Shown here one piece after another: positions 1 through 64,000 of a DNA stretch of 64,000 nt. Origin of the DNA: Acidimicrobiales bacterium (GTDB taxonomy: Bacteria > Actinomycetota > Acidimicrobiia > Acidimicrobiales > SZUA-35); assembly GCA_028285495.1 (NCBI GenBank), contig JANQPB010000001.1, positions 62,001 through 126,000 on the forward strand, written 5' to 3'. Within the stretch, counting starts at the first letter, position 1; the number at the start of each line of letters is the position of its first letter. The notes beneath the pieces were generated by a model. That model searched no databases. It was not told the DNA's origin and saw only the letters and a program-made list of their open reading frames with translations. The translations under genes and the position numbers were made by a program.

Positions 1-477
1 GATGCCGACGGCCCGGGTCAGGATGTTGCGCTGGGGGTGGATGGCGGCCTCGGCCGGTGTCAGGCGACCCTGGCGCACCAGGTCCTCGACGAAGCTGTGG
101 TCCTCGGTGACCTGGCTCATGTAGTCGCCGCGGATCCAGTAGGCCCGGCTGTCGCCGACGTTGGCCACCGTCATCGTGTCGTCGGCGTGCAGGGTGAGCG
201 CCACCAGCGTGGTGCCCATGCCGGGAAGGCCGTTCTCCGCCGCGTGGCCGTGGACGGCCCGATTGGCGGCCAGCACCATGTCGACCAGGTCACCCTCGGA
301 CAGCTCGCTGCCGGCGCGGCGGAACTGCCCGATCGCCAGCTCGGCGGCGCGCTCGCCGCCCTGGTGGCCGCCCATCCCGTCGGCCAGCGCCGCCAGCTCG
401 CCGCCGTAGTAGACGCGGTCCTGGTTGGCCTCGCGCACGTTCCCGACGTGCGAGCCGGTGCCGCCGAGCAGCCGCAT
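1..477 (-). CDS. pstP: PP2C-family Ser/Thr protein phosphatase (PstP-like), C-terminus outside window
   Basis: Metal-dependent protein phosphatase that would reverse Ser/Thr-kinase phosphorylation of cell-wall and division proteins. The first 159 residues are visible. They carry the PP2C signatures REANQDR (residues 16-22), ADGMGGH (33-39) and NVGDSRAYW (near residue 105), which supply the metal-binding Asp residues. The start ATG overlaps the stop of the upstream FHA gene (TGATG), so the two are translationally coupled. The order fhaA, fhaB, pstP matches the mycobacterial pknA-pknB cluster, so rodA, pbpA and pknB are expected past the left edge. The C-terminal half, including any membrane segment, cannot be judged. 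Confidence 0.93.
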   Translation of the reverse strand, partial: MRLLGGTGSHVGNVREANQDRVYYGGELAALADGMGGHQGGERAAELAIGQFRRAGSELSEGDLVDMVLAANRAVHGHAAENGLPGMGTTLVALTLHADDTMTVANVGDSRAYWIRGDYMSQVTEDHSFVEDLVRQGRLTPAEAAIHPQRNILTRAVGI

Positions 478-935
478 CAGGCGAGCTCCATGATGACACC
501 GCCGAACTGCACCCGGTCGCCGCGGCGGCCGAGGACCGGCTTGGTCACCCGCTGGGAGTTGATGTAGGTGCCGTTGGTCGAGCCGAGGTCCTCGATGACG
601 AGGCCACCCTCGGCCGGGGAAACGCGGGCGTGGCGTTGCGACAGGTAGGTGTCCTCGAAGATCAACTGGCAGCCTGCGGCGCGTCCGATGGTCAATTCCC
701 CTGTCACCTCGACTCGCTGGCCGCCGCGGGCGGCCGGCTCGAGCACGACCAGATGTGGTGGGGCCTCGACCGGTCCCGCCTGAACCGGCTGGTGCCCCCC
801 GACGGCGGCCCCGACCCTACGAACCGCCACACTAGTCGTCGAACCAGACCACGTCGCCTGGAGGACGCGGAAGAAGAAGAGGTACACGAGGGCGAGGAGG
901 CACCACCTCAGGAGGGTCAGCAGCGCATCAGACAC
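477..935 (-). CDS. fhaB: Membrane-anchored FHA-domain protein (FhaB/FipA-like)
   Basis: A 152-residue phosphothreonine-binding adaptor. It has one hydrophobic segment at about residues 5-27 and a C-terminal FHA domain at about 78-150 with the ligand-loop motifs TIGRA, SQRHARV and DLGSTNGTYIN. The size and layout match mycobacterial FhaB/FipA, which couples kinase signalling to cell division. Translation starts at a GTG, and TAGCCT lies 8 nt upstream, a leaderless-type arrangement. The stop overlaps the start of the PP2C gene by one base. Role inferred from family and neighbours. Confidence 0.9.
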   Translation of the reverse strand: MSDALLTLLRWCLLALVYLFFFRVLQATWSGSTTSVAVRRVGAAVGGHQPVQAGPVEAPPHLVVLEPAARGGQRVEVTGELTIGRAAGCQLIFEDTYLSQRHARVSPAEGGLVIEDLGSTNGTYINSQRVTKPVLGRRGDRVQFGGVIMELA

Positions 936-1019
936 GTGACGTGAGGCTACCGGCCACGGCGGTCGTCGTCATCGGGCACATCATCTGACGGGGGAATCGG
1001 CTGCGATCCCGGCCGCGAC

Positions 1020-1682
1020 TCAGGTGCGCCGGAAGCGCAACCGGACCGGCCCGAGGGCGATCTCGTCACCGTCGCTCAGGAGGTGGCGGTCGATGCGGAT
1101 GCCGTTGACCCGGCAGCCGTTGGTCGATCCCAGGTCGACCAGTTGGAAGGTGGTGTCGGCCGGGTGGAGCTCGGCATGCTGGCGCGAGACGTTCTGGTCG
1201 TCGACCACGACGTCGCAGGTGGAGAGCCGGCCGATGGTCATCACCTGGTTCTTGAGCTTGTAGAAGGCACCGTTCGGGCCCTCGAGCCAGCCGCCCGGCT
1301 CGGTGCTGGCGATGCGGTCGTCGTACGACGGGTGGAGGCGGAACATGCCGACCCGGAGCGAGGGGTCGGTCTCGAACTCGATCGAGATCATGCCGAGGAA
1401 GCCGAGGCGGTGCTGGCTGGCGTAGCTGCGGACGGTGGCCGCCAACTCGGTGACCAGCGAATCGTGGACCTCGGCGAAGCGCTGGGCGTCCTCGCTGGCC
1501 AGGCGGATCACGAAGCGGTTGGGGGCGAGGGCCCGCCCGGAGGCGTCGACGGTGCGGCTGGCCTCCATCTCGCGAACGAGCCGGCGACCGATCTCGACCG
1601 GCTGCAGACCGCTGCGAAAGGCCCGCGAGAAAACCCCCTCGACCAACCGCTCCAGGCGGTCCTCGAAGCTCCGCAAGACCAT
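1020..1682 (-). CDS. fhaA: DUF3662 and FHA-domain protein (FhaA-like)
   Basis: A cytoplasmic 220-residue protein with an N-terminal DUF3662 region (about 1-115, beginning MVLRSFEDRLERLVEG) and a C-terminal FHA domain (about 145-218) with IGRLSTCDVVV, NVSRQHAEL and DLGSTNGCRVNG. Mycobacterial FhaA is much longer because of a Gln/Gly-rich linker; here the two domains are almost adjacent. In mycobacteria FhaA binds the phosphorylated MviN/MurJ-type pseudokinase and controls peptidoglycan synthesis. TACCGT sits 7 nt before the ATG. It is the first gene of the visible run, and the tRNA-Leu lies just upstream on the other strand, as in Mycobacterium. Confidence 0.92.
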   Translation of the reverse strand: MVLRSFEDRLERLVEGVFSRAFRSGLQPVEIGRRLVREMEASRTVDASGRALAPNRFVIRLASEDAQRFAEVHDSLVTELAATVRSYASQHRLGFLGMISIEFETDPSLRVGMFRLHPSYDDRIASTEPGGWLEGPNGAFYKLKNQVMTIGRLSTCDVVVDDQNVSRQHAELHPADTTFQLVDLGSTNGCRVNGIRIDRHLLSDGDEIALGPVRLRFRRT

Positions 1683-1747
1683 GGCATCTACGGTACTCGC
1701 ACCGGGCCCGTTCTGACTTGGCAGGCGGTATCATGCCGGGGTCACTC

Positions 1748-1831
<84 letters not shown>

Positions 1832-2111
1832 CCCCTCGACAATCGCTCCGGAACCCGGCCCCTTGGGTCGGGTTTCGTGGTTCGTGCCCGACAAAAGTGC
1901 AGCCGCCCCCAACCCCGGGAGGGAACAACGGGGCTAAGGGCGACTACGAGGGGGTCCGCGCGGCACTACGGGTCACGAGCACGGGCGAGGAGCTCACGAC
2001 CGACCGAAAGCGGTCCCCTGTCACAGGCTAGCGCGGCGCTACCTGACGGTGTACAGATCCGACCACATTGGTGATGCTTGCCTAGGCAGTGGTCGGCCGT
2101 TCGACTCGGAT

Positions 2112-2993
2112 TCAGGGCTCCAGACCGGGCTCGATGCCGATGCCAGGATCGGGGGCGGCCTCGATCAGGCGGATCACCCGGTCGCAGCCCCGGATCCGCA
2201 CGCCGAGGGTCTCCTGGTCGACGACGAGCGGACGCGGTCCACGACCGCTCGAGGTGACGTCGGCCAGACGAGCGCCCCGGAAGGCGACCACGTGCTCCCA
2301 CAGGCAACCCTCCGGGACCGCCCAGGTCCCCGGGGCGAGATCCCCGACCCAGTAGTCGCCGTCGCCGGCGGCCACCAGCGGTTCGGCCAGCGGGACCCAG
2401 GGAGCCCACTGTCGACACTGCTGCGTCGGGCGGAACAGGTCGGGCTCGATGGGGTTGAGCGACACCAGCAGCCGCCCGGTCGACAACCGATCGTGGCCGA
2501 TCAACCGCTCGTCGTCTCGAACGAGCCGGTGCAGCTCGTAGCCGCAGTCCTCGACGTCGAGCGGTGAGGCGTAGAGCCCCGGCTCGATCCAGCCCGTCGG
2601 GGCCAGGCTGTCGCCCGGCACCAGATCGGTCTCCAGCGGGTAGTCGGCGTCCGGGTCGATCGTCTCGAAGAGATCGGGCGGGAGTGTCTCGGCCGCCTCC
2701 TCGGCGGTCGCCACCAGGAACGTTCGCGACTCGCTTCCCGGCACGGCGGCCAACAGCCGGGGCGGCTCACCGTCGGCATCGACCGGCGACGTCGGCTCGG
2801 CCTCGGGGTCGGGGTCGGACGGCTCGCCGGCGGCGGTCGAGGCCAGGCCGTCCGGCGCCGGGAGGTCACCATCGGCGGCCGATGGCACGGCTGCATCGGC
2901 GTCGGGGACCACCGCCCGGTCGAACACCTGGACGGCCACGACGGTGAGGGCAAGCACGAGGGCGACGCCGATGATCCGCAGGACCCGATCCAT
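2112..2993 (-). CDS. Membrane-anchored or secreted hypothetical protein
   Basis: Predicted protein of 293 residues that I cannot assign to a family. From the chosen ATG it starts MDRVLRIIGVALVLALTVV, an uncleaved signal or membrane anchor. A low-complexity Pro/Asp/Glu-rich linker (about 30-80) follows, then a compact domain with four scattered Cys residues (contexts EDCGYEL, TQQCRQW, EGCLWEH, IRGCDRV). The even Cys number and N-terminal anchor suggest a disulfide-stabilised extracytoplasmic domain. The frame stays open upstream to about 3194, but that part is Arg/Gly/Pro-rich and reads as non-coding. Confidence 0.7.
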   Translation of the reverse strand: MDRVLRIIGVALVLALTVVAVQVFDRAVVPDADAAVPSAADGDLPAPDGLASTAAGEPSDPDPEAEPTSPVDADGEPPRLLAAVPGSESRTFLVATAEEAAETLPPDLFETIDPDADYPLETDLVPGDSLAPTGWIEPGLYASPLDVEDCGYELHRLVRDDERLIGHDRLSTGRLLVSLNPIEPDLFRPTQQCRQWAPWVPLAEPLVAAGDGDYWVGDLAPGTWAVPEGCLWEHVVAFRGARLADVTSSGRGPRPLVVDQETLGVRIRGCDRVIRLIEAAPDPGIGIEPGLEP

Positions 2994-3163
2994 GCTGACC
3001 CGATCGGTCGGTCGGCCCGGCCGTTGAGGGCGATCGATGGGCCGATCGGCCCGATTCGGTCGCCCCGCCGACAGCCGCGGAACCGGCCCGGTGCGACCGC
3101 CCCCGGCCGGATGAGGCGGCCCCGGGCCGGCTCGGCCGGCGACGCTGGCTACCCTTCGACCCG

Positions 3164-3670
3164 ATGAGCGAGACGACCGATGCCCTCCACCCATCGGCCA
3201 GGCGGGTCGCCGACTGGGCCGCCTCCCGTGGCCTCGACCTCAACGTCCTGGCCTACCCCGAGGACGGAGCCCGCACCGCCGAGGATGCGGCCTCGGCGGT
3301 CGGCTGCACCGTCGACCAGATCGTGAAGTCGATGATCTTCGCCGCCGACGGCGAGCGGGGACCGGAGCTGGTGCTCGCCCTCACCAGCGGGGCCAACCAG
3401 GTCGACGCCGAGGCGCTGGCTGCGGTGGCCGGCGTCGATCGCTGCGGTCGGGCCGACCCCGAGGCCGTCCGGGCCGCCACCGGGTACGCGATCGGTGGGG
3501 TCCCGCCGTTCGCCCATCGCACGGCCCTCCGCACGTGGATCGACCCACACCTGCTGACCTTCGGCGAGGTGTGGGCCGCCGCCGGCACCCCCCGCCACGT
3601 GTTCGCGATCAGCCCCGAGGCGCTGGTCGACCTGACCGGGGCCGAGCCGGCGTCGTTCGCCCGGGGCTGA
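3164..3670 (+). CDS. YbaK/EbsC-family aminoacyl-tRNA deacylase-like protein
   Basis: A 168-residue single-domain protein of the YbaK/ProX/EbsC family, whose members clear mischarged aminoacyl-tRNA in trans. Diagnostic features are QIVKSMIF (the catalytic Lys region), the ALTSGANQVD strand and GYAIGGVPPFAH, which lines the pocket. The C-terminal ISPEALVDLTGA is also typical. Substrate (Cys-tRNA-Pro, Ala-tRNA-Pro or another) cannot be told from the sequence. TACCCT lies 8 nt before the ATG, consistent with a leaderless message. The SpoU gene follows 25 nt downstream on the same strand and may be co-transcribed. Confidence 0.9.
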   Translation: MSETTDALHPSARRVADWAASRGLDLNVLAYPEDGARTAEDAASAVGCTVDQIVKSMIFAADGERGPELVLALTSGANQVDAEALAAVAGVDRCGRADPEAVRAATGYAIGGVPPFAHRTALRTWIDPHLLTFGEVWAAAGTPRHVFAISPEALVDLTGAEPASFARG

Positions 3671-3695
3671 GCGGGCGGCACGGTCGGCGTCGACG

Positions 3696-4388
3696 ATGGC
3701 CGAGCGGGAGTCCGGCTACCCGGCGGGCGAACGCGAGCCGTCGGGCGGCGAGCCGCCGGTCGGGGTCGGGCCACACCCGCGCCCCTGGCCGGACGACCCC
3801 CGCCTCGACCCCGAGCTGCTGGCGGGCGGCGATCGCCGGAACGTGGTCGACCGCTACCGCTACTGGTCGGTCGAGGCGATCGTCGGCGACCTCGACCCCC
3901 GTCGTCACCCGTTTCACGTCGCCATCGAGAACTGGCGCCACGACCTCAACATCGGCACGGTCGTCCGCAGCGCCAACGCCTTCCTGGCCGCCGAGGTCCA
4001 CATCGTCGGCCGACGGCGCTGGAACCGGCGGGGGGCGATGGTGACCGATCGCTATCAGCACATCCGCCATCACCCGGAGCCGGCCGACCTGGCCCGCTGG
4101 GCCGAGGAGGCCGGCCTGCCGCTGATCGGGGTCGACAACCTCCCGGGGTCGGTGCCGCTCGACGCCGAACCGCTGCCCCGGAGCTGCGTGCTCGTCTTCG
4201 GCCAGGAAGGCCCCGGGCTGTCCGAGGCGATCAGGCCGTTCCTCCGGGAGTGCCGATCGATCCCCCAGTTCGGATCGACGCGCTCGATCAACGCCGGCGT
4301 GGCCGCCGGCATCGCCATGTACGCCTGGGTCGCCCGGCACGGCGCCGACGCGCCTCCCGCCGACGAGGCCGATCGACGATCGATCTAG
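3696..4388 (+). CDS. SpoU/TrmH-family RNA 2'-O-ribose methyltransferase
   Basis: A SAM-dependent SPOUT enzyme of 230 residues. The three SpoU motifs are present in order: NIGTVVRSANAF (about 91-102), LVFGQEGPGLSEA (about 167-179) and STRSINAGVAAGIAMYAW near residues 195-212, which form the knotted SAM site. The first 45 residues are Pro/Gly-rich and probably disordered. Whether the target is rRNA or tRNA cannot be told. The gene follows the YbaK-type gene closely. Its stop overlaps that of the convergent OmpA-like gene by 4 bp. Confidence 0.92.
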   Translation: MAERESGYPAGEREPSGGEPPVGVGPHPRPWPDDPRLDPELLAGGDRRNVVDRYRYWSVEAIVGDLDPRRHPFHVAIENWRHDLNIGTVVRSANAFLAAEVHIVGRRRWNRRGAMVTDRYQHIRHHPEPADLARWAEEAGLPLIGVDNLPGSVPLDAEPLPRSCVLVFGQEGPGLSEAIRPFLRECRSIPQFGSTRSINAGVAAGIAMYAWVARHGADAPPADEADRRSI

Positions 4389-5554
4389 ACGATCCGGAAC
4401 TCGATGCGCCGGTTCTCCTGCTGGGCCGCCGCATCGTTCTCGTCAGGCGACACCTTGAGGCGGCGCTCACCGAAGCCGACGGCGGTCAGGTCGTTCTCGA
4501 CGCCCCTGGCCTGCAGCTCGGCCAGGACCGCCTGGGCCCTGGCCTCGCTCAGGGTCTGGTTGCCCTCGTCGCCGCCGATCGAATCGGTGTGACCACCGAT
4601 CTCCAGTGCGACGTCGGGGTTGTCGAGCAACAGCTCGGCCGCCTCGTCGAGGATCGGGGCCGACTCGCCCTGCACGATGGCGCTGCCCGAAGCGAACTGG
4701 ATCGGCTCGAGCGAGTTGAGGGCGGCCTCGAGGTCGTTCGACTCCTCGAGCGCGAAGCCGCTGGTGTCGCCGAGCTCGACGCCGTCGAGCCCGGCGAAGG
4801 CCTCGACCACCTGGTTGTAGAGCACGGGGTCGGTCATCGAGCCGCCGATGGTGACCGTCGCCGGAGGCTGGGCCGACGGATCGACCACGAGCTGGTCGTC
4901 GACCTGCTCCTCGGCGTACACGGCCACGGCCCGGGCCACGATGGCGTCGCGGGTGGCCTCGTCCGGGACCGTGCCGGCGAGCACGATCGAGACCTGAGCC
5001 GCGGTCACGTCGACCGCGGCCTCGGCCCCGGCGGCCACGACCAGGCCCGTCGCATCGACCGAGTCGACGTTCGGCTGGCCCTCGACCCGGGCGATCAGCG
5101 CCTCGCGGGTGGCCTCGTCCGGGACGGTGCCGGTCAGGACGACCGTGTTGCCGTCGCCGTCGGCGCCGAGCCCGTCGGCCTCGCCGTCGAGCAGCGCCTG
5201 GATGGCCGCGATGTCGGGCAGGGCCGGGGCCGCAGCCTCGTCGGGCTCGTCGGCGTCCGCGTCGGCATCGTCCTCGGCGGCCCCGTCCTCGTCGTCGCCC
5301 TCGTCGGCCTCGTTGTCGGCCTCGGCCGTCGCTGCGGCCGTCGCCGCGCCGCCCCGGTGGTCGTCGCCGTCGATCGTCGGCCAGATCAGACCGATGGTGA
5401 GGATGGCGATGCCGACGGCGAACGCAAGCAGGGCCGGCAGCTCGTCCGGCCCCTCGTCGGCCAGGGCGACCCCACCACCGCGGTTCCCGCCACTCGGCGA
5501 CGCAGCTCCGGCCGCTCCGCGCTCCAGCTCGTCATCGGTGGTCGCCTCTGCCAT
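4385..5554 (-). CDS. BON-OmpA envelope protein (OmpATb/ArfA-like)
   Basis: 389 residues: a cytoplasmic N-terminus, one membrane segment at about 41-60 (LLAFAVGIAILTIGLIW), an acidic Ala/Asp/Glu linker, and BON-like repeats at about 115-270. The repeats contain two near-copies (LTGTVPDEATREAL and LAGTVPDEATRDAI). A C-terminal OmpA/MotB domain (about 285-389) carries IGGHTDSIGG and NRRIEF, the peptidoglycan-binding signature. The layout matches mycobacterial OmpATb (ArfA). A role in tethering the envelope to the wall is inferred from the family. A second protein of the same type lies at 9665. Confidence 0.88.
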   Translation of the reverse strand: MAEATTDDELERGAAGAASPSGGNRGGGVALADEGPDELPALLAFAVGIAILTIGLIWPTIDGDDHRGGAATAAATAEADNEADEGDDEDGAAEDDADADADEPDEAAAPALPDIAAIQALLDGEADGLGADGDGNTVVLTGTVPDEATREALIARVEGQPNVDSVDATGLVVAAGAEAAVDVTAAQVSIVLAGTVPDEATRDAIVARAVAVYAEEQVDDQLVVDPSAQPPATVTIGGSMTDPVLYNQVVEAFAGLDGVELGDTSGFALEESNDLEAALNSLEPIQFASGSAIVQGESAPILDEAAELLLDNPDVALEIGGHTDSIGGDEGNQTLSEARAQAVLAELQARGVENDLTAVGFGERRLKVSPDENDAAAQQENRRIEFRIV

Positions 5555-5674
5555 GACGGGCAGTGTGCCAGGGATTCGATCGGTTGCGGCCGGGCGGGCT
5601 CACCATTCGAGCGGCCTCGTGGCGGCCGTCGACGACGGCATCGGCGATCGGGGCCGGCCGGCCGTCAGAAGCCC

Positions 5675-6301
5675 TCAGGAGGAGGCGGCGGCCGGGCGCC
5701 GCAGCCGCGACACGATCAGCTCGATGGCGACGACGACCCCGATCAGCAGGCCGAAGACCACCAGGGCCCGGAAGATCTGGCCGACGATCGGGGGCCTGCT
5801 GGCGTCGTCGGTCGTGGTCAGCTCGACGGCGAAGGCGTCGATGGCGGCGGCCGGGTCGTCGAGTGCCCTGGCCGCGTCGAGCGCCCGGGGCCTGGCGGCC
5901 GACAGCTCCTCGAGGACGTAGGCCTCGACCGGGCCCTCGCTCGGGAACACCAGCGCGACCTCGGCCTCGGTCTTCTCCTGGATCCGGCGGGCGAACGCCT
6001 TGGCCGACGGCTGCGGATCGCGGGGCACGACGACCACCAGGTCGAGGCCGCGGCCCCTGGCGTCGGCGACGGCGGCGACCAGCGCGGCCTCGTCGACATC
6101 GCTTCGCCCGAAGCCGACGAACACCCCGTCGTCGGCCAGGCCCTCGGCCACCCTGGTCGGGCTCTCGGCCGAGGCCGCGGCGCCGAGCCCCGCCACGAGC
6201 CCGATGGCCATCCCGACGGCGGTGAGGGTGAGCACCAGCGACCGCAGCGTCGCCGGGTTGGCGGCGGCGGTGACGGGCTCCGAGCGGGACATCCCGACCA
6301 T
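5675..6301 (-). CDS. Exported membrane protein resembling the Rv1476 family (DUF6676)
   Basis: 208 residues. The N-terminal signal or membrane segment (about 18-43, LRSLVLTLTAVGMAIGLVAG) ends near ASAES. An extracytoplasmic alpha/beta domain (about 50-160) follows, with a strand LDLVVVVPRDPQPSA, and then one C-terminal membrane helix (about 176-196) and a short basic tail. The fold looks like the TPM/Rv1476-type membrane proteins of actinobacteria, but this rests on pattern memory. It lies 120 bp upstream of the BON-OmpA gene on the same strand, so both may serve the envelope. Confidence 0.65.
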   Translation of the reverse strand: MVGMSRSEPVTAAANPATLRSLVLTLTAVGMAIGLVAGLGAAASAESPTRVAEGLADDGVFVGFGRSDVDEAALVAAVADARGRGLDLVVVVPRDPQPSAKAFARRIQEKTEAEVALVFPSEGPVEAYVLEELSAARPRALDAARALDDPAAAIDAFAVELTTTDDASRPPIVGQIFRALVVFGLLIGVVVAIELIVSRLRRPAAASS

Positions 6302-6372
6302 TCTCGCACGCGCTCGGCGGAACCGGGCGCGGCGCCACGCCGGGCACGATCGACGGCGTGGCGAGCAGGGTG

Positions 6373-6669
6373 CTAGCCGAGGAGGAAGCGGCGGACCCGG
6401 TCGAGGTGGGGGTCGGAGACGGACAGGAAGGCGTCGAAGGCCTCGGCCGACTCCTCGTCGAGGTCGTCCTGTGGCGCGACGACCGGGTCGGGGGTGGTGG
6501 CCCCGACGGGGTCGAGCCGGTTGGTCAGATCGAGCACCCGAGCCCGGAGGAGGGCGTTCTCGGTCTCCAGCTCGCGGATGCGGTCGAGGTCGAACGGGTC
6601 CGAGTCGGCCAGGGTCCGGTCGGTGCGGGTCTTGCGCTTCGAGAAGGTCACCCGGGCCTTTCGGCCCAT
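6373..6669 (-). CDS. Small coiled-coil hypothetical protein
   Basis: 98 residues, not assigned to a family. A basic N-terminus (MGRKARVTFSKRKTRTDR) precedes a heptad-like helix (about 28-52, DLDRIRELETENALLRARVL) and an acidic C-terminus. Reading frame and codon use look coding. It sits between the MBL hydrolase and the DUF6676-like gene on the same strand, about 55 bp downstream of the former. No ribosome-binding site is evident. It could be a DNA- or ribosome-associated small protein, but nothing in the sequence decides this. Confidence 0.55.
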   Translation of the reverse strand: MGRKARVTFSKRKTRTDRTLADSDPFDLDRIRELETENALLRARVLDLTNRLDPVGATTPDPVVAPQDDLDEESAEAFDAFLSVSDPHLDRVRRFLLG

Positions 6670-6724
6670 GGTCGCCCGGGTTGAGCGATGGGCCGACGCC
6701 GCACGGCGGAACTCGACCGGCGAG

Positions 6725-7438
6725 CTAGTGACCGAACATCATCATCCACTGCTCGACCGACTTCGGCTTGTAGACGACGTTCATCGCCCGGGTGTCACCC
6801 ATCGACCGCGACGGCTCGGGTGAGTAGAGGTGGCCGGGGAACAGCACGGCGTCGTCTGGGACCTTGGCCAGCCGGGTGGTCAGCGAGTGGAACAGCTCCT
6901 CGGGATCGCCCCCGGGGAGATCGGTCCGACCGCAGCCGTCGAGGAAGAGCGTGTCACCCGAGACCAGGTGGCCGTCGACCAGGAAGCACTGGCTGCCCGG
7001 GGTGTGCCCGGGGGTGTGGATCAGCTCGATGTCGATCTCGCCGACCGTGACGATGTCGCCGGAGGCGTGACCGACGAGCTGCTCGGGGCCGAGGCCGGTC
7101 GTCTTGGTCACGAACTCGACCTCCGGGGCCTGGAGGTGGACCGGGACGTCGAAGCGGTCGAGCAGGGCGGCGACGCCCTCCAGCTGGTACCCCATCATGT
7201 TCCCGCCGAGGTGGTCGGCGTGGTAGTGGGTGCCGAGCACACCGACCGGCGTCATGCCGTCGGCCTCGAGGATCGAGACGAGACCGGCGACGTCGTAGGC
7301 CGGATCGACCAGCACCGCCTCGCCGGTCAGACGGTCACCGATGGCGTACGCGAAGTTGACCATCTGGCGGGCGATCATGTCGTCGGTGGCGAAGTCGCGG
7401 CCGCTGAGGAGCTGACGAAAATAGAGACGGTCGTCCAT
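6725..7438 (-). CDS. Metallo-beta-lactamase-fold hydrolase (glyoxalase II / persulfide dioxygenase-like)
   Basis: 237 residues with a complete metal site: THYHADHLGG gives His71, His73, Asp75 and His76, HTPGHTPGS gives the next His, and VSGDTLF and LFPGHLY give the bridging Asp and last His. The N-terminal strand FAYAIGDRLTGEAVLVDPAYD is typical of the glyoxalase II/ETHE1 branch. The reaction (S-acylglutathione-type hydrolysis or persulfide oxidation) cannot be fixed without structure or phylogeny. TAGAGT lies 6 nt before the ATG, a leaderless-type start, and the gene is divergent from pheA. Confidence 0.9.
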   Translation of the reverse strand: MDDRLYFRQLLSGRDFATDDMIARQMVNFAYAIGDRLTGEAVLVDPAYDVAGLVSILEADGMTPVGVLGTHYHADHLGGNMMGYQLEGVAALLDRFDVPVHLQAPEVEFVTKTTGLGPEQLVGHASGDIVTVGEIDIELIHTPGHTPGSQCFLVDGHLVSGDTLFLDGCGRTDLPGGDPEELFHSLTTRLAKVPDDAVLFPGHLYSPEPSRSMGDTRAMNVVYKPKSVEQWMMMFGH

Positions 7439-7514
7439 GGCTCGACTCTAGAAGCCGTGCGTCGGCGACCGGAATCCGGCTGCCGGTCCCGGCGACGGCT
7501 CGTAGGCTGGTTCC

Positions 7515-8471
7515 GTGGCCAAGCCCATCGAGAACCCCCCGTCCGTCGCCCCCCCGCTCCGGATCGCCTACCTCGGTCCGTCCGGCACCTTCACCGAGCA
7601 GGCGCTGGTCAGTCAGGTCGACCTGGCGACCGCCGAGCTGGTGCCGTACCCGAAGTTCGTCGACGTGCTCGACGCCACCTCGACCGGCGAGACGCAGATG
7701 GGCTTCGTCGCCATCGAGAACGCCATCGAGGGCACCGTCAACGTGACCCTCGACGCCCTGGCGTTCGACCACGAGCTGCTGATCCAGCGCGAGGTGGTGC
7801 TCGACATCCAGCTCGACCTGATGGCCAGGTCGGGAACCTCGCTCGACGACATCACCGCGGTGTTCTCCCACCCCGTCGCCAACGCCCAGTGCCGCCAGTT
7901 CCTCCACAAGGAGGTGCCGAGGGCCGAGGTCAAGGCCGCCAACTCCACCTCGGAGGCGGCGGTGATGGCGGCCGACGACCAGACGATCGCCGCCCTGGCC
8001 CCGGCGCTGGCGGCCGAGCGGTACGGCCTCGAGACCCTGGCCGCCGACGTCGCCGACCATCCGGGCAACCAGACCCGGTTCGTGCTGGTGGCCCCATCCG
8101 GCGTGCCGGCCCGGTCCGGTCACGACAAGACCACGGTCGTGCTCAACCAGCGCGAGGACCGCCCCGGCTCGCTGGTCGCCATCCTCCAGGAGTTCGCCGC
8201 CCGGTCGATCAACCTGTCCCGTCTCTCGTCGCGGCCGGTGAAGACCGCGCTTGGCAACTACTGCTTCATCGTCGACATCGACGGCCACATCGACGACGAA
8301 CTGCTGGCCGATTGCCTGCGAGCCATCCGGGCCAAGCTGGCCGACATCAAGTTCCTCGGCAGCTACCCGGCCGAGGGCAAGGGCTCGACCGAGACCCGGC
8401 TCGAGGTGACCACCGCCTGGGCCGAGGCCGACCGCTGGCTCGACGACATCCGTTCCCAGATCGAGCGCTGA
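7515..8471 (+). CDS. pheA: Prephenate dehydratase
   Basis: Converts prephenate to phenylpyruvate in phenylalanine synthesis. The 318-residue protein has the periplasmic-binding-like PDT domain: AYLGPSGTFTEQAL at the N-terminus, AIENAIEGTVNVTLDAL, and the catalytic Thr region NQTRFVLVAP. A C-terminal ACT domain (about 205-285) contains RPGSLVAILQEFA and a variant of the Phe-sensing ESRP motif (LSSRPVKTALGNYCF). The ACT domain implies feedback control by phenylalanine. There is no chorismate mutase domain. It starts at GTG, with TAGGCT 6 nt upstream. Confidence 0.96.
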   Translation: MAKPIENPPSVAPPLRIAYLGPSGTFTEQALVSQVDLATAELVPYPKFVDVLDATSTGETQMGFVAIENAIEGTVNVTLDALAFDHELLIQREVVLDIQLDLMARSGTSLDDITAVFSHPVANAQCRQFLHKEVPRAEVKAANSTSEAAVMAADDQTIAALAPALAAERYGLETLAADVADHPGNQTRFVLVAPSGVPARSGHDKTTVVLNQREDRPGSLVAILQEFAARSINLSRLSSRPVKTALGNYCFIVDIDGHIDDELLADCLRAIRAKLADIKFLGSYPAEGKGSTETRLEVTTAWAEADRWLDDIRSQIER

Positions 8472-8631
8472 CCCGGCCGGCCGGGGCCGCGACCGGACCC
8501 GTGGCCGGCGCCACGGCGACCAACTATGGTCTCGCCATGACGCCAGCCCTGAGGAGCAGGGCTTCACCGAGTTCCGCCGCCGGCGGAGCTCCTGGCTGGA
8601 CGGCCTCGCCTGGGGTCGGGAAGGGTTCGCG

Positions 8632-8847
8632 ATGACCGAGAGCGTCTACAACGTGGTGGAACTGATCGGCACCAGCGCCGAGTCGTGGGAGAAGGCGACC
8701 GCCAACGCGGTCGCCGAGGCGTCGAAGACCTTGAGCGACCTGCGGGTGGCCCGGGTCATCGAGCAGGACGTGACGATCGACGACGGCGAGGTCGCGCTGT
8801 TCCGATCGAAGATCCGGCTCTCGTTCAAGCACGAGTCCGAGGGCTGA
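8632..8847 (+). CDS. Dodecin family flavin-binding protein
   Basis: 71 residues, the standard dodecin length. The family signature is present: VYNVVELIGTSAESWEKA, the helix NAVAEASKTLSDLRVARV, and the last strand RSKIRLSFKH. Dodecins form hollow dodecamers that store or buffer flavins or CoA. Only one base separates its stop from the next gene's GTG, and that gene starts with another dodecin-like domain, so the two are surely co-expressed. Codons upstream of this ATG stay open in frame but offer no start codon. Confidence 0.92.
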   Translation: MTESVYNVVELIGTSAESWEKATANAVAEASKTLSDLRVARVIEQDVTIDDGEVALFRSKIRLSFKHESEG

Positions 8848-8848
8848 C

Positions 8849-9595
8849 GTGCCCGAGACGCCCGCTCCGGCGCCGGTCGACGAGCCGGTCTACCGGGTCG
8901 TCCGGCTGGTCTCGACATCTGGCCGGACGTGGGAGGAGGCGGCCAGGCGGGGCGTCGCCGAGGCGGCGAAGTCGAACCCCGGGCTGGCCACGGCCAAGGT
9001 GATCGAGGCCGACACCCTGATCGCCGACGGCGACGTCGTCCGCTACCGGCTCCGGCTGGAGCTGGCGGTGCGGCTCGATCGGGAGCGACCGAGCCCGGTG
9101 GCCGGCGAGGCCCCCGTCGAGGTCACCCGTCACCTGATCGTGGCCAACCGCACCCTGGCCGGCGACATCATCCCCGCTCTCGTGGCCGAGCGGGCGGCGG
9201 CCGGGCCGGCCGAATTCCACCTGCTGGTGCCCGCCACCCGGTCGAAGGAGACCCAGCGGCTGCTCACGGGGGTCGCCGATCCGATGTCGGGCTACACCGT
9301 CGTCTCGCCGGAGGACCTGGCGGCGGCGCGCGTCCGCGACCAGGAGCAGGCCGAGGAGCGGCTTGCGTCCTTCCTGGTCCGGCTGTCCGACCACCGGCAG
9401 GCGCTGACGAGCGAGGTGGCCGGCCACGACCCGTTCGCGGCCATCGGCCGCGTCCTCGAGCGGTCGAGCTTCGACGAGATCATCATCTCCACCTCGCCCC
9501 CCGGGATCTCCCGCTGGCTGCGGATGGATCTGCCGAGCCGGGTCGAGCGCTCCTACGGGCTCCCGGTCGTCGTGGTGCACCCGCCCGGGCAGTAG
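8849..9595 (+). CDS. Dodecin domain fused to a Rossmann-like (USP-type) domain
   Basis: 248 residues. Residues about 14-78 form a second dodecin-like domain (VYRVVRLVSTSGRTWEEAA and the helix RRGVAEAAKSNPGLATAKV). Residues about 95-245 form an alpha/beta domain: strand RHLIVANRTLAG, helix, strand EFHLLVPATRS, a long charged helix (QEQAEERLASFLVRLSDHRQ), strand DEIIISTSPPGIS and final strand LPVVVVHPPG. The last strands resemble universal-stress or nucleotide-binding domains (IIISTSPPGISRWL). It starts at GTG one base after the single-domain dodecin. Function unknown; flavin or nucleotide binding is an inference. Confidence 0.8.
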   Translation: MPETPAPAPVDEPVYRVVRLVSTSGRTWEEAARRGVAEAAKSNPGLATAKVIEADTLIADGDVVRYRLRLELAVRLDRERPSPVAGEAPVEVTRHLIVANRTLAGDIIPALVAERAAAGPAEFHLLVPATRSKETQRLLTGVADPMSGYTVVSPEDLAAARVRDQEQAEERLASFLVRLSDHRQALTSEVAGHDPFAAIGRVLERSSFDEIIISTSPPGISRWLRMDLPSRVERSYGLPVVVVHPPGQ

Positions 9596-9664
9596 TTCCG
9601 GATCCGGCGGAGGATTCTCGGATTTCTTCGCGACAAAGGATCGGGCCAGGCCGTCATCACGGGC

Positions 9665-10753
9665 ATGGAGACGATGCGGCGCGACCCGGTTGGCGACGAT
9701 GACGACGACAAGCTGGTCCCCGAGTGGGGTGCGGCGGCGGACGACCAGATCATCTGGGCCGGCCTGGCGGTGTTCGCGGCCGTGTTCCTGCTCGCCTTCG
9801 GCTGGAACCGCTGGTTCGGCGGTGACGACGACACGTCGGCCGACGTGGCCGCCGATGTCGTCGACGACCTGACCGGCGCTGCGACCGATGGCGAACTCGA
9901 TCCGGGCGACGGCGTGACGGTCGGGGCGGTTGCCGCCCCGACCGCAGCCGAGCCCACCACCACGACGACCGAGGTCACGACGACAACGGCCGAGGCGACC
10001 ACGACGACCGCGGCCCAGACGACCACGGTCGCCGCCGGGCCGGCCGTCGGTGACGTCCAGGCTGCGGTCGACCCGCTTCCCGGTGCGATCGTCGCCGGCC
10101 TCGACGGTACCGCCGCCACCCTGACCGGCTTCGTCGCCGACTCGGCGGAGGAGGCCGCCGCGGTCGACGCCGCCTCGTCGGTCGACGGCGTCGAGTCGGT
10201 GACCAGCGAGCTGGTCCTGCTGGAGCCGGCCGTGGCCGAGGTGCTGGCCGACCAGGGCGTCGTGGTGGCGACCGTCGACGGCGTCGGGACCGAGATCGCC
10301 GTCTCGGGCACCCTGCAGTCCGAGGCCGACCGGGGCCCGACCCTCGCCGCCGCCGGCGAGGTCGACGGGGTCACCGCGATCATCGATCAGCTCGACGTGA
10401 GCGTCGCCGATGCGCTCAACCAGCTGCCGACCATCCCCTTCCGCACCGGGTCGGCCGAGATCCTGGTCGATGGCCGGACCATCGTCGACGAGGCTGCGGC
10501 ACTGATCGCCGAGGCCGGGCCGGACGCCACCTTCGAGGTCCAGGGCTACACCGACGTGCGGGGCGACGATGCAGCCAACCTGGCGCTGAGCCAGGAGCGG
10601 GCGGCGGCCGTCGTCGATGCGCTCGTCGCCGCCGGTGTCGATGCCGGCGCCCTCACCGCCGAGGGCTACGGCGAGACCGACCAGTTCGGCCAGGGCGACA
10701 GCCAGGAGGCGCTCGCCGCCAACCGGGTGGTGCGGTTCGTCCAGACCGGCTGA
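9665..10753 (+). CDS. BON-OmpA envelope protein, second copy
   Basis: 362 residues with the same plan as the protein at 4385: an acidic cytoplasmic start, a membrane segment at about 28-46 (IIWAGLAVFAAVFLLAFGW), a Thr-rich linker (about 95-120), two BON-like regions (about 125-255) and a C-terminal OmpA/MotB domain (about 258-362) with VQGYTDVRGDDAANLALS and NRVVRFVQTG. It is probably anchored to peptidoglycan. A second in-frame ATG 9 nt downstream could be the true start. A 7-bp hairpin follows the stop. Two such proteins 5 kb apart suggest a duplicated envelope function. Confidence 0.86.
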   Translation: METMRRDPVGDDDDDKLVPEWGAAADDQIIWAGLAVFAAVFLLAFGWNRWFGGDDDTSADVAADVVDDLTGAATDGELDPGDGVTVGAVAAPTAAEPTTTTTEVTTTTAEATTTTAAQTTTVAAGPAVGDVQAAVDPLPGAIVAGLDGTAATLTGFVADSAEEAAAVDAASSVDGVESVTSELVLLEPAVAEVLADQGVVVATVDGVGTEIAVSGTLQSEADRGPTLAAAGEVDGVTAIIDQLDVSVADALNQLPTIPFRTGSAEILVDGRTIVDEAAALIAEAGPDATFEVQGYTDVRGDDAANLALSQERAAAVVDALVAAGVDAGALTAEGYGETDQFGQGDSQEALAANRVVRFVQTG

Positions 10754-10817
10754 GCGCCGGACTGGACACCGGGCGGATCGGGGCAGGGGCGACACCCCGG
10801 TTCGCTCGGTGCATCCA

Positions 10818-10837
10818 GCTGGGGCCCTCCCCCCAGC
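10818..10837 (+). terminator. Hairpin after the second BON-OmpA gene
   Basis: GCTGGGG (10818-10824) pairs perfectly with CCCCAGC (10831-10837) across a 6-nt loop, 65 bp past the stop. There is no T-tract, as is usual for actinobacterial terminators. It lies between two convergent genes. Confidence 0.45.
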
Positions 10838-10940
10838 AACGGCCGGGCCGGGCGATGGCCGGTTCCCTCGGGTGATGGGGAATCGGTCGGCCCGGCCGTC
10901 CTACGTCTCCGGGGCCGGGGACCGGGATCGGGGCCGGGAC

Positions 10941-11408
10941 TCAGGCCGAGGCGGCCTCGGCCGGGGTGCCGTCGAGCGCTCGGACCATGCCCGCCTTGGC
11001 CTTGTCGCCGATCCGGTTGAAGATGGGCTGGAGCAGCGGGTTGACCGGGCCGAGCAGGCCCCGGAGGGTCAGCTCGGCGTCGTAGGTCACGAGCGAGCCG
11101 TCGTCGGTCGCCTCGACCGTGATCGTGTCGAGCGACTCGAGGAACCTGGTCCTGGCCCTGGCAACCATCCGGTTGGGCCGGTCGAGCTCCTCCACCTGGT
11201 ACCGGAGGGTCGTCGTGCTGCCGCCGAGGCCCTTCACCGTCACGTCGACGGCGCGGGGCGGGTCCATCTCGGTGCCGTCGACGGCGACGGCCTTGACCAC
11301 GCCCGGATCCCACAGGGCGAAGTTGGTCATGTCGGCCATGTAGTCGAAGGCCTCCTCGGGTGAGCGGGGGCTGTTGATGCGGGCGACGTAGCGGGCCATG
11401 TCCGTCAT
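10941..11408 (-). CDS. SRPBCC (polyketide cyclase/START-like) family protein
   Basis: 155 residues from the chosen ATG (MTDMARYVARINSPRSPEEA), which has GGGTG about 5 nt upstream; a downstream Met (MARY) is also possible. The pattern is typical of SRPBCC ligand-binding folds: an N-terminal strand, EEAFDYMADMTNFALWDPGV, a run of antiparallel strands, and a long C-terminal helix (LLQPIFNRIGDKAKAGMVRAL). These proteins bind lipids or small hydrophobic ligands. Nothing here gives the ligand. The esterase gene lies upstream on the same strand, about 70 bp away. Confidence 0.85.
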   Translation of the reverse strand: MTDMARYVARINSPRSPEEAFDYMADMTNFALWDPGVVKAVAVDGTEMDPPRAVDVTVKGLGGSTTTLRYQVEELDRPNRMVARARTRFLESLDTITVEATDDGSLVTYDAELTLRGLLGPVNPLLQPIFNRIGDKAKAGMVRALDGTPAEAASA

Positions 11409-11476
11409 TGTCACCCAGCAGGGTCGCCGACGGCCCAACCGGGCGATGCCCGATCGGGCATCGCCGGCCGCTCGGG

Positions 11477-12433
11477 TCAGCGTCCGGTCGCGGCGATGGC
11501 GTCGGCCACCTCGGCGACGAGCGCGACGGCATCGTCGACCACCGGGCCGAAGCTCAGGAAGCCGTGGGGCATCCCGTCGTAGCGGCGCAGCGTCACCGGG
11601 ACCCCGGCCGCCCGGAGCCGCTCGGCGTAGGCCTCGCCGTCGTCGCGGAGCGGGTCGTGCTCGGCGGTCACCACCAGGGCCGGGGCCAGCCCGGCCAGAT
11701 CCTCGGTCAGGCCCGGCGACATCCGGGGCGAGGCGTTGTCGCCCCCGGTCCTGGAGTTGTCACGGAAGTAGTCGAGCACCGGCCGCTCCAGGATCGGGGC
11801 GTCGGCGTTCTCGGCATACGACGGGTAGAGCTCCATGGCCTCGTCCCGCACGTCGGTGGCCGGGTAGATGAGTACCTGCAACGCCAGCGGGCGACCGTCG
11901 CCGGCGGCCAGTTGGGCCACCACCGCCGAGATGTTGCCGCCGGCCGAGTCACCGCACACCACCATCCGGTCGGCGTCACCGCCGAGCTCGGTCGCATGGT
12001 CGGCGACCCAGGTGAACGCGGCCCAGGCATCGTCGATCCACGCGGGGCGGGTCTGGCCCGGCCCGTAGGCGTGCTCGGGGCCCATCCGGTAGTCGACGGC
12101 GACGATCGTCGCTCCCGACCGGGCGGCGATGGCCCGGCACTCCCGGTCGTGCGAGTCGAGGTCGCCGATGCAGAACCCGCCGCCGTGGTAGAAGACGACG
12201 AGCGGCCGCGGCCCGTCGCCGCCGTCCGGCCGGTAGACCCGGATCGGGATCGGGCCGAGCGGGCCGTCGATCGTGCGATCCTCCGATGGGGCGTCGTGGC
12301 CGAGGTCGCCCATGAACCCGGGCATCGCCCCGTAGACCTGGCGGGCGGCCTCGATCGGCAGCTCGTGGATTCTGGGCCGGTCGGGCCGCTCCATGGCCGC
12401 CAGCAACTCGACGATCTGGGGGTGCAGCGTCAT
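11477..12433 (-). CDS. Alpha/beta hydrolase, hormone-sensitive-lipase family esterase
   Basis: 318 residues, the usual HSL-family length. The oxyanion-hole motif HGGGF is at 83-87, the nucleophile Ser163 lies in GDSAGGN, the acid is in TAEHDPLRDDG, and the catalytic His is in GMPHGFLSF. VDYRMGPEHAYG is the family hallmark. These are cytoplasmic esterases acting on short or medium acyl esters; no substrate is implied by the context. An in-frame extension of 22 residues upstream of this ATG looks non-coding. Confidence 0.93.
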   Translation of the reverse strand: MTLHPQIVELLAAMERPDRPRIHELPIEAARQVYGAMPGFMGDLGHDAPSEDRTIDGPLGPIPIRVYRPDGGDGPRPLVVFYHGGGFCIGDLDSHDRECRAIAARSGATIVAVDYRMGPEHAYGPGQTRPAWIDDAWAAFTWVADHATELGGDADRMVVCGDSAGGNISAVVAQLAAGDGRPLALQVLIYPATDVRDEAMELYPSYAENADAPILERPVLDYFRDNSRTGGDNASPRMSPGLTEDLAGLAPALVVTAEHDPLRDDGEAYAERLRAAGVPVTLRRYDGMPHGFLSFGPVVDDAVALVAEVADAIAATGR

Positions 12434-12600
12434 GGCGTCATCATGGCCAGATCGGGGATGGGCTCGCCAGCCGATCGGCCCCGCTCGGCGATCAACCACC
12501 CCCCGTTGCCGTCATTGGCTAAGGTTCAAGCCGGTATCGGTGCCGCCCGCTGCCGGACATCGGCCCTGTCGAAGCAGTCCCCCAGAGGAGGAAGCGCTCC

Positions 12601-13182
12601 ATGTCAGATCAAGGAAGCTCGCAGCCGCCCGGCTGGTACTACGCCCAGGGCGACCCGCCCGGCACCCAGCGGTACTGGGACGGCACGCAGTGGCAGGGTG
12701 CTCCCCAGGCCACCGCACCGGCGACGCCGTCGGCCGAGCCGGGGTACAACCCGATGGCGAGCGGTGGGCGCCGGCGGGCCGACGCCGGTAAGCGCTTCAT
12801 CGCCTTCCTGATCGATGCGGCGATCCTCGTCGGCATCTACATCGTCGGCCTGATCCTGATCGCGATCGGCAGCGGCATCTCCGACGGCCTGGGTGCCGTG
12901 TTCTCGGTGCTCCTGCTGCTCGGCTACATCGGCTACTACATCTACAACTTCCTGTACCTGCAGGGCACCACCGGTCAGACGATCGGCAAGCGCATGCAGA
13001 ACATCACGTTGTTGCGCCAGGACAACGGCCAGACCGTCGGCATCGGCATGGCCTTCGTCCGAGGCATCCTCCAGTCGATCTTCGCCATCCCCTGCTACCT
13101 CGACCACTGGTGGATCCTGGTCGACGAGGACAATCAGCGACTGTCCGACAAGGTGCTCAAGTTCCACGTCTACGACGCCTAG
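12601..13182 (+). CDS. DUF2510-RDD membrane protein
   Basis: 193 residues. The N-terminus has the DUF2510-type motif PPGWYYAQGDPPGTQRYWDG and continues WQG, found before membrane domains in many actinobacterial proteins. The RDD domain (about 60-190) starts RRADAGKRFIAFLIDAAIL, then has three hydrophobic helices and the TGQTIGKRM motif. RDD proteins are linked to ion or solute transport, but their roles are mostly unknown. A clear GAGGAGG ribosome site lies about 9 nt before the ATG. A strong hairpin follows downstream. Confidence 0.85.
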   Translation: MSDQGSSQPPGWYYAQGDPPGTQRYWDGTQWQGAPQATAPATPSAEPGYNPMASGGRRRADAGKRFIAFLIDAAILVGIYIVGLILIAIGSGISDGLGAVFSVLLLLGYIGYYIYNFLYLQGTTGQTIGKRMQNITLLRQDNGQTVGIGMAFVRGILQSIFAIPCYLDHWWILVDEDNQRLSDKVLKFHVYDA

Positions 13183-13216
13183 TCGACACGTCGGCAACAC
13201 CGACGCCATCGATGCC

Positions 13217-13242
13217 GGGCCCGTCCCCAAGGGGGCGGGCCC
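13217..13242 (+). terminator. Strong GC hairpin between convergent genes
   Basis: GGGCCCG-T-CCCC (13217-13228) pairs with GGGG-CGGGCCC (13232-13242) around a 3-nt loop, with one bulged T. It sits 35 bp past the RDD stop and before the convergent DUF2752 gene, so it may end transcripts from both sides. There is no T-tract. Confidence 0.6.
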
Positions 13243-13368
13243 GCTCGCGTCCCCGAGCGCGGCCGCCGGGCCGGAGATCCTGGTCCACGACGACAACCAT
13301 CACCGCGACCACACCGCCATCGGCGGACCACCCGCATCACGCGTCCACAACGTCTGCGGCTACTACAG

Positions 13369-13911
13369 CTAGAACGGCGGCGCCAGGTAGGAGGGCCCGG
13401 CCACGGCGCCGGCGGCCAGCCGAACCGCCCAGATCACGACGGCGAGCGCCAGGTTGGCCAGCAGCAACCGTTGGACCAGCGGTCGCCATCGGTCGAGGTC
13501 GCGGCCACGGCGACGGGCGACCGCGGCCACCGCGCCAGCGATCAGGAGCTGCACGGCGAGGATCGGGACGAGGGGGTGGCGAGTCCAGCTGCCGCTCACG
13601 TCGCCCCGCAGCAGGGCGCCGGCGGCCCTCGTGCCGCCACACAACGGGCAGTCGCCCCCGGTGCAGCGCCGGTAGGGGCAGAGCACGACGCCCTCGTCAG
13701 AGCCGAGCGCAGCGGCGAGGGCCACGGCGCCGAGCACGGTGGCGACGGGGCGGAGACGACCGATCGCCGAGCCGGGGAGGACGCCGAGCACCGTGGCGCC
13801 GACCGGGCCGGGACCGGCGACCGGCGATCCGCCATCGGGGCCCGGGCCGGAGGCCGGCGACGGCGTCGTCGTCGACCGGGCCGTCGGCGTCGGCGGTGAC
13901 GCAGACGTCAT
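13369..13911 (-). CDS. DUF2752 membrane protein
   Basis: 180 residues with three likely membrane helices. The DUF2752 signature CPYRRCTGGDCPLCGGTRA is intact, followed by GALLRGD and HPLVP. The first 45 residues are Pro/Ser/Thr/Gly-rich and probably disordered. The Cys cluster may bind metal or form disulfides, but the function is unknown. I chose the ATG beginning MTSASPPTP because the upstream in-frame stretch overlaps the divergent amidinotransferase-fold gene and is Arg-rich. Confidence 0.8.
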   Translation of the reverse strand: MTSASPPTPTARSTTTPSPASGPGPDGGSPVAGPGPVGATVLGVLPGSAIGRLRPVATVLGAVALAAALGSDEGVVLCPYRRCTGGDCPLCGGTRAAGALLRGDVSGSWTRHPLVPILAVQLLIAGAVAAVARRRGRDLDRWRPLVQRLLLANLALAVVIWAVRLAAGAVAGPSYLAPPF

Positions 13912-13971
13912 CGTCGGGTCCGTCTCCCGGGCATGGCTCCAGTCTGCCCGACGATTGCTATCGTCCGCCCG

Positions 13972-14892
13972 ATGGAGCAGCGATCCTCGGCACCGGCCCT
14001 CGACCACGGGGTCGACTCGATGGCCGGCACCCTCCGCCGGGTGGCCATGCGCCGCCCCGGCGCCATCCTCACCGCCGACCACGACCGCTGGCACTACGCC
14101 AAGCCGCTCGACGCCGAGGCCCTCACGGCCCAGTACCAGGCCTTCGTCGACCTGATCGAGGGCGACGGCGCCGAGGTGGTGTGGCTACCGGACGACGACG
14201 GCGACGACCTGGCCGACTCGATCTTCACCTACGACCCCTCGTTCGTGGTGCCGGGCGGTGCCATCGTCATGCGGCCGGGCAAGCCGCTGCGATCGGGCGA
14301 GGCCGAGCTGCACCAGCGGTTCTACGCCGCGGCCGACATCCCCGTGCTCGGCCGGATCGAGGCACCGGGTCTGCTCGAGGGCGGCGACTGCTTCTTCCTC
14401 GACGACACGACCCTGGCCGTCGGCCGCGGCTTCCGGACCAACCGGGCCGGCATCGACCAGTTGCGGGCGATCCTCGAGCCGACGGGGATCTCGGTCGAGG
14501 CGTTCGACCTCCCCTACCACCACGGCCCGGAGGCCTGCCTCCACCTGCTGTCGGTCGTCAGCCCGCTCGACACCGACCTGGCCCTGGTCCACGCCCCCCT
14601 GATGCCGACGCCGCTGTGGGAGCGACTGCTGGAGCTCGGCTGGGAGCTGCTGATCGCCCCGACCGACGAGTTCGAGGCCAGCAGCGGCCTCAACCTGAAC
14701 GTGCTCGCCACCGCCCCACGACGGGTGATCGCCATCGACGGCTTCCCCGGCACCCGGGCGCTGATGGTCGACGCCGGCTGCCGGGTCGCCACCTTCGACG
14801 CCGGCGACCTCTGCCTGCCGTGCGAGGGTGGGCCGACCTGCCTGACCCGACCGCTGCGGCGCGACCCGGTTGGCCGGGCGAGCGGCCCCTAG
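13972..14892 (+). CDS. Amidinotransferase-fold enzyme (dimethylargininase / arginine deiminase-like)
   Basis: 306 residues of the guanidine-modifying superfamily. The catalytic set is visible: Asp88 in FTYDPSF, the substrate acid in LLEGGDCFF (about 134-142), His191 in CLHLLSV, and the nucleophile Cys290 in GPTCLTRPL near the C-terminus. The length fits dimethylarginine dimethylaminohydrolase better than the longer arginine deiminases. The likely reaction is hydrolysis of a guanidino substrate to citrulline or a ureido product. TATCGT 7 nt before the ATG indicates a leaderless start. It converges on the MFS gene, overlapping it by 4 bp. Confidence 0.88.
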   Translation: MEQRSSAPALDHGVDSMAGTLRRVAMRRPGAILTADHDRWHYAKPLDAEALTAQYQAFVDLIEGDGAEVVWLPDDDGDDLADSIFTYDPSFVVPGGAIVMRPGKPLRSGEAELHQRFYAAADIPVLGRIEAPGLLEGGDCFFLDDTTLAVGRGFRTNRAGIDQLRAILEPTGISVEAFDLPYHHGPEACLHLLSVVSPLDTDLALVHAPLMPTPLWERLLELGWELLIAPTDEFEASSGLNLNVLATAPRRVIAIDGFPGTRALMVDAGCRVATFDAGDLCLPCEGGPTCLTRPLRRDPVGRASGP

Positions 14893-16247
14893 CCTCGGCC
14901 CGCCAGCTCGGAGCCGGAGGCCACGGCGGGCCCGGCCCGCTCGGGGACCTGCGGCCGGCCGGCCAACAGGAAGAACCCGATGGCGAGGCTGGCCAGGGCC
15001 GTGACCACCCCGAACCCGAGGGTGTAGGTGCCGGTCGCGTCGCGCAGCACGCCGACGACGATCGGGCCGCTCATCGTGCCGAGCATCATGATCATCGACG
15101 ACCAACCCATGATCCGGCCGAACGAGCTGGTCCCGAAGTAGTCGGCCCGGATGGCCTGCAGCAGCGGACCGCGGACCCCCCAGGCCAGGCCGTGGAACGG
15201 CACGAAGGCCCAGATCATCCACGGGGCCGAGGCGAACGTGAACAGCACCATCCCGACGAGGTGCCCGCCCATGGCCAGCGTGACGAGCCGCTGCTTCGAG
15301 TAGCGGTCGCCGAGCCAGCCGCCGCCCATCTGGCCCACGAGCTGGGTCAGCATCAGGGCGGTGCCGAGGAAGCCGGCCATCGTGAGCGAGAAGCCCTGCT
15401 CCTCGGTCAGGTAGATCGAGAGGTGGGCCATCGTCGAGCCCACCACCAGCAGCGCCGTGGCGTGGCCGAGGTTGAGCATCCAGAAGGCCCGGGTGCGGAC
15501 GGCCTCGCCGAGGGTGAAGTCACGCTCGGGACCGCCGACGTCGTGCAGTCGGCGCTCCAGGGCGGCGGCGCCGCCGTCATCCGGGGGCGTCCCGCCGTCG
15601 ACCTCCTGGCCGACCGTCGCCGGATCACCGTGCATGACCTGGGCCAGGGCGAGCACGGCGACGAGCACGATCCACGCCGACCCGAACGCGGTGGCCCGCC
15701 AGCCGAACTCGGTCAGCGAGAGCACCACGATCGGAACCACGATGCCACCGAGCGGGTAGCCGGCCTGGGCCAGGGCCAGCGCCGTCGACCGTCGACGCTC
15801 GAACCAGCCGACGACGGCGGTGACCACGGTGAGGAACCCGGCGAGGCTGGCGCCGAGGGCCATCAGCAGGAAGTAGGCGAAGAACTGGAAGGCGTTCTGC
15901 AGGGTGCTGAACGCCAGCAGACCGGCCCACAGGATGACGGCCCCGACCCGCATGACGGCCCGGGGTCCGAACCGGTCGACCATCCAGCCCTGCACCGGGC
16001 CGAGCAGCCCGGACTCGAGCCGGTTCATGGCGAACCCGATCGCGATCAGCGTGGTGCTCCAGCCGAACTCGGCTCGCAGCAGCACCGAGTAGTGGGTGTA
16101 GGCGTGCATGACCATGCCCGAGATCAGCATCTGGCTCACCGCGCCGGCGGCGACCACCCGCCAGCCCCAGAAGGCGAAGACGCCGGCCAGGCGCTCGCCG
16201 GGTGAGCGGGTCTGGCGGGGCTCGGCGGTCGGTCTGGTCGAGATCAT
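14889..16247 (-). CDS. MFS transporter (oxalate/formate or monocarboxylate-type)
   Basis: 452 residues with about twelve hydrophobic helices. MFS loop signatures are present: GWMVDRFGPRAVMRVG after helix 2 and GGWLGDRYSKQRLVTLAMG in the second half. A charged central loop (about 215-255) separates the halves. The sequence style (GWRVVAAGAVSQML at the start) resembles the oxalate:formate/monocarboxylate branch, but the substrate is not evident. Its ATG overlaps the stop of the upstream MFS gene (ATGA), so both are coupled in one MarR-headed operon. Confidence 0.88.
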   Translation of the reverse strand: MISTRPTAEPRQTRSPGERLAGVFAFWGWRVVAAGAVSQMLISGMVMHAYTHYSVLLRAEFGWSTTLIAIGFAMNRLESGLLGPVQGWMVDRFGPRAVMRVGAVILWAGLLAFSTLQNAFQFFAYFLLMALGASLAGFLTVVTAVVGWFERRRSTALALAQAGYPLGGIVVPIVVLSLTEFGWRATAFGSAWIVLVAVLALAQVMHGDPATVGQEVDGGTPPDDGGAAALERRLHDVGGPERDFTLGEAVRTRAFWMLNLGHATALLVVGSTMAHLSIYLTEEQGFSLTMAGFLGTALMLTQLVGQMGGGWLGDRYSKQRLVTLAMGGHLVGMVLFTFASAPWMIWAFVPFHGLAWGVRGPLLQAIRADYFGTSSFGRIMGWSSMIMMLGTMSGPIVVGVLRDATGTYTLGFGVVTALASLAIGFFLLAGRPQVPERAGPAVASGSELAGRG

Positions 16248-17617
16248 GGCGCCGGCGGCCCGACGGTGGACGGCTCGGCCCGGTCGGCGCCGGGCCGATC
16301 GGCCGGATTGCGGCCGCCGACCCACACGGCCGCCGCGGCGGCGCCAACGGCGCCGAGCACCAGGCCCATCCTGGCTCCGTACTGCTCCGACACCCAGCCG
16401 GCGATCGGCCCGCCGATCGGGGTCGAGCCGATGATGACCACTGCGGTGAGGGCCAGGGCCCGGCCCCGCATGCGGTCGTCGGCCTCGACCTGGATCAGGG
16501 CGTTGGCCCCCGACATGAGGAACACCCCGGTCGTCCCGACGCCGACGATGGCCACCAGCGCCAGCGCCAGGTTTGGCGCGAGGGCCAGCAGCGTCGTGGC
16601 GATCGCCAGCCCCCACGAGGCCCGCACCAGGAACCGGAGATCGATGGACTCCCGCCTCGCCATCAGCAGCGCCCCGGCGACCGATCCGACGCTCATGGCC
16701 GAGTAGAGGGTGGTGAAGCCGCCGGCGCCGGCCCCGAGGGTGCGCTCGGCGAACAGCGGGAGCGTCACCTGGTACTCGAAGGCCAGGGTCCCGATCACGG
16801 CCAGCAGGACCAGGGCGTGGCGGAGGTTCGGCGTTGCCCACACGTAGCGCAGCCCCTCCCGCAGCTGACCCTTCGCCCTGGCGACCTGGGGCGCCGGGCG
16901 GATGGCCCGCCGGTCCATCAGCAGCAGCGCACCGATCACGGCCAGGTAGCTGAGGGTGTTGATGATGAAGCACCACTCGACGCCGACGGTGGTGATCAGC
17001 ACGCCGGCCAGGGCCGGTCCGATGACCCGGGAACCGGTCATCATCGCCGAGTGGAGGGCGACGGCGTTGGGGACCTCGTCTGGCTCGACGAGGTCCGCCA
17101 CCAGTGTTCGCCTGGTCGGGTTGTCGACCGCGGTCAGCAACCCGAACAGGACCGACAGCCCGACGATGAGCTCGACGCCGAGGCGGTCGAGCACGATGGC
17201 GACGGCGAAGGCGCCGGCCACGACCGTGAAGGCCACCTGGGTGGTGACCATGAACCGCCAGCGCTCGACCCGGTCGGCGACCACACCACCCCAGGCCCCG
17301 AGCACCAGTACCGGCAGGAACCGGGCCGCGGTGACCACGCCGAGGGCGACACCCGAGTCGGTGAGCTGCAGCACGACCCATGCCACGGACACGGTCTGCA
17401 TCCACGTGCCGGCCTGGCTGGTCAGCTGGCCGACGAAGAAGAGGCGGAAGTTGCGCCGCCCGAGCGAGCGGAAGGTGCCGCCCGACCCCGAGCCCGACCG
17501 CGACGACCGCCATTCGAACCCCGGACCCGATCCCGAGCCAGGCCAGGACCCCGGCGGGCCGGCCCCCTTGGCGCGGCGGAGCCCTGGACGCAACCGCTCG
17601 GCCGCCCGGGAGATCAC
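16244..17617 (-). CDS. MFS efflux transporter (EntS/MFS_3-type)
   Basis: 457 residues with about twelve membrane helices. After a Gly/Ser-rich cytoplasmic start comes SLGRRNFRLFFVGQLTSQAG, then TWMQTV, the hallmark of the EntS-like efflux branch. GGVVADRVERWRFMVTTQ is the loop 2-3 motif and NPTRRTLVADLVE is also branch-typical. Substrates of relatives include siderophores and drugs; here none is implied. It overlaps the MarR gene stop (ATGA at 17614-17617) and the next MFS gene, giving a three-gene operon under MarR control. Confidence 0.9.
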   Translation of the reverse strand: MISRAAERLRPGLRRAKGAGPPGSWPGSGSGPGFEWRSSRSGSGSGGTFRSLGRRNFRLFFVGQLTSQAGTWMQTVSVAWVVLQLTDSGVALGVVTAARFLPVLVLGAWGGVVADRVERWRFMVTTQVAFTVVAGAFAVAIVLDRLGVELIVGLSVLFGLLTAVDNPTRRTLVADLVEPDEVPNAVALHSAMMTGSRVIGPALAGVLITTVGVEWCFIINTLSYLAVIGALLLMDRRAIRPAPQVARAKGQLREGLRYVWATPNLRHALVLLAVIGTLAFEYQVTLPLFAERTLGAGAGGFTTLYSAMSVGSVAGALLMARRESIDLRFLVRASWGLAIATTLLALAPNLALALVAIVGVGTTGVFLMSGANALIQVEADDRMRGRALALTAVVIIGSTPIGGPIAGWVSEQYGARMGLVLGAVGAAAAAVWVGGRNPADRPGADRAEPSTVGPPAP

Positions 17618-18111
17618 CCGGCGGCGTCCACGGCGTCGGCCGTGGCCAGGCGCTCGAGCGGCTCGACGGCGGCCAGGATGGCGGCCACGTCGTCGTCGCC
17701 GAGCGAGGACAGCTTGCGGCCGAGCCAGCGGTTGCGACCGTCGCGGGTCTCCTCCCAGCGACGGTGACCCTCGTCGGTGATCGTGACCCTGGCGATGCGC
17801 CGGTCGTTCTCGTCGGTCTGGCGCTCGACCAGACCGTCGCTCTCCAGCTTGGCCACGATCCTCGTGATCGTCGGCGGGGCGACCGCCTCCAGGCGGGCCA
17901 GGTCGCTCAGCCGGATCGGGCCGAAGTGGTCGATCGTGATCAGGGCCGAGGTCTGCGAGGGGGTCAGGCCGGACGGGAAGCTGCGACGCTGCTGCCTGGC
18001 CAGGCGAGCCATGACCATCCGGAGCCGAGCGACCAGATCCTGGGCGTCGGCATCGAGCGCAGGATCACGGGAGGTGTCGGCGGCTGGCCGGGTGTCGGCA
18101 TCGGACGGCAT
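17614..18111 (-). CDS. MarR-family transcriptional regulator
   Basis: 165 residues with a central winged helix (about 45-125): GLTPSQTSALITIDHF, then RLSDLARLEAVAPPTITRIV as recognition region and the wing DENDRRIARVTITDEG. Helices at both ends form the dimer interface. As first gene of an operon with two MFS pumps it probably represses their expression until a ligand binds. An inverted repeat directly abuts the start codon and likely is its operator (autoregulation). TAGTAT 9 nt before the ATG could be the -10 of a leaderless message. Confidence 0.93.
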   Translation of the reverse strand: MPSDADTRPAADTSRDPALDADAQDLVARLRMVMARLARQQRRSFPSGLTPSQTSALITIDHFGPIRLSDLARLEAVAPPTITRIVAKLESDGLVERQTDENDRRIARVTITDEGHRRWEETRDGRNRWLGRKLSSLGDDDVAAILAAVEPLERLATADAVDAAG

Positions 18112-18132
18112 TAGTTACCAATACTAATTAGT
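18111..18132 (-). promoter_or_regulatory. Probable MarR operator and promoter
   Basis: An AT-rich island in GC-rich DNA. TTAGT (18111-18115) and ACTAA (18123-18127) form a 5-7-5 inverted repeat that overlaps the first base of the MarR start codon. ACTAATTAGT (18123-18132) is a perfect 10-bp palindrome. On the minus strand TAGTAT fits a -10 element. MarR dimers usually bind such 16-20 bp AT-rich repeats. Confidence 0.65.
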
Positions 18133-18208
18133 TCGGCGAACCATTGCACCTCGAAACAGGTCGACCAGGGTCAGCAGCCGTGCAGGCGAGAGCCTACGAT
18201 GCTCGCTT

Positions 18209-18661
18209 GTGATAGCTGCAGTCGGTGACACCACCTACAACGTCTTCGCCCTCCTCCACATCCTCTCGGCCATGGTCGCCTTCGCGCCGGCCTTCGTCGC
18301 GCCCTTCGTCGGCGCCCGGCTGACCGCACTGCCCGCGGCCGAGCGGAGTGCGGTCTGGGGGTTCTTCCAGGCCAACAGCCGCCGCGTCCACGGGCCGGCC
18401 CTGATCGTCACCGGCATCCTCGGCTTCGGTCTCTCGGGCATGTCCGAGGGGGTCTACGCCCTCAGCAAGGGCTGGCTGCTGGCCTCGATCGTGATCTGGA
18501 TCGCCATGAACGGGATCCTGCACGCCGTCATCGTGCCGGCGGAACGGGCGCTGGCCGGTGGCGACGACTCGGCCAAGTCCCGGATCGACCAGTCCGGCGC
18601 CCTGATGGCGCTCCTGCTCGTCGTCATGCTGTATCTGATGGTGTTCAAGCCGGGCCAGTGA
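18209..18661 (+). CDS. DUF2269-like integral membrane protein
   Basis: 150 residues with four hydrophobic segments (about 10-32, 58-78, 85-110 and 128-148). FALLHILSAMVAFAPAFVAP near the start resembles DUF2269-type proteins, whose function is unknown. GTG is the likely start, with TACGAT 8 nt upstream. It diverges from the MarR regulator and precedes an alpha/beta hydrolase by 19 bp, so the two may be co-transcribed. A link with the divergent MFS operon is possible but not shown. Confidence 0.72.
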   Translation: MIAAVGDTTYNVFALLHILSAMVAFAPAFVAPFVGARLTALPAAERSAVWGFFQANSRRVHGPALIVTGILGFGLSGMSEGVYALSKGWLLASIVIWIAMNGILHAVIVPAERALAGGDDSAKSRIDQSGALMALLLVVMLYLMVFKPGQ

Positions 18662-18680
18662 GCCGGGGCCACCGCGACCG

Positions 18681-19475
18681 ATGACCGAGACCTACCACTG
18701 GAGCTACGGGCCGGCCGGGGCTCCGCTGCTCCTGTGCCTGCACGGGATCGGCTCGTGCGCCGACGCCTTCGTGTCCCAGATCCCGGCTGCCGCCGCCACG
18801 GGCCGCCGGATCGTGGCCTGGGATGCGCCCGGCTACCGCCACTCGCCCGACCCCGAGCCCCGGTCGGTCGACGGGCCGGGCATCGACGGCTGGGCCGATG
18901 CCGCCGCCGACCTGATCGAGCACCTCGGGGCCGAGCGGGCCGACGTGCTCGGCGTCTCGTGGGGTGGGGTCACCGCCACCAGGCTCGCCCTCCGTCACCC
19001 CGGCCGGATCCGGTCGCTGATCCTGGCCGACTCGTCGCCGGGGGCGGGGTCCAACCCCGAGGCGGCCGAGTCGATGCGGTCCCGGGCCGGGGCGCTCACC
19101 GAGCTCGGCGCCGAGACCTTCGCCCGGGAGCGGACCCCGCTGCTGGTCAACGCCCAAGCCAGCTCCGAGCTGCTCGATGCCGTGGCCGCCCTGATGGTCG
19201 CCTCGGTGCGGATGCCCTCGTACCAGTGGGCCTGCAACTCGATGGCCGAAGCCGACCACCGCCCCGACCTCCCGTCGATCGACGCCCCGACGCTGGTGGT
19301 GGTCGGCGACGAGGACCGGATCACCGGCCGGGCCGCGGCCGAGGCCCTGGCCGACGGTATCCCCGGTGCCGAGCTCGCCGTCATCGATGCCGCCGGTCAC
19401 CTGGCCAACCAGGAGCGGCCCGAGGCCTTCAACGAGGTGCTGGTCCGATTCCTCGGCGGTGTCCCGGCCGACTGA
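18681..19475 (+). CDS. Alpha/beta hydrolase
   Basis: 264 residues, canonical fold: LLLCLHGIGSCADAF (oxyanion-hole His-Gly), nucleophile Ser93 in GVSWGG, LVVVGDEDRITG carrying the acid, and catalytic His240 in AAGHLANQERPEAF. No extra domain is present. Relatives include meta-cleavage product hydrolases, haloperoxidase-like enzymes and lactonases; the sequence does not decide between them. It follows the DUF2269-like gene by 19 bp and converges on the thioredoxin-fold gene. Confidence 0.9.
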   Translation: MTETYHWSYGPAGAPLLLCLHGIGSCADAFVSQIPAAAATGRRIVAWDAPGYRHSPDPEPRSVDGPGIDGWADAAADLIEHLGAERADVLGVSWGGVTATRLALRHPGRIRSLILADSSPGAGSNPEAAESMRSRAGALTELGAETFARERTPLLVNAQASSELLDAVAALMVASVRMPSYQWACNSMAEADHRPDLPSIDAPTLVVVGDEDRITGRAAAEALADGIPGAELAVIDAAGHLANQERPEAFNEVLVRFLGGVPAD

Positions 19476-19485
19476 GTCGGCCGCC

Positions 19486-20064
19486 TCAGCTGGCGATCAG
19501 GCGCTCGACCTGGGCGATGAGCTCGTCTTCGCCGACCACGCCGAAGGTGGTCCGCTCGAACGTGCCGTCGTCGTTCACGAACAGGAACGTCGATCGGTTG
19601 TCGGCACCGAGCTGGTCCCACAGCGCGCCGTCGTCCGAGTCGACGAGCTGCGTGAAGTCGCCGGTGCCGGTGCCATCGACGAAGCCGGCGAAGTCGGCCC
19701 CGGGGGCCATCCCACCGACCCCGACGAATCGGACCTGATCACCGAATTCCGCTTCGACCGCTGCGACCGCAGGGCCTTCTGCTCGACAGGTGCTTCACCA
19801 CGGCGCCCAGAACCAGAGCACGAGGTCCTGGCCGGCCAGGTCGCCGAGCTCGAAGGTCTCGCCGGTCACCGTGGTGGCCTCGCCGCTGAACATGGCATCG
19901 TCGACCATCGGTGCGTTCATCGCATCGCCGGCATCGGCGCCGGCCTCGGCCGACGTGTCGGCATCGGACCCGCCGCAGGCCGCGGCCAGCAGCGACACCG
20001 ACAGCACCGCGCCGACGAGGGCGGGGAGACGGAGGCGCCGATGCGGTCGCCGGGAGGAGGTCAT
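19486..20064 (-). CDS. Thioredoxin-fold lipoprotein, probable selenoprotein with UxxC active site (in-frame TGA at 19795-19797)
   Basis: 192 residues if TGA is read as selenocysteine. Residues 1-30 form an export signal ending LLAAAC, a lipobox-like site. The thioredoxin-like domain starts about residue 66 (ETFELGDLAGQDLVLWFWAPW), and the next codon is TGA at 19795-19797 (residue 90), followed by S-T-C-R-A-E. Homologs have W-C-x-x-C-R-A-E here, so TGA replaces the first redox Cys; Cys93 is kept. Homology continues in frame (FVGVGGMAPGADFAGFV, STFLFVNDDGT) to a TGA stop at 19486. A hairpin follows the internal TGA. TACCCT 7 nt before the ATG suggests a leaderless message. A pseudogene or base error is the alternative, made less likely by the second case at 36899. 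It would act outside the membrane as a thiol-disulfide oxidoreductase. Confidence 0.82.
19761..19789 (-). promoter_or_regulatory. SECIS-like hairpin downstream of the thioredoxin TGA
   Basis: Starting 6 nt after the TGA, three paired blocks can be drawn: CUG/CAG, CGA/UCG and GCAG/CUGC, with a single U bulge and a GG bulge. The apical loop is AAGGCC, beginning 17 nt after the TGA. Bacterial SECIS elements are hairpins at about this distance with G near the loop start. The loop lacks the GU of the E. coli fdhF element, so the match is partial. Confidence 0.5.
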
Positions 20065-20227
20065 GGCCGTCAGGGTAGGCGATCGGCTCTCGACCGCCGG
20101 GGTCGGGCCGGACCGGGTTCACGGGTCGTTCAGATCCTCCCGGAGGAGGACGCAGCACCGGCCACGGCCGGACCGGTCCTCCCTGCGGCCGACGACAGCA
20201 ACGGAGGCCGTTCGCTACCGTGGCCTG

Positions 20228-21493
20228 GTGGACTCGTGGCTCCGATCGCTCGCTCCAGGCTGGGTCTCGCGCCTGCCGATCGATCAGCGCCTGCCGTTCG
20301 ACGTGCTGCTCGCCGGTCTGCTGGCCACGGCGACGCTGGCGATCCCCCTGACCGCCGAGGCCTCCGATTTCACGTCGACCACCCGGCCAGACAGCCTGCC
20401 GGCCTGGATGCTGGCGGCCGGCGCGGCGTGGGCCATCCCCTTCCGCCGCATCCATCCCGCCGGCGCGCTGGTGCTCGGCATCGTCCTCCAACTGATGGTG
20501 TGGACGATCGGCTACCCCGACACGTTCCTGTCGATGGCGGTGCTCCTGTACTCGGCCGCCGCCAACGGATCCCGCCGTCTCCGGCCCTGGATCTGGGGGG
20601 CCGTCGTGCTGCTCACCCTCTACAGCGGCTTCGGGGTGGTGGTGGCCGACATACCGATCTACGCCCTCCCGCTCGTCGGGCTGTTCGGCGCAGCGGCCGC
20701 CTCGCTCGGGGCCACCACCTCGGCCGGCCGGGCCTACGCCGAGGCGGCCGAGGCCAGGGCGCTCGAGCTCGAGCGATCGCGGCAGGCGGACCGGGAGCGG
20801 GCCCTGGCCGAGGAGCGGTCCCGGATCGCCCGGGAGCTGCACGACGTCGTGGCCCACGGTCTGTCGGTGATCGTCGTCCAGGCCGCCGCGGCCCAGCGCA
20901 TCCTCGATCGGGATCCCGAGGGCGCAGCCACCGCGCTCGGCCAGATCGAGGCGACCGGCCGTGACGCCCTCGGCGAGATGCGCCACGTCCTGGCCGCCAT
21001 ACGAACCGAGCCGGAGGACAGCTGGCAGCCGACCCGGGGCCTGGCCGACCTCGACGCCCTCGTCGCCGAGTTGGGCCGGACCGGCCTCCCGGTCGAGGTC
21101 ACGCGGGAGGAGCGGATCGGCACCCAGCGCTTCCTCGATCCCGCCGGGTCGGGCGCGGTCGAGCCGCTGCCCGCCACCGTCGACGTCACCGCGTACCGGA
21201 TCGTGCGGGAGTCGCTGACCAACGTGCTGAAGCACGGCGGCGAGGGGGCGACGGCCCGGGTCGAGATCGTCCGCCAGCCGACCAGCCTGGAGCTCCGGAT
21301 CAGCGACGACGGCCGGGGGGCGTTGGCCGACGACGGCGGGGGCCACGGCCTGCGGGGCATGCAGGAGCGGGTCGAGGTGTTCGGCGGTCGCTTCCGGGCC
21401 GGGCCCCGGCTCGGCGGCGGGTTCACCGTCGAGGCGACCCTGCCGCTCGAGACGGCGGCCACGAGGACGGGCTCGGCCGCACCCCGCCGATGA
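20228..21493 (+). CDS. Sensor histidine kinase (DesK/NarX-like, HisKA_3)
   Basis: 421 residues. Five or so hydrophobic segments cover residues 25-165, with almost no extracellular loop. A coiled linker (EARALELERSRQADRERALA) leads to the HisKA_3 dimerisation helix with phospho-acceptor His205 in ARELHDVVAHGLSV. The HATPase domain has VRESLTNVLKHG (N box), ISDDGRG and GHGLRGMQERV. It pairs with the NarL-type regulator that follows, overlapping ATGA. Such membrane-embedded sensors often detect envelope or lipid state. It starts at GTG, with TACCGT 6 nt upstream, and is divergent from the thioredoxin-fold gene. Confidence 0.9.
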   Translation: MDSWLRSLAPGWVSRLPIDQRLPFDVLLAGLLATATLAIPLTAEASDFTSTTRPDSLPAWMLAAGAAWAIPFRRIHPAGALVLGIVLQLMVWTIGYPDTFLSMAVLLYSAAANGSRRLRPWIWGAVVLLTLYSGFGVVVADIPIYALPLVGLFGAAAASLGATTSAGRAYAEAAEARALELERSRQADRERALAEERSRIARELHDVVAHGLSVIVVQAAAAQRILDRDPEGAATALGQIEATGRDALGEMRHVLAAIRTEPEDSWQPTRGLADLDALVAELGRTGLPVEVTREERIGTQRFLDPAGSGAVEPLPATVDVTAYRIVRESLTNVLKHGGEGATARVEIVRQPTSLELRISDDGRGALADDGGGHGLRGMQERVEVFGGRFRAGPRLGGGFTVEATLPLETAATRTGSAAPRR

Positions 21494-22227
21494 CGACGAC
21501 CGAGCCAGACCGGCCAGGCCCGATCGGGCCAGACCCGATCCGGGTCGCCCTCATCGACGATCAGGAGCTGGTGCGGACCGGCTTCCGGATGATCCTCGAC
21601 TCGGAGCCCGACATCTCCGTCGTCGGCGAGGCCGGCGACGGTCAGGCCGGCCTCGACCTGATCCGGTCCGATCGGCCGGACGTCGCGCTGATGGACGTCC
21701 GTATGCCGGTCATGGACGGCGTCGAGGCCACCAGACGGCTGGCCGAGGAGCCGTCGACCGGGCCGGACGCCACGAAGATCATCATCGTCACCACCTTCGA
21801 CCTGGACGACTACGTGTTCACCGCGCTGCAGAACGGGGCGAGCGGCTTCCTGCTGAAGGACGCACCGGCCGACCAGCTCGTCGCCGCCGTTCGGGTGGTC
21901 GCATCGGGCGAGGCCCTGCTGTCGCCGTCGATCACCCGTCGCCTGATCGAGCGGTTCCAGGTCGAGCCGTCGTCGGCCGCAGCGCCGATGATCGACCGGG
22001 CCGACGCCGACCGCCGGTTCGGCGAGCTGACGGGCCGGGAGACGGAGGTGCTGGTCGAGCTCGCACGGGGCCTGTCGAACGCGGAGATCGCCGAGAAGCT
22101 CTTCGTCAGCGAGACGACGGTCAAGACCCACGTCGGTCGCGTCCTGGCCAAGCTCGAGGTCCGCGACCGGGTCCAGGCCGTCGTCATGGCCTACGAATCG
22201 GGGATCGTCCGGCCGGGCGCGAGCTGA
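21490..22227 (+). CDS. NarL/LuxR-family response regulator
   Basis: 245 residues. A receiver domain (about 17-135) has the acidic pair DD at 23-24, phospho-acceptor Asp69 in ALMDVRMPVMDG, and the conserved Lys in GFLLKDAP. A LuxR-type helix-turn-helix (about 172-238) has LTGRETEVLVELARGLSNAE and the recognition helix SETTVKTHVGRVLAKL. It is translationally coupled to the histidine kinase. Target genes are unknown; the desaturase directly downstream is a reasonable candidate because DesK-type systems can control membrane fluidity, but no binding site was identified. Confidence 0.93.
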   Translation: MTTTEPDRPGPIGPDPIRVALIDDQELVRTGFRMILDSEPDISVVGEAGDGQAGLDLIRSDRPDVALMDVRMPVMDGVEATRRLAEEPSTGPDATKIIIVTTFDLDDYVFTALQNGASGFLLKDAPADQLVAAVRVVASGEALLSPSITRRLIERFQVEPSSAAAPMIDRADADRRFGELTGRETEVLVELARGLSNAEIAEKLFVSETTVKTHVGRVLAKLEVRDRVQAVVMAYESGIVRPGAS

Positions 22228-22320
22228 CCGCCTCACACCCCCGCCCCACACCCCCGCCGTGCACCGCTGGACATCGGCACCGGATGCTGCCCGGATGGCA
22301 CGGCTCGGCGCCGCCGAGTG

Positions 22321-22364
22321 TTACAGACTTGGCGACAGTTGCAGACCTGAGGTAATGTCAGGGC
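22321..22364 (+). promoter_or_regulatory. Leaderless promoter and direct repeat before the desaturase
   Basis: TAATGT (22353-22358) lies 6 nt before the ATG, and TTGGCG (22329-22334) is 18 bp further upstream, giving a plausible -35/-10 pair. Two imperfect direct repeats, TTACAGACTTG (22321) and TTGCAGACCTG (22339), are 18 bp apart and could bind a regulator. Confidence 0.5.
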
Positions 22365-23375
22365 ATGACGGCGACCGCTCCCGCCCCGACCCCCGAACAG
22401 ATCCACGAGGCAGCCCTGGCCCGCATGACCGGCGGGATGGTGCCGACCGGCCTCCCGACGTTCGCCGGCAGCCAGCGGCTGCGGCCAGACGGACGGCCCC
22501 GACCGGCGTTCCGCGACGAGCTGCGCCGGATCGACGACGTGCGCAACGTGGTGACCGCCATCGGCTCGCTTGCGGCCCCGGCGCTGCTGGTGGCCCTCGT
22601 GGTCACCGTCGACCACTGGCTGGCCGTCGTCGCCGCCGTCCCGGCGATGGCCGTGCTCCAGAACCGACTGTTCATCCTCCACCACGAGGGGGCGCACCGG
22701 CTGCTGTTCTCCAACCGGACCTGGAACGACCTGATCGGCATCACGCTGTTCGGTTGGATCGCCTTCGGCACCGGCACCCACAGCTACCGGCGGGCCCACA
22801 CCCGGCACCACCGCGACGAGTTCGGGCCGAAGGAGCCCGACTTCCTGCTCTACTCCTTCTATCCCATCTCGGCGGCGTCGCTGCGACGCAAGCTGACCCG
22901 AGATGTCGGGGGCGTCTCGGCCTACCGCATCCTCAAGCCGAGGCTGACGGGGCTGTTCACCCGTCGCTACCTGGTCAACAGCCTCCGCTTCTTCGCCGGC
23001 CAAGGCGTGGTCTTCGGGCTCTTCTTGGCCGCCGGCCAGCCCCTCCTCTACCTCCTGCTGTGGGTGCTGCCCTACGCCACCGGGTACCAGGTGCTCAACC
23101 GCCTCCGGGCCATCGCCGAGCACGGCGGTCTCACCCGGTCGAGCGACCGGCGGGAGACCTCACACCACGTTCGCCAGAGCTGGCTACCGTCGCTGGTCAT
23201 GGTCCCGTACGGCATCGGCTGGCACCTGGCCCACCACCTCGACTCGGGCATCCCCTTCCGCAACCTCCCCGCCTACACCCGGGCCCTCGAGGAGGACGGC
23301 TACATCACCCCCGAGCACACGTGGCCGTCCTACCGGGCCCTGTGGCGGGCACTGGCCTCGGGCGGCCGGTCCTGA
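22365..23375 (+). CDS. Membrane fatty-acid desaturase/hydroxylase-family protein
   Basis: 336 residues with hydrophobic segments around 60-95, 118-135 and 205-240. The three histidine boxes for the di-iron site are present: HHEGAH (about 104-109), HTRHH (about 145-149) and HLAHHLD (about 287-293). This is the FA_desaturase family, covering acyl desaturases, beta-carotene hydroxylases/ketolases and related enzymes. The substrate cannot be fixed. The gene sits directly after a DesK-like two-component pair, which would suit membrane-lipid desaturation. A leaderless promoter precedes it. Confidence 0.87.
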   Translation: MTATAPAPTPEQIHEAALARMTGGMVPTGLPTFAGSQRLRPDGRPRPAFRDELRRIDDVRNVVTAIGSLAAPALLVALVVTVDHWLAVVAAVPAMAVLQNRLFILHHEGAHRLLFSNRTWNDLIGITLFGWIAFGTGTHSYRRAHTRHHRDEFGPKEPDFLLYSFYPISAASLRRKLTRDVGGVSAYRILKPRLTGLFTRRYLVNSLRFFAGQGVVFGLFLAAGQPLLYLLLWVLPYATGYQVLNRLRAIAEHGGLTRSSDRRETSHHVRQSWLPSLVMVPYGIGWHLAHHLDSGIPFRNLPAYTRALEEDGYITPEHTWPSYRALWRALASGGRS

Positions 23376-24244
23376 ACCGACCCGATCCGACCCGGCCCGC
23401 CGGCGGCAGCGCGAGCCGGCCGGGAGACGACGGGGACGGGCCAGGCGGCCGCACCGGCGGGCTCGCCGTCGACGAGCTGCTCCAACCCTTCTCGGCCAGG
23501 AGCCTGATCGCCTCGGCCCTGATCGGCAGTCACCCCCCGGCCCTGCCCGGTCGACTCCTGGTCGCCCTCGGTGAGCGCTTCGGCATCGGAGCCGGCACGA
23601 CCCGGGTGGCCCTCAGCCGGATGGTCGACCGGGGTGAGCTGACCAACGACGGTGGCACGTACGCCCTGGCCGGCGACCTCCTGGCCCGCCAGGAGCGCCA
23701 GGACCGCAGCCGGGGAGGACCGGGCCCGGGCTGGGACGGCACCTGGGAGCAGGGCGTGGTCACCGCCACCGGTCGCCCGGCGGCCGAGCGGGCCAGACTC
23801 AGGACGGCGCTGGCGTCGCTCGGGCTCGGCGAGCTGCGGGAGGGGGTGTGGATGCGACCGGCCAACCTCGAACCCGATCGGCTCCCGGCGGTCCGGGCCG
23901 CCGTCGGCGAGCAGGTCTCGTGGTACCGCATCGCCCCCCTCGACGACGACGAGGCCAACCGGCTGGCGAGCCGGTTGTACGACCTCGACGGTTGGGCCGC
24001 GACGGCCGCTGCGCTTGGCGACGCCATCGACCGAGCCCACCGGGCGCTGGAGACCGACGACGACGCCGTCGTGTCGGGCTTCCGGCTGGCGTCGGCAACG
24101 CTCCGCCACCTGATCCACGACCCGCACCTGCCGGATGCCCTGACCCCGGCGGGATGGCCGGCGGCGAGGCTCCGGCGGGCCTACGAGGACTACGAGCGGG
24201 CCTACCAGCGGTTGCTCCGGGCGTTCTTCCGCTCGATCCGCTGA
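23342..24244 (+). CDS. PaaX-family transcriptional regulator
   Basis: 300 residues if translation starts at the GTG at 23342, which overlaps the desaturase gene by 34 nt. This is the only standard start before the winged helix; a CTG near 23372 is an alternative. The N-terminal wHTH (about 45-105) reads SARSLIASALIGSH and TTRVALSRMVDRGEL. The central part (VWMRPANL, LYDLDGW) and the C-terminal helices (LRRAYEDYERAYQRLLRAFF) are typical of PaaX. PaaX represses phenylacetate catabolism in E. coli; here no paa genes are near, so the ligand is unknown. Confidence 0.82.
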   Translation: MAGTGLGRPVLNRPDPTRPAGGSASRPGDDGDGPGGRTGGLAVDELLQPFSARSLIASALIGSHPPALPGRLLVALGERFGIGAGTTRVALSRMVDRGELTNDGGTYALAGDLLARQERQDRSRGGPGPGWDGTWEQGVVTATGRPAAERARLRTALASLGLGELREGVWMRPANLEPDRLPAVRAAVGEQVSWYRIAPLDDDEANRLASRLYDLDGWAATAAALGDAIDRAHRALETDDDAVVSGFRLASATLRHLIHDPHLPDALTPAGWPAARLRRAYEDYERAYQRLLRAFFRSIR

Positions 24245-24392
24245 GCGCCGGACCTCGGGCGCAGGTGCGCCGAGCTGCGCCCCATCCTCCTTCCGGAGGA
24301 CCAACCGAATCATCACCGGGGTGGACGGCGGCGGCACCCCCTCGAAGTAGGTTGCTTGTTCTGATCGAGGGATTCTCTGAGGGAGGTCACCG

Positions 24393-25172
24393 ATGACCGA
24401 CGCAACCAGCACCAGCTCCGGCACCAGCGCGCCCCCGCCGCCGAGCCGCGGCCACGCCGCCACCGCGACCAACGCCACCAAGATCTACGGGGAGGGCGAC
24501 ACCGAGGTCCGGGCCCTGCGTGAGGTCAACGTCGAGTTCGAGGCCGGCCGCTTCTCGGCCATCATGGGCCCGTCCGGCTCGGGCAAGTCGACGCTGATGC
24601 AGTGCATGGCCGGGCTCGACCGGCTCACCTCGGGCGAGGTGGCCATCGCCGGCCAGCCCCTGTCGGTGCTCTCCGACAAGGACCTGACGCTGCTGCGGCG
24701 GGAGAAGATCGGCTTCGTCTTCCAGGCCTACAACCTGATCCCCACCCTGACCGCCAGGGAGAACATCACCCTCCCCCTCGACCTGGCCGGCTCGAAGGGC
24801 GACCGCGACTGGATCGACGAGGTCATCACCACCGTCGGCCTCAAGGACCGCGAGCACCACCGCCCGAACGAGCTGTCCGGCGGGCAGCAGCAACGCGTCG
24901 CCGTCGCCAGGGCCCTGGCCAGCCGGCCGGACATCATCTTCGGCGACGAGCCGACCGGCAACCTCGACTCCCGCACCGGGGCCGAGATCCTCGACTTCAT
25001 GCGCAAGGCCGTCGACGACCTCGGCCAGACCATCGTGATGGTCACCCACGACCCGATGTCGGCCGCCTACAGCGACCGCGTCCTGTTCCTGGCCGACGGT
25101 CAGATCGTGCACGAGATCGCGTCGCCGTCGGCCGACGAGATCTTCGACACGATGCGCCACCTGGGGGACTGA
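24393..25172 (+). CDS. ABC transporter ATP-binding protein (MacB/LolD-type)
   Basis: 259 residues. Walker A is GPSGSGKST (about 58-66), the Q-loop is in VFQAYNLIP, the ABC signature is ELSGGQQQRVAVARAL, Walker B is IIFGDEPTGNLDS, and the H-loop is in VMVTHDP. QAYNLIPTLTARENI is characteristic of the MacB/LolD/FtsE clade that drives FtsX-like permeases. GGGAGG lies about 8 nt before the ATG. The permease gene starts 2 nt after its stop. Together they form a two-gene exporter, probably mechanotransmission-type. Confidence 0.95.
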   Translation: MTDATSTSSGTSAPPPPSRGHAATATNATKIYGEGDTEVRALREVNVEFEAGRFSAIMGPSGSGKSTLMQCMAGLDRLTSGEVAIAGQPLSVLSDKDLTLLRREKIGFVFQAYNLIPTLTARENITLPLDLAGSKGDRDWIDEVITTVGLKDREHHRPNELSGGQQQRVAVARALASRPDIIFGDEPTGNLDSRTGAEILDFMRKAVDDLGQTIVMVTHDPMSAAYSDRVLFLADGQIVHEIASPSADEIFDTMRHLGD

Positions 25173-25174
25173 CC

Positions 25175-27721
25175 ATGTGGAAAGCGACGCTCAAGTCGAT
25201 CCGCGGCCACAAGGGCCGGGTGGTGGCCACGGCGGCCGCCGTCATCCTCGGCATCTCGTTCCTGGCCGGGACGCTCATCTTCACGTCGTCGGTCCAGCGG
25301 GCCTTCGACAACCTCTTCGCCACCGTGTTCGAGACGACCGACGCCCAGATCCGCTCAACGGAGACGATCGAGGTCGGCTTCGGCGTCGAGGTCCGGTCCC
25401 GGATCGACGACTCGCTCGTGGCCGACGTCGCCGCCGTCGACGGGGTCGAGGCGGTCGAGGGCTTCGTGCAGGGCACGGCCACGGTCATCGGCTCGGACGG
25501 CGAGCCGATCGGCAACCCCGGCCAGGGGCCACCGACGTTCGGCCTCTCCTGGGGCGAGGACCCCGAGCTCAACCAGTTCACCCTCAGCGACGGTCGCGCC
25601 CCGGCCGGCCCTGGCGAGATGGCGCTCGACGACACCACCGCAACGGCTGGCGACCTGTCGGTCGGCGATCAGGTCACCGTGCTGACGTCGACCGGTTCGA
25701 ACACGTTCGAGCTGGTCGGCATCGCCCGCTTCGGCACCTCGGGCTCCCTCGGCGGGGCCACCAGCGCCCTGTTCGAGCTCGGCGAGGCCCAGCGGGTCCT
25801 CGGGGCCGACGGCCAGCTCGACGGCATCGGGATCCGGGCCGCCGATGGCGTCAGCGAGCAGGAGATCGTCGACCTGGTGTCCTCGGTGCTGCCGGCCCAG
25901 GTCGAGGCCATCACCGGTACCGAGGCCACCGAGGAGGCGCAGAGCGCCATCGCCGACGGCCTGAGCTTCTTCAACATCTTCCTCACCGCCTTCGCCGTGA
26001 TCGCGATCTTCGTGTCGGCGTTCGTGATCGCCAACACCTTCTCGATCCTGATCGCCCAGCGGACCAGGGAGTTCGCCCTGCTGCGAGCCCTCGGCGCCAG
26101 CCGTGACCAGGTGCTCGGCTCGGTGTTCACCGAGGCGCTGATCATCGGCATCGTCGGCTCGCTGCTCGGGGTCGGGCTCGGCATCGTGCTGTCGCTCGGG
26201 CTCCGGGCGATGCTCGCCGCCTTCGGACTCGAACTGCCGTCTGGCGGGCTCATCGTGTGGTCGGAGATGCCCCGGATCGTGATCATCAGCCTGGTCCTCG
26301 GCACGATCGTCACGATCGCCTCGGCGCTGTTCCCGGCCATCCGGGCCGCCCGGATCGCCCCGGTCGAGGCCATGCGGGAGTCGGCGGCCGAGACCTGGCA
26401 GCGCAACCGGGTCCGCTTCCTGGTCGGCCTGGCCATCGTGCTCATCGGTGCCGCCGCCATCGCCTACGGGCTCCTGGCTCCCGAGATCCAGTGGGCCGGC
26501 ATCGGCGCCGGCCTGATGTTCATCGGGGTGTTCGTGCTCGGGCCGACGATCGCCCGACCGATCTCCCGCTGGCTCGGGGCGCCGATCGCGGCGCTCCGGG
26601 GCACGACGGGCAAGCTGGCCCGCGACAACTCGATGCGCAACCCCCAGCGCACGGCCAGGACCGCCTCCGCCCTCACGATCGGCGTCGCCCTGGTCGCGGG
26701 CGTGACCGTGCTGGCGTCGTCGCTGGCGGCCACGATCGAGGACACGGTGGCCGAGGGCTTCACCGGCGACTTCGCCATCGACTCCGGCGCCTTCGGACCT
26801 GGCGGTGGCTTCTCCCCCGCCCTGACGGCGGAGATCGCCGAGCTGCCCGAGGTCGAGACGGCCACCGGTATCCGAGTCGGCCTCGGCGAGATCGAGGGCG
26901 ACGGCGACTTCTTCTCCGTCGTCGATCCCGACACCGCCTTCGAGGTCTTCGACATCGGGCTGTTCGAGGGCGGTCCGGAGACGATGACCGACGACGCCAT
27001 CTTCCTGCTCGACGACCGGGCCGAGAGCCTCGGGGTCGAGCTCGGTGACACGGTCTCGGTCCGGTTCGTCGACGGGGGCGATCGAGACCTGACCGTGGCC
27101 GGGCTCTACACCGAGCCGGCGCTGGCCGGCAACCAGGCGATCAGCACCAGCCTCTACGAGGCGACCGGGGCCGAGCAGCTCGACTTCGCCAGCTTCGTCA
27201 TCCTGCGCGACGGCGTCGAGATCGAGGACGCCAGGACGTCGATCCTGTCCGTGGCCGAGGCCTATCCGAACGCCGAGGTGCAGGACCGCGACGAGTACAT
27301 CGAGTCGCAGTCCGAGGGGCTCAACCAGATCCTCGGGCTGATCTACGCCCTGTTGATCCTCGCCATCGTGATCGCCGCCTTCGGCATCGCCAACACCCTG
27401 CGGCTGTCGACGATCGAGCGCACCAGGGAGATCGGGCTGCTCCGGGCGGTCGGCATGACCAGGGGTCAGGTCCAGTCGACCATCCGGTGGGAGGCCGTGA
27501 TCACCGCCCTGTTCGGAGCGATGCTCGGCGTGATCCTCGGCCTGTTCTTCGGCTACGCCATCATCTACGCCCTCCGCGACCAGGGCGTGACGAGATTCGA
27601 CGTACCGATCCTGCAATTGGTGATCGTGGTGGTCCTGGCCGCCATCGTCGGGCTCCTGGCCTCGATCGTGCCATCGGTCCGGGCGAGCCGCCTGAACGTC
27701 CTGGAGGCCATCGCCTCCTAG
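25175..27721 (+). CDS. FtsX-like ABC transporter permease (two FtsX domains)
   Basis: 848 residues. A first membrane helix (about 17-40, VVATAAAVILGISFLAGTLI) is followed by a large external domain (about 45-255), three helices with the first FtsX domain (about 265-400), a further helix pair (about 415-455), a second external domain (about 505-705) and three C-terminal helices with the second FtsX domain (ERTREIGLLRAVGMTRGQV, about 748-766). The duplicated plan matches lipid or lipoprotein/antibiotic exporters of the MacB superfamily. Substrate unknown. A strong hairpin follows the stop. Confidence 0.92.
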   Translation: MWKATLKSIRGHKGRVVATAAAVILGISFLAGTLIFTSSVQRAFDNLFATVFETTDAQIRSTETIEVGFGVEVRSRIDDSLVADVAAVDGVEAVEGFVQGTATVIGSDGEPIGNPGQGPPTFGLSWGEDPELNQFTLSDGRAPAGPGEMALDDTTATAGDLSVGDQVTVLTSTGSNTFELVGIARFGTSGSLGGATSALFELGEAQRVLGADGQLDGIGIRAADGVSEQEIVDLVSSVLPAQVEAITGTEATEEAQSAIADGLSFFNIFLTAFAVIAIFVSAFVIANTFSILIAQRTREFALLRALGASRDQVLGSVFTEALIIGIVGSLLGVGLGIVLSLGLRAMLAAFGLELPSGGLIVWSEMPRIVIISLVLGTIVTIASALFPAIRAARIAPVEAMRESAAETWQRNRVRFLVGLAIVLIGAAAIAYGLLAPEIQWAGIGAGLMFIGVFVLGPTIARPISRWLGAPIAALRGTTGKLARDNSMRNPQRTARTASALTIGVALVAGVTVLASSLAATIEDTVAEGFTGDFAIDSGAFGPGGGFSPALTAEIAELPEVETATGIRVGLGEIEGDGDFFSVVDPDTAFEVFDIGLFEGGPETMTDDAIFLLDDRAESLGVELGDTVSVRFVDGGDRDLTVAGLYTEPALAGNQAISTSLYEATGAEQLDFASFVILRDGVEIEDARTSILSVAEAYPNAEVQDRDEYIESQSEGLNQILGLIYALLILAIVIAAFGIANTLRLSTIERTREIGLLRAVGMTRGQVQSTIRWEAVITALFGAMLGVILGLFFGYAIIYALRDQGVTRFDVPILQLVIVVVLAAIVGLLASIVPSVRASRLNVLEAIAS

Positions 27722-27757
27722 GCCCACGGCGAGAACAACCACGGGAACAGCGGGGAA

Positions 27758-27796
27758 TCGGGCGGGCGGTCCGGTTCCCCGATCCCGCCCGCCCGA
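27758..27796 (+). terminator. Perfect 11-bp hairpin after the FtsX operon
   Basis: TCGGGCGGGCG (27758-27768) is fully complementary to CGCCCGCCCGA (27786-27796), with a 17-nt loop. It lies 37 bp past the permease stop, with no T-tract. Probable terminator. Confidence 0.6.
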
Positions 27797-27874
27797 ACCG
27801 CGCCGACCCGCCGCCTGCGGCACGGTCTCGCCACCGGCGGCGCCGGGCCGGACGACCCCCTACCATCGACGTCG

Positions 27875-29194
27875 ATGGCCGCAGCCGACCGTCCCCCCGA
27901 CAGCCGTGGCGCCCTGCTGGCCCCGTCCTTCGACGAGGTCATCGCCGCGGCCTCCGAGCGCGACCATCGGGCGATCCGCTGGCTGATCGACCGCTACCGC
28001 GACGGCATGGTCGACTACGCCGTCCGGAACCTCGCCCCCGATCCCGACGGTGTCGTCGACCTGGTGATGACCCGGGTGCTGCGACGGCTCCCCCGCCTGG
28101 AGAACGTGTCCGATGCGAGCCTCGAGACCTACCTGTACCGGAGCCTCAGACGGGAGATCAACCGGGAGATCACCAGGGACCGCAACCAGCGGCCGGACAC
28201 CGTCGATCTCCATGACCCCGAGGCCCAGCTGTCCGCCCCGAGCTTCGAGGACACGATCGACGATGCGGCCCTGCTCGAATCGCTGCTCGACGGGCTGTCG
28301 GAGGGCCAGCGCCAGGTCATCGTCGAGCACTTCATCAACGAGCGGACCTACGAGGAGCTCAGCGTCGAGCTCGGCCAGACCTCCTCCGCACTGCGCAAGA
28401 CCAGCAGCCGGGCCATCTCCAAGCTCCGGACCGCGCTGGCTGCGGCCATCGCCACCGTTGCGGTCCTGACGGTGCTGTACCTCCGCACCCCTCCGGAAAC
28501 CAGGATCGAGATGGCCCCGGCCGACCGCAGTTCGACCATCGCCGACGCCGACGGGCCCCCGGCCGATGTCGCCGACGCCGACCCGGATGGCAGTGAGCGG
28601 TCGAGTGGCCGTATCGTCGCCGGGGCCGAGGGCGACGAGCCCGTCGCCGACGGGGCCACGGCCGAGGGCGACGAACCCGAGCCGACGACGACAACGGTCG
28701 CCGAGTCGCCGACCACCTCGACGGCGACCCCGGCATCGAGGGCCACGCCGGCGCCGACCCCGCCGCCGCCGCTCGGGCAGACCGACGTGCCCCTCCAGCC
28801 GGACCCGACCTTCGCCCAGGACTTCGGCGTCGCCTTCGGCTCGATGATCTTCAACCGCCCGAACGGCTCCACCATGGAGGTCGGTGAGCGACTCGAGCTG
28901 ACGATCTCGGTCGAGGTCCCCGGTGATCGGGAGATGATCGTCGAGCTGTTGACCACCGATCGGGATGCCATCCTCTCGGGCCCATCGGCCCGGTTCACCT
29001 CGTCGACCACGGTCGTGCAGTGGGTCCGCTTCGATCGGCCGGGCAGGCTCACCACGCTCCGAGCCGTCACCCACGACCTTGGCACCGGCGAGGTCGTGGC
29101 CAGCCAGCGGGTCGCCGTGCAGTTCACGTGGGCCGTCGATGGCGACGACGACGGCGAGACCGACGACGGGGACGACGACGCCGGCGACGACTGA
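27875..29194 (+). CDS. ECF-type sigma factor fused to a membrane anchor and extracellular domain
   Basis: 439 residues. Residues about 20-95 look like sigma region 2 (DHRAIRWLIDRYRDGMVDYA, LETYLYRSLRREINREI). Residues about 135-190 look like region 4 (LSEGQRQVIVEHFINERTYEE and the helix-turn-helix SVELGQTSSALRKTSSRA). A membrane helix (about 195-212) follows, then a Thr/Pro/Asp-rich linker (about 215-305) and a beta-rich ectodomain (about 308-425), and a poly-acidic tail. A sigma factor tethered to the membrane would need proteolysis or would sense through its ectodomain. TACCAT 8 nt before the ATG suggests a leaderless start. It precedes the MacAB-like operon. Confidence 0.8.
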   Translation: MAAADRPPDSRGALLAPSFDEVIAAASERDHRAIRWLIDRYRDGMVDYAVRNLAPDPDGVVDLVMTRVLRRLPRLENVSDASLETYLYRSLRREINREITRDRNQRPDTVDLHDPEAQLSAPSFEDTIDDAALLESLLDGLSEGQRQVIVEHFINERTYEELSVELGQTSSALRKTSSRAISKLRTALAAAIATVAVLTVLYLRTPPETRIEMAPADRSSTIADADGPPADVADADPDGSERSSGRIVAGAEGDEPVADGATAEGDEPEPTTTTVAESPTTSTATPASRATPAPTPPPPLGQTDVPLQPDPTFAQDFGVAFGSMIFNRPNGSTMEVGERLELTISVEVPGDREMIVELLTTDRDAILSGPSARFTSSTTVVQWVRFDRPGRLTTLRAVTHDLGTGEVVASQRVAVQFTWAVDGDDDGETDDGDDDAGDD

Positions 29195-29220
29195 CGTCAC
29201 CTCGCCGGTCGACGACCGAC

Positions 29221-29251
29221 CTTCAGGGAATCGACAGGATCACTCCAGGGG
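29221..29251 (+). promoter_or_regulatory. Triple CAGG direct repeat upstream of the exporter operon
   Basis: CAGG occurs at 29224, 29235 and 29246, exactly 11 bp apart, about 80 bp before the lipoprotein start. The 31-bp block matches the block at 33850-33880 at 23 of 31 positions. Direct repeats with one-turn spacing are typical of OmpR-family regulator sites, and an OmpR-type regulator is encoded at 33911. Confidence 0.65.
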
Positions 29252-29326
29252 CCCTTGAGGCCGACCGGTCAACCTCCTTCCCATGCCCGGCAGCGCGTCG
29301 GGTGTCCGACAGGAAGGACGACGACG

Positions 29327-30010
29327 ATGAAGAGGATCCTGACCGCCATGGTCGGGCTGACCCTGCTGACCGCAGCCTGCGGCAGCGACGACGACTCGGC
29401 CGAGGCCGCCCCGACGATCGTGATCGACGGCGAGACCGCAGCCAGCGGCGACGGCACCGAGACCACCGACGGCGCCACCACCGGCAACCAGACGGCCGGC
29501 GACGCCACGGCCGACGACACCGACGCCGGTGGCGACGCCTCCGGGTCCGGAGCGGCGATCGACGCCACCGACGAGGAGGTGGCCCTCGAGTTCGCCCAGT
29601 GCATGCGCGACAACGGCGTGCCGACCTTCGAGGATCCGGTCGTCAACGCCGACGGCTCCATCGACCTCGCCCCCGGCGGGCCCGGCGCCATCGACGCCGA
29701 CCAGGAAGACCTGCAGGCCGCGTTCGAGGTGTGCGGCGAGCTGCTCGCCGGCGCCAGCTTCCTGCCTGGGGCCGACCTCGACCAGGCCGAGCTCGAGGAC
29801 GACCTCCTGGCCATGGCCCAGTGCCTGCGGGACCTCGGCAACGACGTCGACGACCCCGACCTGGACGGCTTCGGACCGGGCCAGGCCCAGAGCCTGTTCG
29901 GCCCGAACTTCGACCCGGCCGACCCGGCCAACGCCGACGACATCGCCGTCTGCCAGGACGAGGTCTTCGGCCCGGACGGCCCGCCAGGGCCAGGCCAGGG
30001 GGGCAACTGA
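29327..30010 (+). CDS. Secreted lipoprotein, first gene of the MacAB-like operon
   Basis: 227 residues. The signal MKRILTAMVGLTLLTAAC has a lipobox (L-T-A-A-C, Cys18). An Asp/Thr/Gly-rich spacer follows (about 20-80), then a folded domain with FAQCMRDNGVPTFEDPVV, VCGELL, MAQCLRDLG and VCQDEVFG. Its four Cys residues could form two disulfides. The CMRxNG motif recurs in actinobacterial lipoproteins beside MacB-like exporters. Its stop overlaps the adaptor gene's ATG (TGATG). It may be a sensor or accessory subunit; the exact role is unknown. Confidence 0.78.
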   Translation: MKRILTAMVGLTLLTAACGSDDDSAEAAPTIVIDGETAASGDGTETTDGATTGNQTAGDATADDTDAGGDASGSGAAIDATDEEVALEFAQCMRDNGVPTFEDPVVNADGSIDLAPGGPGAIDADQEDLQAAFEVCGELLAGASFLPGADLDQAELEDDLLAMAQCLRDLGNDVDDPDLDGFGPGQAQSLFGPNFDPADPANADDIAVCQDEVFGPDGPPGPGQGGN

Positions 30011-31710
30011 TGTCGATCACCACCCCGGACCACACCCCCGCTCCGATGACCAACAGCCAGGTCGACACCACCGACCGGACCCATCTGCCGACCGGCGAGC
30101 CCGCCGCCACCGACGACATCCCGGCCGGGCCCGGCCGACCCCGCTGGTCCCTGGCCCTGCTGGCCGCCGCTGCGCTCGGCGTCGCCGGGGCCGGCACCTA
30201 CGTGCTCGCCACCGACGACGGCGCGGACGGTGACGCCACCGACGCCCCGGCCACCATCCGAGCCGTCACCGCCGAGCAACGCGACCTGATCGAGTTCACC
30301 GACCTCGACGGCACGCTCGGCTACGCCACCACCCGATCCGTCAGTGCGGTCGAGGCCGGCACGATCACCGCCGTCGTCGACGACGGCGATGCCGTGACCC
30401 GGGGCGACGTGATCTACGAGCTCGACGCCGAACCGGTCGTCCTGTTCCACGGCGACGTGGCCCTCTACCGCCCGTTGACCGAAGGCGACGAGGGCGACGA
30501 CGTCGAGCTGCTCGAGGCCAACCTCGCCTCGCTCGGCCACCACCTCGACCAGGACGCCGACGACCTGGCCGACGGCGACGACGAGATCGACACCGGCTAC
30601 ACCGTCGACGGCGTCTACGACGGGGCCACCACCGCCGCCGTCGAGCGTTGGCAGGCGGCGCTCGGGATCGAGGAGACCGGCGATCTGGCCATCGGCGCCG
30701 TCGTCGTCACCGAGGGGCCGGTCGTGGCCTCGGGCCCGGCGGTCGAGGTCGGCTCGGTCGTCCAGGCCGGCGCACCGATCGTCGACCTCAACGTCACCGG
30801 CACCGTCGAGGCGTTCCACGCCGCCGACGCCGGCGAGCTCGAGCTGCTCGCCACCGCCGGTCCGATCGTCGACGGTCAGGTGGTGTACACCGTCGACGAC
30901 CTGCCGGTCACGGCCGTCGTCGTCGACGCCGAGAGCCTCGATGACCTCGCCTTCGACCGCACCCTGTCCGCCGGCGTCGCCGACGGCGACGACGTGCGGG
31001 CCCTCGAGGAGATGCTCGTCGCCATCGGTTACGACGCCCGTGGCGACCTCGACCCGGACGACGAGTTCGACGACATCACCGCCGAGGCCGTCGAGGACTG
31101 GCAGGAGGCACTGGCGGACACCTGGGACGACGTGGTCGTCGACGGCACCGTGTCGCCGGACGACCTCGTGCTCGTCGAGGCCGGGACCACCGTCGGCGCG
31201 GTCACCGACCGCCCGACGTCGGTCGTGGCCACCGGCTCGGAGCTGTTCACCTGGACCACGGGCGGCGGCGGCCGCATCGTCACCACCGCCATCGACGTGG
31301 CCGAGCAGGACCAGCTCGTCGAGGGGGCCGACGTCGACATCGAGTTCCCCGACGGCACGATCGTGGTCGGCACCGTGACCGAGGTCGCCTCGTCGTCGAC
31401 GATCGACCCGACCGACCCGGATGCCGAGGCCGAGCTGGCGGTGGAGATCGCCGTCGGCGACCTGCCCGAGTCGGCGGCCGGGCTCATCGAGCTCGACGTC
31501 GAGGTCAAGCTGGTCGACGAGCTGGCCGCCGGGGCGACCGTGGTTCCGGCCAGCGCCCTGGTGATCACCGCAGACGGTGGCTACGCGGTCGAGGTGGTCG
31601 ACGCCGCCGGCACGACCTCGTTCGTCGCCGTCGACCCCGGGATGTTCGCCGACGGCTTCGTCGAGGTCGACGGCATCGGCCCCGGGACCGCCGTGGTGGT
31701 GCCGTCATGA
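30010..31710 (+). CDS. MacA/HlyD-like adaptor with two peptidoglycan-binding domains
   Basis: 566 residues. A cytoplasmic N-terminus, a membrane helix (about 48-66, SLALLAAAALGVAGAGTYVL), then barrel-sandwich segments typical of efflux adaptors (SVSAVEAGTITAVVDDGDAV, VIYELDAEPVVLFHG). Two peptidoglycan-binding-1-like modules follow (about 155-235, VELLEANLASLGHH and AAVERWQAALG; and about 325-380, VRALEEMLVAIGYD and EAVEDWQEAL). The C-terminus has a membrane-proximal beta domain (ATVVPASALVITADGGYAVEV). It is very acidic. The plan suits a Gram-positive tripartite-like exporter anchored to the wall. Confidence 0.83.
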   Translation: MSITTPDHTPAPMTNSQVDTTDRTHLPTGEPAATDDIPAGPGRPRWSLALLAAAALGVAGAGTYVLATDDGADGDATDAPATIRAVTAEQRDLIEFTDLDGTLGYATTRSVSAVEAGTITAVVDDGDAVTRGDVIYELDAEPVVLFHGDVALYRPLTEGDEGDDVELLEANLASLGHHLDQDADDLADGDDEIDTGYTVDGVYDGATTAAVERWQAALGIEETGDLAIGAVVVTEGPVVASGPAVEVGSVVQAGAPIVDLNVTGTVEAFHAADAGELELLATAGPIVDGQVVYTVDDLPVTAVVVDAESLDDLAFDRTLSAGVADGDDVRALEEMLVAIGYDARGDLDPDDEFDDITAEAVEDWQEALADTWDDVVVDGTVSPDDLVLVEAGTTVGAVTDRPTSVVATGSELFTWTTGGGGRIVTTAIDVAEQDQLVEGADVDIEFPDGTIVVGTVTEVASSSTIDPTDPDAEAELAVEIAVGDLPESAAGLIELDVEVKLVDELAAGATVVPASALVITADGGYAVEVVDAAGTTSFVAVDPGMFADGFVEVDGIGPGTAVVVPS

Positions 31711-32483
31711 TGACCAGGACCGCGACTTCGCCGGCGACACCGGCCGCGCCGGCCATCGGGACCCGGGGGCCGAGCGCCCTCGAGCTGCGGGAGGTGGTCA
31801 AGGAGTTCCCCGGCCAGCCCCCGGTCCGGGCCCTCGACGGGGTGTCGCTGCGGATCGACCACGGCGAGCTGGTGGCCGTCGTCGGCCCGTCCGGCAGCGG
31901 CAAGTCGACGCTGCTCAACGTGATGGGGACCCTCGACCGGCCCACGTCCGGCGTGGTCGCCATCGACGGCATCGACACCGCCTCCCGCTCCGACGACGAC
32001 GTCGCCGGCATCCGCTCACGCAAGATCGGGTTCGTCTTCCAGCAGTTCCACCTGCTGCCGGGGATGTCGGCGGTCGACAACGTCGCCAACGGCCTCCTCT
32101 ACCAGGGGGTGCCGATCCGGGAGCGGCAACGGCGGTCGATCGAGGCCCTCGGCCGGGTCGGCCTCGGCCACCGGCTCGACCACAACCCCCGGCATCTGTC
32201 CGGCGGCGAGCAGCAGCGGGTCGCCGTGGCCCGGGCCCTGGTCCACCGACCGGCGTTCGTGCTGGCCGACGAGCCGACCGGCAACCTCGACTCCCGGTCG
32301 ACCGAGGCGGTGATGGCCCTGATCCGCGACCTCAACGACGAGGGGACCACGATCGTGGTCATCACCCACGACCAGGACATCGCCGACGCCCTTCCCCGCC
32401 AGCTGACGGTGCTGGACGGCCGCATCGAGTCCGACTCGACGCGCCCGTCGACCGCCGCCGAGGGAGAGGCGGTCCCGTCGTGA
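31707..32483 (+). CDS. ABC transporter ATP-binding protein (MacB-type)
   Basis: 258 residues. Walker A is GPSGSGKST, the Q-loop is in VFQQFHLLPGMSAVDNV, the signature is HLSGGEQQRVAVARAL, Walker B is VLADEPTGNLDS, and the H-loop is in VVITHDQ. It overlaps the adaptor stop by ATGA and the permease start by GTGA, so the three subunits are translationally coupled. A second ATG 3 nt downstream could also be used. Powers the permease encoded next. Confidence 0.95.
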   Translation: MMTRTATSPATPAAPAIGTRGPSALELREVVKEFPGQPPVRALDGVSLRIDHGELVAVVGPSGSGKSTLLNVMGTLDRPTSGVVAIDGIDTASRSDDDVAGIRSRKIGFVFQQFHLLPGMSAVDNVANGLLYQGVPIRERQRRSIEALGRVGLGHRLDHNPRHLSGGEQQRVAVARALVHRPAFVLADEPTGNLDSRSTEAVMALIRDLNDEGTTIVVITHDQDIADALPRQLTVLDGRIESDSTRPSTAAEGEAVPS

Positions 32484-33715
32484 CCTCGACGCTCACCGCA
32501 CCGGGCGACACCGTCGCCGGTCCCGAGCCGGCACCTCGCAGCACCCTCCGCACCCTCGACGTGCTGCGGGTCGGGGCCTCGGGCCCGCTGGCCCGGAGGA
32601 TGCGGACGGCCCTGTCGGCCCTCGGGGTCTCGATCGGGATCGCGGCCCTGGTCGGCGTGCTCGGCCTGTCCGAGTCGTCGAAGTCGGCGCTGCTCGACGA
32701 GATCGCCAGCCTCGGCACCAACCTGCTGACCGTCGAGGCCGGCGGCGGGTTCGGGGCCGGCGACAGCGAGCTGCCCGACACCGCCCTGGCCACCATCGGT
32801 CGGGTCGAGACCGTGACCGACGTGAGCGCGGCATGGGACGTCGACGTCGACGTCTACCGCAACGGGTTCATCCCCGAGGGCGAGACCGGCAGCGTCCGGG
32901 TTGTGGCCGCGGACGGCGACCTCGTGTCGACGCTCAACGGCACCGTCGCCGATGGGCGGGAGCTCGACGAGGCCACCTCGGCCTACCCGAACGCCGTCGT
33001 CGGATCGGTTGCGGCCGAGCGACTCGGCATCCGCGACCTCGACGAGCCGACGTACGTGCTGATCGACGAGCAGACGGTCGAGGTGATCGGCATCCTCGAC
33101 GAGTTCCCGCTGGCCGCCGACCTCGACCGGGCGGTGATCATCGGCCGGGAGGCGGCGCAGACGTACTTCGACGCCGGCGATGCACCCGCCGTCGTCTACG
33201 CCAGGGTGACCGACGGCTCGGTCGACGAGACCCGGGACATCCTCCCGGCCACCACCGACCCGGCCAACCCCGAGGAGGTGACGGTCAGCCGGCCGTCCGA
33301 CGCCCTCGAGGCCCAGGCTGCGGCCGACGATGCCCTGACCACGCTGTTCCTCGGCCTCGGCGCCGTCGCCCTCCTGGTCGGCGGGATCGGCATCGCCAAC
33401 GTGATGGTCATCGCCGTGATCGAGCGCCGGGGCGAGATCGGCCTGCGACGGTCGCTCGGGGCGACCCGGGCCCACATCCGGCGCCAGTTCCTCACCGAGG
33501 CCGTGCTGCTGTCGGTGCTCGGCGGTCTGGCCGGCGTTGCCCTCGGCAGCCTGGCCACGGTGGTCTACGCCACCAGCCAGGGCTGGCGGGTCATCCTGCC
33601 GACCGAGGCCGTGCTCGGCGGCTTCGCCGCCGCCGTCGCCATCGGGGCCGTCGCCGGGCTGTACCCGGCGATGCGGGCGGCCCGGCTGGCCCCGACCCAG
33701 GCCCTGCGGTCGTAG
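32480..33715 (+). CDS. MacB-like ABC transporter permease
   Basis: 411 residues from a GTG overlapping the ATPase stop. One helix at about 45-65 (ALSALGVSIGIAALVGVLGL) and a periplasmic-type MacB domain (about 70-280) precede three C-terminal helices with the FtsX motif ERRGEIGLRRSLGATRAHIR (about 316-335). This is the standard four-helix MacB topology. With the lipoprotein, adaptor and ATPase it forms a four-gene exporter operon probably controlled by the two-component system encoded next. Confidence 0.93.
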   Translation: MTSTLTAPGDTVAGPEPAPRSTLRTLDVLRVGASGPLARRMRTALSALGVSIGIAALVGVLGLSESSKSALLDEIASLGTNLLTVEAGGGFGAGDSELPDTALATIGRVETVTDVSAAWDVDVDVYRNGFIPEGETGSVRVVAADGDLVSTLNGTVADGRELDEATSAYPNAVVGSVAAERLGIRDLDEPTYVLIDEQTVEVIGILDEFPLAADLDRAVIIGREAAQTYFDAGDAPAVVYARVTDGSVDETRDILPATTDPANPEEVTVSRPSDALEAQAAADDALTTLFLGLGAVALLVGGIGIANVMVIAVIERRGEIGLRRSLGATRAHIRRQFLTEAVLLSVLGGLAGVALGSLATVVYATSQGWRVILPTEAVLGGFAAAVAIGAVAGLYPAMRAARLAPTQALRS

Positions 33716-33849
33716 GGCCGGTGGCGAGCGACCCCGAGGATCGGAGCGATCGTGACCCCGGCGTTCCTCCAACGCCTACGACGGAGCGATCGCCACCGGG
33801 GGTCGGTCGGGCTGCGGCGCCCGGCCGACCCCGAACGCCACCGGCCGAC

Positions 33850-33880
33850 CTTCAGGAAATCCCCAGGAACCATGCAGGTG
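33850..33880 (+). promoter_or_regulatory. Triple CAGG direct repeat upstream of the OmpR-type regulator
   Basis: CAGG at 33853, 33864 and 33875, 11 bp apart, ending about 30 bp before the regulator ATG. It is closely similar to the block at 29221-29251. The position suggests autoregulation by the adjacent response regulator. Confidence 0.65.
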
Positions 33881-33910
33881 TCGCCGAGCCCGGTCCGCCA
33901 TCCTGGGGCG

Positions 33911-34597
33911 ATGGGTGCGCCGCGGATCCTGGTCGTCGACGACGAGGAGAACATCTCGTTCCTCGTCGCCTCGGCCCTCCGGCTCGCCGGCATGGAGGTC
34001 GAGGTCGCCGCCGCCGGTCACCCTGCGCTCCAGGAGGCCGAGCGGCTCCGCCCGGACGCCCTCGTGCTCGACGTCATGTTGCCCGACCTCGACGGCTTCG
34101 AGGTGCTCCGCCTGCTCCGCCAGCGCGGCCTCGACATGCCGGTGCTGTTCCTGACGGCCAAGACCGAGACCGTTGACCGGGTCCGCGGCCTGACCAGCGG
34201 GGGCGACGACTACATCACCAAGCCGTTCGCCCTGGAGGAGCTGGTGGCCCGGGTCCAGGTCGCCCTCAGACGAACCGGGACCACGACCACTGCGGCGGCC
34301 AGGCTCGAGGTGGCCGACCTCGTGCTCGACGACGACGCCCACCTCGTGCTCCGGGCCGGCGAGCCGGTCCACTTGACACCGACCGAGTACAAGCTGTGTC
34401 GGCTGCTGATGACCAACGCCGGCCGGGTCCTGTCCAGGGCCCAGATCCTCGACCACGTCTGGGACTACGACTTCGACGGCGAATCGGCGATCGTCGAGAC
34501 GTTCATCTCGTCGCTGCGGAAGAAGATCGACCACGTCGAGCCCCGGCTGATCGAGACCGTTCGTGGCGTCGGCTACACGATTCGCCCACCGGCATGA
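33911..34597 (+). CDS. OmpR/PhoB-family response regulator
   Basis: 228 residues. The receiver domain has acidic residues DDE at 10-12, phospho-acceptor Asp54 in VLDVMLPDLDG, the Thr in FLTAKTE and Lys104 in DYITKPF. The C-terminal winged helix (about 130-226) has LTPTEYKLCRLLMTNAGRVL, and SRAQILDHVWDYDF and IETVRGVGYTI, as in PrrA/MprA/TcrA-type regulators. The sensor kinase follows 16 bp downstream. The upstream triple CAGG repeat, shared with the exporter operon, is its probable binding site. Confidence 0.95.
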   Translation: MGAPRILVVDDEENISFLVASALRLAGMEVEVAAAGHPALQEAERLRPDALVLDVMLPDLDGFEVLRLLRQRGLDMPVLFLTAKTETVDRVRGLTSGGDDYITKPFALEELVARVQVALRRTGTTTTAAARLEVADLVLDDDAHLVLRAGEPVHLTPTEYKLCRLLMTNAGRVLSRAQILDHVWDYDFDGESAIVETFISSLRKKIDHVEPRLIETVRGVGYTIRPPA

Positions 34598-34613
34598 GCG
34601 ACGGACCCGACCG

Positions 34614-36041
34614 ATGACCCTGCGGGCGCGGCTCCTGGCGACGGCGGTCGGCGTGCTCCTCCTGCTCGTCGCCCTGCTGGCCGCCACCGTGACCCGCCAG
34701 CGAGCGGTGCTGCTGGCCCAGGTCGACGAGCAGCTCGAGACCGTCGCCGCGGCGCTGAGCCGCACCCCCCGCCCGATCGCACCGCTCGGGCCGCTGGTCG
34801 ACCAGGCGGCGGACGGCCCCCCGACGGGCGACTTCTACTTCGCCGTCCTCCGACCGGACGACGAGCTGCTGGCGATCGTGACGCCCGTGTCCCATCCCGG
34901 CTTCGCCCCGGAGCCGGACGGTCTGGCCGAGCGGGCGATCGCCATCGAACCGGGCGACGTCGGTCCGATCGAGCCGTTCACCGTCGACTCGGTGGACGGA
35001 CCCGGTCGGGCCAGGACGATCGTCATCCGGATCGACGACGAGCTGTCGGTGGTCATCGCCCGGTCGACCGACCGGATCGACGAGGCCCAGCGGCAACTGG
35101 CGCTCACGGCCGGCGCGGCCGTGAGCGCTGTCGCCGCCGTGCTTGCGCTGGTGCTGTGGTGGGTCGATCGTCTCGGGCTCCAGCCGATCAGGCGCCTGAC
35201 CCGGGCGGCCGAGGACATCGCCGCCGGCCGGTCGGAGCGCCGGGTCGAGCACCCGCCGACGACCACCGAGGCCGGTCGCCTCGGGTCGGCCTTCAACACG
35301 ATGCTCGATGCCCGCCAGGAGGCCGAGGACCGGCAGCGCCGGTTCGTGGCCGACGCCTCCCACGAGCTCCGCACGCCGCTGACCACCCTCCGGGGCTACG
35401 CCGCGCTGCACCGCTCGGGTGGGCTGACCACGCCCGAGGCGGTCGACGACGCCATGGGTCGGATCCGGGTCGAGGCCGGTCGGATGTCGGCACTGGTCGA
35501 GAGCCTCCTGGCCCTGGCCTCGCTCGACGACGAGCGACCCCTCGACCTGACGTCGGTCGACCTGTCCCGGCTGCTCGTCGACATCGGGGCCGACGCCGCC
35601 GCGGTGCAGCCCGACCGCCCGGTGCGGACCGACGGGGTCGAGCCCGGGCTCGTCGTCCTGGCCGATCGCGACCTGCTGACCCAGGCCGTCACGGCGGCCA
35701 CCACCAATGCCATGCGCCACACCCCGCCGGAGGCCGGCCTCGCCCTGTCGGCCAGAGCCGCCACCGATCCGGCCGGCGGGCCGACGACGGTCATCGAGAT
35801 CGCCGATCGGGGGCCCGGCATCGCCGCCGATCACCTCCCCCACCTGTTCGATCGGTTCTACCGGGTCGGCTACGACCGCGCCGCCACCGGCGGGCGCGGC
35901 CTCGGGCTCGCCATCGCCAGGACCGTCGTCGAGGCCCACGGGGGCACCATCGGCGCCCGCTCCGAGCCTGGTCGGGGCACGACGATCACCATCGAGCTAC
36001 CGGCCGGCGGGGACGAGCCCGACTCGACGCGCCGGCACTAG
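34614..36041 (+). CDS. Sensor histidine kinase with HAMP domain
   Basis: 475 residues. Two membrane helices (about 7-26 and 163-184) flank an extracellular sensor domain of about 135 residues. HAMP (about 186-240) is followed by HisKA with His250 in DASHELRTPLTTLRGY, and the HATPase domain with NAMRHTPP, IADRGPGI and GGRGLGLAI boxes. It is the cognate partner of the OmpR-type regulator. The extracellular domain presumably senses an envelope signal or a compound exported by the upstream MacAB-like pump. A hairpin lies just past the stop. Confidence 0.94.
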   Translation: MTLRARLLATAVGVLLLLVALLAATVTRQRAVLLAQVDEQLETVAAALSRTPRPIAPLGPLVDQAADGPPTGDFYFAVLRPDDELLAIVTPVSHPGFAPEPDGLAERAIAIEPGDVGPIEPFTVDSVDGPGRARTIVIRIDDELSVVIARSTDRIDEAQRQLALTAGAAVSAVAAVLALVLWWVDRLGLQPIRRLTRAAEDIAAGRSERRVEHPPTTTEAGRLGSAFNTMLDARQEAEDRQRRFVADASHELRTPLTTLRGYAALHRSGGLTTPEAVDDAMGRIRVEAGRMSALVESLLALASLDDERPLDLTSVDLSRLLVDIGADAAAVQPDRPVRTDGVEPGLVVLADRDLLTQAVTAATTNAMRHTPPEAGLALSARAATDPAGGPTTVIEIADRGPGIAADHLPHLFDRFYRVGYDRAATGGRGLGLAIARTVVEAHGGTIGARSEPGRGTTITIELPAGGDEPDSTRRH

Positions 36042-36065
36042 CAGGGTGGTGAAGACCGCCGACGA

Positions 36066-36090
36066 GGGTGTCGGCGTCCAGACGCCACCC
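36066..36090 (+). terminator. Hairpin after the two-component operon
   Basis: GGCGTC (36073-36078) and GACGCC (36081-36086) pair across a 2-nt loop. Outer GGGT (36066-36069) and ACCC (36087-36090) extend the stem with an internal bulge. It lies 25 bp past the histidine kinase stop. No T-tract. Confidence 0.45.
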
Positions 36091-36202
36091 GGTCGAGGAC
36101 GCAGGATTCGCCACAGCTCGTGAGCGCCCTGGCGGATCCGAGGACGACGCGTGGGCGGATGGATGGGCGTCGAGAGGCCGTCATGTGACCTCCAGCGCGC
36201 CG

Positions 36203-37360
36203 CTAGTTGTCGAGCACGTCACCAACCGAGATCGGGCCGTCCGGGCGCCAGAAGGCGCCGTCGGGGAAGAAGGTGACGTAGTCCTCGGGGAACGACGTGA
36301 ACCCGGGCAGGCGATCGAGGTCCTGGTCGGTGCCATCGATCCCGAGCCCGGTCGCCGGGTCCCAGCGCCCCGGCCCGTCGACCTCGATCAGCACCGCACC
36401 ACCGGCCGCGGTGGAGCCGTCGGCGCCGTCGAGCCGGAGCTCGACCGTCCGGTCGTCGAGCAGGCGGGAGAGCACCGCCCAGTTGTCGGTGCCGGGGTCG
36501 ACGACAACGGCGATGGCGACGTCGCCGACGGTCGAGTTGGCCACCCCGACCTGGCGGACGTCGGGCACCGGGTGGGCGACCGATGCGTCGCCGAGCTCGA
36601 CGACGACCGCCAGCTGGTCGACGGCGAAGCCGCTGATGTCACCGGGGGCGGCGAGGGCGAACGACTCGGGGTTGTTCTCGAGCCAGTCGCCCCAGGTGGT
36701 CAGCGTCGATGGCAGCAGCTCGAGCCGGGCCCCGGTGAGCGGGCCGATGATGGCCTCACCCCGAGGCTGGCTCCACACGCTTCCGGTCTCGTGGTCGAAC
36801 CAGGTCATGGCGTTGCCGAACAGGGCCCCGTAGTTGCCGAGCACGATGGGCCGACCGTCGATCTCGCGGCGATGGACCATCGCCGTGCCGCACAGCGGTC
36901 ACCAGGTGACGAACGTCGGGATCCCCCGGTGCAGGTCGACGACGATCTCCCGCCGGTTGAGGAAGGCGACCGGGTAGGCCCTGGCCTCGCCCTCCAGGTC
37001 GACGCCGATGATCAGCTCGTCCGGTTGCCAGCCGGCGTCGTCGGCCAGCACGAACCGCGGTTGGTAGACCGGCAGGATCTCGTCGTGGTCGAGGACCCGG
37101 CGCCAGGCTCCGTCCGGGATCGGCTCGCCGGCCTCGACGGGGTCGAACAGGTCGTCGGGCAGGCGACCGGAGACACCCTGGAACCCGTCCGGGTGGAACG
37201 AGCCGTCCGGGCTGGTCTCGAACACCGGGTCCGACCAGGTGCAGGCCGAGACGAGGAGGACCAGGGCGCCTGCGATGACCAACGGGCCGGCCAGGAGGGG
37301 GAACGTGCGGACCGGTGGGGAGAGGAGAACCGGTGTCGACTTCGGCCGGCCCGTGGTCAT
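36203..37360 (-). CDS. DUF3179 lipoprotein, probable selenoprotein with UPLC motif (in-frame TGA at 36899-36901)
   Basis: 385 residues if TGA is read as selenocysteine. The signal peptide ends LLVSAC, a lipobox with Cys40. The DUF3179 domain includes DELIIGVDLEGEARAYPVAF and RREIVVDLHRGIPTFVTW, and then TGA at 36899-36901 (residue 154) followed by P-L-C-G-T-A-M. DUF3179 proteins have T-Y-C-P-L-C-G-x-A here, so the TGA is at the first Cys of the CPLC motif; Cys157 is kept. The frame continues with GRPIVLGNYGALFGNAMTWF and HETGSVWSQPRGEAIIGPLT, both family landmarks, and a C-terminal extension of about 100 residues. An 8-bp hairpin with loop GUC follows the TGA. Function of DUF3179 is unknown; Sec at this site argues for a redox-active dithiol. 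A conventional gene finder would split it in two. Confidence 0.87.
36867..36885 (-). promoter_or_regulatory. SECIS-like hairpin downstream of the DUF3179 TGA
   Basis: CGGCGAUG pairs perfectly with CAUCGCCG around a 3-nt GUC loop. The loop starts 22 nt after the TGA. The apical sequence GGUC also occurs at a similar distance in the E. coli fdhF SECIS as I remember it, where the G and U contact SelB. The position, stability and loop fit a bacterial SECIS well. Confidence 0.68.
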
Positions 37361-37450
37361 CGAGGAGGAAACGATCGAGCCCGCTCCGCCATTCCGCGTC
37401 ACCGGCCGAAAGGTCGAGCGAGACCGCTGGCGGTCGGGCAGGATGGGCCG

Positions 37451-38185
37451 ATGCTGCGCTGGTTGACCGCCTTCGTCGACGTCCCCACCGATCGCTTCGA
37501 GGCCACGGTCGACTTCTGGGCGACGGCGACCGGCACCACCCGCTCGGCCCGTCGCGGCGATCGCGACCAGTTCGTCAGCCTCCTGCCGGCGTCGGGCACC
37601 GACCACCTCCGGGTCCAGTCGCTCGACGGTCGGCCCCGGGTCCACCTCGACCTCCACGTCGACTCGATCCCCGATGCGGTCGACCGGGCCGTCGAGCTCG
37701 GGGGCGAGGAGGTGGCCAGGCCCGGACACGCCATCCTGCGGTCGCCCGGCGGGTTCGTGTTCTGCTTCGTCGACCACGGCGGCACCGGCGAGCGGAGCCC
37801 CCGGCTGACCGACCCCGTCGAGCACCGGCTCGACGTCGTCTGCATCGATGCGCCGCCGGCCGCCTTCGAGGACGAGTACCGCTTCTGGTCGGCCCTCACC
37901 GACCAGCAGCTCAGCCCCGTCAACGACGACTTCCCCGAGTTCGCCGGACTGGCCCTGCGCCACCAGGGGTTGCCGTGGAACCTGCTGGTCCAGCGCCTCG
38001 GCGACGACGACGGGCGGGTCGGCGCCGAGGCCCACCTCGACGTGTCGGCCGGCGATCGGTTCGACGCCGTGGTCGACCGACACGTCGGCCTCGGGGCCGA
38101 GGTCGACCGCCGCTTCGAGCACTGGGCGGTCCTGCGCGACCCGGCCGGCCTGGCCTACTGCGTGACCGACCGCAACCCCGACTAG
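37451..38185 (+). CDS. Two-domain VOC (glyoxalase-like) protein
   Basis: 244 residues made of two glyoxalase-like halves (about 1-118 and 125-244). Each has the strand-helix start (FVDVPTDRFEATVDFWATAT; VCIDAPPAAFEDEYRFWSAL) and a C-terminal strand (RSPGGFVFCFVDH; RDPAGLAYCVTDR). The paired-module form resembles actinobacterial glyoxalase-like/DUF-VOC proteins, some linked to drug resistance or bleomycin-type ligand binding. Metal ligands are not clear, so it may be a binding protein. It diverges from the DUF3179 gene with 90 bp between. Confidence 0.83.
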   Translation: MLRWLTAFVDVPTDRFEATVDFWATATGTTRSARRGDRDQFVSLLPASGTDHLRVQSLDGRPRVHLDLHVDSIPDAVDRAVELGGEEVARPGHAILRSPGGFVFCFVDHGGTGERSPRLTDPVEHRLDVVCIDAPPAAFEDEYRFWSALTDQQLSPVNDDFPEFAGLALRHQGLPWNLLVQRLGDDDGRVGAEAHLDVSAGDRFDAVVDRHVGLGAEVDRRFEHWAVLRDPAGLAYCVTDRNPD

Positions 38186-38260
38186 ATCGCCGCCGGCGAT
38201 GGGTCGCCCACACCGAATCTGAGAACGGGGTCCAGGGCGGCGGCGGTACTCTGGCAGACG

Positions 38261-39916
38261 ATGACCACCCCCGTTCTCGTCGCCGTCGCCTGGCCCTATG
38301 CGTCGGGTTCGCGCCACCTCGGCCACCTGGCCGGCGCCTACCTGCCCGCCGACATCTTCGCCCGCCAGCAGCGAATGGTCGGCAACGAGGTGCTGATGGT
38401 CTCCGGCTCCGACGTGCACGGCACGCCGATCACCGTCCGGGCCGAGGACGAGGCCGTCAGCCCCGAGGTGATCGTCGATCGCTACCACTCGGAGTTCGTC
38501 CGCCAGTGGGAGCAGCTCGGCATGAGCTGGGACAACTACACCACCACGGGCACCGAGCACCACGCCAGGGTCACCCAGGAGATGTTCCTGGCCCAGCTGG
38601 CCGAGGGCCACATCGACGCCCGCGTCTCCGAGCAGCTGTTCGACCCCGAACGGGAGCGGTTCCTGCCCGACCGGTTCGTCGAGGGCACCTGCCCCCACTG
38701 CGGGTACCCGGACGCCAGGGGCGACCAGTGTGACAACTGCGGCCGCACGCTCGACCCGACCGACCTGATCGACCCCCGATCGAAGCTGTCGGGGGCCACC
38801 CCGGTGCTGCGCGAGACCGAGCACTTCTACTACCGCTACTCCGACTTCACCGATCGGCTGAAGCCCTACCTCGAGAGCCGCAAGGGCTGGCGGCCCCATG
38901 TGCTCAACTTCGCGCTCGGCTTCATCGAGGAGGGACTGCTCGACCGGGCGATCACCCGCGACATCGAGTGGGGGGTCGAGCTCCCGGTCGACGACCTCGG
39001 GCCGGGCAAGCGGATCTACGTGTGGTACGACGCCGTGATCGGCTACCTGTCGGCGTCGCAGGAGTGGGCCGAGCAGACCGGCGACCCGGGTCGCTGGCAC
39101 CACTGGTGGCACAACGACGATGCCCGCCACGTCTACTTCATCGGCAAGGACAACATCCCGTTCCACGCGCTGTTCTGGCCGGCCCAGCTCCTCGGCGTGG
39201 CCGATCGGCTGGAGGGGGGCGCGCTCCGCCTCCCCGACGACATCCCGGCCAACCAGTACGTCACCTTCAAGGGGGGCAAGGCGTCGGCCAGTCGGGGCAT
39301 CGGCCTGACGATCGACGAGGGCCTGGAGCGGTTCCAGCCGGACGCCCTCCGCTACGCCCTGGCCGCCGCCTTCCCCGAGCAGGCCGACACCGAGATCTCC
39401 GAGGAGCAGATCGGGGCCAGGATCAACGAGGAGCTGGTGGCGACCTGGGGCAACCTGGTCAATCGGGTGCTGACGATGGTCAACAAGAACTGCGACGGCG
39501 CAGTGCCATCGCCGGGGCCGACGACCGACGCCGACACCGCCCTGCTCGACGGGATCGACGACCAACTGGCCAAGGCTGGCGAGCAGTTCGAGGCCGTGCA
39601 GCTCCGGGCGGCGCTGCGAACCGGGATGGACGCCGCCCAGTCGGTCAACCAGTACCTCACGGCGACCGAGCCGTGGAAGCTCCTCAAGACCGACCTCGAC
39701 CGGGCCCGCACCGTGCTCCACACGGCCCTCGGCGCGATCAACGGGGTGCGGGTGATGCTCGCCCCCTACCTGCCGTTCTCGGCCGCCGCCCTCGACGGGA
39801 TCCTGGGCGAGCCGAGCGGTTGGCGCCGTGACGAGCTCGAGGTCGGCCGCCGCATCGACAAGCCGACCCCGTTGTTCCAGAAGATCGACGTGGTGGCCGA
39901 GCCGGCCGGCGATTGA
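38261..39916 (+). CDS. metG: Methionyl-tRNA synthetase
   Basis: 551 residues. Charges tRNA-Met. The class I signature is in PYASGSRHLGHLAGAYLPAD. A zinc knuckle CPHCGYPDARGDQCDNCGRT (about 143-162) is the MetG insertion. The KMSKS-equivalent loop is atypical, FKGGKASASRGIG, a pattern seen in some actinobacterial MetG enzymes. The anticodon-binding helical domain (about 385-551) ends RIDKPTPLFQKID. There is no C-terminal tRNA-binding (EMAP-like) domain. TACTCT 8 nt before the ATG suggests a leaderless transcript. An MFS gene starts within its stop (TTGA). Confidence 0.96.
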   Translation: MTTPVLVAVAWPYASGSRHLGHLAGAYLPADIFARQQRMVGNEVLMVSGSDVHGTPITVRAEDEAVSPEVIVDRYHSEFVRQWEQLGMSWDNYTTTGTEHHARVTQEMFLAQLAEGHIDARVSEQLFDPERERFLPDRFVEGTCPHCGYPDARGDQCDNCGRTLDPTDLIDPRSKLSGATPVLRETEHFYYRYSDFTDRLKPYLESRKGWRPHVLNFALGFIEEGLLDRAITRDIEWGVELPVDDLGPGKRIYVWYDAVIGYLSASQEWAEQTGDPGRWHHWWHNDDARHVYFIGKDNIPFHALFWPAQLLGVADRLEGGALRLPDDIPANQYVTFKGGKASASRGIGLTIDEGLERFQPDALRYALAAAFPEQADTEISEEQIGARINEELVATWGNLVNRVLTMVNKNCDGAVPSPGPTTDADTALLDGIDDQLAKAGEQFEAVQLRAALRTGMDAAQSVNQYLTATEPWKLLKTDLDRARTVLHTALGAINGVRVMLAPYLPFSAAALDGILGEPSGWRRDELEVGRRIDKPTPLFQKIDVVAEPAGD

Positions 39917-41067
39917 CCACCGAAGCCGGCGCCGTCCGGGTCGGCCGTGACGAGCTGGCCCGGCTGACCGGGGCCAAGCTCGTCGCCAACGTCGGCGCCC
40001 GCTGGGTGCCGTTCTTCCTGCCGACCCTCACCACGGCGTTCTCGGCCACCACCCGTCAGCTCACCGTCGTGCTCGGGGTGGCCGAGCTGGCCGGCCTCGC
40101 CGCGCTGCCGGCCGGGCGTCAGCTCGACCGGGGCCGGGAGCGGCCGACGATCGTGCTCGCCCTCGGGCTGACCGCCGTCGGCGCGGCGCTGGCGCTGACC
40201 GGGCGCTTCGCCGCCTTCGCCGTCGGCACCGTGCTCACGATCCTCGGGGTGGCGCTGTGCACGGTGGCCGGCCACACCTACCTGAGCCGGCGGGTGGCGT
40301 TCCATCGACGGGCCAGGGTGCTGGCGCTGTTCGAGACGTCGTGGGCCCTGTCGCTGCTGATCGGGGCCCCGGTTGCGGCCGTACTGATCACCCTGGTCGG
40401 TTGGCGCGGGCCCTACGTCGCCATCGGGGTGGCCGCGGTGGTCCTGATGGTCGTCGTGGCTCGGGGTCGTTCGGTCACGCCGTTGCTGCCCGACGTCGAC
40501 GGGGCCGCCCCGGGCGGCCGGCTCGGGCCGACCGCCTGGATCGCCATCGCCGCGTCGTCGGCCATCGGCGTCACCGGGCTGACCACGATCGTGATCGCCG
40601 GCACCTGGCTCGACGAGGACCTCGGCGTCTCGACGGGCGGGGTCGGGCTGGTGGCGATGGCGTTCGGGGTTGCCGAGCTGGCGGCATCGTCGACATCGGC
40701 CGCCGTCGCCGACCGGGTCGGTCCGAACCGGGCCACCCGGCTCGCCCTGGTGATCACCATCGTCGGGCTGGTCGTCATGACCAGGGCCGGGGGATCGCTC
40801 CCGGTCGGCGCCTCCGGACTGGCGCTGTTCTTCCTCGGCTTCGAGTTCGCCATCGTGACGTCGTTCGCCCTGGTCAGCGAGGCGGTGCCGGGGGCCCGGG
40901 GCCGGGTCCTGGCCACCAACGTCGCCGTCGGGACGGTGCTGCGGGGCCTCGGCGTGATGGCCAGCGGCGGACTCTACGACGCCGCTGGCATCGCCGGGCC
41001 GGCGGGGCTGGCGATGGTCAGCGGGGTCGTCGCCATCGTGCTGCTGTCGGTGTTGGCCCGCCGCTGA
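39913..41067 (+). CDS. MFS transporter
   Basis: 384 residues, about eleven or twelve hydrophobic helices. It appears to start at TTG, overlapping the metG stop (TTGA). RQLDRGRERPTIVLALGLT is a loop 2-3 motif, RRVAFHRRARVLALFETSWALS is after helix 4, and SAAVADRVGPNRATRLALVI is the second-half loop. The pattern resembles drug or sugar efflux MFS proteins. Substrate unknown. Coupling to metG is unusual and probably reflects gene packing more than function. Confidence 0.85.
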   Translation: MTTEAGAVRVGRDELARLTGAKLVANVGARWVPFFLPTLTTAFSATTRQLTVVLGVAELAGLAALPAGRQLDRGRERPTIVLALGLTAVGAALALTGRFAAFAVGTVLTILGVALCTVAGHTYLSRRVAFHRRARVLALFETSWALSLLIGAPVAAVLITLVGWRGPYVAIGVAAVVLMVVVARGRSVTPLLPDVDGAAPGGRLGPTAWIAIAASSAIGVTGLTTIVIAGTWLDEDLGVSTGGVGLVAMAFGVAELAASSTSAAVADRVGPNRATRLALVITIVGLVVMTRAGGSLPVGASGLALFFLGFEFAIVTSFALVSEAVPGARGRVLATNVAVGTVLRGLGVMASGGLYDAAGIAGPAGLAMVSGVVAIVLLSVLARR

Positions 41068-41080
41068 CCGGCCGACGGCG

Positions 41081-42241
41081 CTAGCGGCTCGACAGCACCA
41101 TCGCCTCCGGCCCGGCCCCGGGGGTGTTGCCGCACCGGTAGGCGCCGGGGTCGGCGGCGGCCAGCAGCCCGAGGCAACGGCCGATGGCCTGCTGGCCGAG
41201 CGCGTTGGGGTGCAGGCTCTCCTGGGCCTCGCCCTGCAGCACGCCGGTGGAGAGATAGCGGGCCCACTCGGCGTCAGCCCCGTCGCCCTGGCTGGCGCCG
41301 TCGGCGCAGATCTCGCGACCCTCCAGGGCGTCCTGGAGGTCGAGGAACTCGACGCCCCGGTCGGCGGCGACGGCGGCCAGGCTGTCGGCCAGCATGGGCA
41401 CGAAGCCGTCGCGAGCCCAGGTGGCGTCGACGTTCCAGAACGGACAACCGCCGGTGAAGGTCCGGCTCCAGGTCCCCTGGCGGTAGCGGAACTCATCGCC
41501 GCTCGGTACCGGGGACGGGTAGCTCAGCAGGGCGATCCGGAAGCTGTCGGGGGCCTGGCCGGCGTCGGCCAGCACGGCCCTGACCTCGTCGATGGCCCGG
41601 CCGACGCCGGCCATCGCGTCCGGCAGGCGGGCATCGACGTTGCGCTGCTGGTCGGCGTTGCACGTCTGGCTCCACCACGAGTTGCTCAGCGCGTAGTCGA
41701 GGGCGCAGTCGAGGATGATCGCACCGAACCCGAGGTCGTTGCCCCCGACCGACACGACGACCAGCTCGACGTCGTGGGTGGCGGCCAACTCGGCCAGCTG
41801 ATCGGCCTGCGACGGCTCGCCCTTCAGGCCGACACCGCCCTCGGACGAGCGGACCAGGTTGACGGTGGAGGCGCCCGAGCAGGCCAGGTTGACCAGGGCG
41901 TCGGCGGCGATCCCGCTCGAGTCGACCGGCGAGACGTCGGAGCGATGGCAGCCGGAGGCGTTGGTCGAGCCGTAGATCCGATTCGGGGCGTACCGCCAGA
42001 ACCACCCGCGGCGGTAGGCCGCCCGATCGGTGCCACGACGGTCGCCGTAGTCCCGAGCGTGGTTGCCCTCCCAGCGGCCGGCCTCGCCCGAGATGTAGCT
42101 GTCGCCGAGGGCGACGACGGCAGTCGGCCGGGTCGCGGGGGTTGCGGTCTCGGCCTCGGTGGCAGCCGACGCCGGCACCGAGGCCACGAGCGCTGCGGCG
42201 ATGGCCGACAGGGCCAGGAGAGCGGTGATCGATCGGCGCAC
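41081..42241 (-). CDS. Secreted SGNH/GDSL hydrolase
   Basis: 386 residues with a cleavable signal peptide (residues 1-27, ending PASAATEA). The SGNH blocks are present: Ser48 in VALGDSYISGEAG, the Gly in the CSGAST region, Asn in VSVGGNDLGF, and the catalytic His in ESLHPNALGQ. Seven or more Cys residues suggest disulfides. This matches the Streptomyces-type secreted SGNH lipase/esterase group, acting on lipids or esters outside the cell. It starts at GTG with a GGGAGG ribosome site 5 nt upstream. Confidence 0.9.
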   Translation of the reverse strand: MRRSITALLALSAIAAALVASVPASAATEAETATPATRPTAVVALGDSYISGEAGRWEGNHARDYGDRRGTDRAAYRRGWFWRYAPNRIYGSTNASGCHRSDVSPVDSSGIAADALVNLACSGASTVNLVRSSEGGVGLKGEPSQADQLAELAATHDVELVVVSVGGNDLGFGAIILDCALDYALSNSWWSQTCNADQQRNVDARLPDAMAGVGRAIDEVRAVLADAGQAPDSFRIALLSYPSPVPSGDEFRYRQGTWSRTFTGGCPFWNVDATWARDGFVPMLADSLAAVAADRGVEFLDLQDALEGREICADGASQGDGADAEWARYLSTGVLQGEAQESLHPNALGQQAIGRCLGLLAAADPGAYRCGNTPGAGPEAMVLSSR

Positions 42242-42332
42242 GGGTTCCTCCCGGTTCGCATGGCGCTGGCGGGCGCAGGCTCCAAGGCTAGCCGGGTCGG
42301 TTGGGGTCGATCCGATCGGCTAGACATGGCGG

Positions 42333-42818
42333 GTGAGCGAGCTCAGACTCCGCCCGGCCGTTCGTGGCCTCATGATCGATCCGAAGGATCGCGTCCTGCT
42401 CGTCCGGCTGGAGTTCGACGACTGGACGGGCTGGGTGCTGCCGGGGGGCGGCAAGGAGCCGGGCGAGGACGACGCCACGGCCCTACGACGGGAGCTGGTC
42501 GAGGAGACCGGGGTGCCCCAGGTGTTCAAGGGGCCGATGCTGTGGGTCCGGAGGATGACCAGGCGCAACGGGTTCGGCGAGTGGGACGGCCAGGAGGAGA
42601 CCGTCTACCTGGTGCCCTGCCACGAGTTCGAGGTCGACCCGACGATGACCGACGCCGAGCTGGCCGAGGAGGGCCTGGTCGAGCACCGCTGGTGGTCGGT
42701 CGAGGAGCTGGCGGCGACGGGCGCCGTGCTCCGACCGGCCGGGCTCCCCGACCTGGTCCGCGAGATCCTCGAGCACGGTGCCCCCGAGCACCCGCACCTG
42801 TTCGAGGACCACACCTGA
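42333..42818 (+). CDS. NUDIX hydrolase
   Basis: 161 residues. The Nudix box is complete: GGKEPGEDDATALRRELVEE and then TGV fit the G-x5-E-x7-REUxEExGU consensus. The N-terminus RPAVRGLMIDPKDRVLLVRL is typical. These enzymes hydrolyse nucleoside diphosphates linked to another moiety; the substrate cannot be predicted. It starts at GTG with TAGACA upstream. It converges on the RibD-like gene with 4 bp between their stops. Confidence 0.92.
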   Translation: MSELRLRPAVRGLMIDPKDRVLLVRLEFDDWTGWVLPGGGKEPGEDDATALRRELVEETGVPQVFKGPMLWVRRMTRRNGFGEWDGQEETVYLVPCHEFEVDPTMTDAELAEEGLVEHRWWSVEELAATGAVLRPAGLPDLVREILEHGAPEHPHLFEDHT

Positions 42819-42822
42819 CGGC

Positions 42823-43404
42823 TCAGATCGACGGCTCGGGCGTGCGCTCGTACCGCTCGATGTCGACGTCGCCGACGGTCACCCGATCGACGAGACGGAA
42901 GCCCGTCGGCCGGTAGGAGCCGGCGAACAGCGGTCGACCCGATCCCAGCACGAGCGGCTGCCGCTTGAGGACGAGTCGGTCGATCTCGTCGATCAGCTGC
43001 CCGGCCAGGACGCCGCCGCCGCAGAGCCACACCCCGAGACCGTCGCCGGCCTTCAGCTCGGCCACGACCTCGGCCGGCTCGTCTGCGGTGATCCGGACGG
43101 CCGGGTCGGCGACCGGCCGGAGCGATCCGGACACCACGACCTGTTGCAGGTGGGCGTACGGGCTCGTGAGCCCCTGGTCGGCGCCGACCCGGTAGGTGGC
43201 GGCCCCCATCACGACCGCGTCGAAGTGTCGGGGTGGGTGGTCGATCCCGAGGTGGTGGCGGGCCGGGGTCGGGAGCGTCTCGGGGTACTGCTCGGCCAGG
43301 TGGCCGACAAGCTCCGGCCCCTGCTCGAACCGGTCGGTCTCGCCGTCCGGGCCGGCGATGAAGCCGTCCTGGGAGACGGCGATGAAGTAGGTGAGCGGCC
43401 GCAT
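42823..43404 (-). CDS. Dihydrofolate reductase/RibD C-terminal-family protein
   Basis: 193 residues. The N-terminus RPLTYFIAVSQDGFIAGPDG and the middle HFDAVVMGAATYRVG and VWLCGGGVLAGQLIDEIDRL show the RibD_C/DHFR-like NADPH-binding fold. The chosen ATG has AAGGAG about 7 nt upstream. It diverges from a TetR regulator; two related inverted repeats lie in the shared 117-bp promoter region, so it is probably a TetR-controlled reductase. Its substrate is unknown, and it lacks the deaminase domain of RibD. Confidence 0.87.
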   Translation of the reverse strand: MRPLTYFIAVSQDGFIAGPDGETDRFEQGPELVGHLAEQYPETLPTPARHHLGIDHPPRHFDAVVMGAATYRVGADQGLTSPYAHLQQVVVSGSLRPVADPAVRITADEPAEVVAELKAGDGLGVWLCGGGVLAGQLIDEIDRLVLKRQPLVLGSGRPLFAGSYRPTGFRLVDRVTVGDVDIERYERTPEPSI

Positions 43405-43420
43405 GGGATTCTCCTTCCCT

Positions 43421-43490
43421 GACCACGACAACTGTTGTGGTCAGGGATCAATCTAACCCGACCATCCCGCAACCACAACATCTGTCGTAC
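43421..43490. promoter_or_regulatory. Two inverted-repeat operators in the TetR/RibD-like divergent promoter
   Basis: Site 1 (43421-43442) is a 22-bp inverted repeat, GACCACGACAA followed by CTGTTGTGGTC, with 1-2 mismatches. Site 2 (43472-43490) reads CCACAACATCTGTCGTACT and matches site 1 partly. One lies over each promoter. TAGACT is 7 nt before the TetR GTG. Confidence 0.6.
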
Positions 43491-43521
43491 TCGATGTCGT
43501 CCCGAGGCTAGACTCGGCGCC

Positions 43522-44145
43522 GTGCCGACCAACCCCGCCCGCCGCAAGCTGCTCGCCGACGCCGGGCTGCGGGTCCTGGCCGACGCCGGCGCACGCGGTC
43601 TGACCCATCGGGCCGTCGACGCCGAAGCCGGGGTCCCGACCGGCACCTGCTCGAACTACTTCGGGTCCCGTGACGAGCTCCTCGGCGCCCTGGCCGAGCA
43701 CGTCCTCGTCCGCATCGGGCCGACCCCCGAGCGCCTGGCCGAGCTGGCCGATCGCGAGCCCGACCTGGGTCTCCTGGTCGACTACATCCGCTACATCGTC
43801 GAGCGGACCACCGAGGCCCCCGAGCTGACCGTGGCCCTCTTCGAGCTCCGGCTCGAGGCTCGGCGGCGACCAACGCTGGCGGCCACGCTCGGCGACACGC
43901 TCGTCGGGGCCCACCGCGACGACGTCGCCTTCAACGTCGAGCGCGGCCTGCCGGGCGGGGCAACCGAGATCGCCCTCCTCCGCTTCGCCATCGACGGCCT
44001 GCTGCTCGACCGCCTGACGGTGCCCCTGGCCCCGGATCTCGACACCGATCACCTCGTCGAGACCATCGTCCGTCGGCTGGTCGGCCCGAGCACCGGCGCC
44101 CCGCCGCCAGCCGGCGCCTCGGGCGGTGGGGAGGCGGTGCAGTAG
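43522..44145 (+). CDS. TetR-family transcriptional regulator
   Basis: 207 residues from GTG. The N-terminal HTH (about 5-50) has LLADAGLRVLADAGARGLTH, RAVDAEAGVPTGTCSNYFGS and RDELLGALAEHVL. The C-terminal domain is helical and would bind a ligand. The divergent RibD-like reductase and the two operators between them suggest local repression of both genes. The VOC gene starts 10 bp after its stop and may be part of the same regulon. The last 15 residues are Gly/Pro/Ala-rich. Confidence 0.92.
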   Translation: MPTNPARRKLLADAGLRVLADAGARGLTHRAVDAEAGVPTGTCSNYFGSRDELLGALAEHVLVRIGPTPERLAELADREPDLGLLVDYIRYIVERTTEAPELTVALFELRLEARRRPTLAATLGDTLVGAHRDDVAFNVERGLPGGATEIALLRFAIDGLLLDRLTVPLAPDLDTDHLVETIVRRLVGPSTGAPPPAGASGGGEAVQ

Positions 44146-44155
44146 CGTCGGCGCC

Positions 44156-44608
44156 ATGCACGTCACCGGCATGGTCCACGTCAACGTCAACTGCTCCGAC
44201 TTCGACCGATCGCTCGCCTTCTACGAGCGCCTCGGCTACGAGCTGGTGGCGATGGTGCCCGAGACCAACACCCCCGAGGTGGCCGCCGCGGTCGGCATGC
44301 CGCCCTACCGGGTCCGGGGTGGGATCCTCCGGCTCCCGGGCGAGTCGACGCTGATCGACCTGCTCGAGTGGCGGGACCCGACCGATCCGGAGCCGCCGTA
44401 CCCCAACCTCTACCACCTCGGCCTGGCCCGGATCGCGCTGCGAACGAGCGACCTCGAGGCCGATCTGGCCGAGCTGGCAGCGGCCGGCGTCGAGCCGATC
44501 GGACCCCCGGCCGACGTCGAGTGGGCGGGGCAGCCGACGTCCCGCATCGCCTGCCTCCCCGACCCGGACGGCACGATCGTCGAGCTGGTGGAGATTCCCG
44601 CGGCCTGA
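44156..44608 (+). CDS. VOC-family (glyoxalase/bleomycin-resistance-like) protein
   Basis: 150 residues. Paired beta-alpha-beta-beta-beta modules: MVHVNVNCSDFDRSLAFYER and YELVAMVPE in the first, YHLGLARIALRTSDLEADLA and CLPDPDGTIVELVEIP in the second. Likely metal ligands are His8, His132-equivalent positions near YHLGLAR and the final Glu in VELVEIP. Substrate unknown. TAGCGT lies 7 nt before the ATG, so it probably has its own leaderless promoter inside the end of the TetR gene. Confidence 0.88.
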   Translation: MHVTGMVHVNVNCSDFDRSLAFYERLGYELVAMVPETNTPEVAAAVGMPPYRVRGGILRLPGESTLIDLLEWRDPTDPEPPYPNLYHLGLARIALRTSDLEADLAELAAAGVEPIGPPADVEWAGQPTSRIACLPDPDGTIVELVEIPAA

Positions 44609-44623
44609 GCGATCGGCCGACGG

Positions 44624-45310
44624 TCAGCGGGTGAGCGCGGTCTCGACCAACCGATCCGCCTCCGGCCCCGCCCGGACCAGCTCGACGCCCGCCGAGTCCC
44701 AGATCCCGGAGCCGCCGGCGGCCGGGTCGTAGCCCTCCCCCGTCGAGCCGGCGAAGCTGGCCACGACCACCGGGAGGTGATGGCCGGTGGCGATGCGAAC
44801 GGCCCGCTCGGCCACCACCTCCCGATCGCTGGCGTGCTCGCAGACCCCGGCGACGTAGGCGTCGACACCGAGGGCCACCGTCCGCTCGGCATGGGCCGGA
44901 ATCCCGGTGTCCCGGCAGATGGCGAGGCCGAGCCGCCAACCGTCGACCTCGATCACCTCGGGACCGACGCCGGGGGCGAAGCGCCGCCCCTCGTCACCTC
45001 CGAGATACACCTTCCGGTAGACGACCCGGGCGCCGGCCCCGTCGACGGCGAGCATCGACAGGTGGTCGCCGTCCGACCCGACCGTCGGCGCCCCGACCAG
45101 CGCCACCGCCCCCCGCCCGGCGCAGGCCTCGACGAGCGGTCCGAGTCGGCGATCCGCCACGTCGACCACCGGCGCTCCGAGGTCGTAGCCGGTGAGCGAC
45201 AGCTCGGGGAAGACGACCACCCGCCCCGCCGACCGGTCGACCATCGCCGCCTGGCGCTCAACGTTGACCGCCAGCTCACCGGTGACGACCGCCGGCTGGG
45301 CCGCCGTCAC
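44624..45310 (-). CDS. Carbon-nitrogen hydrolase (nitrilase superfamily)
   Basis: 228 residues from the GTG at 45310, chosen because the family's first strand (VTAAQPAVV) begins there; the frame is open back to an ATG at 45436, but that part is Arg/Pro/Gly-rich. The catalytic triad is Glu36 in FPELSLTGYD, Lys100 in YRKVYLGGDE and Cys132 in LAICRDTGIP. The short length fits simple amidases/omega-amidase-type members. It would hydrolyse an amide or nitrile. It is adjacent to and convergent with the VOC gene. Confidence 0.87.
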   Translation of the reverse strand: MTAAQPAVVTGELAVNVERQAAMVDRSAGRVVVFPELSLTGYDLGAPVVDVADRRLGPLVEACAGRGAVALVGAPTVGSDGDHLSMLAVDGAGARVVYRKVYLGGDEGRRFAPGVGPEVIEVDGWRLGLAICRDTGIPAHAERTVALGVDAYVAGVCEHASDREVVAERAVRIATGHHLPVVVASFAGSTGEGYDPAAGGSGIWDSAGVELVRAGPEADRLVETALTR

Positions 45311-45600
45311 CGCCAGGGGTGACGGTGGCCGGCGTCGGCGGTCCTGGCGCCCCGGCTGGATCCGGGGCCCTCCGGCGGCGGGCGCGCGGTGCGGCGTCGC
45401 CCTCTCGCCACCGGCCTGCTCACCCCTCGACGACATCGACCCCGATCCTGGCCGCCGAGCGTTCGACTTTCAAGCACGAATGCTGTCGCTCCTTGTCGAT
45501 GAAACTCCTCCAAGAGGTCGTCTCTGGGGTGTGCTACTACTGCAGATGGACTTCCGGCGATGCTCCGAATTCACGTCCATCGAGAGCGAGGGAATTCGTC
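45311..45600. other. Intergenic region with a lower-GC stretch before the histidine kinase
   Basis: 290 bp. The left half is Arg-rich if translated and looks non-coding. From about 45465 base composition becomes clearly less GC-rich, with possible -10 elements such as TACTACT near 45535, which probably marks the promoter of the kinase gene. No other element seen. Confidence 0.4.
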
Positions 45601-46908
45601 ATGTCTTCGACCGACCAGGACGCCGACGGGCCGACATCGGCCGGCCGGTCCGGCGCCGTCGACCGCATGGGCGACCCGACCGGCCCGACCGAGCACCCCA
45701 CCCGCCAGGTCACGAAGGGTCGGCACCTGGTCGGCCAGGTCACCGAGGCGATCTGTCTGGCCGAGCGGATCGGGGCCCTCGTGCTCGACGAGGCGGTGAG
45801 GCTGGTCGGCGTGGTGGGCGGAGCCGGCGACTGGCTCGGCGCCCCCGCCGGCCCGGCGCCGACCGACGCCACCCGCCTGATCCACGACCGGGCCATCCGA
45901 GCGGCGGTCGTCTCGGTGATGGGCCAGCTCGACGCCGACGTCGACCAGCCCCGGGAGCTCGTCTCGGTCGACGGCGATCCGGGCGACGAGCTGATCGAGA
46001 TCCGGGCCATCCGGCTCGGCGACGAGCCGAGAGCCCTCACGATCGTCTACGGCCGGTCGCCGTCGGCCCCCGGCGCCGGTGGTGGTCGACCGGGCGCCAC
46101 CCGGGAGCGGGAGCGGGAGACCGAGCTGGCCGAGGTCAACCGGGAGCTGTTCAGGCTCAACGAGAACCTCAACGACTTCACCGGGATCGTCAGCCACGAC
46201 CTCCGCTCGCCACTGCGCCACATCCGGTCGTTCGCAGCGCAGCTGCGCGACGACATCGTGCAGGCCGGCATCGAGCTGCCCGAGTCGGCGGCCGCCAACC
46301 TCGCGGTGATCGAGCGCCGAGCCGACGATGCGATCGACCTGGTCGCCGACCTCCTCGACTACGCCCGTTCGGGCACCCCGTCGGTCGAGTCCCAGTCGTT
46401 CGAGCTGCAGACGATGGTGACCGACATCGTCGACCTGGTGGACGGTCGGGAGGGCATGACGATCGACGTCCGATGTGACGTCGGCTCGATCGTGACCCAG
46501 CGGGTCCCGCTGGCCACCTGCATCCGCAACCTGGTCGACAACGCTCTCAAGCACCACCCGGGTCCGCCGGGCACGGTCACCGTCGGGGCCCGGCTGGTCG
46601 GCACCTCGACGCTGCAGGTGACGGTCGCCGACGACGGCGACGGCGTCGACGAGACGACCCGAGACCGCCTGTCGGCCGAGCGGCCGACCGTGCGGTCGGT
46701 CCCGTCCGGGCTCGGCCTGGTGACCATCCGCCGCATCCTCGACCGCCGGGGCGGCTCGATCGACGTCGAGTCCGAGCCGGGGCGGGGTGCGGCCTTCGTC
46801 ATCACCTGGCCGCTGGTCGTCGACCTCGACCGCCTCGACGCCGCGACCGGTCCGGCCCCGACCGACGCCGACGCCGACGGTGCCTCGCTGGAGCGCGCCG
46901 TCGACTGA
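45601..46908 (+). CDS. Cytoplasmic histidine kinase (phytochrome-type HisKA)
   Basis: 435 residues with no membrane helix. Residues about 40-160 form a small sensory domain of unknown type. A coiled segment (TRERERETELAEVNRELFRL) leads to HisKA with His199 in GIVSHDLRSPLRHIRSF, the version found in bacteriophytochrome-like kinases. HATPase boxes are IRNLVDNALKHHP, VADDGDGV and PSGLGLVTIRRIL. No response regulator is adjacent, so it is an orphan kinase. GAGGGA lies about 7 nt before the ATG. The C-terminus is Ala/Asp-rich. Confidence 0.87.
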   Translation: MSSTDQDADGPTSAGRSGAVDRMGDPTGPTEHPTRQVTKGRHLVGQVTEAICLAERIGALVLDEAVRLVGVVGGAGDWLGAPAGPAPTDATRLIHDRAIRAAVVSVMGQLDADVDQPRELVSVDGDPGDELIEIRAIRLGDEPRALTIVYGRSPSAPGAGGGRPGATRERERETELAEVNRELFRLNENLNDFTGIVSHDLRSPLRHIRSFAAQLRDDIVQAGIELPESAAANLAVIERRADDAIDLVADLLDYARSGTPSVESQSFELQTMVTDIVDLVDGREGMTIDVRCDVGSIVTQRVPLATCIRNLVDNALKHHPGPPGTVTVGARLVGTSTLQVTVADDGDGVDETTRDRLSAERPTVRSVPSGLGLVTIRRILDRRGGSIDVESEPGRGAAFVITWPLVVDLDRLDAATGPAPTDADADGASLERAVD

Positions 46909-46941
46909 GGGCCGGTCGGCCGCGGCCGGCGACCGTCGCGG

Positions 46942-47595
46942 TCAGTGCTGGCCGAACGTGTCCCAGTGGGTCAGCTCGGCCGCCGGTATCCGCTTGGCCA
47001 GCTTGAAGTCGGTGCCCTTCGTGTAGGCCACCGGGAACAGACCGGCCTGGGTGTAGCGGTCGAACGGGATGCCGAGCAGCTCGGCCACGGCCTCCTCGTC
47101 GGGCAGGTGGAGGGTGGTCCAGGCCGAGCCGAGCCCGCGCTCCCGCAGCGCCAGCATGAAGCTCCAGACCGCCGGCAGGATCGAGCCCCACTGGCTGGCC
47201 TGGGCGAACGTCGGCAGGCCCTCGCCGAGCCGGCCCTCGATCAGCGGGATGACGAGGTACGGGGCCCGATGGAAGTTCTCCGAGAGGTAGGTGGCGGAGT
47301 CCCGCACCAGGTCCATGCGCTCGGCCCTGGTGTCGCCGTCGTCGTAGCTGCGGCCGGGCTGGGCCGCATACCAGTCGAAGTTCTTGGCATAGGCATCGGC
47401 GATGGCCTGCTTCTTGTCGGCATCCTCGACGACCATCCACTGCCACCCCTGCGAGTTCGAGCCGGTCGGGGCCTGGAGGGCGATGTCGATGCACTCAAGC
47501 ACCTCCGACCGTTCGACCGGCCGGTCGAAGTCGAGCCGCTTGCGGACCGATCGGGTGGTGGTCAGGACCTCGTCGGCGGACAGGCCAAGTCGCAT
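46942..47595 (-). CDS. Nitroreductase-family flavoprotein
   Basis: 217 residues. FMN-dependent NAD(P)H oxidoreductase. The FMN-binding start is TTTRSVRKRLDFDRPVERSE, then QAPTGSNSQGWQWMVVED, the middle AYLVIPLIEG-like strand (RAPYLVIPLIEGR), and the C-terminal GLGSAWTTLHLPDEEAVAEL. The ATG has GAGGAG about 8 nt upstream; the upstream in-frame stretch looks non-coding. It is divergent from the thioesterase gene. Physiological substrate is unknown; relatives reduce nitroaromatics, quinones or enones. Confidence 0.92.
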   Translation of the reverse strand: MRLGLSADEVLTTTRSVRKRLDFDRPVERSEVLECIDIALQAPTGSNSQGWQWMVVEDADKKQAIADAYAKNFDWYAAQPGRSYDDGDTRAERMDLVRDSATYLSENFHRAPYLVIPLIEGRLGEGLPTFAQASQWGSILPAVWSFMLALRERGLGSAWTTLHLPDEEAVAELLGIPFDRYTQAGLFPVAYTKGTDFKLAKRIPAAELTHWDTFGQH

Positions 47596-47707
47596 GGATG
47601 ACTCCTCGTCGTCTGCTCCGGTTGCGGGCCCTGGTCGGGTCCCGGTTCGGGGCGATTGCAGCACGAGTATCCTCCGACCGACGAATCGATGTCGAGGAGG
47701 GCTGACC

Positions 47708-48613
47708 ATGCCGGCCGACGAGCAACCCGACGACCAGCGGCGGCCGGTCGACGACCTGTTGGCCCAGCTCGACCTCGAGGAGCTCGACGTCAACCTCTAC
47801 CGGGGCGACAACCCCTCCGAGCGCCACAACCAGCGGGTGTTCGGCGGGCTGGTGGCGGCCCAGGCCCTGCGGGCGGCCACGCTGACCGTCGAGACCGACC
47901 ACCGTCCCCACTCCCTGCACGGCTACTTCCTCCGCGGCGGCGAGCCGGGGCGACCGATCGTGTTCCACGTCGACCGGATCCGGGACGGTCGCTCGTTCAC
48001 CACCAGGCGGGTGGTCGCGGTCCAGTACGGCGAGGCCATCTTCAACATGACGGCCAGCTTCCAGAAACCCGAGGAGGACGAGACGGACTACCAGGTCGGG
48101 CTGCCCGCCGACCTCCCGCCGCCGCAGGAGGTGGCCGACCGCCAGGCCCGCAACGCCCAGCACGCCGAGTGGATGAAGCGATCGCCGTTCCAGACCAAGG
48201 AGGTCGGGCCGGGCAAGGTCGACGAGCGCGGCGTCTACACGTCGACCAGGCGGGTCTGGTTCCGGGCCAAGTCGGCCCTGCCCGACGACCCGCTGCTGCA
48301 GGCCTGCGCACTGGCCTACGCCACCGACATGGGTGCGGTCACCGCCGCCGTCGTGCCGGTGTTCGGCGACGACTGGTCGAACGCCTTCGGCAAGATGATG
48401 TCGGCGAGCCTCGATCACGCCGTCTGGTTCCACCGACCGGTCCGGGTCGACCACTGGCACTACTACGACCTGCACGCGGTCTCCAACCAGAACTCCCGCG
48501 GCCTTGTCCGTGGCACGATCCACGATCGAAACGGCACGCTGGTGGCGTCTATGACACAGGAGGCGCTCATCCGCCGGCTGCGACCGGCATCGATGGAGGC
48601 CGAATTGGGTTGA
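47708..48613 (+). CDS. tesB: Acyl-CoA thioesterase II (TesB-like)
   Basis: 301 residues, a double hotdog. The first half has LYRGDNPSERHNQRVFGGLV and HSLHGYFLRGGEPGRPIVFH. The second has the catalytic Asp in SASLDHAVWFHRP, the Ser/Thr-region in SNQNSRGLVRGTIHD and the Gln in ASMTQEALIRR, matching the Asp-Thr/Ser-Gln set of TesB. It hydrolyses medium and long acyl-CoA to free acid and CoA. The acyl range is not evident. ATG chosen at MPADEQP; earlier in-frame codons overlap the divergent gene. Confidence 0.94.
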   Translation: MPADEQPDDQRRPVDDLLAQLDLEELDVNLYRGDNPSERHNQRVFGGLVAAQALRAATLTVETDHRPHSLHGYFLRGGEPGRPIVFHVDRIRDGRSFTTRRVVAVQYGEAIFNMTASFQKPEEDETDYQVGLPADLPPPQEVADRQARNAQHAEWMKRSPFQTKEVGPGKVDERGVYTSTRRVWFRAKSALPDDPLLQACALAYATDMGAVTAAVVPVFGDDWSNAFGKMMSASLDHAVWFHRPVRVDHWHYYDLHAVSNQNSRGLVRGTIHDRNGTLVASMTQEALIRRLRPASMEAELG

Positions 48614-48658
48614 GCCTCGGTCGAGGTGACCGACGGTGGCTGAACGAGGGAGACGAAC

Positions 48659-49702
48659 ATGGGGGCGGAGGGTCCGACGACGGCCGCCGTCGATCCGGTT
48701 GCGTGGTTGGAGGGGAAGGCCGAGCCGGGCGACCTGGTGCTGACGGGCTCGACCGGGCGACTCTCCCGGGCGGTGCAGTGGGGCACCAGGAGCGGCGTCA
48801 GCCACACCGCCATCGTGCGGGGCGACGGCATGGTGATCGAGGCCTGGGATCACGCCTTCACCCCGGACGAGGGTGACGACGGCGTGTTCGAGCGGACGAA
48901 GGCCGAGGTCGCAGCCAGACCCGACCTGGAGCGGCTGATCGTGCGCCGACCACGGGAGTGGCCGGATGGCGCCCAGGCCAGGCTCGACAAGTCGCTCGAC
49001 TTCGCCATCGAGCACTCGCCACCGTTCCCCACCGTCGGCGCCGGGCTGACGTGCATGCTCGTCGCCCTCACCCACCCGAGGACGAGACGGGTCACCGGCC
49101 GGCTCGGGCCCGTCCTGACCCGACCGCTCGACGGGGTGCTCGACTGGTTGGCCGAGACCGTCGGCGACGGTCCCGACACGGTCCACTGCTCGGAGATCGC
49201 CACCCGGCTCTACACCCACGTCGGCCTCGAGCTCCGCTTCGTCGACCCGACCCTTGGGCCCCTCCTGTTCCGGGTGCTCGGCGGCAAGGAGACCGAGGAC
49301 GGGCTGCTGAAGGTCCGCATGGACGAACGGCCGGCGGTGTCGATCCTGCATCGGCGGCCCCGTCGGGCGATACCGAGCGAGGCGGTCGTGGTCGACAAGA
49401 ACGCCGGCTCAAAGGAGATCACCCGGGCCAACTGGCAGCGGACCGGGTCGGTGCTCATCGCCTCGGCGACCCAGGCCGGTCGCCGGGCGGCGGACGGCCG
49501 GACGCCGATGCGCTGGCGGCTGGCGCCGACCGGTCGGGCGGTCGGTGCTGCGGCGGCAGACGAGACGAGGGGGCGGGCCGTCGACCTGGCCGACCTGATC
49601 CTGCCGGCCGACTTCGAGCGGAGCCCGACGTTCGTGACCGAGGGGATGCTCGTCAACGTCGACGGTCACTGGCTCGAGCGGCCGCACCGCCCGTTCGGCT
49701 GA
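48659..49702 (+). CDS. Permuted papain-like (YiiX/NlpC-type) hydrolase
   Basis: 347 residues. The first 190 show the circularly permuted NlpC/P60-like pattern: GDLVLTGSTG and the catalytic His in GVSHTAIVRGDGMVIEAWDH, with the nucleophile Cys in TVHCSEIATRLYTHVGL (about 180-196). The remaining 150 residues have no recognised domain. There is no signal peptide or membrane segment. Relatives act as amidases, lipid acyltransferases or deubiquitinase-like enzymes; the reaction is not known. It follows tesB by 45 bp and may be co-transcribed. Confidence 0.75.
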   Translation: MGAEGPTTAAVDPVAWLEGKAEPGDLVLTGSTGRLSRAVQWGTRSGVSHTAIVRGDGMVIEAWDHAFTPDEGDDGVFERTKAEVAARPDLERLIVRRPREWPDGAQARLDKSLDFAIEHSPPFPTVGAGLTCMLVALTHPRTRRVTGRLGPVLTRPLDGVLDWLAETVGDGPDTVHCSEIATRLYTHVGLELRFVDPTLGPLLFRVLGGKETEDGLLKVRMDERPAVSILHRRPRRAIPSEAVVVDKNAGSKEITRANWQRTGSVLIASATQAGRRAADGRTPMRWRLAPTGRAVGAAAADETRGRAVDLADLILPADFERSPTFVTEGMLVNVDGHWLERPHRPFG

Positions 49703-49725
49703 CGCTCGTTGCCTCCCCCGGCTAT

Positions 49726-49746
49726 CACAAATACAGTACAGGTGTG
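49726..49746 (+). promoter_or_regulatory. AT-rich leaderless promoter/operator
   Basis: CACAAATACAGTACAGGTG. TACAGT (49732-49737) lies 6 nt before the GTG start. AATACA followed by ACAG recurs near 51019, and ACAGTACAG occurs on the minus strand near 52305-52317. Confidence 0.5.
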
Positions 49747-50394
49747 GATGCTATTACGCTCGGTGTGATCGGTACCGGAAACGTCGGTCGAACCCTGGCC
49801 CGGGGCTTCGACGAGGCCGGACACGATGTCCGGGTCGGCGGCCGGGAGCCCGACCGCCCGGAGCTGGTCTCGTGGTCGGCGGAGACCGGCATCGAGGTGA
49901 TCCCGCTCGGCGACGTGGTCGCCGGGAGCGACGCCGTGGTGTTGGCCACCGCCTGGGACGGCACCGAGGAGGCGCTGGCCGCCGCCGCCGGGCCGGACGG
50001 CTCGGCCCTCGACGGGATGGTGGTGATCGACGTGACCAACCCGCTCGGCTTCACCGACCGCCTGCAGCTGGTGGTCGGCCACGACGATTCCGGGGGTGAG
50101 CAGGTGCAGCGATGGGCGCCGACGGCCAGGGTGGTCAAGGCGTTCAACACGGTCGGCTTCGAGCTGATGATCCGGCCGGACCTGCCCGATGGTCCCGCCA
50201 CGATGTTCATCGCCGGCGACGACGAGGGGGCCAAGGCCGTCGTCGCCGGGCTGGCCGGCGATCTCGGTTGGTCGACCCACGACTGCGGCGACCTGCGAGG
50301 GGCCCGGCTCACCGAGCCGCTGGCCATGATCTGGATCGAGCACGCCATCCGCAGCGGCGAGCGGGGTCACGCGTTTCGGCTGCTCACCCCGTGA
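49744..50394 (+). CDS. NADPH-dependent F420 reductase-like (NAD(P)-binding) protein
   Basis: 216 residues. The Rossmann start LGVIGTGNVGRTLARGFDEA, then VRVGGREPDRPELV, AVVLATAWDGTEEAL, VVIDVTNPLGF and VVKAFNTVGFELMIRP match the F420_oxidored/YciK-like family. The pattern VGGREPD fits NADP(H) preference. It may transfer hydride between NADPH and F420 or another acceptor; family members often have other substrates. A GTG preceded by TACAGT implies a leaderless message. It converges on the TetR gene with an 11-bp overlap. Confidence 0.88.
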   Translation: MDAITLGVIGTGNVGRTLARGFDEAGHDVRVGGREPDRPELVSWSAETGIEVIPLGDVVAGSDAVVLATAWDGTEEALAAAAGPDGSALDGMVVIDVTNPLGFTDRLQLVVGHDDSGGEQVQRWAPTARVVKAFNTVGFELMIRPDLPDGPATMFIAGDDEGAKAVVAGLAGDLGWSTHDCGDLRGARLTEPLAMIWIEHAIRSGERGHAFRLLTP

Positions 50395-50983
50395 TCGCAG
50401 GCGGTTCGCCGCCGCACGCCCGCCAGACGAGGGCGGCGGTGCGGGTCGGCCAGTCGGCCCGGATGGCCGTTCCCGACAACGCCTGGGCGTAGAGCACTCC
50501 GGTGGCGGCGGCGACGGCGTGGTCGAGGTCGGCGCGATCGGCGATGAGCCCTCGCTGGCGGGCCCGGTCGAGGATGTGACGAAGCCGACGCCGGCGTGGC
50601 GCCACCAGGCGCTTGCGGAACAGCCGGACCAGGTCGGGGTCGACCGAGTCCTGCAGCATCGTGCCGATCAGGCTGATCCCGTTGCGGCGGCCGACCCCCT
50701 GCCTGAACGCCAGCAGCTCCGCCACCAGGTCGGCGAACGGGTCGTCGGTGTCCGGTCGCTCCTCGATCTGGGACATGCTGGCGATGGCGGCCGTGGCCAG
50801 GTCGGCCTTGCCGGTCCACCGCCGGTAGAGCGCCTGGCGAGTGGTGCCGGCCTGCTCGGCCACCGACACCAGCGACATCGCCTCGTAGCCGACCGCCGCC
50901 AGCTGCTCTCGGGCCGCGGCGAGGATGGCGTCGTCGATGCCGGCGTCCCGGGGGCGACCCGGGCTCGGGTTGGCGGGGCTCAC
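50384..50983 (-). CDS. TetR-family transcriptional regulator
   Basis: 199 residues from GTG. The N-terminal HTH (about 12-58) has DDAILAAAREQLAAVGYEAM, VAEQAGTTRQALYRRWTGKA and DLATAAIASM. The C-terminal domain is helical (TetR_C-like) with unknown ligand. It is divergent from the Coq4-like gene and convergent with the F420 reductase-like gene. AT-rich AATACA-containing elements precede this gene's neighbours and its own start region, so it may control all three. Confidence 0.9.
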   Translation of the reverse strand: MSPANPSPGRPRDAGIDDAILAAAREQLAAVGYEAMSLVSVAEQAGTTRQALYRRWTGKADLATAAIASMSQIEERPDTDDPFADLVAELLAFRQGVGRRNGISLIGTMLQDSVDPDLVRLFRKRLVAPRRRRLRHILDRARQRGLIADRADLDHAVAAATGVLYAQALSGTAIRADWPTRTAALVWRACGGEPPAITG

Positions 50984-51013
50984 GGCTGAGAGCGTAGTGG
51001 CGGCGGCCGGGCG

Positions 51014-51035
51014 GGCAAATACACTACAGCTACGT
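51014..51035. promoter_or_regulatory. AT-rich element between TetR and Coq4-like genes
   Basis: AAATACACTACAGCTACG. It shares AATACA and CTACAG/ACAG features with the elements at 49726 and 52299. On the minus strand TAGTGT could be a -10 for the TetR gene about 30 bp away. Confidence 0.42.
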
Positions 51036-51098
51036 TTCGTTATGGCCCCACCGGCACGACGTCGGTGGCGGCGCCGACCGCACCGACGAGGAACCTTC

Positions 51099-52244
51099 GT
51101 GCCGACCCCGCTCCCCACTCCCGAGAAGACGCTGCTCACGCCGCCGGACGCCGTCGAGGTCCAGGCCACCACCGACGGCGTCCTGTCGGCCATCCAGCCG
51201 GATGGCGGCCCGACCGAGTTCCAGGCGCTGCTCATCGGCGCCGCCTTCGAGTCGCTGACCGGGCACGCACCGAGCACCGAGGACCGGCCCGTCGTGTCTG
51301 CGGTCGACTTCGCGGTCGGGATGGCCAACCGCAACGAGGCCTTCCGCAACCGGATCCTCCAGACCATGATCCTCGGCGCCCTCGTGCTGCGGCCGCTCCC
51401 GACCGAGGTGGCCGATCGCATCGAGGCGTTCAGCCGCGAGCTGTCGGTCGGCGACGGGATGCTGGCCGTGGCCAGGCGCTTCGCCGAGGGCGACCTCGGT
51501 CTCGCCGCCGTCGACTTCGACCGCAACGGCTACACGTCCGACTGGAGCGCCGAGCGCTCGGGGGCGCTGCACGCCAGCGCCGAGCTGACCGACGCCTGGC
51601 AGCAGTCGGTCGACGACGCCGAGCTGGCCGCCCGCTGGCACGCGCTGGCCGACCTGCCGGGCGACACGGTCGGCCGCAGGATCTGGGAGTTCTACCAGGC
51701 TCGGGGGTTCTCGTTCCCGGGCGAGCCCGGCTCGGCCCCACCGCTGCTGGCCCAGCACGACTGGGTGCACGTGCTGGCCGACTACGGCACCAAGGTCGAG
51801 TCGGAGCTCGAGGTGTTCGCCTTCATCGCCAGGGCGAACGACGACCCCCGGGGCTTCTCGTTGCTGGCCATGGTGGTGAGCCTGTTCGAGACCGGGTACC
51901 TGGAGACGGGGGCGGGCCTGTTCGAGGCCTTCCCCGGACAGTTGTCCCGTGACGGCATGGCGGTCCGCGTCGCCGACGCCCTTCGCCGGGGGGCCCTGAC
52001 CCATGGGTTCGACGGTGAGCCCGACATCGATTTCATGGGGCTCGACTGGTTCGCGGTGGCCGACCGACCGGTCGACGAGCTACGGCGGCAGCTCAACGTG
52101 GTCCCGAAGAGCGAGGGGGCGGAGGCCGCCGGGTCGGTCGGGCCGTGGTCGCCAGGCGGGATCAGCGAGTTCCAGTTCGCCTCGGCGTCGAAGCGGGCCG
52201 AGGAGCTCGGCGTCCCCTACGAGGCCAACGGAGCCACGCCCTAG
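51099..52244 (+). CDS. Coq4-like protein
   Basis: 381 residues from the GTG at 51099, which has GAGGA about 7 nt upstream; an ATG at 51042 would add 19 mostly Arg/Pro residues. The C-terminal half has HDWVHVLADYGTKVESELEV (about 220-240), matching the HDxxH metal-site and glycine-loop pattern of Coq4, a ubiquinone-biosynthesis protein. The first half (about 20-110, GPTEFQALLIGAAFESLTGH) is helical and unassigned. In an actinobacterium with menaquinone the role would differ. No membrane segment seen. Function is inferred from one motif, so it is tentative. Confidence 0.55.
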   Translation: MPTPLPTPEKTLLTPPDAVEVQATTDGVLSAIQPDGGPTEFQALLIGAAFESLTGHAPSTEDRPVVSAVDFAVGMANRNEAFRNRILQTMILGALVLRPLPTEVADRIEAFSRELSVGDGMLAVARRFAEGDLGLAAVDFDRNGYTSDWSAERSGALHASAELTDAWQQSVDDAELAARWHALADLPGDTVGRRIWEFYQARGFSFPGEPGSAPPLLAQHDWVHVLADYGTKVESELEVFAFIARANDDPRGFSLLAMVVSLFETGYLETGAGLFEAFPGQLSRDGMAVRVADALRRGALTHGFDGEPDIDFMGLDWFAVADRPVDELRRQLNVVPKSEGAEAAGSVGPWSPGGISEFQFASASKRAEELGVPYEANGATP

Positions 52245-52260
52245 CCACGCCGACCGAATC

Positions 52261-52283
52261 CTCGGGCCTCGGGAATGCCCGAG
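52261..52283 (+). terminator. Hairpin after the Coq4-like gene
   Basis: CTCGGGC (52261-52267) pairs perfectly with GCCCGAG (52277-52283), with a 9-nt loop, 17 bp past the stop. No T-tract. Confidence 0.5.
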
Positions 52284-52298
52284 TCGGCTCCGCCGTTT

Positions 52299-52325
52299 CA
52301 ATACACAACTGTACTGTTACTTAAC
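52299..52325 (+). promoter_or_regulatory. AT-rich promoter/operator before the DJ-1/PfpI gene
   Basis: CAATACACAACTGTACTGTTAC and the following TTAAC lie about 25 bp before the ATG. GTACTGT contains the reverse complement of the ACAGTAC seen at 49733. A regulator shared with the neighbouring genes is possible. Confidence 0.45.
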
Positions 52326-52345
52326 TTGCACTCGGAGGATTCGAG

Positions 52346-53092
52346 ATGACCGCATCGATCAGCATCGCCAACCCGCAACGGCCGAAGAGGGTCCTGCTCC
52401 TGGCGTCCAACCCGTCGGTCTCGGAGCAGACCGGTTGGCCAATCGGGTTCTGGTTGGCCGAGCTCACCCATCCGTACTGGGAGCTCACCGAGCACGGCTA
52501 CGAGGTCACGATCGCCAGCCCCGACGGCGGCGCCATCGTGCCGGACGCCTACAGCGACCCGGAGGACGACTCGGGCTACTCGGCCGACGACCTCATCAGC
52601 CTCGGCTTCACGCACAACCCGTCCACCGCGGCCCTCATCGAGCAGACGGTGCCACTGGCCGACGTCGACCTCGACGGGTTCGACGCCGTCTTCCTCGCCG
52701 GCGGTCAGGCCCCGATGTACACCTTCGTCGGCGACGAGCGGGTCCACCGTCTGGTCCGGGACAGCCTCGAGGCCGGCAAGCCGACCGCCGTGGTCTGCCA
52801 CGCCACCGCCGTCCTGTTGACGGCGACGACCAGCGAGGGAGCGCTGCTCGTCGGCGGCAAGACCTGGACCGGCTTCGCCGACGCCGAGGAGGCCGTCGCC
52901 GACGAGGCCGTCGGCCAGCGGATCCAGCCCTTCTGGATCGAAGAGGAGGCCCGGAAGCTGGAGGGCACCAACTTCATCGTCAACTCGCCGTTCCGCTCGT
53001 TCGCGGTTCGCGACGGGAACCTGATCACCGGGCAGCAGCAGTACTCGGGCGCGGCGGCGGCCCGCCTGATCATCGAGGCCCTCGGTGTCTGA
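52346..53092 (+). CDS. DJ-1/PfpI-family protein (Hsp31/glyoxalase III-like)
   Basis: 248 residues. The class I glutamine-amidotransferase-like fold starts RVLLLASNP and includes FDAVFLAGGQAPMYTF (112-127). The nucleophile elbow is AVVCHATAVLL with Cys151-His152, and Glu-rich helix LIEQ lies upstream. ASPDGGAIVPDAYS resembles the Hsp31/glyoxalase III branch, which removes methylglyoxal or repairs glycated proteins. A GGAGG-like ribosome site lies before the ATG. The ABM-like gene overlaps its end by 8 nt. Confidence 0.9.
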   Translation: MTASISIANPQRPKRVLLLASNPSVSEQTGWPIGFWLAELTHPYWELTEHGYEVTIASPDGGAIVPDAYSDPEDDSGYSADDLISLGFTHNPSTAALIEQTVPLADVDLDGFDAVFLAGGQAPMYTFVGDERVHRLVRDSLEAGKPTAVVCHATAVLLTATTSEGALLVGGKTWTGFADAEEAVADEAVGQRIQPFWIEEEARKLEGTNFIVNSPFRSFAVRDGNLITGQQQYSGAAAARLIIEALGV

Positions 53093-53699
53093 CCGCGAGG
53101 TGCCGACCGGCTCCGAGGGTGGCGACCCGGTCCACCGGCCGGACCGAACGGTCACCACCGTCGTGACCCGCACGGTGAAGCGAGATCGGCGGGGCGACTA
53201 CGAGGCCTGGCTCCATCGCCTGCTGGCCGAGGCCGAGCGGGTCGACGGCTACGCCGGGGCCGAGGTCCACCCGCCGGCCCCCGATGCGGACCCGGCGGTG
53301 TACACCAGCGTGTTCCGCTTCGACACCCTGGCCCAGCTCCGGGCGTTCGAGGCGAGCGAGCTGCGGCGACGGGCGATGGACGAGGTGTCGGACCTCGTCG
53401 AGACCGACGCCGTCTGGCGGACCCACACCGGCCTCGAGCTGTGGTTCGACCCACCGCCGGGCACGGTGGTGGCCCAGCCGGTTCGGTGGCGGATGGCGCT
53501 GCTCCTCGGTCTGGTGGTGTACGTGCTGGTGCTGGTGTTCGGGGCGGTGGCCTCGGCCACGATCGGTGGGTTGCCGTTCGCCCTCCGGCTGGCCCTGGTC
53601 ATCGCCGTCGAGATCACGCTGATGACCTACGTCATCCTGCCGTGGTCGACTCGCCGGCTGGCCCGCTGGATCTACCCGACGACGGCGACGGTGACCTGA
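53085..53699 (+). CDS. ABM-domain membrane protein
   Basis: 204 residues. An N-terminal antibiotic-biosynthesis-monooxygenase-like domain (about 22-115; TVVTRTVKRDRRGDYEAWLH and YTSVFRFDTLAQLRAFEASE) is followed by two membrane helices (about 137-158 and 165-188). This ABM-plus-two-helix layout is common in bacteria but of unknown function. It starts at a GTG overlapping the DJ-1/PfpI gene by 8 nt, so they are translationally coupled. Confidence 0.83.
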   Translation: MSDREVPTGSEGGDPVHRPDRTVTTVVTRTVKRDRRGDYEAWLHRLLAEAERVDGYAGAEVHPPAPDADPAVYTSVFRFDTLAQLRAFEASELRRRAMDEVSDLVETDAVWRTHTGLELWFDPPPGTVVAQPVRWRMALLLGLVVYVLVLVFGAVASATIGGLPFALRLALVIAVEITLMTYVILPWSTRRLARWIYPTTATVT

Positions 53700-53740
53700 T
53701 CGTCGGCGGCGCCGTCGGGGCGGCTGGCGACCGACCGGCG

Positions 53741-54631
53741 TCACCCCGAGTAGTCGGCCTCGAGCGACTGGATCTCGCCGACGCCGATCAGCTCGGTGAA
53801 GTCGGCGAACGCCGGGAGCGAGTCCTGAGCCACCATCGGGGTTCCGTGCTCCCGGATGCTGGCCAGCACGTGCTGCATCGCCTGGGTTGCGGCCAGCAGC
53901 GTCCCGATCGGCATGATGATCAGCCTGTAGCCGAGCTCGGCCAGGCGCTCGTGGGGCAGCGGCGGCGTCTTGCCCCCCTCGACCCAATTGAACACCAGCG
54001 GGATCCCGGCCAGCTCCTTGGCCACCAGCTCGATCTCGTCGACGCCGGTCAGGGCCTCGACGAAGAGGGCGTCGGCCCCGGCGGCGGCGAAGCGGTTGGC
54101 CCGGTCGAGGGCGTCGTCGAGCCCGTTCGGGGCCCGGGCGTCGGTGCGGGCCACGAGGACGAGGTCGGGGTTGGTCCTGGCGTCGACCGCGGCCCGGATC
54201 TTGGCCTCCATCTCCTCGGTCGCGACGACGGCCTTGCCGTCCATGTGTCCGCACTTCTTCGGCAGCACCTGGTCCTCCAGGTGGAGGCCGGCGACGCCGG
54301 ACCGCTCGTACTCCTGGACGGTGCGGACGACGTTGATCGGGTTGCCGTAGCCGGTGTCGGCGTCGGCCAGCACGGGGAGGTCGGTGGCGGCCACGATGCG
54401 GCGGGCGTTGTCGACCATCTCGCCGAGGCCGAGCAGACCGACGTCGGGCCGGCCGAGGAGGGAGGCCGCGGTACCGAAGCCCGTCATGTAGACCGCATCG
54501 AAGCCGGCCTGCTCGACGAGGCGGGCCCCGAGGGCGTCGTAGCAACCGGGGAGGAGGACCGGGTCGGGGCCGGCGAGCTGGCGGCGGAGGGCGGCGGGTC
54601 CATCGGGGCGGGTGCGGAGCAGGTCGGCCAT
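53741..54631 (-). CDS. Isocitrate lyase/PEP mutase-superfamily enzyme
   Basis: 296 residues. The TIM-barrel signatures are LLPGCYDALGARLVEQAGFD, LADADTGYGNPINVVRTVQE, the metal-site LEDQVLPKKCGHMDGK (the KKCGH loop carries the catalytic Cys) and LVARTDAR. This places it among 2-methylisocitrate lyase, oxaloacetate decarboxylase and phosphonopyruvate-type enzymes. The chosen ATG (MADLLRTRPDG) fits family length. It diverges from the isochorismatase gene with 113 bp between, so a metabolic link is possible but unproven. Confidence 0.9.
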   Translation of the reverse strand: MADLLRTRPDGPAALRRQLAGPDPVLLPGCYDALGARLVEQAGFDAVYMTGFGTAASLLGRPDVGLLGLGEMVDNARRIVAATDLPVLADADTGYGNPINVVRTVQEYERSGVAGLHLEDQVLPKKCGHMDGKAVVATEEMEAKIRAAVDARTNPDLVLVARTDARAPNGLDDALDRANRFAAAGADALFVEALTGVDEIELVAKELAGIPLVFNWVEGGKTPPLPHERLAELGYRLIIMPIGTLLAATQAMQHVLASIREHGTPMVAQDSLPAFADFTELIGVGEIQSLEADYSG

Positions 54632-54744
54632 GGCCCAAGCGTAGGTTGGCCGGGGCGACGGCCCGGAAACCGTCTCCGTGTCGTCTGGCCGCCCGGGAGA
54701 CCGGCCGGGCCTCGATCGAGCGCAACCCACTACGGTCTTCGGCC

Positions 54745-55380
54745 ATGGACGGTGAGACCGACAGCGAGCTGGCGGAAGACTACCGGGGGGCTGGGTTCAA
54801 CCGCCGGCTCGGGTTCGGTGAGCGGCCGGCCGTGGTCGTCGTCGACATGTGCCGGGCCTACTTCGAGCCGGACTCGCCGCTGTTCGCCGGCGTGCCCGAC
54901 GTGGCCGACCGCTGCCGGGACCTGGTGACCGCCGCCAGGTCCGCCGGGGTGCCGGTGCTGTGGACCCGGGTCGAGTTCGAGCCAGGCGGGGCCGATGGCG
55001 GCGTCTTCTACCGCAAGGTCAGGGCGCTCTCGGTCTTCGATCGTGGCGGACCGCTCGGTGACTGGCTCGATGGCCTGGCCCCCGAGCCAGGCGACGTCGT
55101 CGTCACCAAGCAGTACGCCTCGGCGTTCTTCGCCACCTCGCTGGCCTCCAGCCTGGTCAGCCTCGGCGTCGACACCACCGTCATCTGCGGCGTGTCCACC
55201 AGCGGCTGCGTGCGAGCAACCGCCCTCGATGCGTGCCAGCACGGCTTCGTGCCGATCGTGGTCGCGGAGGCCTGCGGCGACCGCAATCCCGACGTGCACC
55301 GGGCCAACCTGTTCGACCTCGACGCCAAGTACGCCGACGTCGAGCCGATCGAGACCGTGCTGGCCAACCTCGCATCCTGA
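54745..55380 (+). CDS. Isochorismatase-family cysteine hydrolase
   Basis: 211 residues. The catalytic triad is Asp34 in VVVDMCRAYF, Lys122 in VVTKQYASAFF and Cys155 in GVSTSGCVRATALDA. The sequence is close in style to N-carbamoylsarcosine amidase and RutB (ureidoacrylate amidohydrolase). It is followed within 50 bp by a RutA-like monooxygenase and a flavin reductase, so it may hydrolyse a ring-opened ureido product. TACGGT 8 nt before the ATG suggests a leaderless start for the operon. Confidence 0.88.
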   Translation: MDGETDSELAEDYRGAGFNRRLGFGERPAVVVVDMCRAYFEPDSPLFAGVPDVADRCRDLVTAARSAGVPVLWTRVEFEPGGADGGVFYRKVRALSVFDRGGPLGDWLDGLAPEPGDVVVTKQYASAFFATSLASSLVSLGVDTTVICGVSTSGCVRATALDACQHGFVPIVVAEACGDRNPDVHRANLFDLDAKYADVEPIETVLANLAS

Positions 55381-55429
55381 GTCGACCCCCGGCCCGGCAC
55401 CAGCCGACGGTGGCTGCTAGAACCACCGG

Positions 55430-56475
<1,046 letters not shown>

Positions 56476-56479
<4 letters not shown>

Positions 56480-56973
56480 GCGCCGGTCGGACGATCATCG
56501 CCCTGGTCGGCAACCCCAACCCGGGCGGACGCACCACCACGGTGGCCGAGGCCGTCGCCGGTGCCATCGCGGTGAACGACACGGACACGGTCGAGACCGT
56601 CGAGCTGGCCACCATCGCCCCCCACCTCTTCGAGTGGGGCAACGACGACGTGGCCGCGGTCAACGCCAGGGTCGGCGCAGCCGACGTCATCGTCGCCGCC
56701 TGCCCGACCTACAAGGCCACCTACACGGGCCTGCTGAAGGCGTTCCTCGACACCTACGGCAACGACGGCCTGGCCGGCTGCCTGGCGGTGCCGGTGATGG
56801 TCGGCGCCGCCCCCCAGCACGCCCTGGCCCCCGAGGTCCACCTGCGACCGCTGCTGGTCGAGCTCGGGGCCTCGGTGCCCAGCCGGGGCCTGTACGTGCT
56901 CGAATCGCAGATGGACGACCTGGACCGGGTGGTGGGCGACTGGGCGGACACCGCCCGACCGCTGCTGGCCTGA
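56476..56973 (+). CDS. NADPH-dependent FMN reductase
   Basis: 165 residues. Flavodoxin-like fold: IIALVGNPNPGGRTTTVAEA (phosphate-binding loop), ADVIVAACPTYKATYTGLLK and AFLDTYGNDGLAGCLAVPVM. Supplies FMNH2 to the RutA-like enzyme. It is coupled by an ATGA overlap. RutF, the E. coli counterpart, is a different fold (flavin reductase-like split barrel), so this cluster uses another reductase family. There is about 40 bp between its stop and the convergent Hsp70 gene. Confidence 0.9.
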
Positions 56974-57013
56974 CGCCACCGGCCACCGAAGGCTGGCGCC
57001 ACTCGATCGGCGA

Positions 57014-59416
57014 CTACTCGGGCAGGTCGAAGCAGTCGAAGACCGAGGCGTCGTCGAGGGCGTGGTCGTGGGTGGCCACGACCACGCAGAGCTGGGTCGC
57101 CCCGGAGGGCCGATCGCCGGGACCGTAGCCGGTGAACGGCGACGGCCCGTCGTAGAGGATCCACGGCCCCGTCCCCGGCTGGCCGGCGTTGGCCACGCCG
57201 ACGGTGTCGAAGAAGAAGTGCAGGTGGTGGGTGCTCGGGTCGCCGGAGATCACCGGCGCGAACGTGGTGGTGTAGGCGACGGCGTACCGGCCGCCGTCGA
57301 CCGTGATCCCCGTGATCGTGGCCGATCGACCGACGTCGGCGGCCGCCGTGGTCGTGGTGGTCTCGGCCGTTGTCGAGGTGGTCGTCTCCTCCTCGACCGC
57401 GGTCGTCGACGTCGTCTGCTCGGCCTGTCCGTCGTCGGCCTCGTCGGCCCCGACCGAGTCATCGGCAGCCGAGCCGTCGGCAACGGTTGCGGCCGGGGCG
57501 TTCGGGTCGTCGGCGACGGTCGATCCCGTCGCATCGGACTCGTCGTCGCCCTGACCGTCGCCACCGTCGGAGGCGACCCCCTGTCCGCCCCCGTCGGACC
57601 CCTGGGTGAGGGCCCACGCACCGCCGGCGATGAGGGCCAGGGTGATGATCGCGGCGACGGCCAGCAAGGCCGCTCGCCCTCGTTGGGGTGGCGGGCCCCC
57701 GTTGACCACCTGGCGGTGGTCGAAGGGCTTCGCCGGACCGCCCGGGACGGTCCCGGCGGCCGACCGCGGCGCCGACGACGGGGCGGCGAAGGCCTGGGGT
57801 CCCCGTTCCGTTGGCGCCATCGACGGCGACGGCACCGAACCGAACCCGCCGCCGGCCTCGGGCGCACCCTCGGAGACAGGCCGGGGCGCCGGCGGCGGTG
57901 TCGACACCGGTGACACCGTCGGCGGTGTCGCCGGGGCCTCGGCGTGGGCGGGAGCCGGCCGCCTGGTCAGGATGGCTTGCGGGCCGTCGCCGTCGCCGCT
58001 GGCCACCGGGACGAGCTGCGACTCGTCGGCGTCGGCCGATCCGGGGGACGGCGCGACGGTCCGAGGCGACGCCGACACCGGCGGGGCGGCCGCGCCGGCG
58101 ACCGGGGCGGCGCCGGCGGCGGGTGCGAGCGGCGAAGCGACCGGGTCGGCACCCGAGGTCGGCGTCCGGGTCGGGGCGGCACCCGGTGTGGAGCTCGGAG
58201 CAGTGTTCGCAACGGCCGCCGAGGAGGCCGACGGCGAGGCCCCCGGCGCCACCGGTACGTCGTCACCGGCCGCCCGCCCGGCGGCGATCGCCGCGCCGAG
58301 GGCGACGGTGTGCTTCGGATGCTGGTCGACGGCGATCGGTCGGCCGAGGTCGGCCCCCACCATCTCCGCGATCAGCGGCACCCGCGACGACCCACCGACC
58401 AGCAGGATCGCCGCCAGCTCATCGACCGCGACCCCGGAGCTGCGGATCGCCCGGCGCAGGGCATCGACCGTCTGCTGGAGCAGCGGTCGGATCATCGCCT
58501 CGAACTCGGACCGGGTGAGCCGGACCTCGGTCTGCAGGTTCGGCAGCACCACCGGGATCGACACGTCGGTGTCGGTCGACAGCGCCTCCTTCGCCTCGAC
58601 GCATTCCTGACGCAGCCGGGCGAGGGCCTGGACGACAACGCCGTCCTCGGGATCCAGCTCGCTCACCGCGCTCTCACACCACCGGATGGCGTGGTGGAAG
58701 ACCGCCTCGTCGAAGTCGATGCCGCCAAGTCGCTCGATCCCCTCGACGTCGCCGAGCACCTCGAAGCCGGGCCCGGCCCCGGCGCCGGCCGTCCCGGTTC
58801 GGCGCAGGACGGCGGCATCGAACGTGCCGCCGCCGAGGTCGTAGACGGCGACGGTCTGGCCCGGATCGAGTCGTTCGGTGGCGGCGTAGTGGATGGCGGC
58901 GGCCACCGGCTCGGTCAGCGTGGTGACGGGGCCGACCTCGGCCATCCGCACCGCCTGCTGCAACACGTCGATCTTGTAGTCGCCCCAGTTGGCGGGGTGG
59001 GTGACGGCGATCGAGGTCGGCGGCCCGCCCTGGCGCTCGACGACGGCGCCGGTGGCGAAGCGCAGCAGCTTGGCCAGCAACACATCGGCCGAGTACGGGG
59101 TCTGGCCGACCACCATCGGCGTCGAGTCGCCGACCCGGCGCTTGAACTCGCGCACCACCCTGGTCGGGTCGCTGAGGCCACGACGGGTGGCCGACTCGCC
59201 GTGCAGCACCTCGCCGTCGTCCTTGAAGAACAGGACCGACGGGACGACCGGGGCCCGGTCGCCCAGGGTCACGATCTCGGGCCGGCCGTGACGCAGGATG
59301 CCGGCGGCCACGTAGGTGGTCCCGAGATCGATGCCGAGGTGGTAGGCCGCCGACCCGCGGCCGGCGCCACCGGTGATGGCACCGCTCGACCCCTGGTTCG
59401 CTCCTGTGCTCGACAC
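57014..59416 (-). CDS. Membrane-anchored Hsp70-family protein with extracellular domain
   Basis: 800 residues from GTG, with an AAGGGAG ribosome site. Residues about 25-395 form an Hsp70/actin-fold ATPase: GIDLGTTYVAAGIL, AVYDLGGGTFDAAVL and AILLVGGSSRVPLIAEM. No canonical Hsp70 substrate-binding domain follows. Instead come a Pro/Ala/Ser/Thr-rich linker (about 400-565), a membrane helix (about 580-598, LLAVAAIITLALIAGGAWAL), an acidic Thr-rich spacer and a C-terminal ectodomain (about 695-800; THHLHFFFDTVGVANAGQPG, ATQLCVVVATHDHALDD) with two Cys. It diverges from the IniB/IniA/IniC-like operon. It probably couples ATP state to an extracellular or envelope partner. Confidence 0.87.
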   Translation of the reverse strand: MSSTGANQGSSGAITGGAGRGSAAYHLGIDLGTTYVAAGILRHGRPEIVTLGDRAPVVPSVLFFKDDGEVLHGESATRRGLSDPTRVVREFKRRVGDSTPMVVGQTPYSADVLLAKLLRFATGAVVERQGGPPTSIAVTHPANWGDYKIDVLQQAVRMAEVGPVTTLTEPVAAAIHYAATERLDPGQTVAVYDLGGGTFDAAVLRRTGTAGAGAGPGFEVLGDVEGIERLGGIDFDEAVFHHAIRWCESAVSELDPEDGVVVQALARLRQECVEAKEALSTDTDVSIPVVLPNLQTEVRLTRSEFEAMIRPLLQQTVDALRRAIRSSGVAVDELAAILLVGGSSRVPLIAEMVGADLGRPIAVDQHPKHTVALGAAIAAGRAAGDDVPVAPGASPSASSAAVANTAPSSTPGAAPTRTPTSGADPVASPLAPAAGAAPVAGAAAPPVSASPRTVAPSPGSADADESQLVPVASGDGDGPQAILTRRPAPAHAEAPATPPTVSPVSTPPPAPRPVSEGAPEAGGGFGSVPSPSMAPTERGPQAFAAPSSAPRSAAGTVPGGPAKPFDHRQVVNGGPPPQRGRAALLAVAAIITLALIAGGAWALTQGSDGGGQGVASDGGDGQGDDESDATGSTVADDPNAPAATVADGSAADDSVGADEADDGQAEQTTSTTAVEEETTTSTTAETTTTTAAADVGRSATITGITVDGGRYAVAYTTTFAPVISGDPSTHHLHFFFDTVGVANAGQPGTGPWILYDGPSPFTGYGPGDRPSGATQLCVVVATHDHALDDASVFDCFDLPE

Positions 59417-59656
59417 GGCCGACTCCCTTCTCGAACGGGATGACGATGCACCCCGGCCATCTCACGACTGGCCGCGCTCGGCCACTGATACGTGATCTAG
59501 ACGAGTTCGTCGGAGTTGGGCATACCCATTCCCGATTTGGGTAGGGGGTACTCATGCCGGCTCCTGGCCGAGCGATCAGTGTCTGTCGGCATGGAGCCGT
59601 CGCTCGACGGTGGGAACCGGTCGGAGAGCCCGATCGCCTCGAGAAAGGAGATCCCC
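59417..59656. promoter_or_regulatory. Divergent Hsp70/ini-like promoter region
   Basis: 240 bp. TACCCA (59523-59528) and TGGGTA (59538-59543) form a 6-9-6 inverted repeat, a possible operator about 115 bp before the IniB-like GTG. GAAAGGAG (59643-59650) is the IniB ribosome site. No promoter could be assigned with certainty. Confidence 0.42.
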
Positions 59657-61114
59657 GTGTCCATGCTGCAAGACTTCTACAACTTTCTCAGCGAGTACTT
59701 CCAGGAGGGTCAGCCCGCCGACGCCCAGGCGCTCAAGGACCGGATGGTCGAGGAGGGCTTCGAGGAGGTGACCGCCTACGACGTCCGCGAGGCGGTGACC
59801 CTCATGTACGACGAGGGCGACGTGTTCACCAACGAGCAGTCGTCGGTCCTCGAGGCCTACTCGGGTGGCAACACCGTCGACCAGAGCTTCAACGCCTCCA
59901 ACTTCGGCAACGTGTCGACCGGCGGCACCGGGGCCTCGGCCACCACGACCGGTGCGGCCTCCAGCTCGACCGGCGCCGGGACGGCGACGGTGGCCCCGAC
60001 GACGACCGCCGCCCCGGCCTCCACCGCGCCCCCGCCCCCGCCCATGGACCCGAAGGACGGCTACAGCGACCTCGACGCCGCCGTCGAGCAGATCGTCTAC
60101 GTCACCAACATCACCAACAACACCACGAACAACACCACGACGATCAACGACAACGACGTATTTGAGGACAACGACACCATCGTCGACAACTCGGTCAACC
60201 AGACGATCCTGGCCGACGGCGACGTCACCCAGACCTTCGACCAGGACACGATCAGCCAGACCGGCGACAACAGCGTGGCCAACACCGGTGAGATCATCGA
60301 CTCGAACGTGGTCGGCGGCGACGTCGACGGCGTGCTGGCCGACGACATCTCCGACAGCACGGTCAACACCGGCGACGTCGGGGGCAGCGTGACCGGCGAC
60401 ATCACTGACTCCGAGGTGGTCGGCGGCGACAACGCCGGCATCGTCGGCGACACCGAGGGCTCGGCCGTCGTCGGCGACGACAACGAGACCACCTCGCTCA
60501 TCGACTCCGACAACAACGCCGTCGGCGACGGTGCGCTCTCGATCGACGGCAACAACAACGCCGTCGGCGACAATGCCACCGCCAACGACGTCGACGGTGA
60601 CGGCAACGCAGTCGGGGCCGGCGCCACCGCCGTCAACGTCGACGCCAACAACGGCGTGATCGGGGCCGGCGACGGCGACGTCGAGGCGATCGTCGGTTCG
60701 GAGACCACCGGCACCAACTTCGGCGACGGGGCCGGCGACACCATCGGCATCAGCGACTCCGACGCCGACGGGGTCGCCTTCGGCGACGGCGACGCCACCA
60801 GCGTCGACGTCTCGGGCACCGTCCAGGGCTCGGCCATCCAGACGGGTGACGGAGGTGGGGCCAGCGGCAACTTCGACGCCTCGACCACCACCAACACCAC
60901 GACGACCACGACGACGACGAACACCACCAACGTCAACGAGGACAACGACACCACCACGACGACGACCACGACGACCGAGGACATCGACATCGTCGAGAAC
61001 AACACGATCGACGCCACCCAGGCCGACATCACCGGTGACGTCGGCATCGACAACGACAGCGGTCTCGTCGACGACGGGGCGGACGACGGCAGCGACGCCC
61101 TGCTCGAGACCTGA
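59657..61114 (+). CDS. IniB-like N-terminal domain with long Asp/Asn/Gly-rich repeat region
   Basis: 485 residues from GTG (GAAAGGAG 6 nt upstream; an ATG two codons later is less well placed). Residues about 1-65 form a helical domain (MLQDFYNFLSEYFQEGQPAD, VTAYDVREAVTLMYDEGD) resembling the IniB N-terminal domain. After an Ala/Thr/Pro linker, residues about 140-485 are repeats of GDxxNxVGDGA, DNxVxNT-type units and Thr/Asn tracts, almost lacking Arg, Lys and Cys. No signal peptide is seen. The repeats look like a beta-solenoid or disordered scaffold. It heads an operon with two dynamin-like GTPases, as in mycobacterial iniBAC. Confidence 0.8.
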   Translation: MSMLQDFYNFLSEYFQEGQPADAQALKDRMVEEGFEEVTAYDVREAVTLMYDEGDVFTNEQSSVLEAYSGGNTVDQSFNASNFGNVSTGGTGASATTTGAASSSTGAGTATVAPTTTAAPASTAPPPPPMDPKDGYSDLDAAVEQIVYVTNITNNTTNNTTTINDNDVFEDNDTIVDNSVNQTILADGDVTQTFDQDTISQTGDNSVANTGEIIDSNVVGGDVDGVLADDISDSTVNTGDVGGSVTGDITDSEVVGGDNAGIVGDTEGSAVVGDDNETTSLIDSDNNAVGDGALSIDGNNNAVGDNATANDVDGDGNAVGAGATAVNVDANNGVIGAGDGDVEAIVGSETTGTNFGDGAGDTIGISDSDADGVAFGDGDATSVDVSGTVQGSAIQTGDGGGASGNFDASTTTNTTTTTTTTNTTNVNEDNDTTTTTTTTTEDIDIVENNTIDATQADITGDVGIDNDSGLVDDGADDGSDALLET

Positions 61115-61242
61115 GTGTTCCGGACGCCGGACGACCGGGGGGAGCGGCACCGACGCCGCTCCCCCCGCCGGCGTCCCCCGAGGACGACTGCGTCGCCCGG
61201 GCCACCGGGACCCGACGACGACGAGGACATCGAGGAAGGACC

Positions 61243-63048
61243 ATGCGAGACAAGGCACGGGCGGTGGTCGGCACCGCCATCAAGGCGGCCATCGCCTACG
61301 GCCGCGACGATCTGGCCAACCGGCTGGAGGCGACCGGACGAACGCTCGACGACGGCGCGATCCGGGTGATGGTCGTCGGCGAGTTCAAGCAGGGCAAGAG
61401 CTCGCTGGTCAACGCCCTGCTCAACGCCCCGGTGTGCCCGGTCGACGACGACGTGGCCACCTCGGTCCCCACCGTCGTCCGCCACGCCGATGAACCGACG
61501 GCCAGCCTGATCCGGGGCGACGACGAGCGGGAGGCGATCGAGGTCGACGCACTCCCCGTCTACGCCTCCGAGCTCGGCAACCCGGGCAACGAGCTCGGCC
61601 TGAGAGCGGTCGAGGTCGGCCTGCCCCGGAGCCTCCTCGCCGGCGGCATCACCTTCGTCGACACCCCGGGCGTCGGCGGGCTCGGTTCCGCCCACACGGC
61701 GGCCACGGTGGCGGCGCTGCCGACCGCCGACGTGGTGCTGTTCGTGTCCGACGCCTCCCAGGAGCTGACCCGACCGGAGTACGACTTCCTCCGTGCGGTC
61801 ACCCGCAGCGGCTCGACCACGACGGCGGGACCGGCCTGCGCCTTCGTGCTGACCAAGACCGACTTCTACCCCGACTGGCAACGGATCGAGGAGCTCAACC
61901 GGGACCACCTCGACCGCCTCGGGGTGGCCGTCCCCATCCTCGCCACCTCGGCCCTGCTGCGGACCAAAGCCATCGAATCGGACGACAAGGCACTCAACGC
62001 CGAGTCGGGGTATCCGTCGCTGCTCAACTTCGTCAGAACCAGTACCGAGGCTGCGGCCGAGGGGGCCAACGCAGCGGTCGTCGACGACCTGCGGTCGGTG
62101 GTCACCCAGTTGCGCAGCTCGTTCGAGAGCGAGCGACAGGTACTGGAGGACCCGAGTCGGATGGAGGCGGTGATGGCGGAGTTCAACCGGGCCAAGGAGC
62201 GGACCAGCGCCCTCCGCGACCAGGCCGCCCGCTGGCAGGTGACCCTCAACGACGGGGTGGCCGACCTCTCGGCCGACTTCGACCACCAGCTCCGGGCCCG
62301 ACTGCGGACCACCAGCGCCGAGGCCGATCAGGCGCTCGACGACCAGGAGCCGGGCGAGATCTGGGACGAGTTCGCCAACTGGCTGCGTCGCCGGGTCAGC
62401 TACGACCTGGCCCAGACCTACCTCGAGCTGACCAAGCGGGCCCAGGACCTGTCGCAGCGGGTGGCCGAGCACTTCGACGACGGGCAGGTCGCCCTCGGGA
62501 TCGACCTCGACGCCGGTCGGGCCCTGACCTCCGCCTCGGCCATCGACCCGAGGACCGAGATCGAGAAGCTGGAGACCAAGGCCGGGACCAAGGCGATGAC
62601 CGCCATGCGGGGCTCGTACGGCGGCCTGCTGATGTTCGGCATGATGGCCCAGCTGGCCGGGCTGGCCATGCTCAACCCGGCCACGGCGGCCGTCGGTCTG
62701 CTGATGGGTCGGCGGGCGGTCAAGGACGACCGGGAGCGCCAGCTCACCGTGCAACGCCAGCAGGCCAAGGTCACCGCCAGGCAGTTCGTCGACGACACCG
62801 GCTTCGAGGTCGGCAAGGAGATGAAGGACTCGTTGCGGGCCCTCCACCGCCGGCTGCGGGACCACTACCAGGACCGGGCCGACGAGATGCAGCGCTCGAT
62901 CAACACCGCACTGGCCTCGGCCACCGAGGCCAGGAACCGGGACCAGCGGGAACGCGAGACCCGGCTCCGTGACGTGAAGGCCGAGCTCGGTCGCCTCGAC
63001 CAGCTCTCGGGCCGGATCGACCAGTTGGTGGGAGCGAGTGATGGCTGA
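61243..63048 (+). CDS. iniA: Dynamin-like GTPase (IniA-like)
   Basis: 601 residues. The GTPase domain (about 40-270) has P-loop GEFKQGKSS (46-54), a switch Thr in TSVPTVVRHADEP, DTPGVGG (G3) and FVLTKTDF (G4). The middle and end are helical, with a hydrophobic stretch (about 460-485, GGLLMFGMMAQLAGLAMLNP) that could be a membrane paddle, and a charged coiled C-terminus. Mycobacterial IniA is an envelope-remodelling dynamin induced by isoniazid. Its stop overlaps the next GTPase gene by 8 nt. Confidence 0.9.
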   Translation: MRDKARAVVGTAIKAAIAYGRDDLANRLEATGRTLDDGAIRVMVVGEFKQGKSSLVNALLNAPVCPVDDDVATSVPTVVRHADEPTASLIRGDDEREAIEVDALPVYASELGNPGNELGLRAVEVGLPRSLLAGGITFVDTPGVGGLGSAHTAATVAALPTADVVLFVSDASQELTRPEYDFLRAVTRSGSTTTAGPACAFVLTKTDFYPDWQRIEELNRDHLDRLGVAVPILATSALLRTKAIESDDKALNAESGYPSLLNFVRTSTEAAAEGANAAVVDDLRSVVTQLRSSFESERQVLEDPSRMEAVMAEFNRAKERTSALRDQAARWQVTLNDGVADLSADFDHQLRARLRTTSAEADQALDDQEPGEIWDEFANWLRRRVSYDLAQTYLELTKRAQDLSQRVAEHFDDGQVALGIDLDAGRALTSASAIDPRTEIEKLETKAGTKAMTAMRGSYGGLLMFGMMAQLAGLAMLNPATAAVGLLMGRRAVKDDRERQLTVQRQQAKVTARQFVDDTGFEVGKEMKDSLRALHRRLRDHYQDRADEMQRSINTALASATEARNRDQRERETRLRDVKAELGRLDQLSGRIDQLVGASDG

Positions 63049-64000
63049 CCCGACCGCGACGGTTGGCGCCGACACCCTCGTCGGTCAGGTCGACCAGCTT
63101 GTCGGCGACGCGATCGCCCGCAGCCCGGACGGGCCGCTGGCCGAGGGGCTCGGGCGGGTGCAGCGCCGGCTTCGGGAGCCGCTCCGGGTGGCCATCGCCG
63201 GACGGGTCAAGGCCGGGAAGTCGACCCTGCTCAACGCCCTCGTCGGCGAGCAGCTGGCCCCGACCGACGCCGGCGAGTGCACCAGGATCGTCACCTGGTA
63301 CCGGCACGGGCCGACCTACCGGGTCACGCTCGACCTGGCCGACGGCACCCGTCGCCCGGCTCGGTTCACCCGACAGTCCGGTGCGCTCGACATCGACCTC
63401 GACGGTCTGGCCGCCGAGTCGATCGACCGGATCGTGGTCGAGTGGCCGTCGAAGCGGCTCGCCGACCTCACACTGATCGACACCCCGGGGATTGCCTCGC
63501 TCGACGCCGCCGTGTCGGCCAGGGCCCGGGCCTTCCTCACCCCCGACGACGACCGCCCGGTCGAGGCCGACGCCGTGCTCTACCTCATGCGGCACATGCA
63601 CGCCGACGACCTGTCGTTCCTCGAGAGCTTCCACGACGACGAGCTGACCAACGCCAGCCCGATCAACGCCCTCGGCCTGCTGTCGAGGGCCGACGAGATC
63701 GGCGTCGGCCGCCCGAACGCCATGCGGGTGGCCGAACGGATCGCCGGCCGGTACCGCAACGATCCGAGGCTTCGCCGGCTGTGCCAGACCGTGCTGCCGA
63801 TCAACGGCCTGGCGGCCGAGACCGCAGCGACGCTGACCCAGGAGGAGTTCGAGTCGCTTCGCCAGCTGTCGGAGCTCGACCGCTCGGCGATCGAGGACCT
63901 GATGCTGTCGGCCGACCGGTTCCGGGCCGAGGAGGCCACGATCGGCGACCGGGCCTGCCCGGTGCCGGCCCTGGTCCGCACCCACCTGCTCGACCGGCTC
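63041..64000 (+). CDS. iniC: Dynamin-like GTPase (IniC-like), C-terminus outside window
   Basis: The first 320 residues are visible. P-loop GRVKAGKSTLLNALVG (54-69), then APTDAGECTRIVTWYRHG, strongly IniC-like, with the switch I Thr, and DTPGIASLDAAVS (G3). LGLLSRADEIG gives a G4-like motif. Its ATG overlaps the IniA-like stop by 8 nt. It probably forms a heteromer with the IniA-like protein. The membrane-binding part lies past the window. Confidence 0.9.
   Translation, partial: MADPTATVGADTLVGQVDQLVGDAIARSPDGPLAEGLGRVQRRLREPLRVAIAGRVKAGKSTLLNALVGEQLAPTDAGECTRIVTWYRHGPTYRVTLDLADGTRRPARFTRQSGALDIDLDGLAAESIDRIVVEWPSKRLADLTLIDTPGIASLDAAVSARARAFLTPDDDRPVEADAVLYLMRHMHADDLSFLESFHDDELTNASPINALGLLSRADEIGVGRPNAMRVAERIAGRYRNDPRLRRLCQTVLPINGLAAETAATLTQEEFESLRQLSELDRSAIEDLMLSADRFRAEEATIGDRACPVPALVRTHLLDRL

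Follow-up and report, generated by a model that had tools for sequence, protein, structure and literature searches.

A gene of the DUF3179 family in the genome of an Acidimicrobiales bacterium raises the question of what its cell makes of a stop codon that falls in the middle of an otherwise open reading frame. The gene lies within the stretch of 64,000 nucleotides analysed here (the window), and is broken by a single TGA at the place where relatives carry the first Cys of a C-P-L-C motif. DUF3179 appears as a predicted selenoprotein family with the motif UxxC/T in Table 1 of PMC9312934 and in the corresponding entry of PMC13188914, and both reviews cite Zhang and Gladyshev 2007 for it; a passage in an Idiomarina genome paper also mentions it. 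The selenoprotein character of the family is thus not new, having been predicted in both reviews and being reflected in three relatives named '(seleno)protein', while searches of the literature on selenoproteins in Acidimicrobiia, or on Rieske-like folds and DUF families, listed nothing on this protein. Set beside the table entries of the reviews only, the gene described here is like them in belonging to the same Pfam family (PF11376) with predicted Sec at the first CxxC position, and unlike them in representing an actinobacterial clade, with Chloroflexota relatives, that has a SECIS element of its own. What is new is how deep this clade runs, a Cys copy that retains the SECIS and is accompanied by a Sec copy, the truncated state of 103 of the 120 public relatives listed, and a tandem fold, as predicted, that is Rieske-like without having the cluster ligands. 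A one-line table entry (DUF3179, UxxC/T, predicted) thereby becomes a documented clade with a testable RNA signal.

The interrupted frame and its product

The elements of the gene that concern its frame and its N-terminus are the following:

36203..37360, minus strand: DUF3179 gene, 385 codons with one TGA read through; PF11376 at 161.6 bits
36899..36901, minus strand: the TGA within the frame, predicted to encode selenocysteine as residue 154, the U of U-P-L-C
36890..36892, minus strand: codon for Cys157, the second residue of the UxxC motif, which does not vary among the 84 rows aligned
37238..37288, minus strand: stretch predicted to form a hydrophobic helix at the N-terminus (residues 25-41), including Cys40 of the lipobox-like VSAC

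The frame runs from an ATG at 37360-37358 to a TAG at 36205-36203 and encodes 385 residues with a single internal stop, in the context F-V-T-W-U-P-L-C-G-T-A-M-V-H-R-R; the calculated mass is about 41 kDa for the whole product and about 17 kDa for one that would end at the UGA. The first-pass annotation of this DNA had described exactly this frame, broken only by the TGA between V-T-W and P-L-C-G-T-A-M, and had left out that the gene occupies the minus strand. The start codon is not certain, as no clear Shine-Dalgarno site precedes the ATG. With 161.6 bits against a Pfam gathering score of 27, the product belongs to PF11376, the sole Pfam family that matches the 385 residues at an E-value of 0.001; no NCBIfam model scored above its cut-off. 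The same annotation had called the product a lipoprotein, a label that suits this copy, with its lipobox-like V-S-A-C, but does not extend to the group at large: such a Cys, as judged by eye, is present in 7 of 16 orthologs, this copy included, and the other nine are without it.

Conservation of the UGA among relatives

Of the 298 genomes of the order that were searched, 82 had matches, and the best 16 matches, which come from 13 genomes, contain a TGA, while the other listed matches, two distant ones excepted, do not. In these 16 orthologs (the gene itself and 15 others), whose proteins are 36-78% identical in pairs, with a mean of 50%, the TGA falls in one and the same column in every case; the extra TGA or TAG codons seen in some rows mark the end of the gene or lie ahead of its start. 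The best stop-free match (G295) has TGC at the site, in T-W-C-P-V-C-G-S-A, and TGC is also found at the site in all six DUF3179 paralogs of the gene's own genome, in the motif [YF]C[PT]LC. These paralogs are 25-29% identical to the Sec gene, and none of the six offers at least six pairs at the place of the SECIS hairpin described below.

A wider scan of named genomes, which overlaps with the ortholog set, was followed through its best 80 of 99 loci, and of the 79 that cover the site 69 have TGA, six TGC and four TGT. Among the best 80, 49 are labelled as Acidimicrobiia- or Acidimicrobiales-type MAGs (47 with TGA, two with TGC) and 14 as Chloroflexota-type (six with TGA, eight with Cys); a few labelled Nitriliruptorales, Acidobacteria or Spirochaetaceae may be binning errors. 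The Sec-form genes of the Chloroflexota-type MAGs are L157, L159, L160, L161, L163 and L164. After six of the 79 loci were dropped for a short upstream or downstream part, 66 of the remaining 73 were aligned with P0002 and 17 protein records; in the resulting 84 rows, columns 154 and 157 are invariant throughout, Sec being scored as Cys.

The proposal that TGA takes the place of the first Cys of the CPLC motif is borne out by the recurrence of the codon in 16/16 orthologs and 69/79 loci, which rules out a sequencing slip. The gene also agrees with the usual criterion for a bacterial selenoprotein, namely that a UGA within the frame lines up with a Cys conserved in homologs. None of the homologs aligned across the TGA stops there, a point on which the earlier proposal could have failed; the sequence runs on, and in ten pairs of close relatives dN/dS ranges from 0.06 to 0.27 upstream of the UGA and from 0.07 to 0.19 downstream, so that purifying selection is seen to act both before and after it. 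Two departures from the common pattern were met along the way: the full-length relatives P0063 and P0086 have W-C-S-V where others have W-C-P-L, and a Cys-form DUF3179 protein (L080:5823-7502) carries a C-terminal Laminin_G_3 (concanavalin A-like) domain.

The hairpin behind the UGA

36867..36885, minus strand: predicted SECIS hairpin with a stem of 8 pairs and GUC as its apical loop (36877-36875), the loop lying 21 nt from the UGA

Thirteen nucleotides past the TGA, the DNA reads CGGCGATG-GTC-CATCGCCG (36885 to 36867), which as RNA, CGGCGAUG-GUC-CAUCGCCG, forms eight perfect pairs; the bSECIS-like hairpin with a GUC loop that had been noticed at first sight is exact. By the bSECIS rules used here, taken from the legend of Fig. 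2 of PMC13188914, the element has what is expected, namely a 3-nt loop with G in first position, eight pairs, and a distance of 21 nt from the UGA. Folding of the 45-nt stretch from the UGA onward gives -18.2 kcal/mol.

Taken alone, such a hairpin is weaker evidence than it appears. When the gene's own peptide is recoded synonymously, an equally long stem turns up in 0.4% of draws with its own codon usage and in 4.7% with pooled usage. The peptide A-M-V-H-R tends to encode such a stem, so that the hairpin by itself is no more than moderately surprising. In a lax search for seven pairs anywhere within the allowed range, performed on distinct 60-nt stretches, a stem was found in 67 of 72 TGA sequences (the five failures being four Chloroflexota sequences and the ortholog L077) versus 15 of 35 Cys relatives. 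The hairpin as sole evidence was consequently rejected, since both recodings and Cys relatives give comparable stems.

What is decisive is the conservation of the hairpin at one place. At that exact position, 64 distinct main-clade TGA sequences form a mean of 7.95 of eight pairs, against 5.50 for recoded peptides, whose mean never exceeded 5.92 over 400 replicates, and at least seven pairs are formed there by only three of the 35 Cys relatives, L132 (see below) among them; relatedness inflates this contrast somewhat, yet the orthologs average 50% identity. The presence of a conserved RNA hairpin behind the UGA makes decoding as selenocysteine very likely, judging from comparative sequence data.

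Codon choice follows the same pattern. Among the 16 orthologs, codons for the same residue are identical at a rate of 0.73 in a 12-codon window beginning at position -2, against a background of 0.44, which places this window first among 274; where orthologs keep the residue, Thr159 is ACG in 16/16, Ala160 is GCG in 15/15 and His163 is CAT in 15/15. Pairing is kept in 97.7% of cases in the 16 sequences, within which no double change occurs and shuffles are uninformative. With 65 sequences, 99.4% of 520 pair cells are paired, three cells being unpaired, and compensatory double changes are found in L142 and L157 only, at two neighbouring pairs each, with pairing kept; in L142, two residues at this place differ from the common peptide. 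The observed values were reached in 0-1 of 500 shuffles of the 65 sequences, a result that is optimistic in that the rows are related.

A covariance model run on the gene's own genome, where 150 of 13944 first-look candidates were scored, gives 67.7 bits at the place of the hairpin, 20.4 bits on its own reverse strand and 18.4 bits at the next other place. In selD, in a formate-dehydrogenase-like gene and in the DUF3179 gene alike, the fold that follows the UGA has GGUC at its apex. The actinobacterial hairpin does not fit well behind the UGA in five of the six Chloroflexota loci, L157 being the exception.

Selenocysteine machinery and other UGA genes

A search of the genome for the selenocysteine genes, whose absence would have spoken against the proposal, found all of them. 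The assembly (6.75 Mb in 45 contigs) contains a tRNA-Sec with anticodon TCA (64.8 bits, above the cut-off, in a search that covered this genome alone), selA (403.7 bits) and selB (272.4 bits), each above its cut-off and adjoining one another on contig C8, and selD (352.8 bits), which itself has an in-frame TGA at G-A-G-U-A-C-K. Another gene, on contig C10, has a TGA within C-N-R-T-U-H-A-P-S; it is labelled here just 'formate-dehydrogenase-like' because its 82.8 bits to TIGR01553 lie below the cut-off.

Across the order, selA scores above its cut-off in all 13 genomes with TGA orthologs, versus 175 of 298 genomes overall. Of the 39 genomes of the family, 13 have a TGA inside the DUF3179 match, and each of these also has a TGA-bearing selD, while none of the six genomes without a selD match has a TGA-containing DUF3179 match; in this count the TGA may lie anywhere in the match for newly seen genomes, and some genomes are incomplete.

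Several observations on the distribution of these genes may be recorded at this point. About 2.6 kb separate the formate-dehydrogenase-like TGA gene (C10, near 52270-56432) from a DUF3179 gene of the Cys form (L093), and in the same genome (G000) the TGA-bearing selD (C34:101680-104300) lies about 1 kb from another such Cys-form gene (L028). Among the 39 family genomes, selD is found within about 3 kb of a DUF3179 gene only in G000, G317 and G323, the two genes being some 3 kb apart in the latter two. The use of Sec, to judge by selA, looks common in the order, as against the statement in a review that it is rarely retained by aerobic bacteria.

Proposed mechanism and predicted fold

Taken together, these data suggest a sequence of events in which the hairpin would act as a SECIS element, its GGUC apex, with the same four letters as in selD and the formate-dehydrogenase-like gene, would be bound by SelB, and Sec would be inserted at position 154 by the genome's own SelA, SelB, SelD and tRNA-Sec. 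The product would then leave the cytoplasm and be retained on the outside of the membrane. There U154, with its selenol, and C157, with its thiol, would sit on a turn that joins two strands of the first Rieske-like repeat and could serve as an extracytoplasmic redox pair, alternating between the selenol/thiol and the selenenylsulfide states; the second of the two repeats is without such a site. We assign a probability of roughly 0.87 to this proposal. On this reading the CxxC of DUF3179, so far unexplained, would have a definite role open to testing, that of a redox centre, as had been surmised from the outset.

The two repeats are the following:

36683..36994, minus strand: first repeat, residues 123-226, carries UxxC; its model resembles Rieske domains
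36287..36592, minus strand: second repeat, residues 257-358, without UxxC; its model resembles Rieske domains

At the sequence level, comparisons of this protein with solved structures and with other Pfam families gave nothing significant. For the model of the first repeat, Foldseek alone gave no significant match and no Rieske majority, and a second look with VIA-align gave a Rieske majority; thioredoxin-type folds do not figure among the structural matches listed, which excludes nothing. An attempt to say which residues fall on the Rieske cluster boxes was dropped, as the structural comparisons yield residue ranges and not coordinates. The closest known structural systems are Rieske-fold proteins, including Rieske ferredoxins, the NirD-like small subunit 4aiv and the small subunit of arsenite oxidase, whose architecture the predicted tandem fold resembles without possessing their cluster ligands: the pattern C-x-H...C-x-x-H occurs in none of the 84 rows. 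Genomic context, explored as three genes on each side in 25 neighbourhoods with a simple ORF caller, revealed no general partner or operon. A gene of one family lies upstream on the opposite strand in three neighbourhoods (NicO by Pfam in the one tested), similar ABC ATPases are found nearby in five (four tested by Pfam), and MurJ lies directly upstream in two.

The alternative that survives best accepts the UGA as Sec and holds that U154 and C157 are ligands for a soft metal ion or for a cofactor, and not a redox pair. The UxxC/CxxC motif would suit metal binding as well, the modelled repeats resemble a metal-cluster fold, and E138, D189 and H190, invariant in the 84 rows, could provide additional ligands. 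This reading nevertheless has to contend with the lack of the Rieske ligand pattern in all 84 rows, and with the UxxC/T of the table entries in PMC9312934 and PMC13188914, in which the second Cys may be Thr and which argues against a fixed two-ligand metal site, although in the 84 rows of this work the residue is always Cys. The replacement of Cys by Sec, moreover, usually signals redox catalysis. Metal binding is considered rather unlikely, and the redox pair is retained as the preferred reading.

Termination, read-through and the public records

Three further alternatives deny that the UGA encodes Sec. The first treats it as a real stop, with the part that follows translated alone and the upstream part separate or dead:

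36203..36880, minus strand: 225-residue ORF (MVHRR...), starting seven codons past the TGA; the form found in public records

This ORF exists, with its ATG at 36880, and the public databases favour it: out of 120 listed relatives (282 were found), 103 start with M-V-H-R-R, and P0003 is the 225-residue fragment of the very gene described here. The upstream part, however, is under purifying selection too, with the dN/dS values of 0.06-0.27 given above for ten pairs, and Cys homologs read straight across the site. The codon at the position of the ATG is TTG in two of the 16 orthologs, and is something other than ATG in five of the six Chloroflexota TGA loci and in L083 and L084 (see below). The ATG also lies within the hairpin, with no Shine-Dalgarno site seen ahead of it. 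Termination at the UGA is accordingly very improbable, and with the UGA read as Sec the public records of these relatives would be mostly headless, the likely active-site residue being absent from the annotations in 103 of the 120 listed. The other 17 are longer and are printed with Cys at the site; three of them, P0028, P0030 and P0038 (Acidimicrobiia / Ilumatobacteraceae), bear the name 'DUF3179 domain-containing (seleno)protein'. These three share the tree clade of the gene and are 48-50% identical to it, and differ from it in the Cys printed at the site, known from protein records alone.

It is no more probable that a near-cognate or reassigned tRNA reads the UGA as one of the ordinary amino acids. 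Low-level suppression could affect any UGA, but six of the 16 orthologs (the end being seen in 15) use TGA as the terminator of this same gene, which indicates that UGA is not a general sense codon, and ordinary read-through leaves aside both the sel genes of the genome and the structured element conserved behind the UGA. Lastly, the idea of a pseudogene or of an assembly error, for which one could invoke the single assembly of 45 contigs and the six intact Cys paralogs, is refuted by the conservation of this TGA, which recurs in 16 orthologs and at 69 named-genome loci (overlapping sets), by the lack of any other stop in the frame and by the purifying selection on both sides in relatives, and is left with a negligible probability.

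Exchange between Sec and Cys

The history of the site was followed on a tree with 72 Sec and 32 Cys rows (104 in all), built by a quick method with the site itself masked, which does not give the direction of changes; of its 101 inner branches, 38 are starred and 31 open. Sec and Cys change places 13 times on this tree, against 27.6 times in shuffles, and at least seven of these changes are forced by starred branches. A clade of 78 rows (support 81, not starred) contains 64 Sec rows with 14 Cys rows scattered among them, 13 of which, however, belong to the 17 Cys rows taken from protein records, in which the codon is not visible.

One case of exchange is visible in the DNA, in L132, from an Acidimicrobiaceae MAG (L132:5761-8061), where a DUF3179 gene with TGC at the site keeps all of its eight SECIS pairs and scores 54.9 bits, while a second DUF3179 gene, about 1.15 kb downstream on the same strand, has TGA and scores 62.9 bits; the two copies are identical at 177 of 332 aligned residues. 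The simplest reading is that the Cys copy is a Sec gene that reverted to Cys, its hairpin being likely a SECIS fossil. This tandem provides material on Sec/Cys exchange, to be set against the view expressed in PMC13188914 that changes from Sec to Cys are rare and documented mainly for FdhA and SelD.

A second potential trace concerns residue 164, which in the 84-row alignment is R or S in 56/56 main-clade Sec rows and in 16 of the 19 Cys rows outside Chloroflexota. It had been considered whether 'MVHRR' could be an unambiguous SECIS scar in Cys forms, an idea weakened by the presence of R at this place in the distant Cys relatives L048, L056, L061 and L064 as well; R or S in Cys rows is thus only suggestive of a former SECIS. 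In a broader scenario, which we put forward as distinctly tentative, DUF3179 would be a duplicated Rieske-type fold that lost its Fe-S ligands and shifted its chemistry to a selenol/thiol pair at a different turn of the barrel, becoming an extracytoplasmic selenoenzyme in which Sec and Cys were exchanged many times, also back to Cys, with SECIS fossils left behind in Cys genes.

A second subfamily is formed by L083 (G096:C37) and L084 (G128:C10), from another family of the order, which have a TGA at the site within the motif T-Y-U-x-V-C-S-S-G. Their hairpin, with nine pairs and a GUUU loop 22 nt from the UGA, is unrelated to that of the main clade, from which their rows stand far apart in the tree; this distance suggests that Sec probably arose more than once at the DUF3179 site, in which case L083 and L084 would represent an independent origin.
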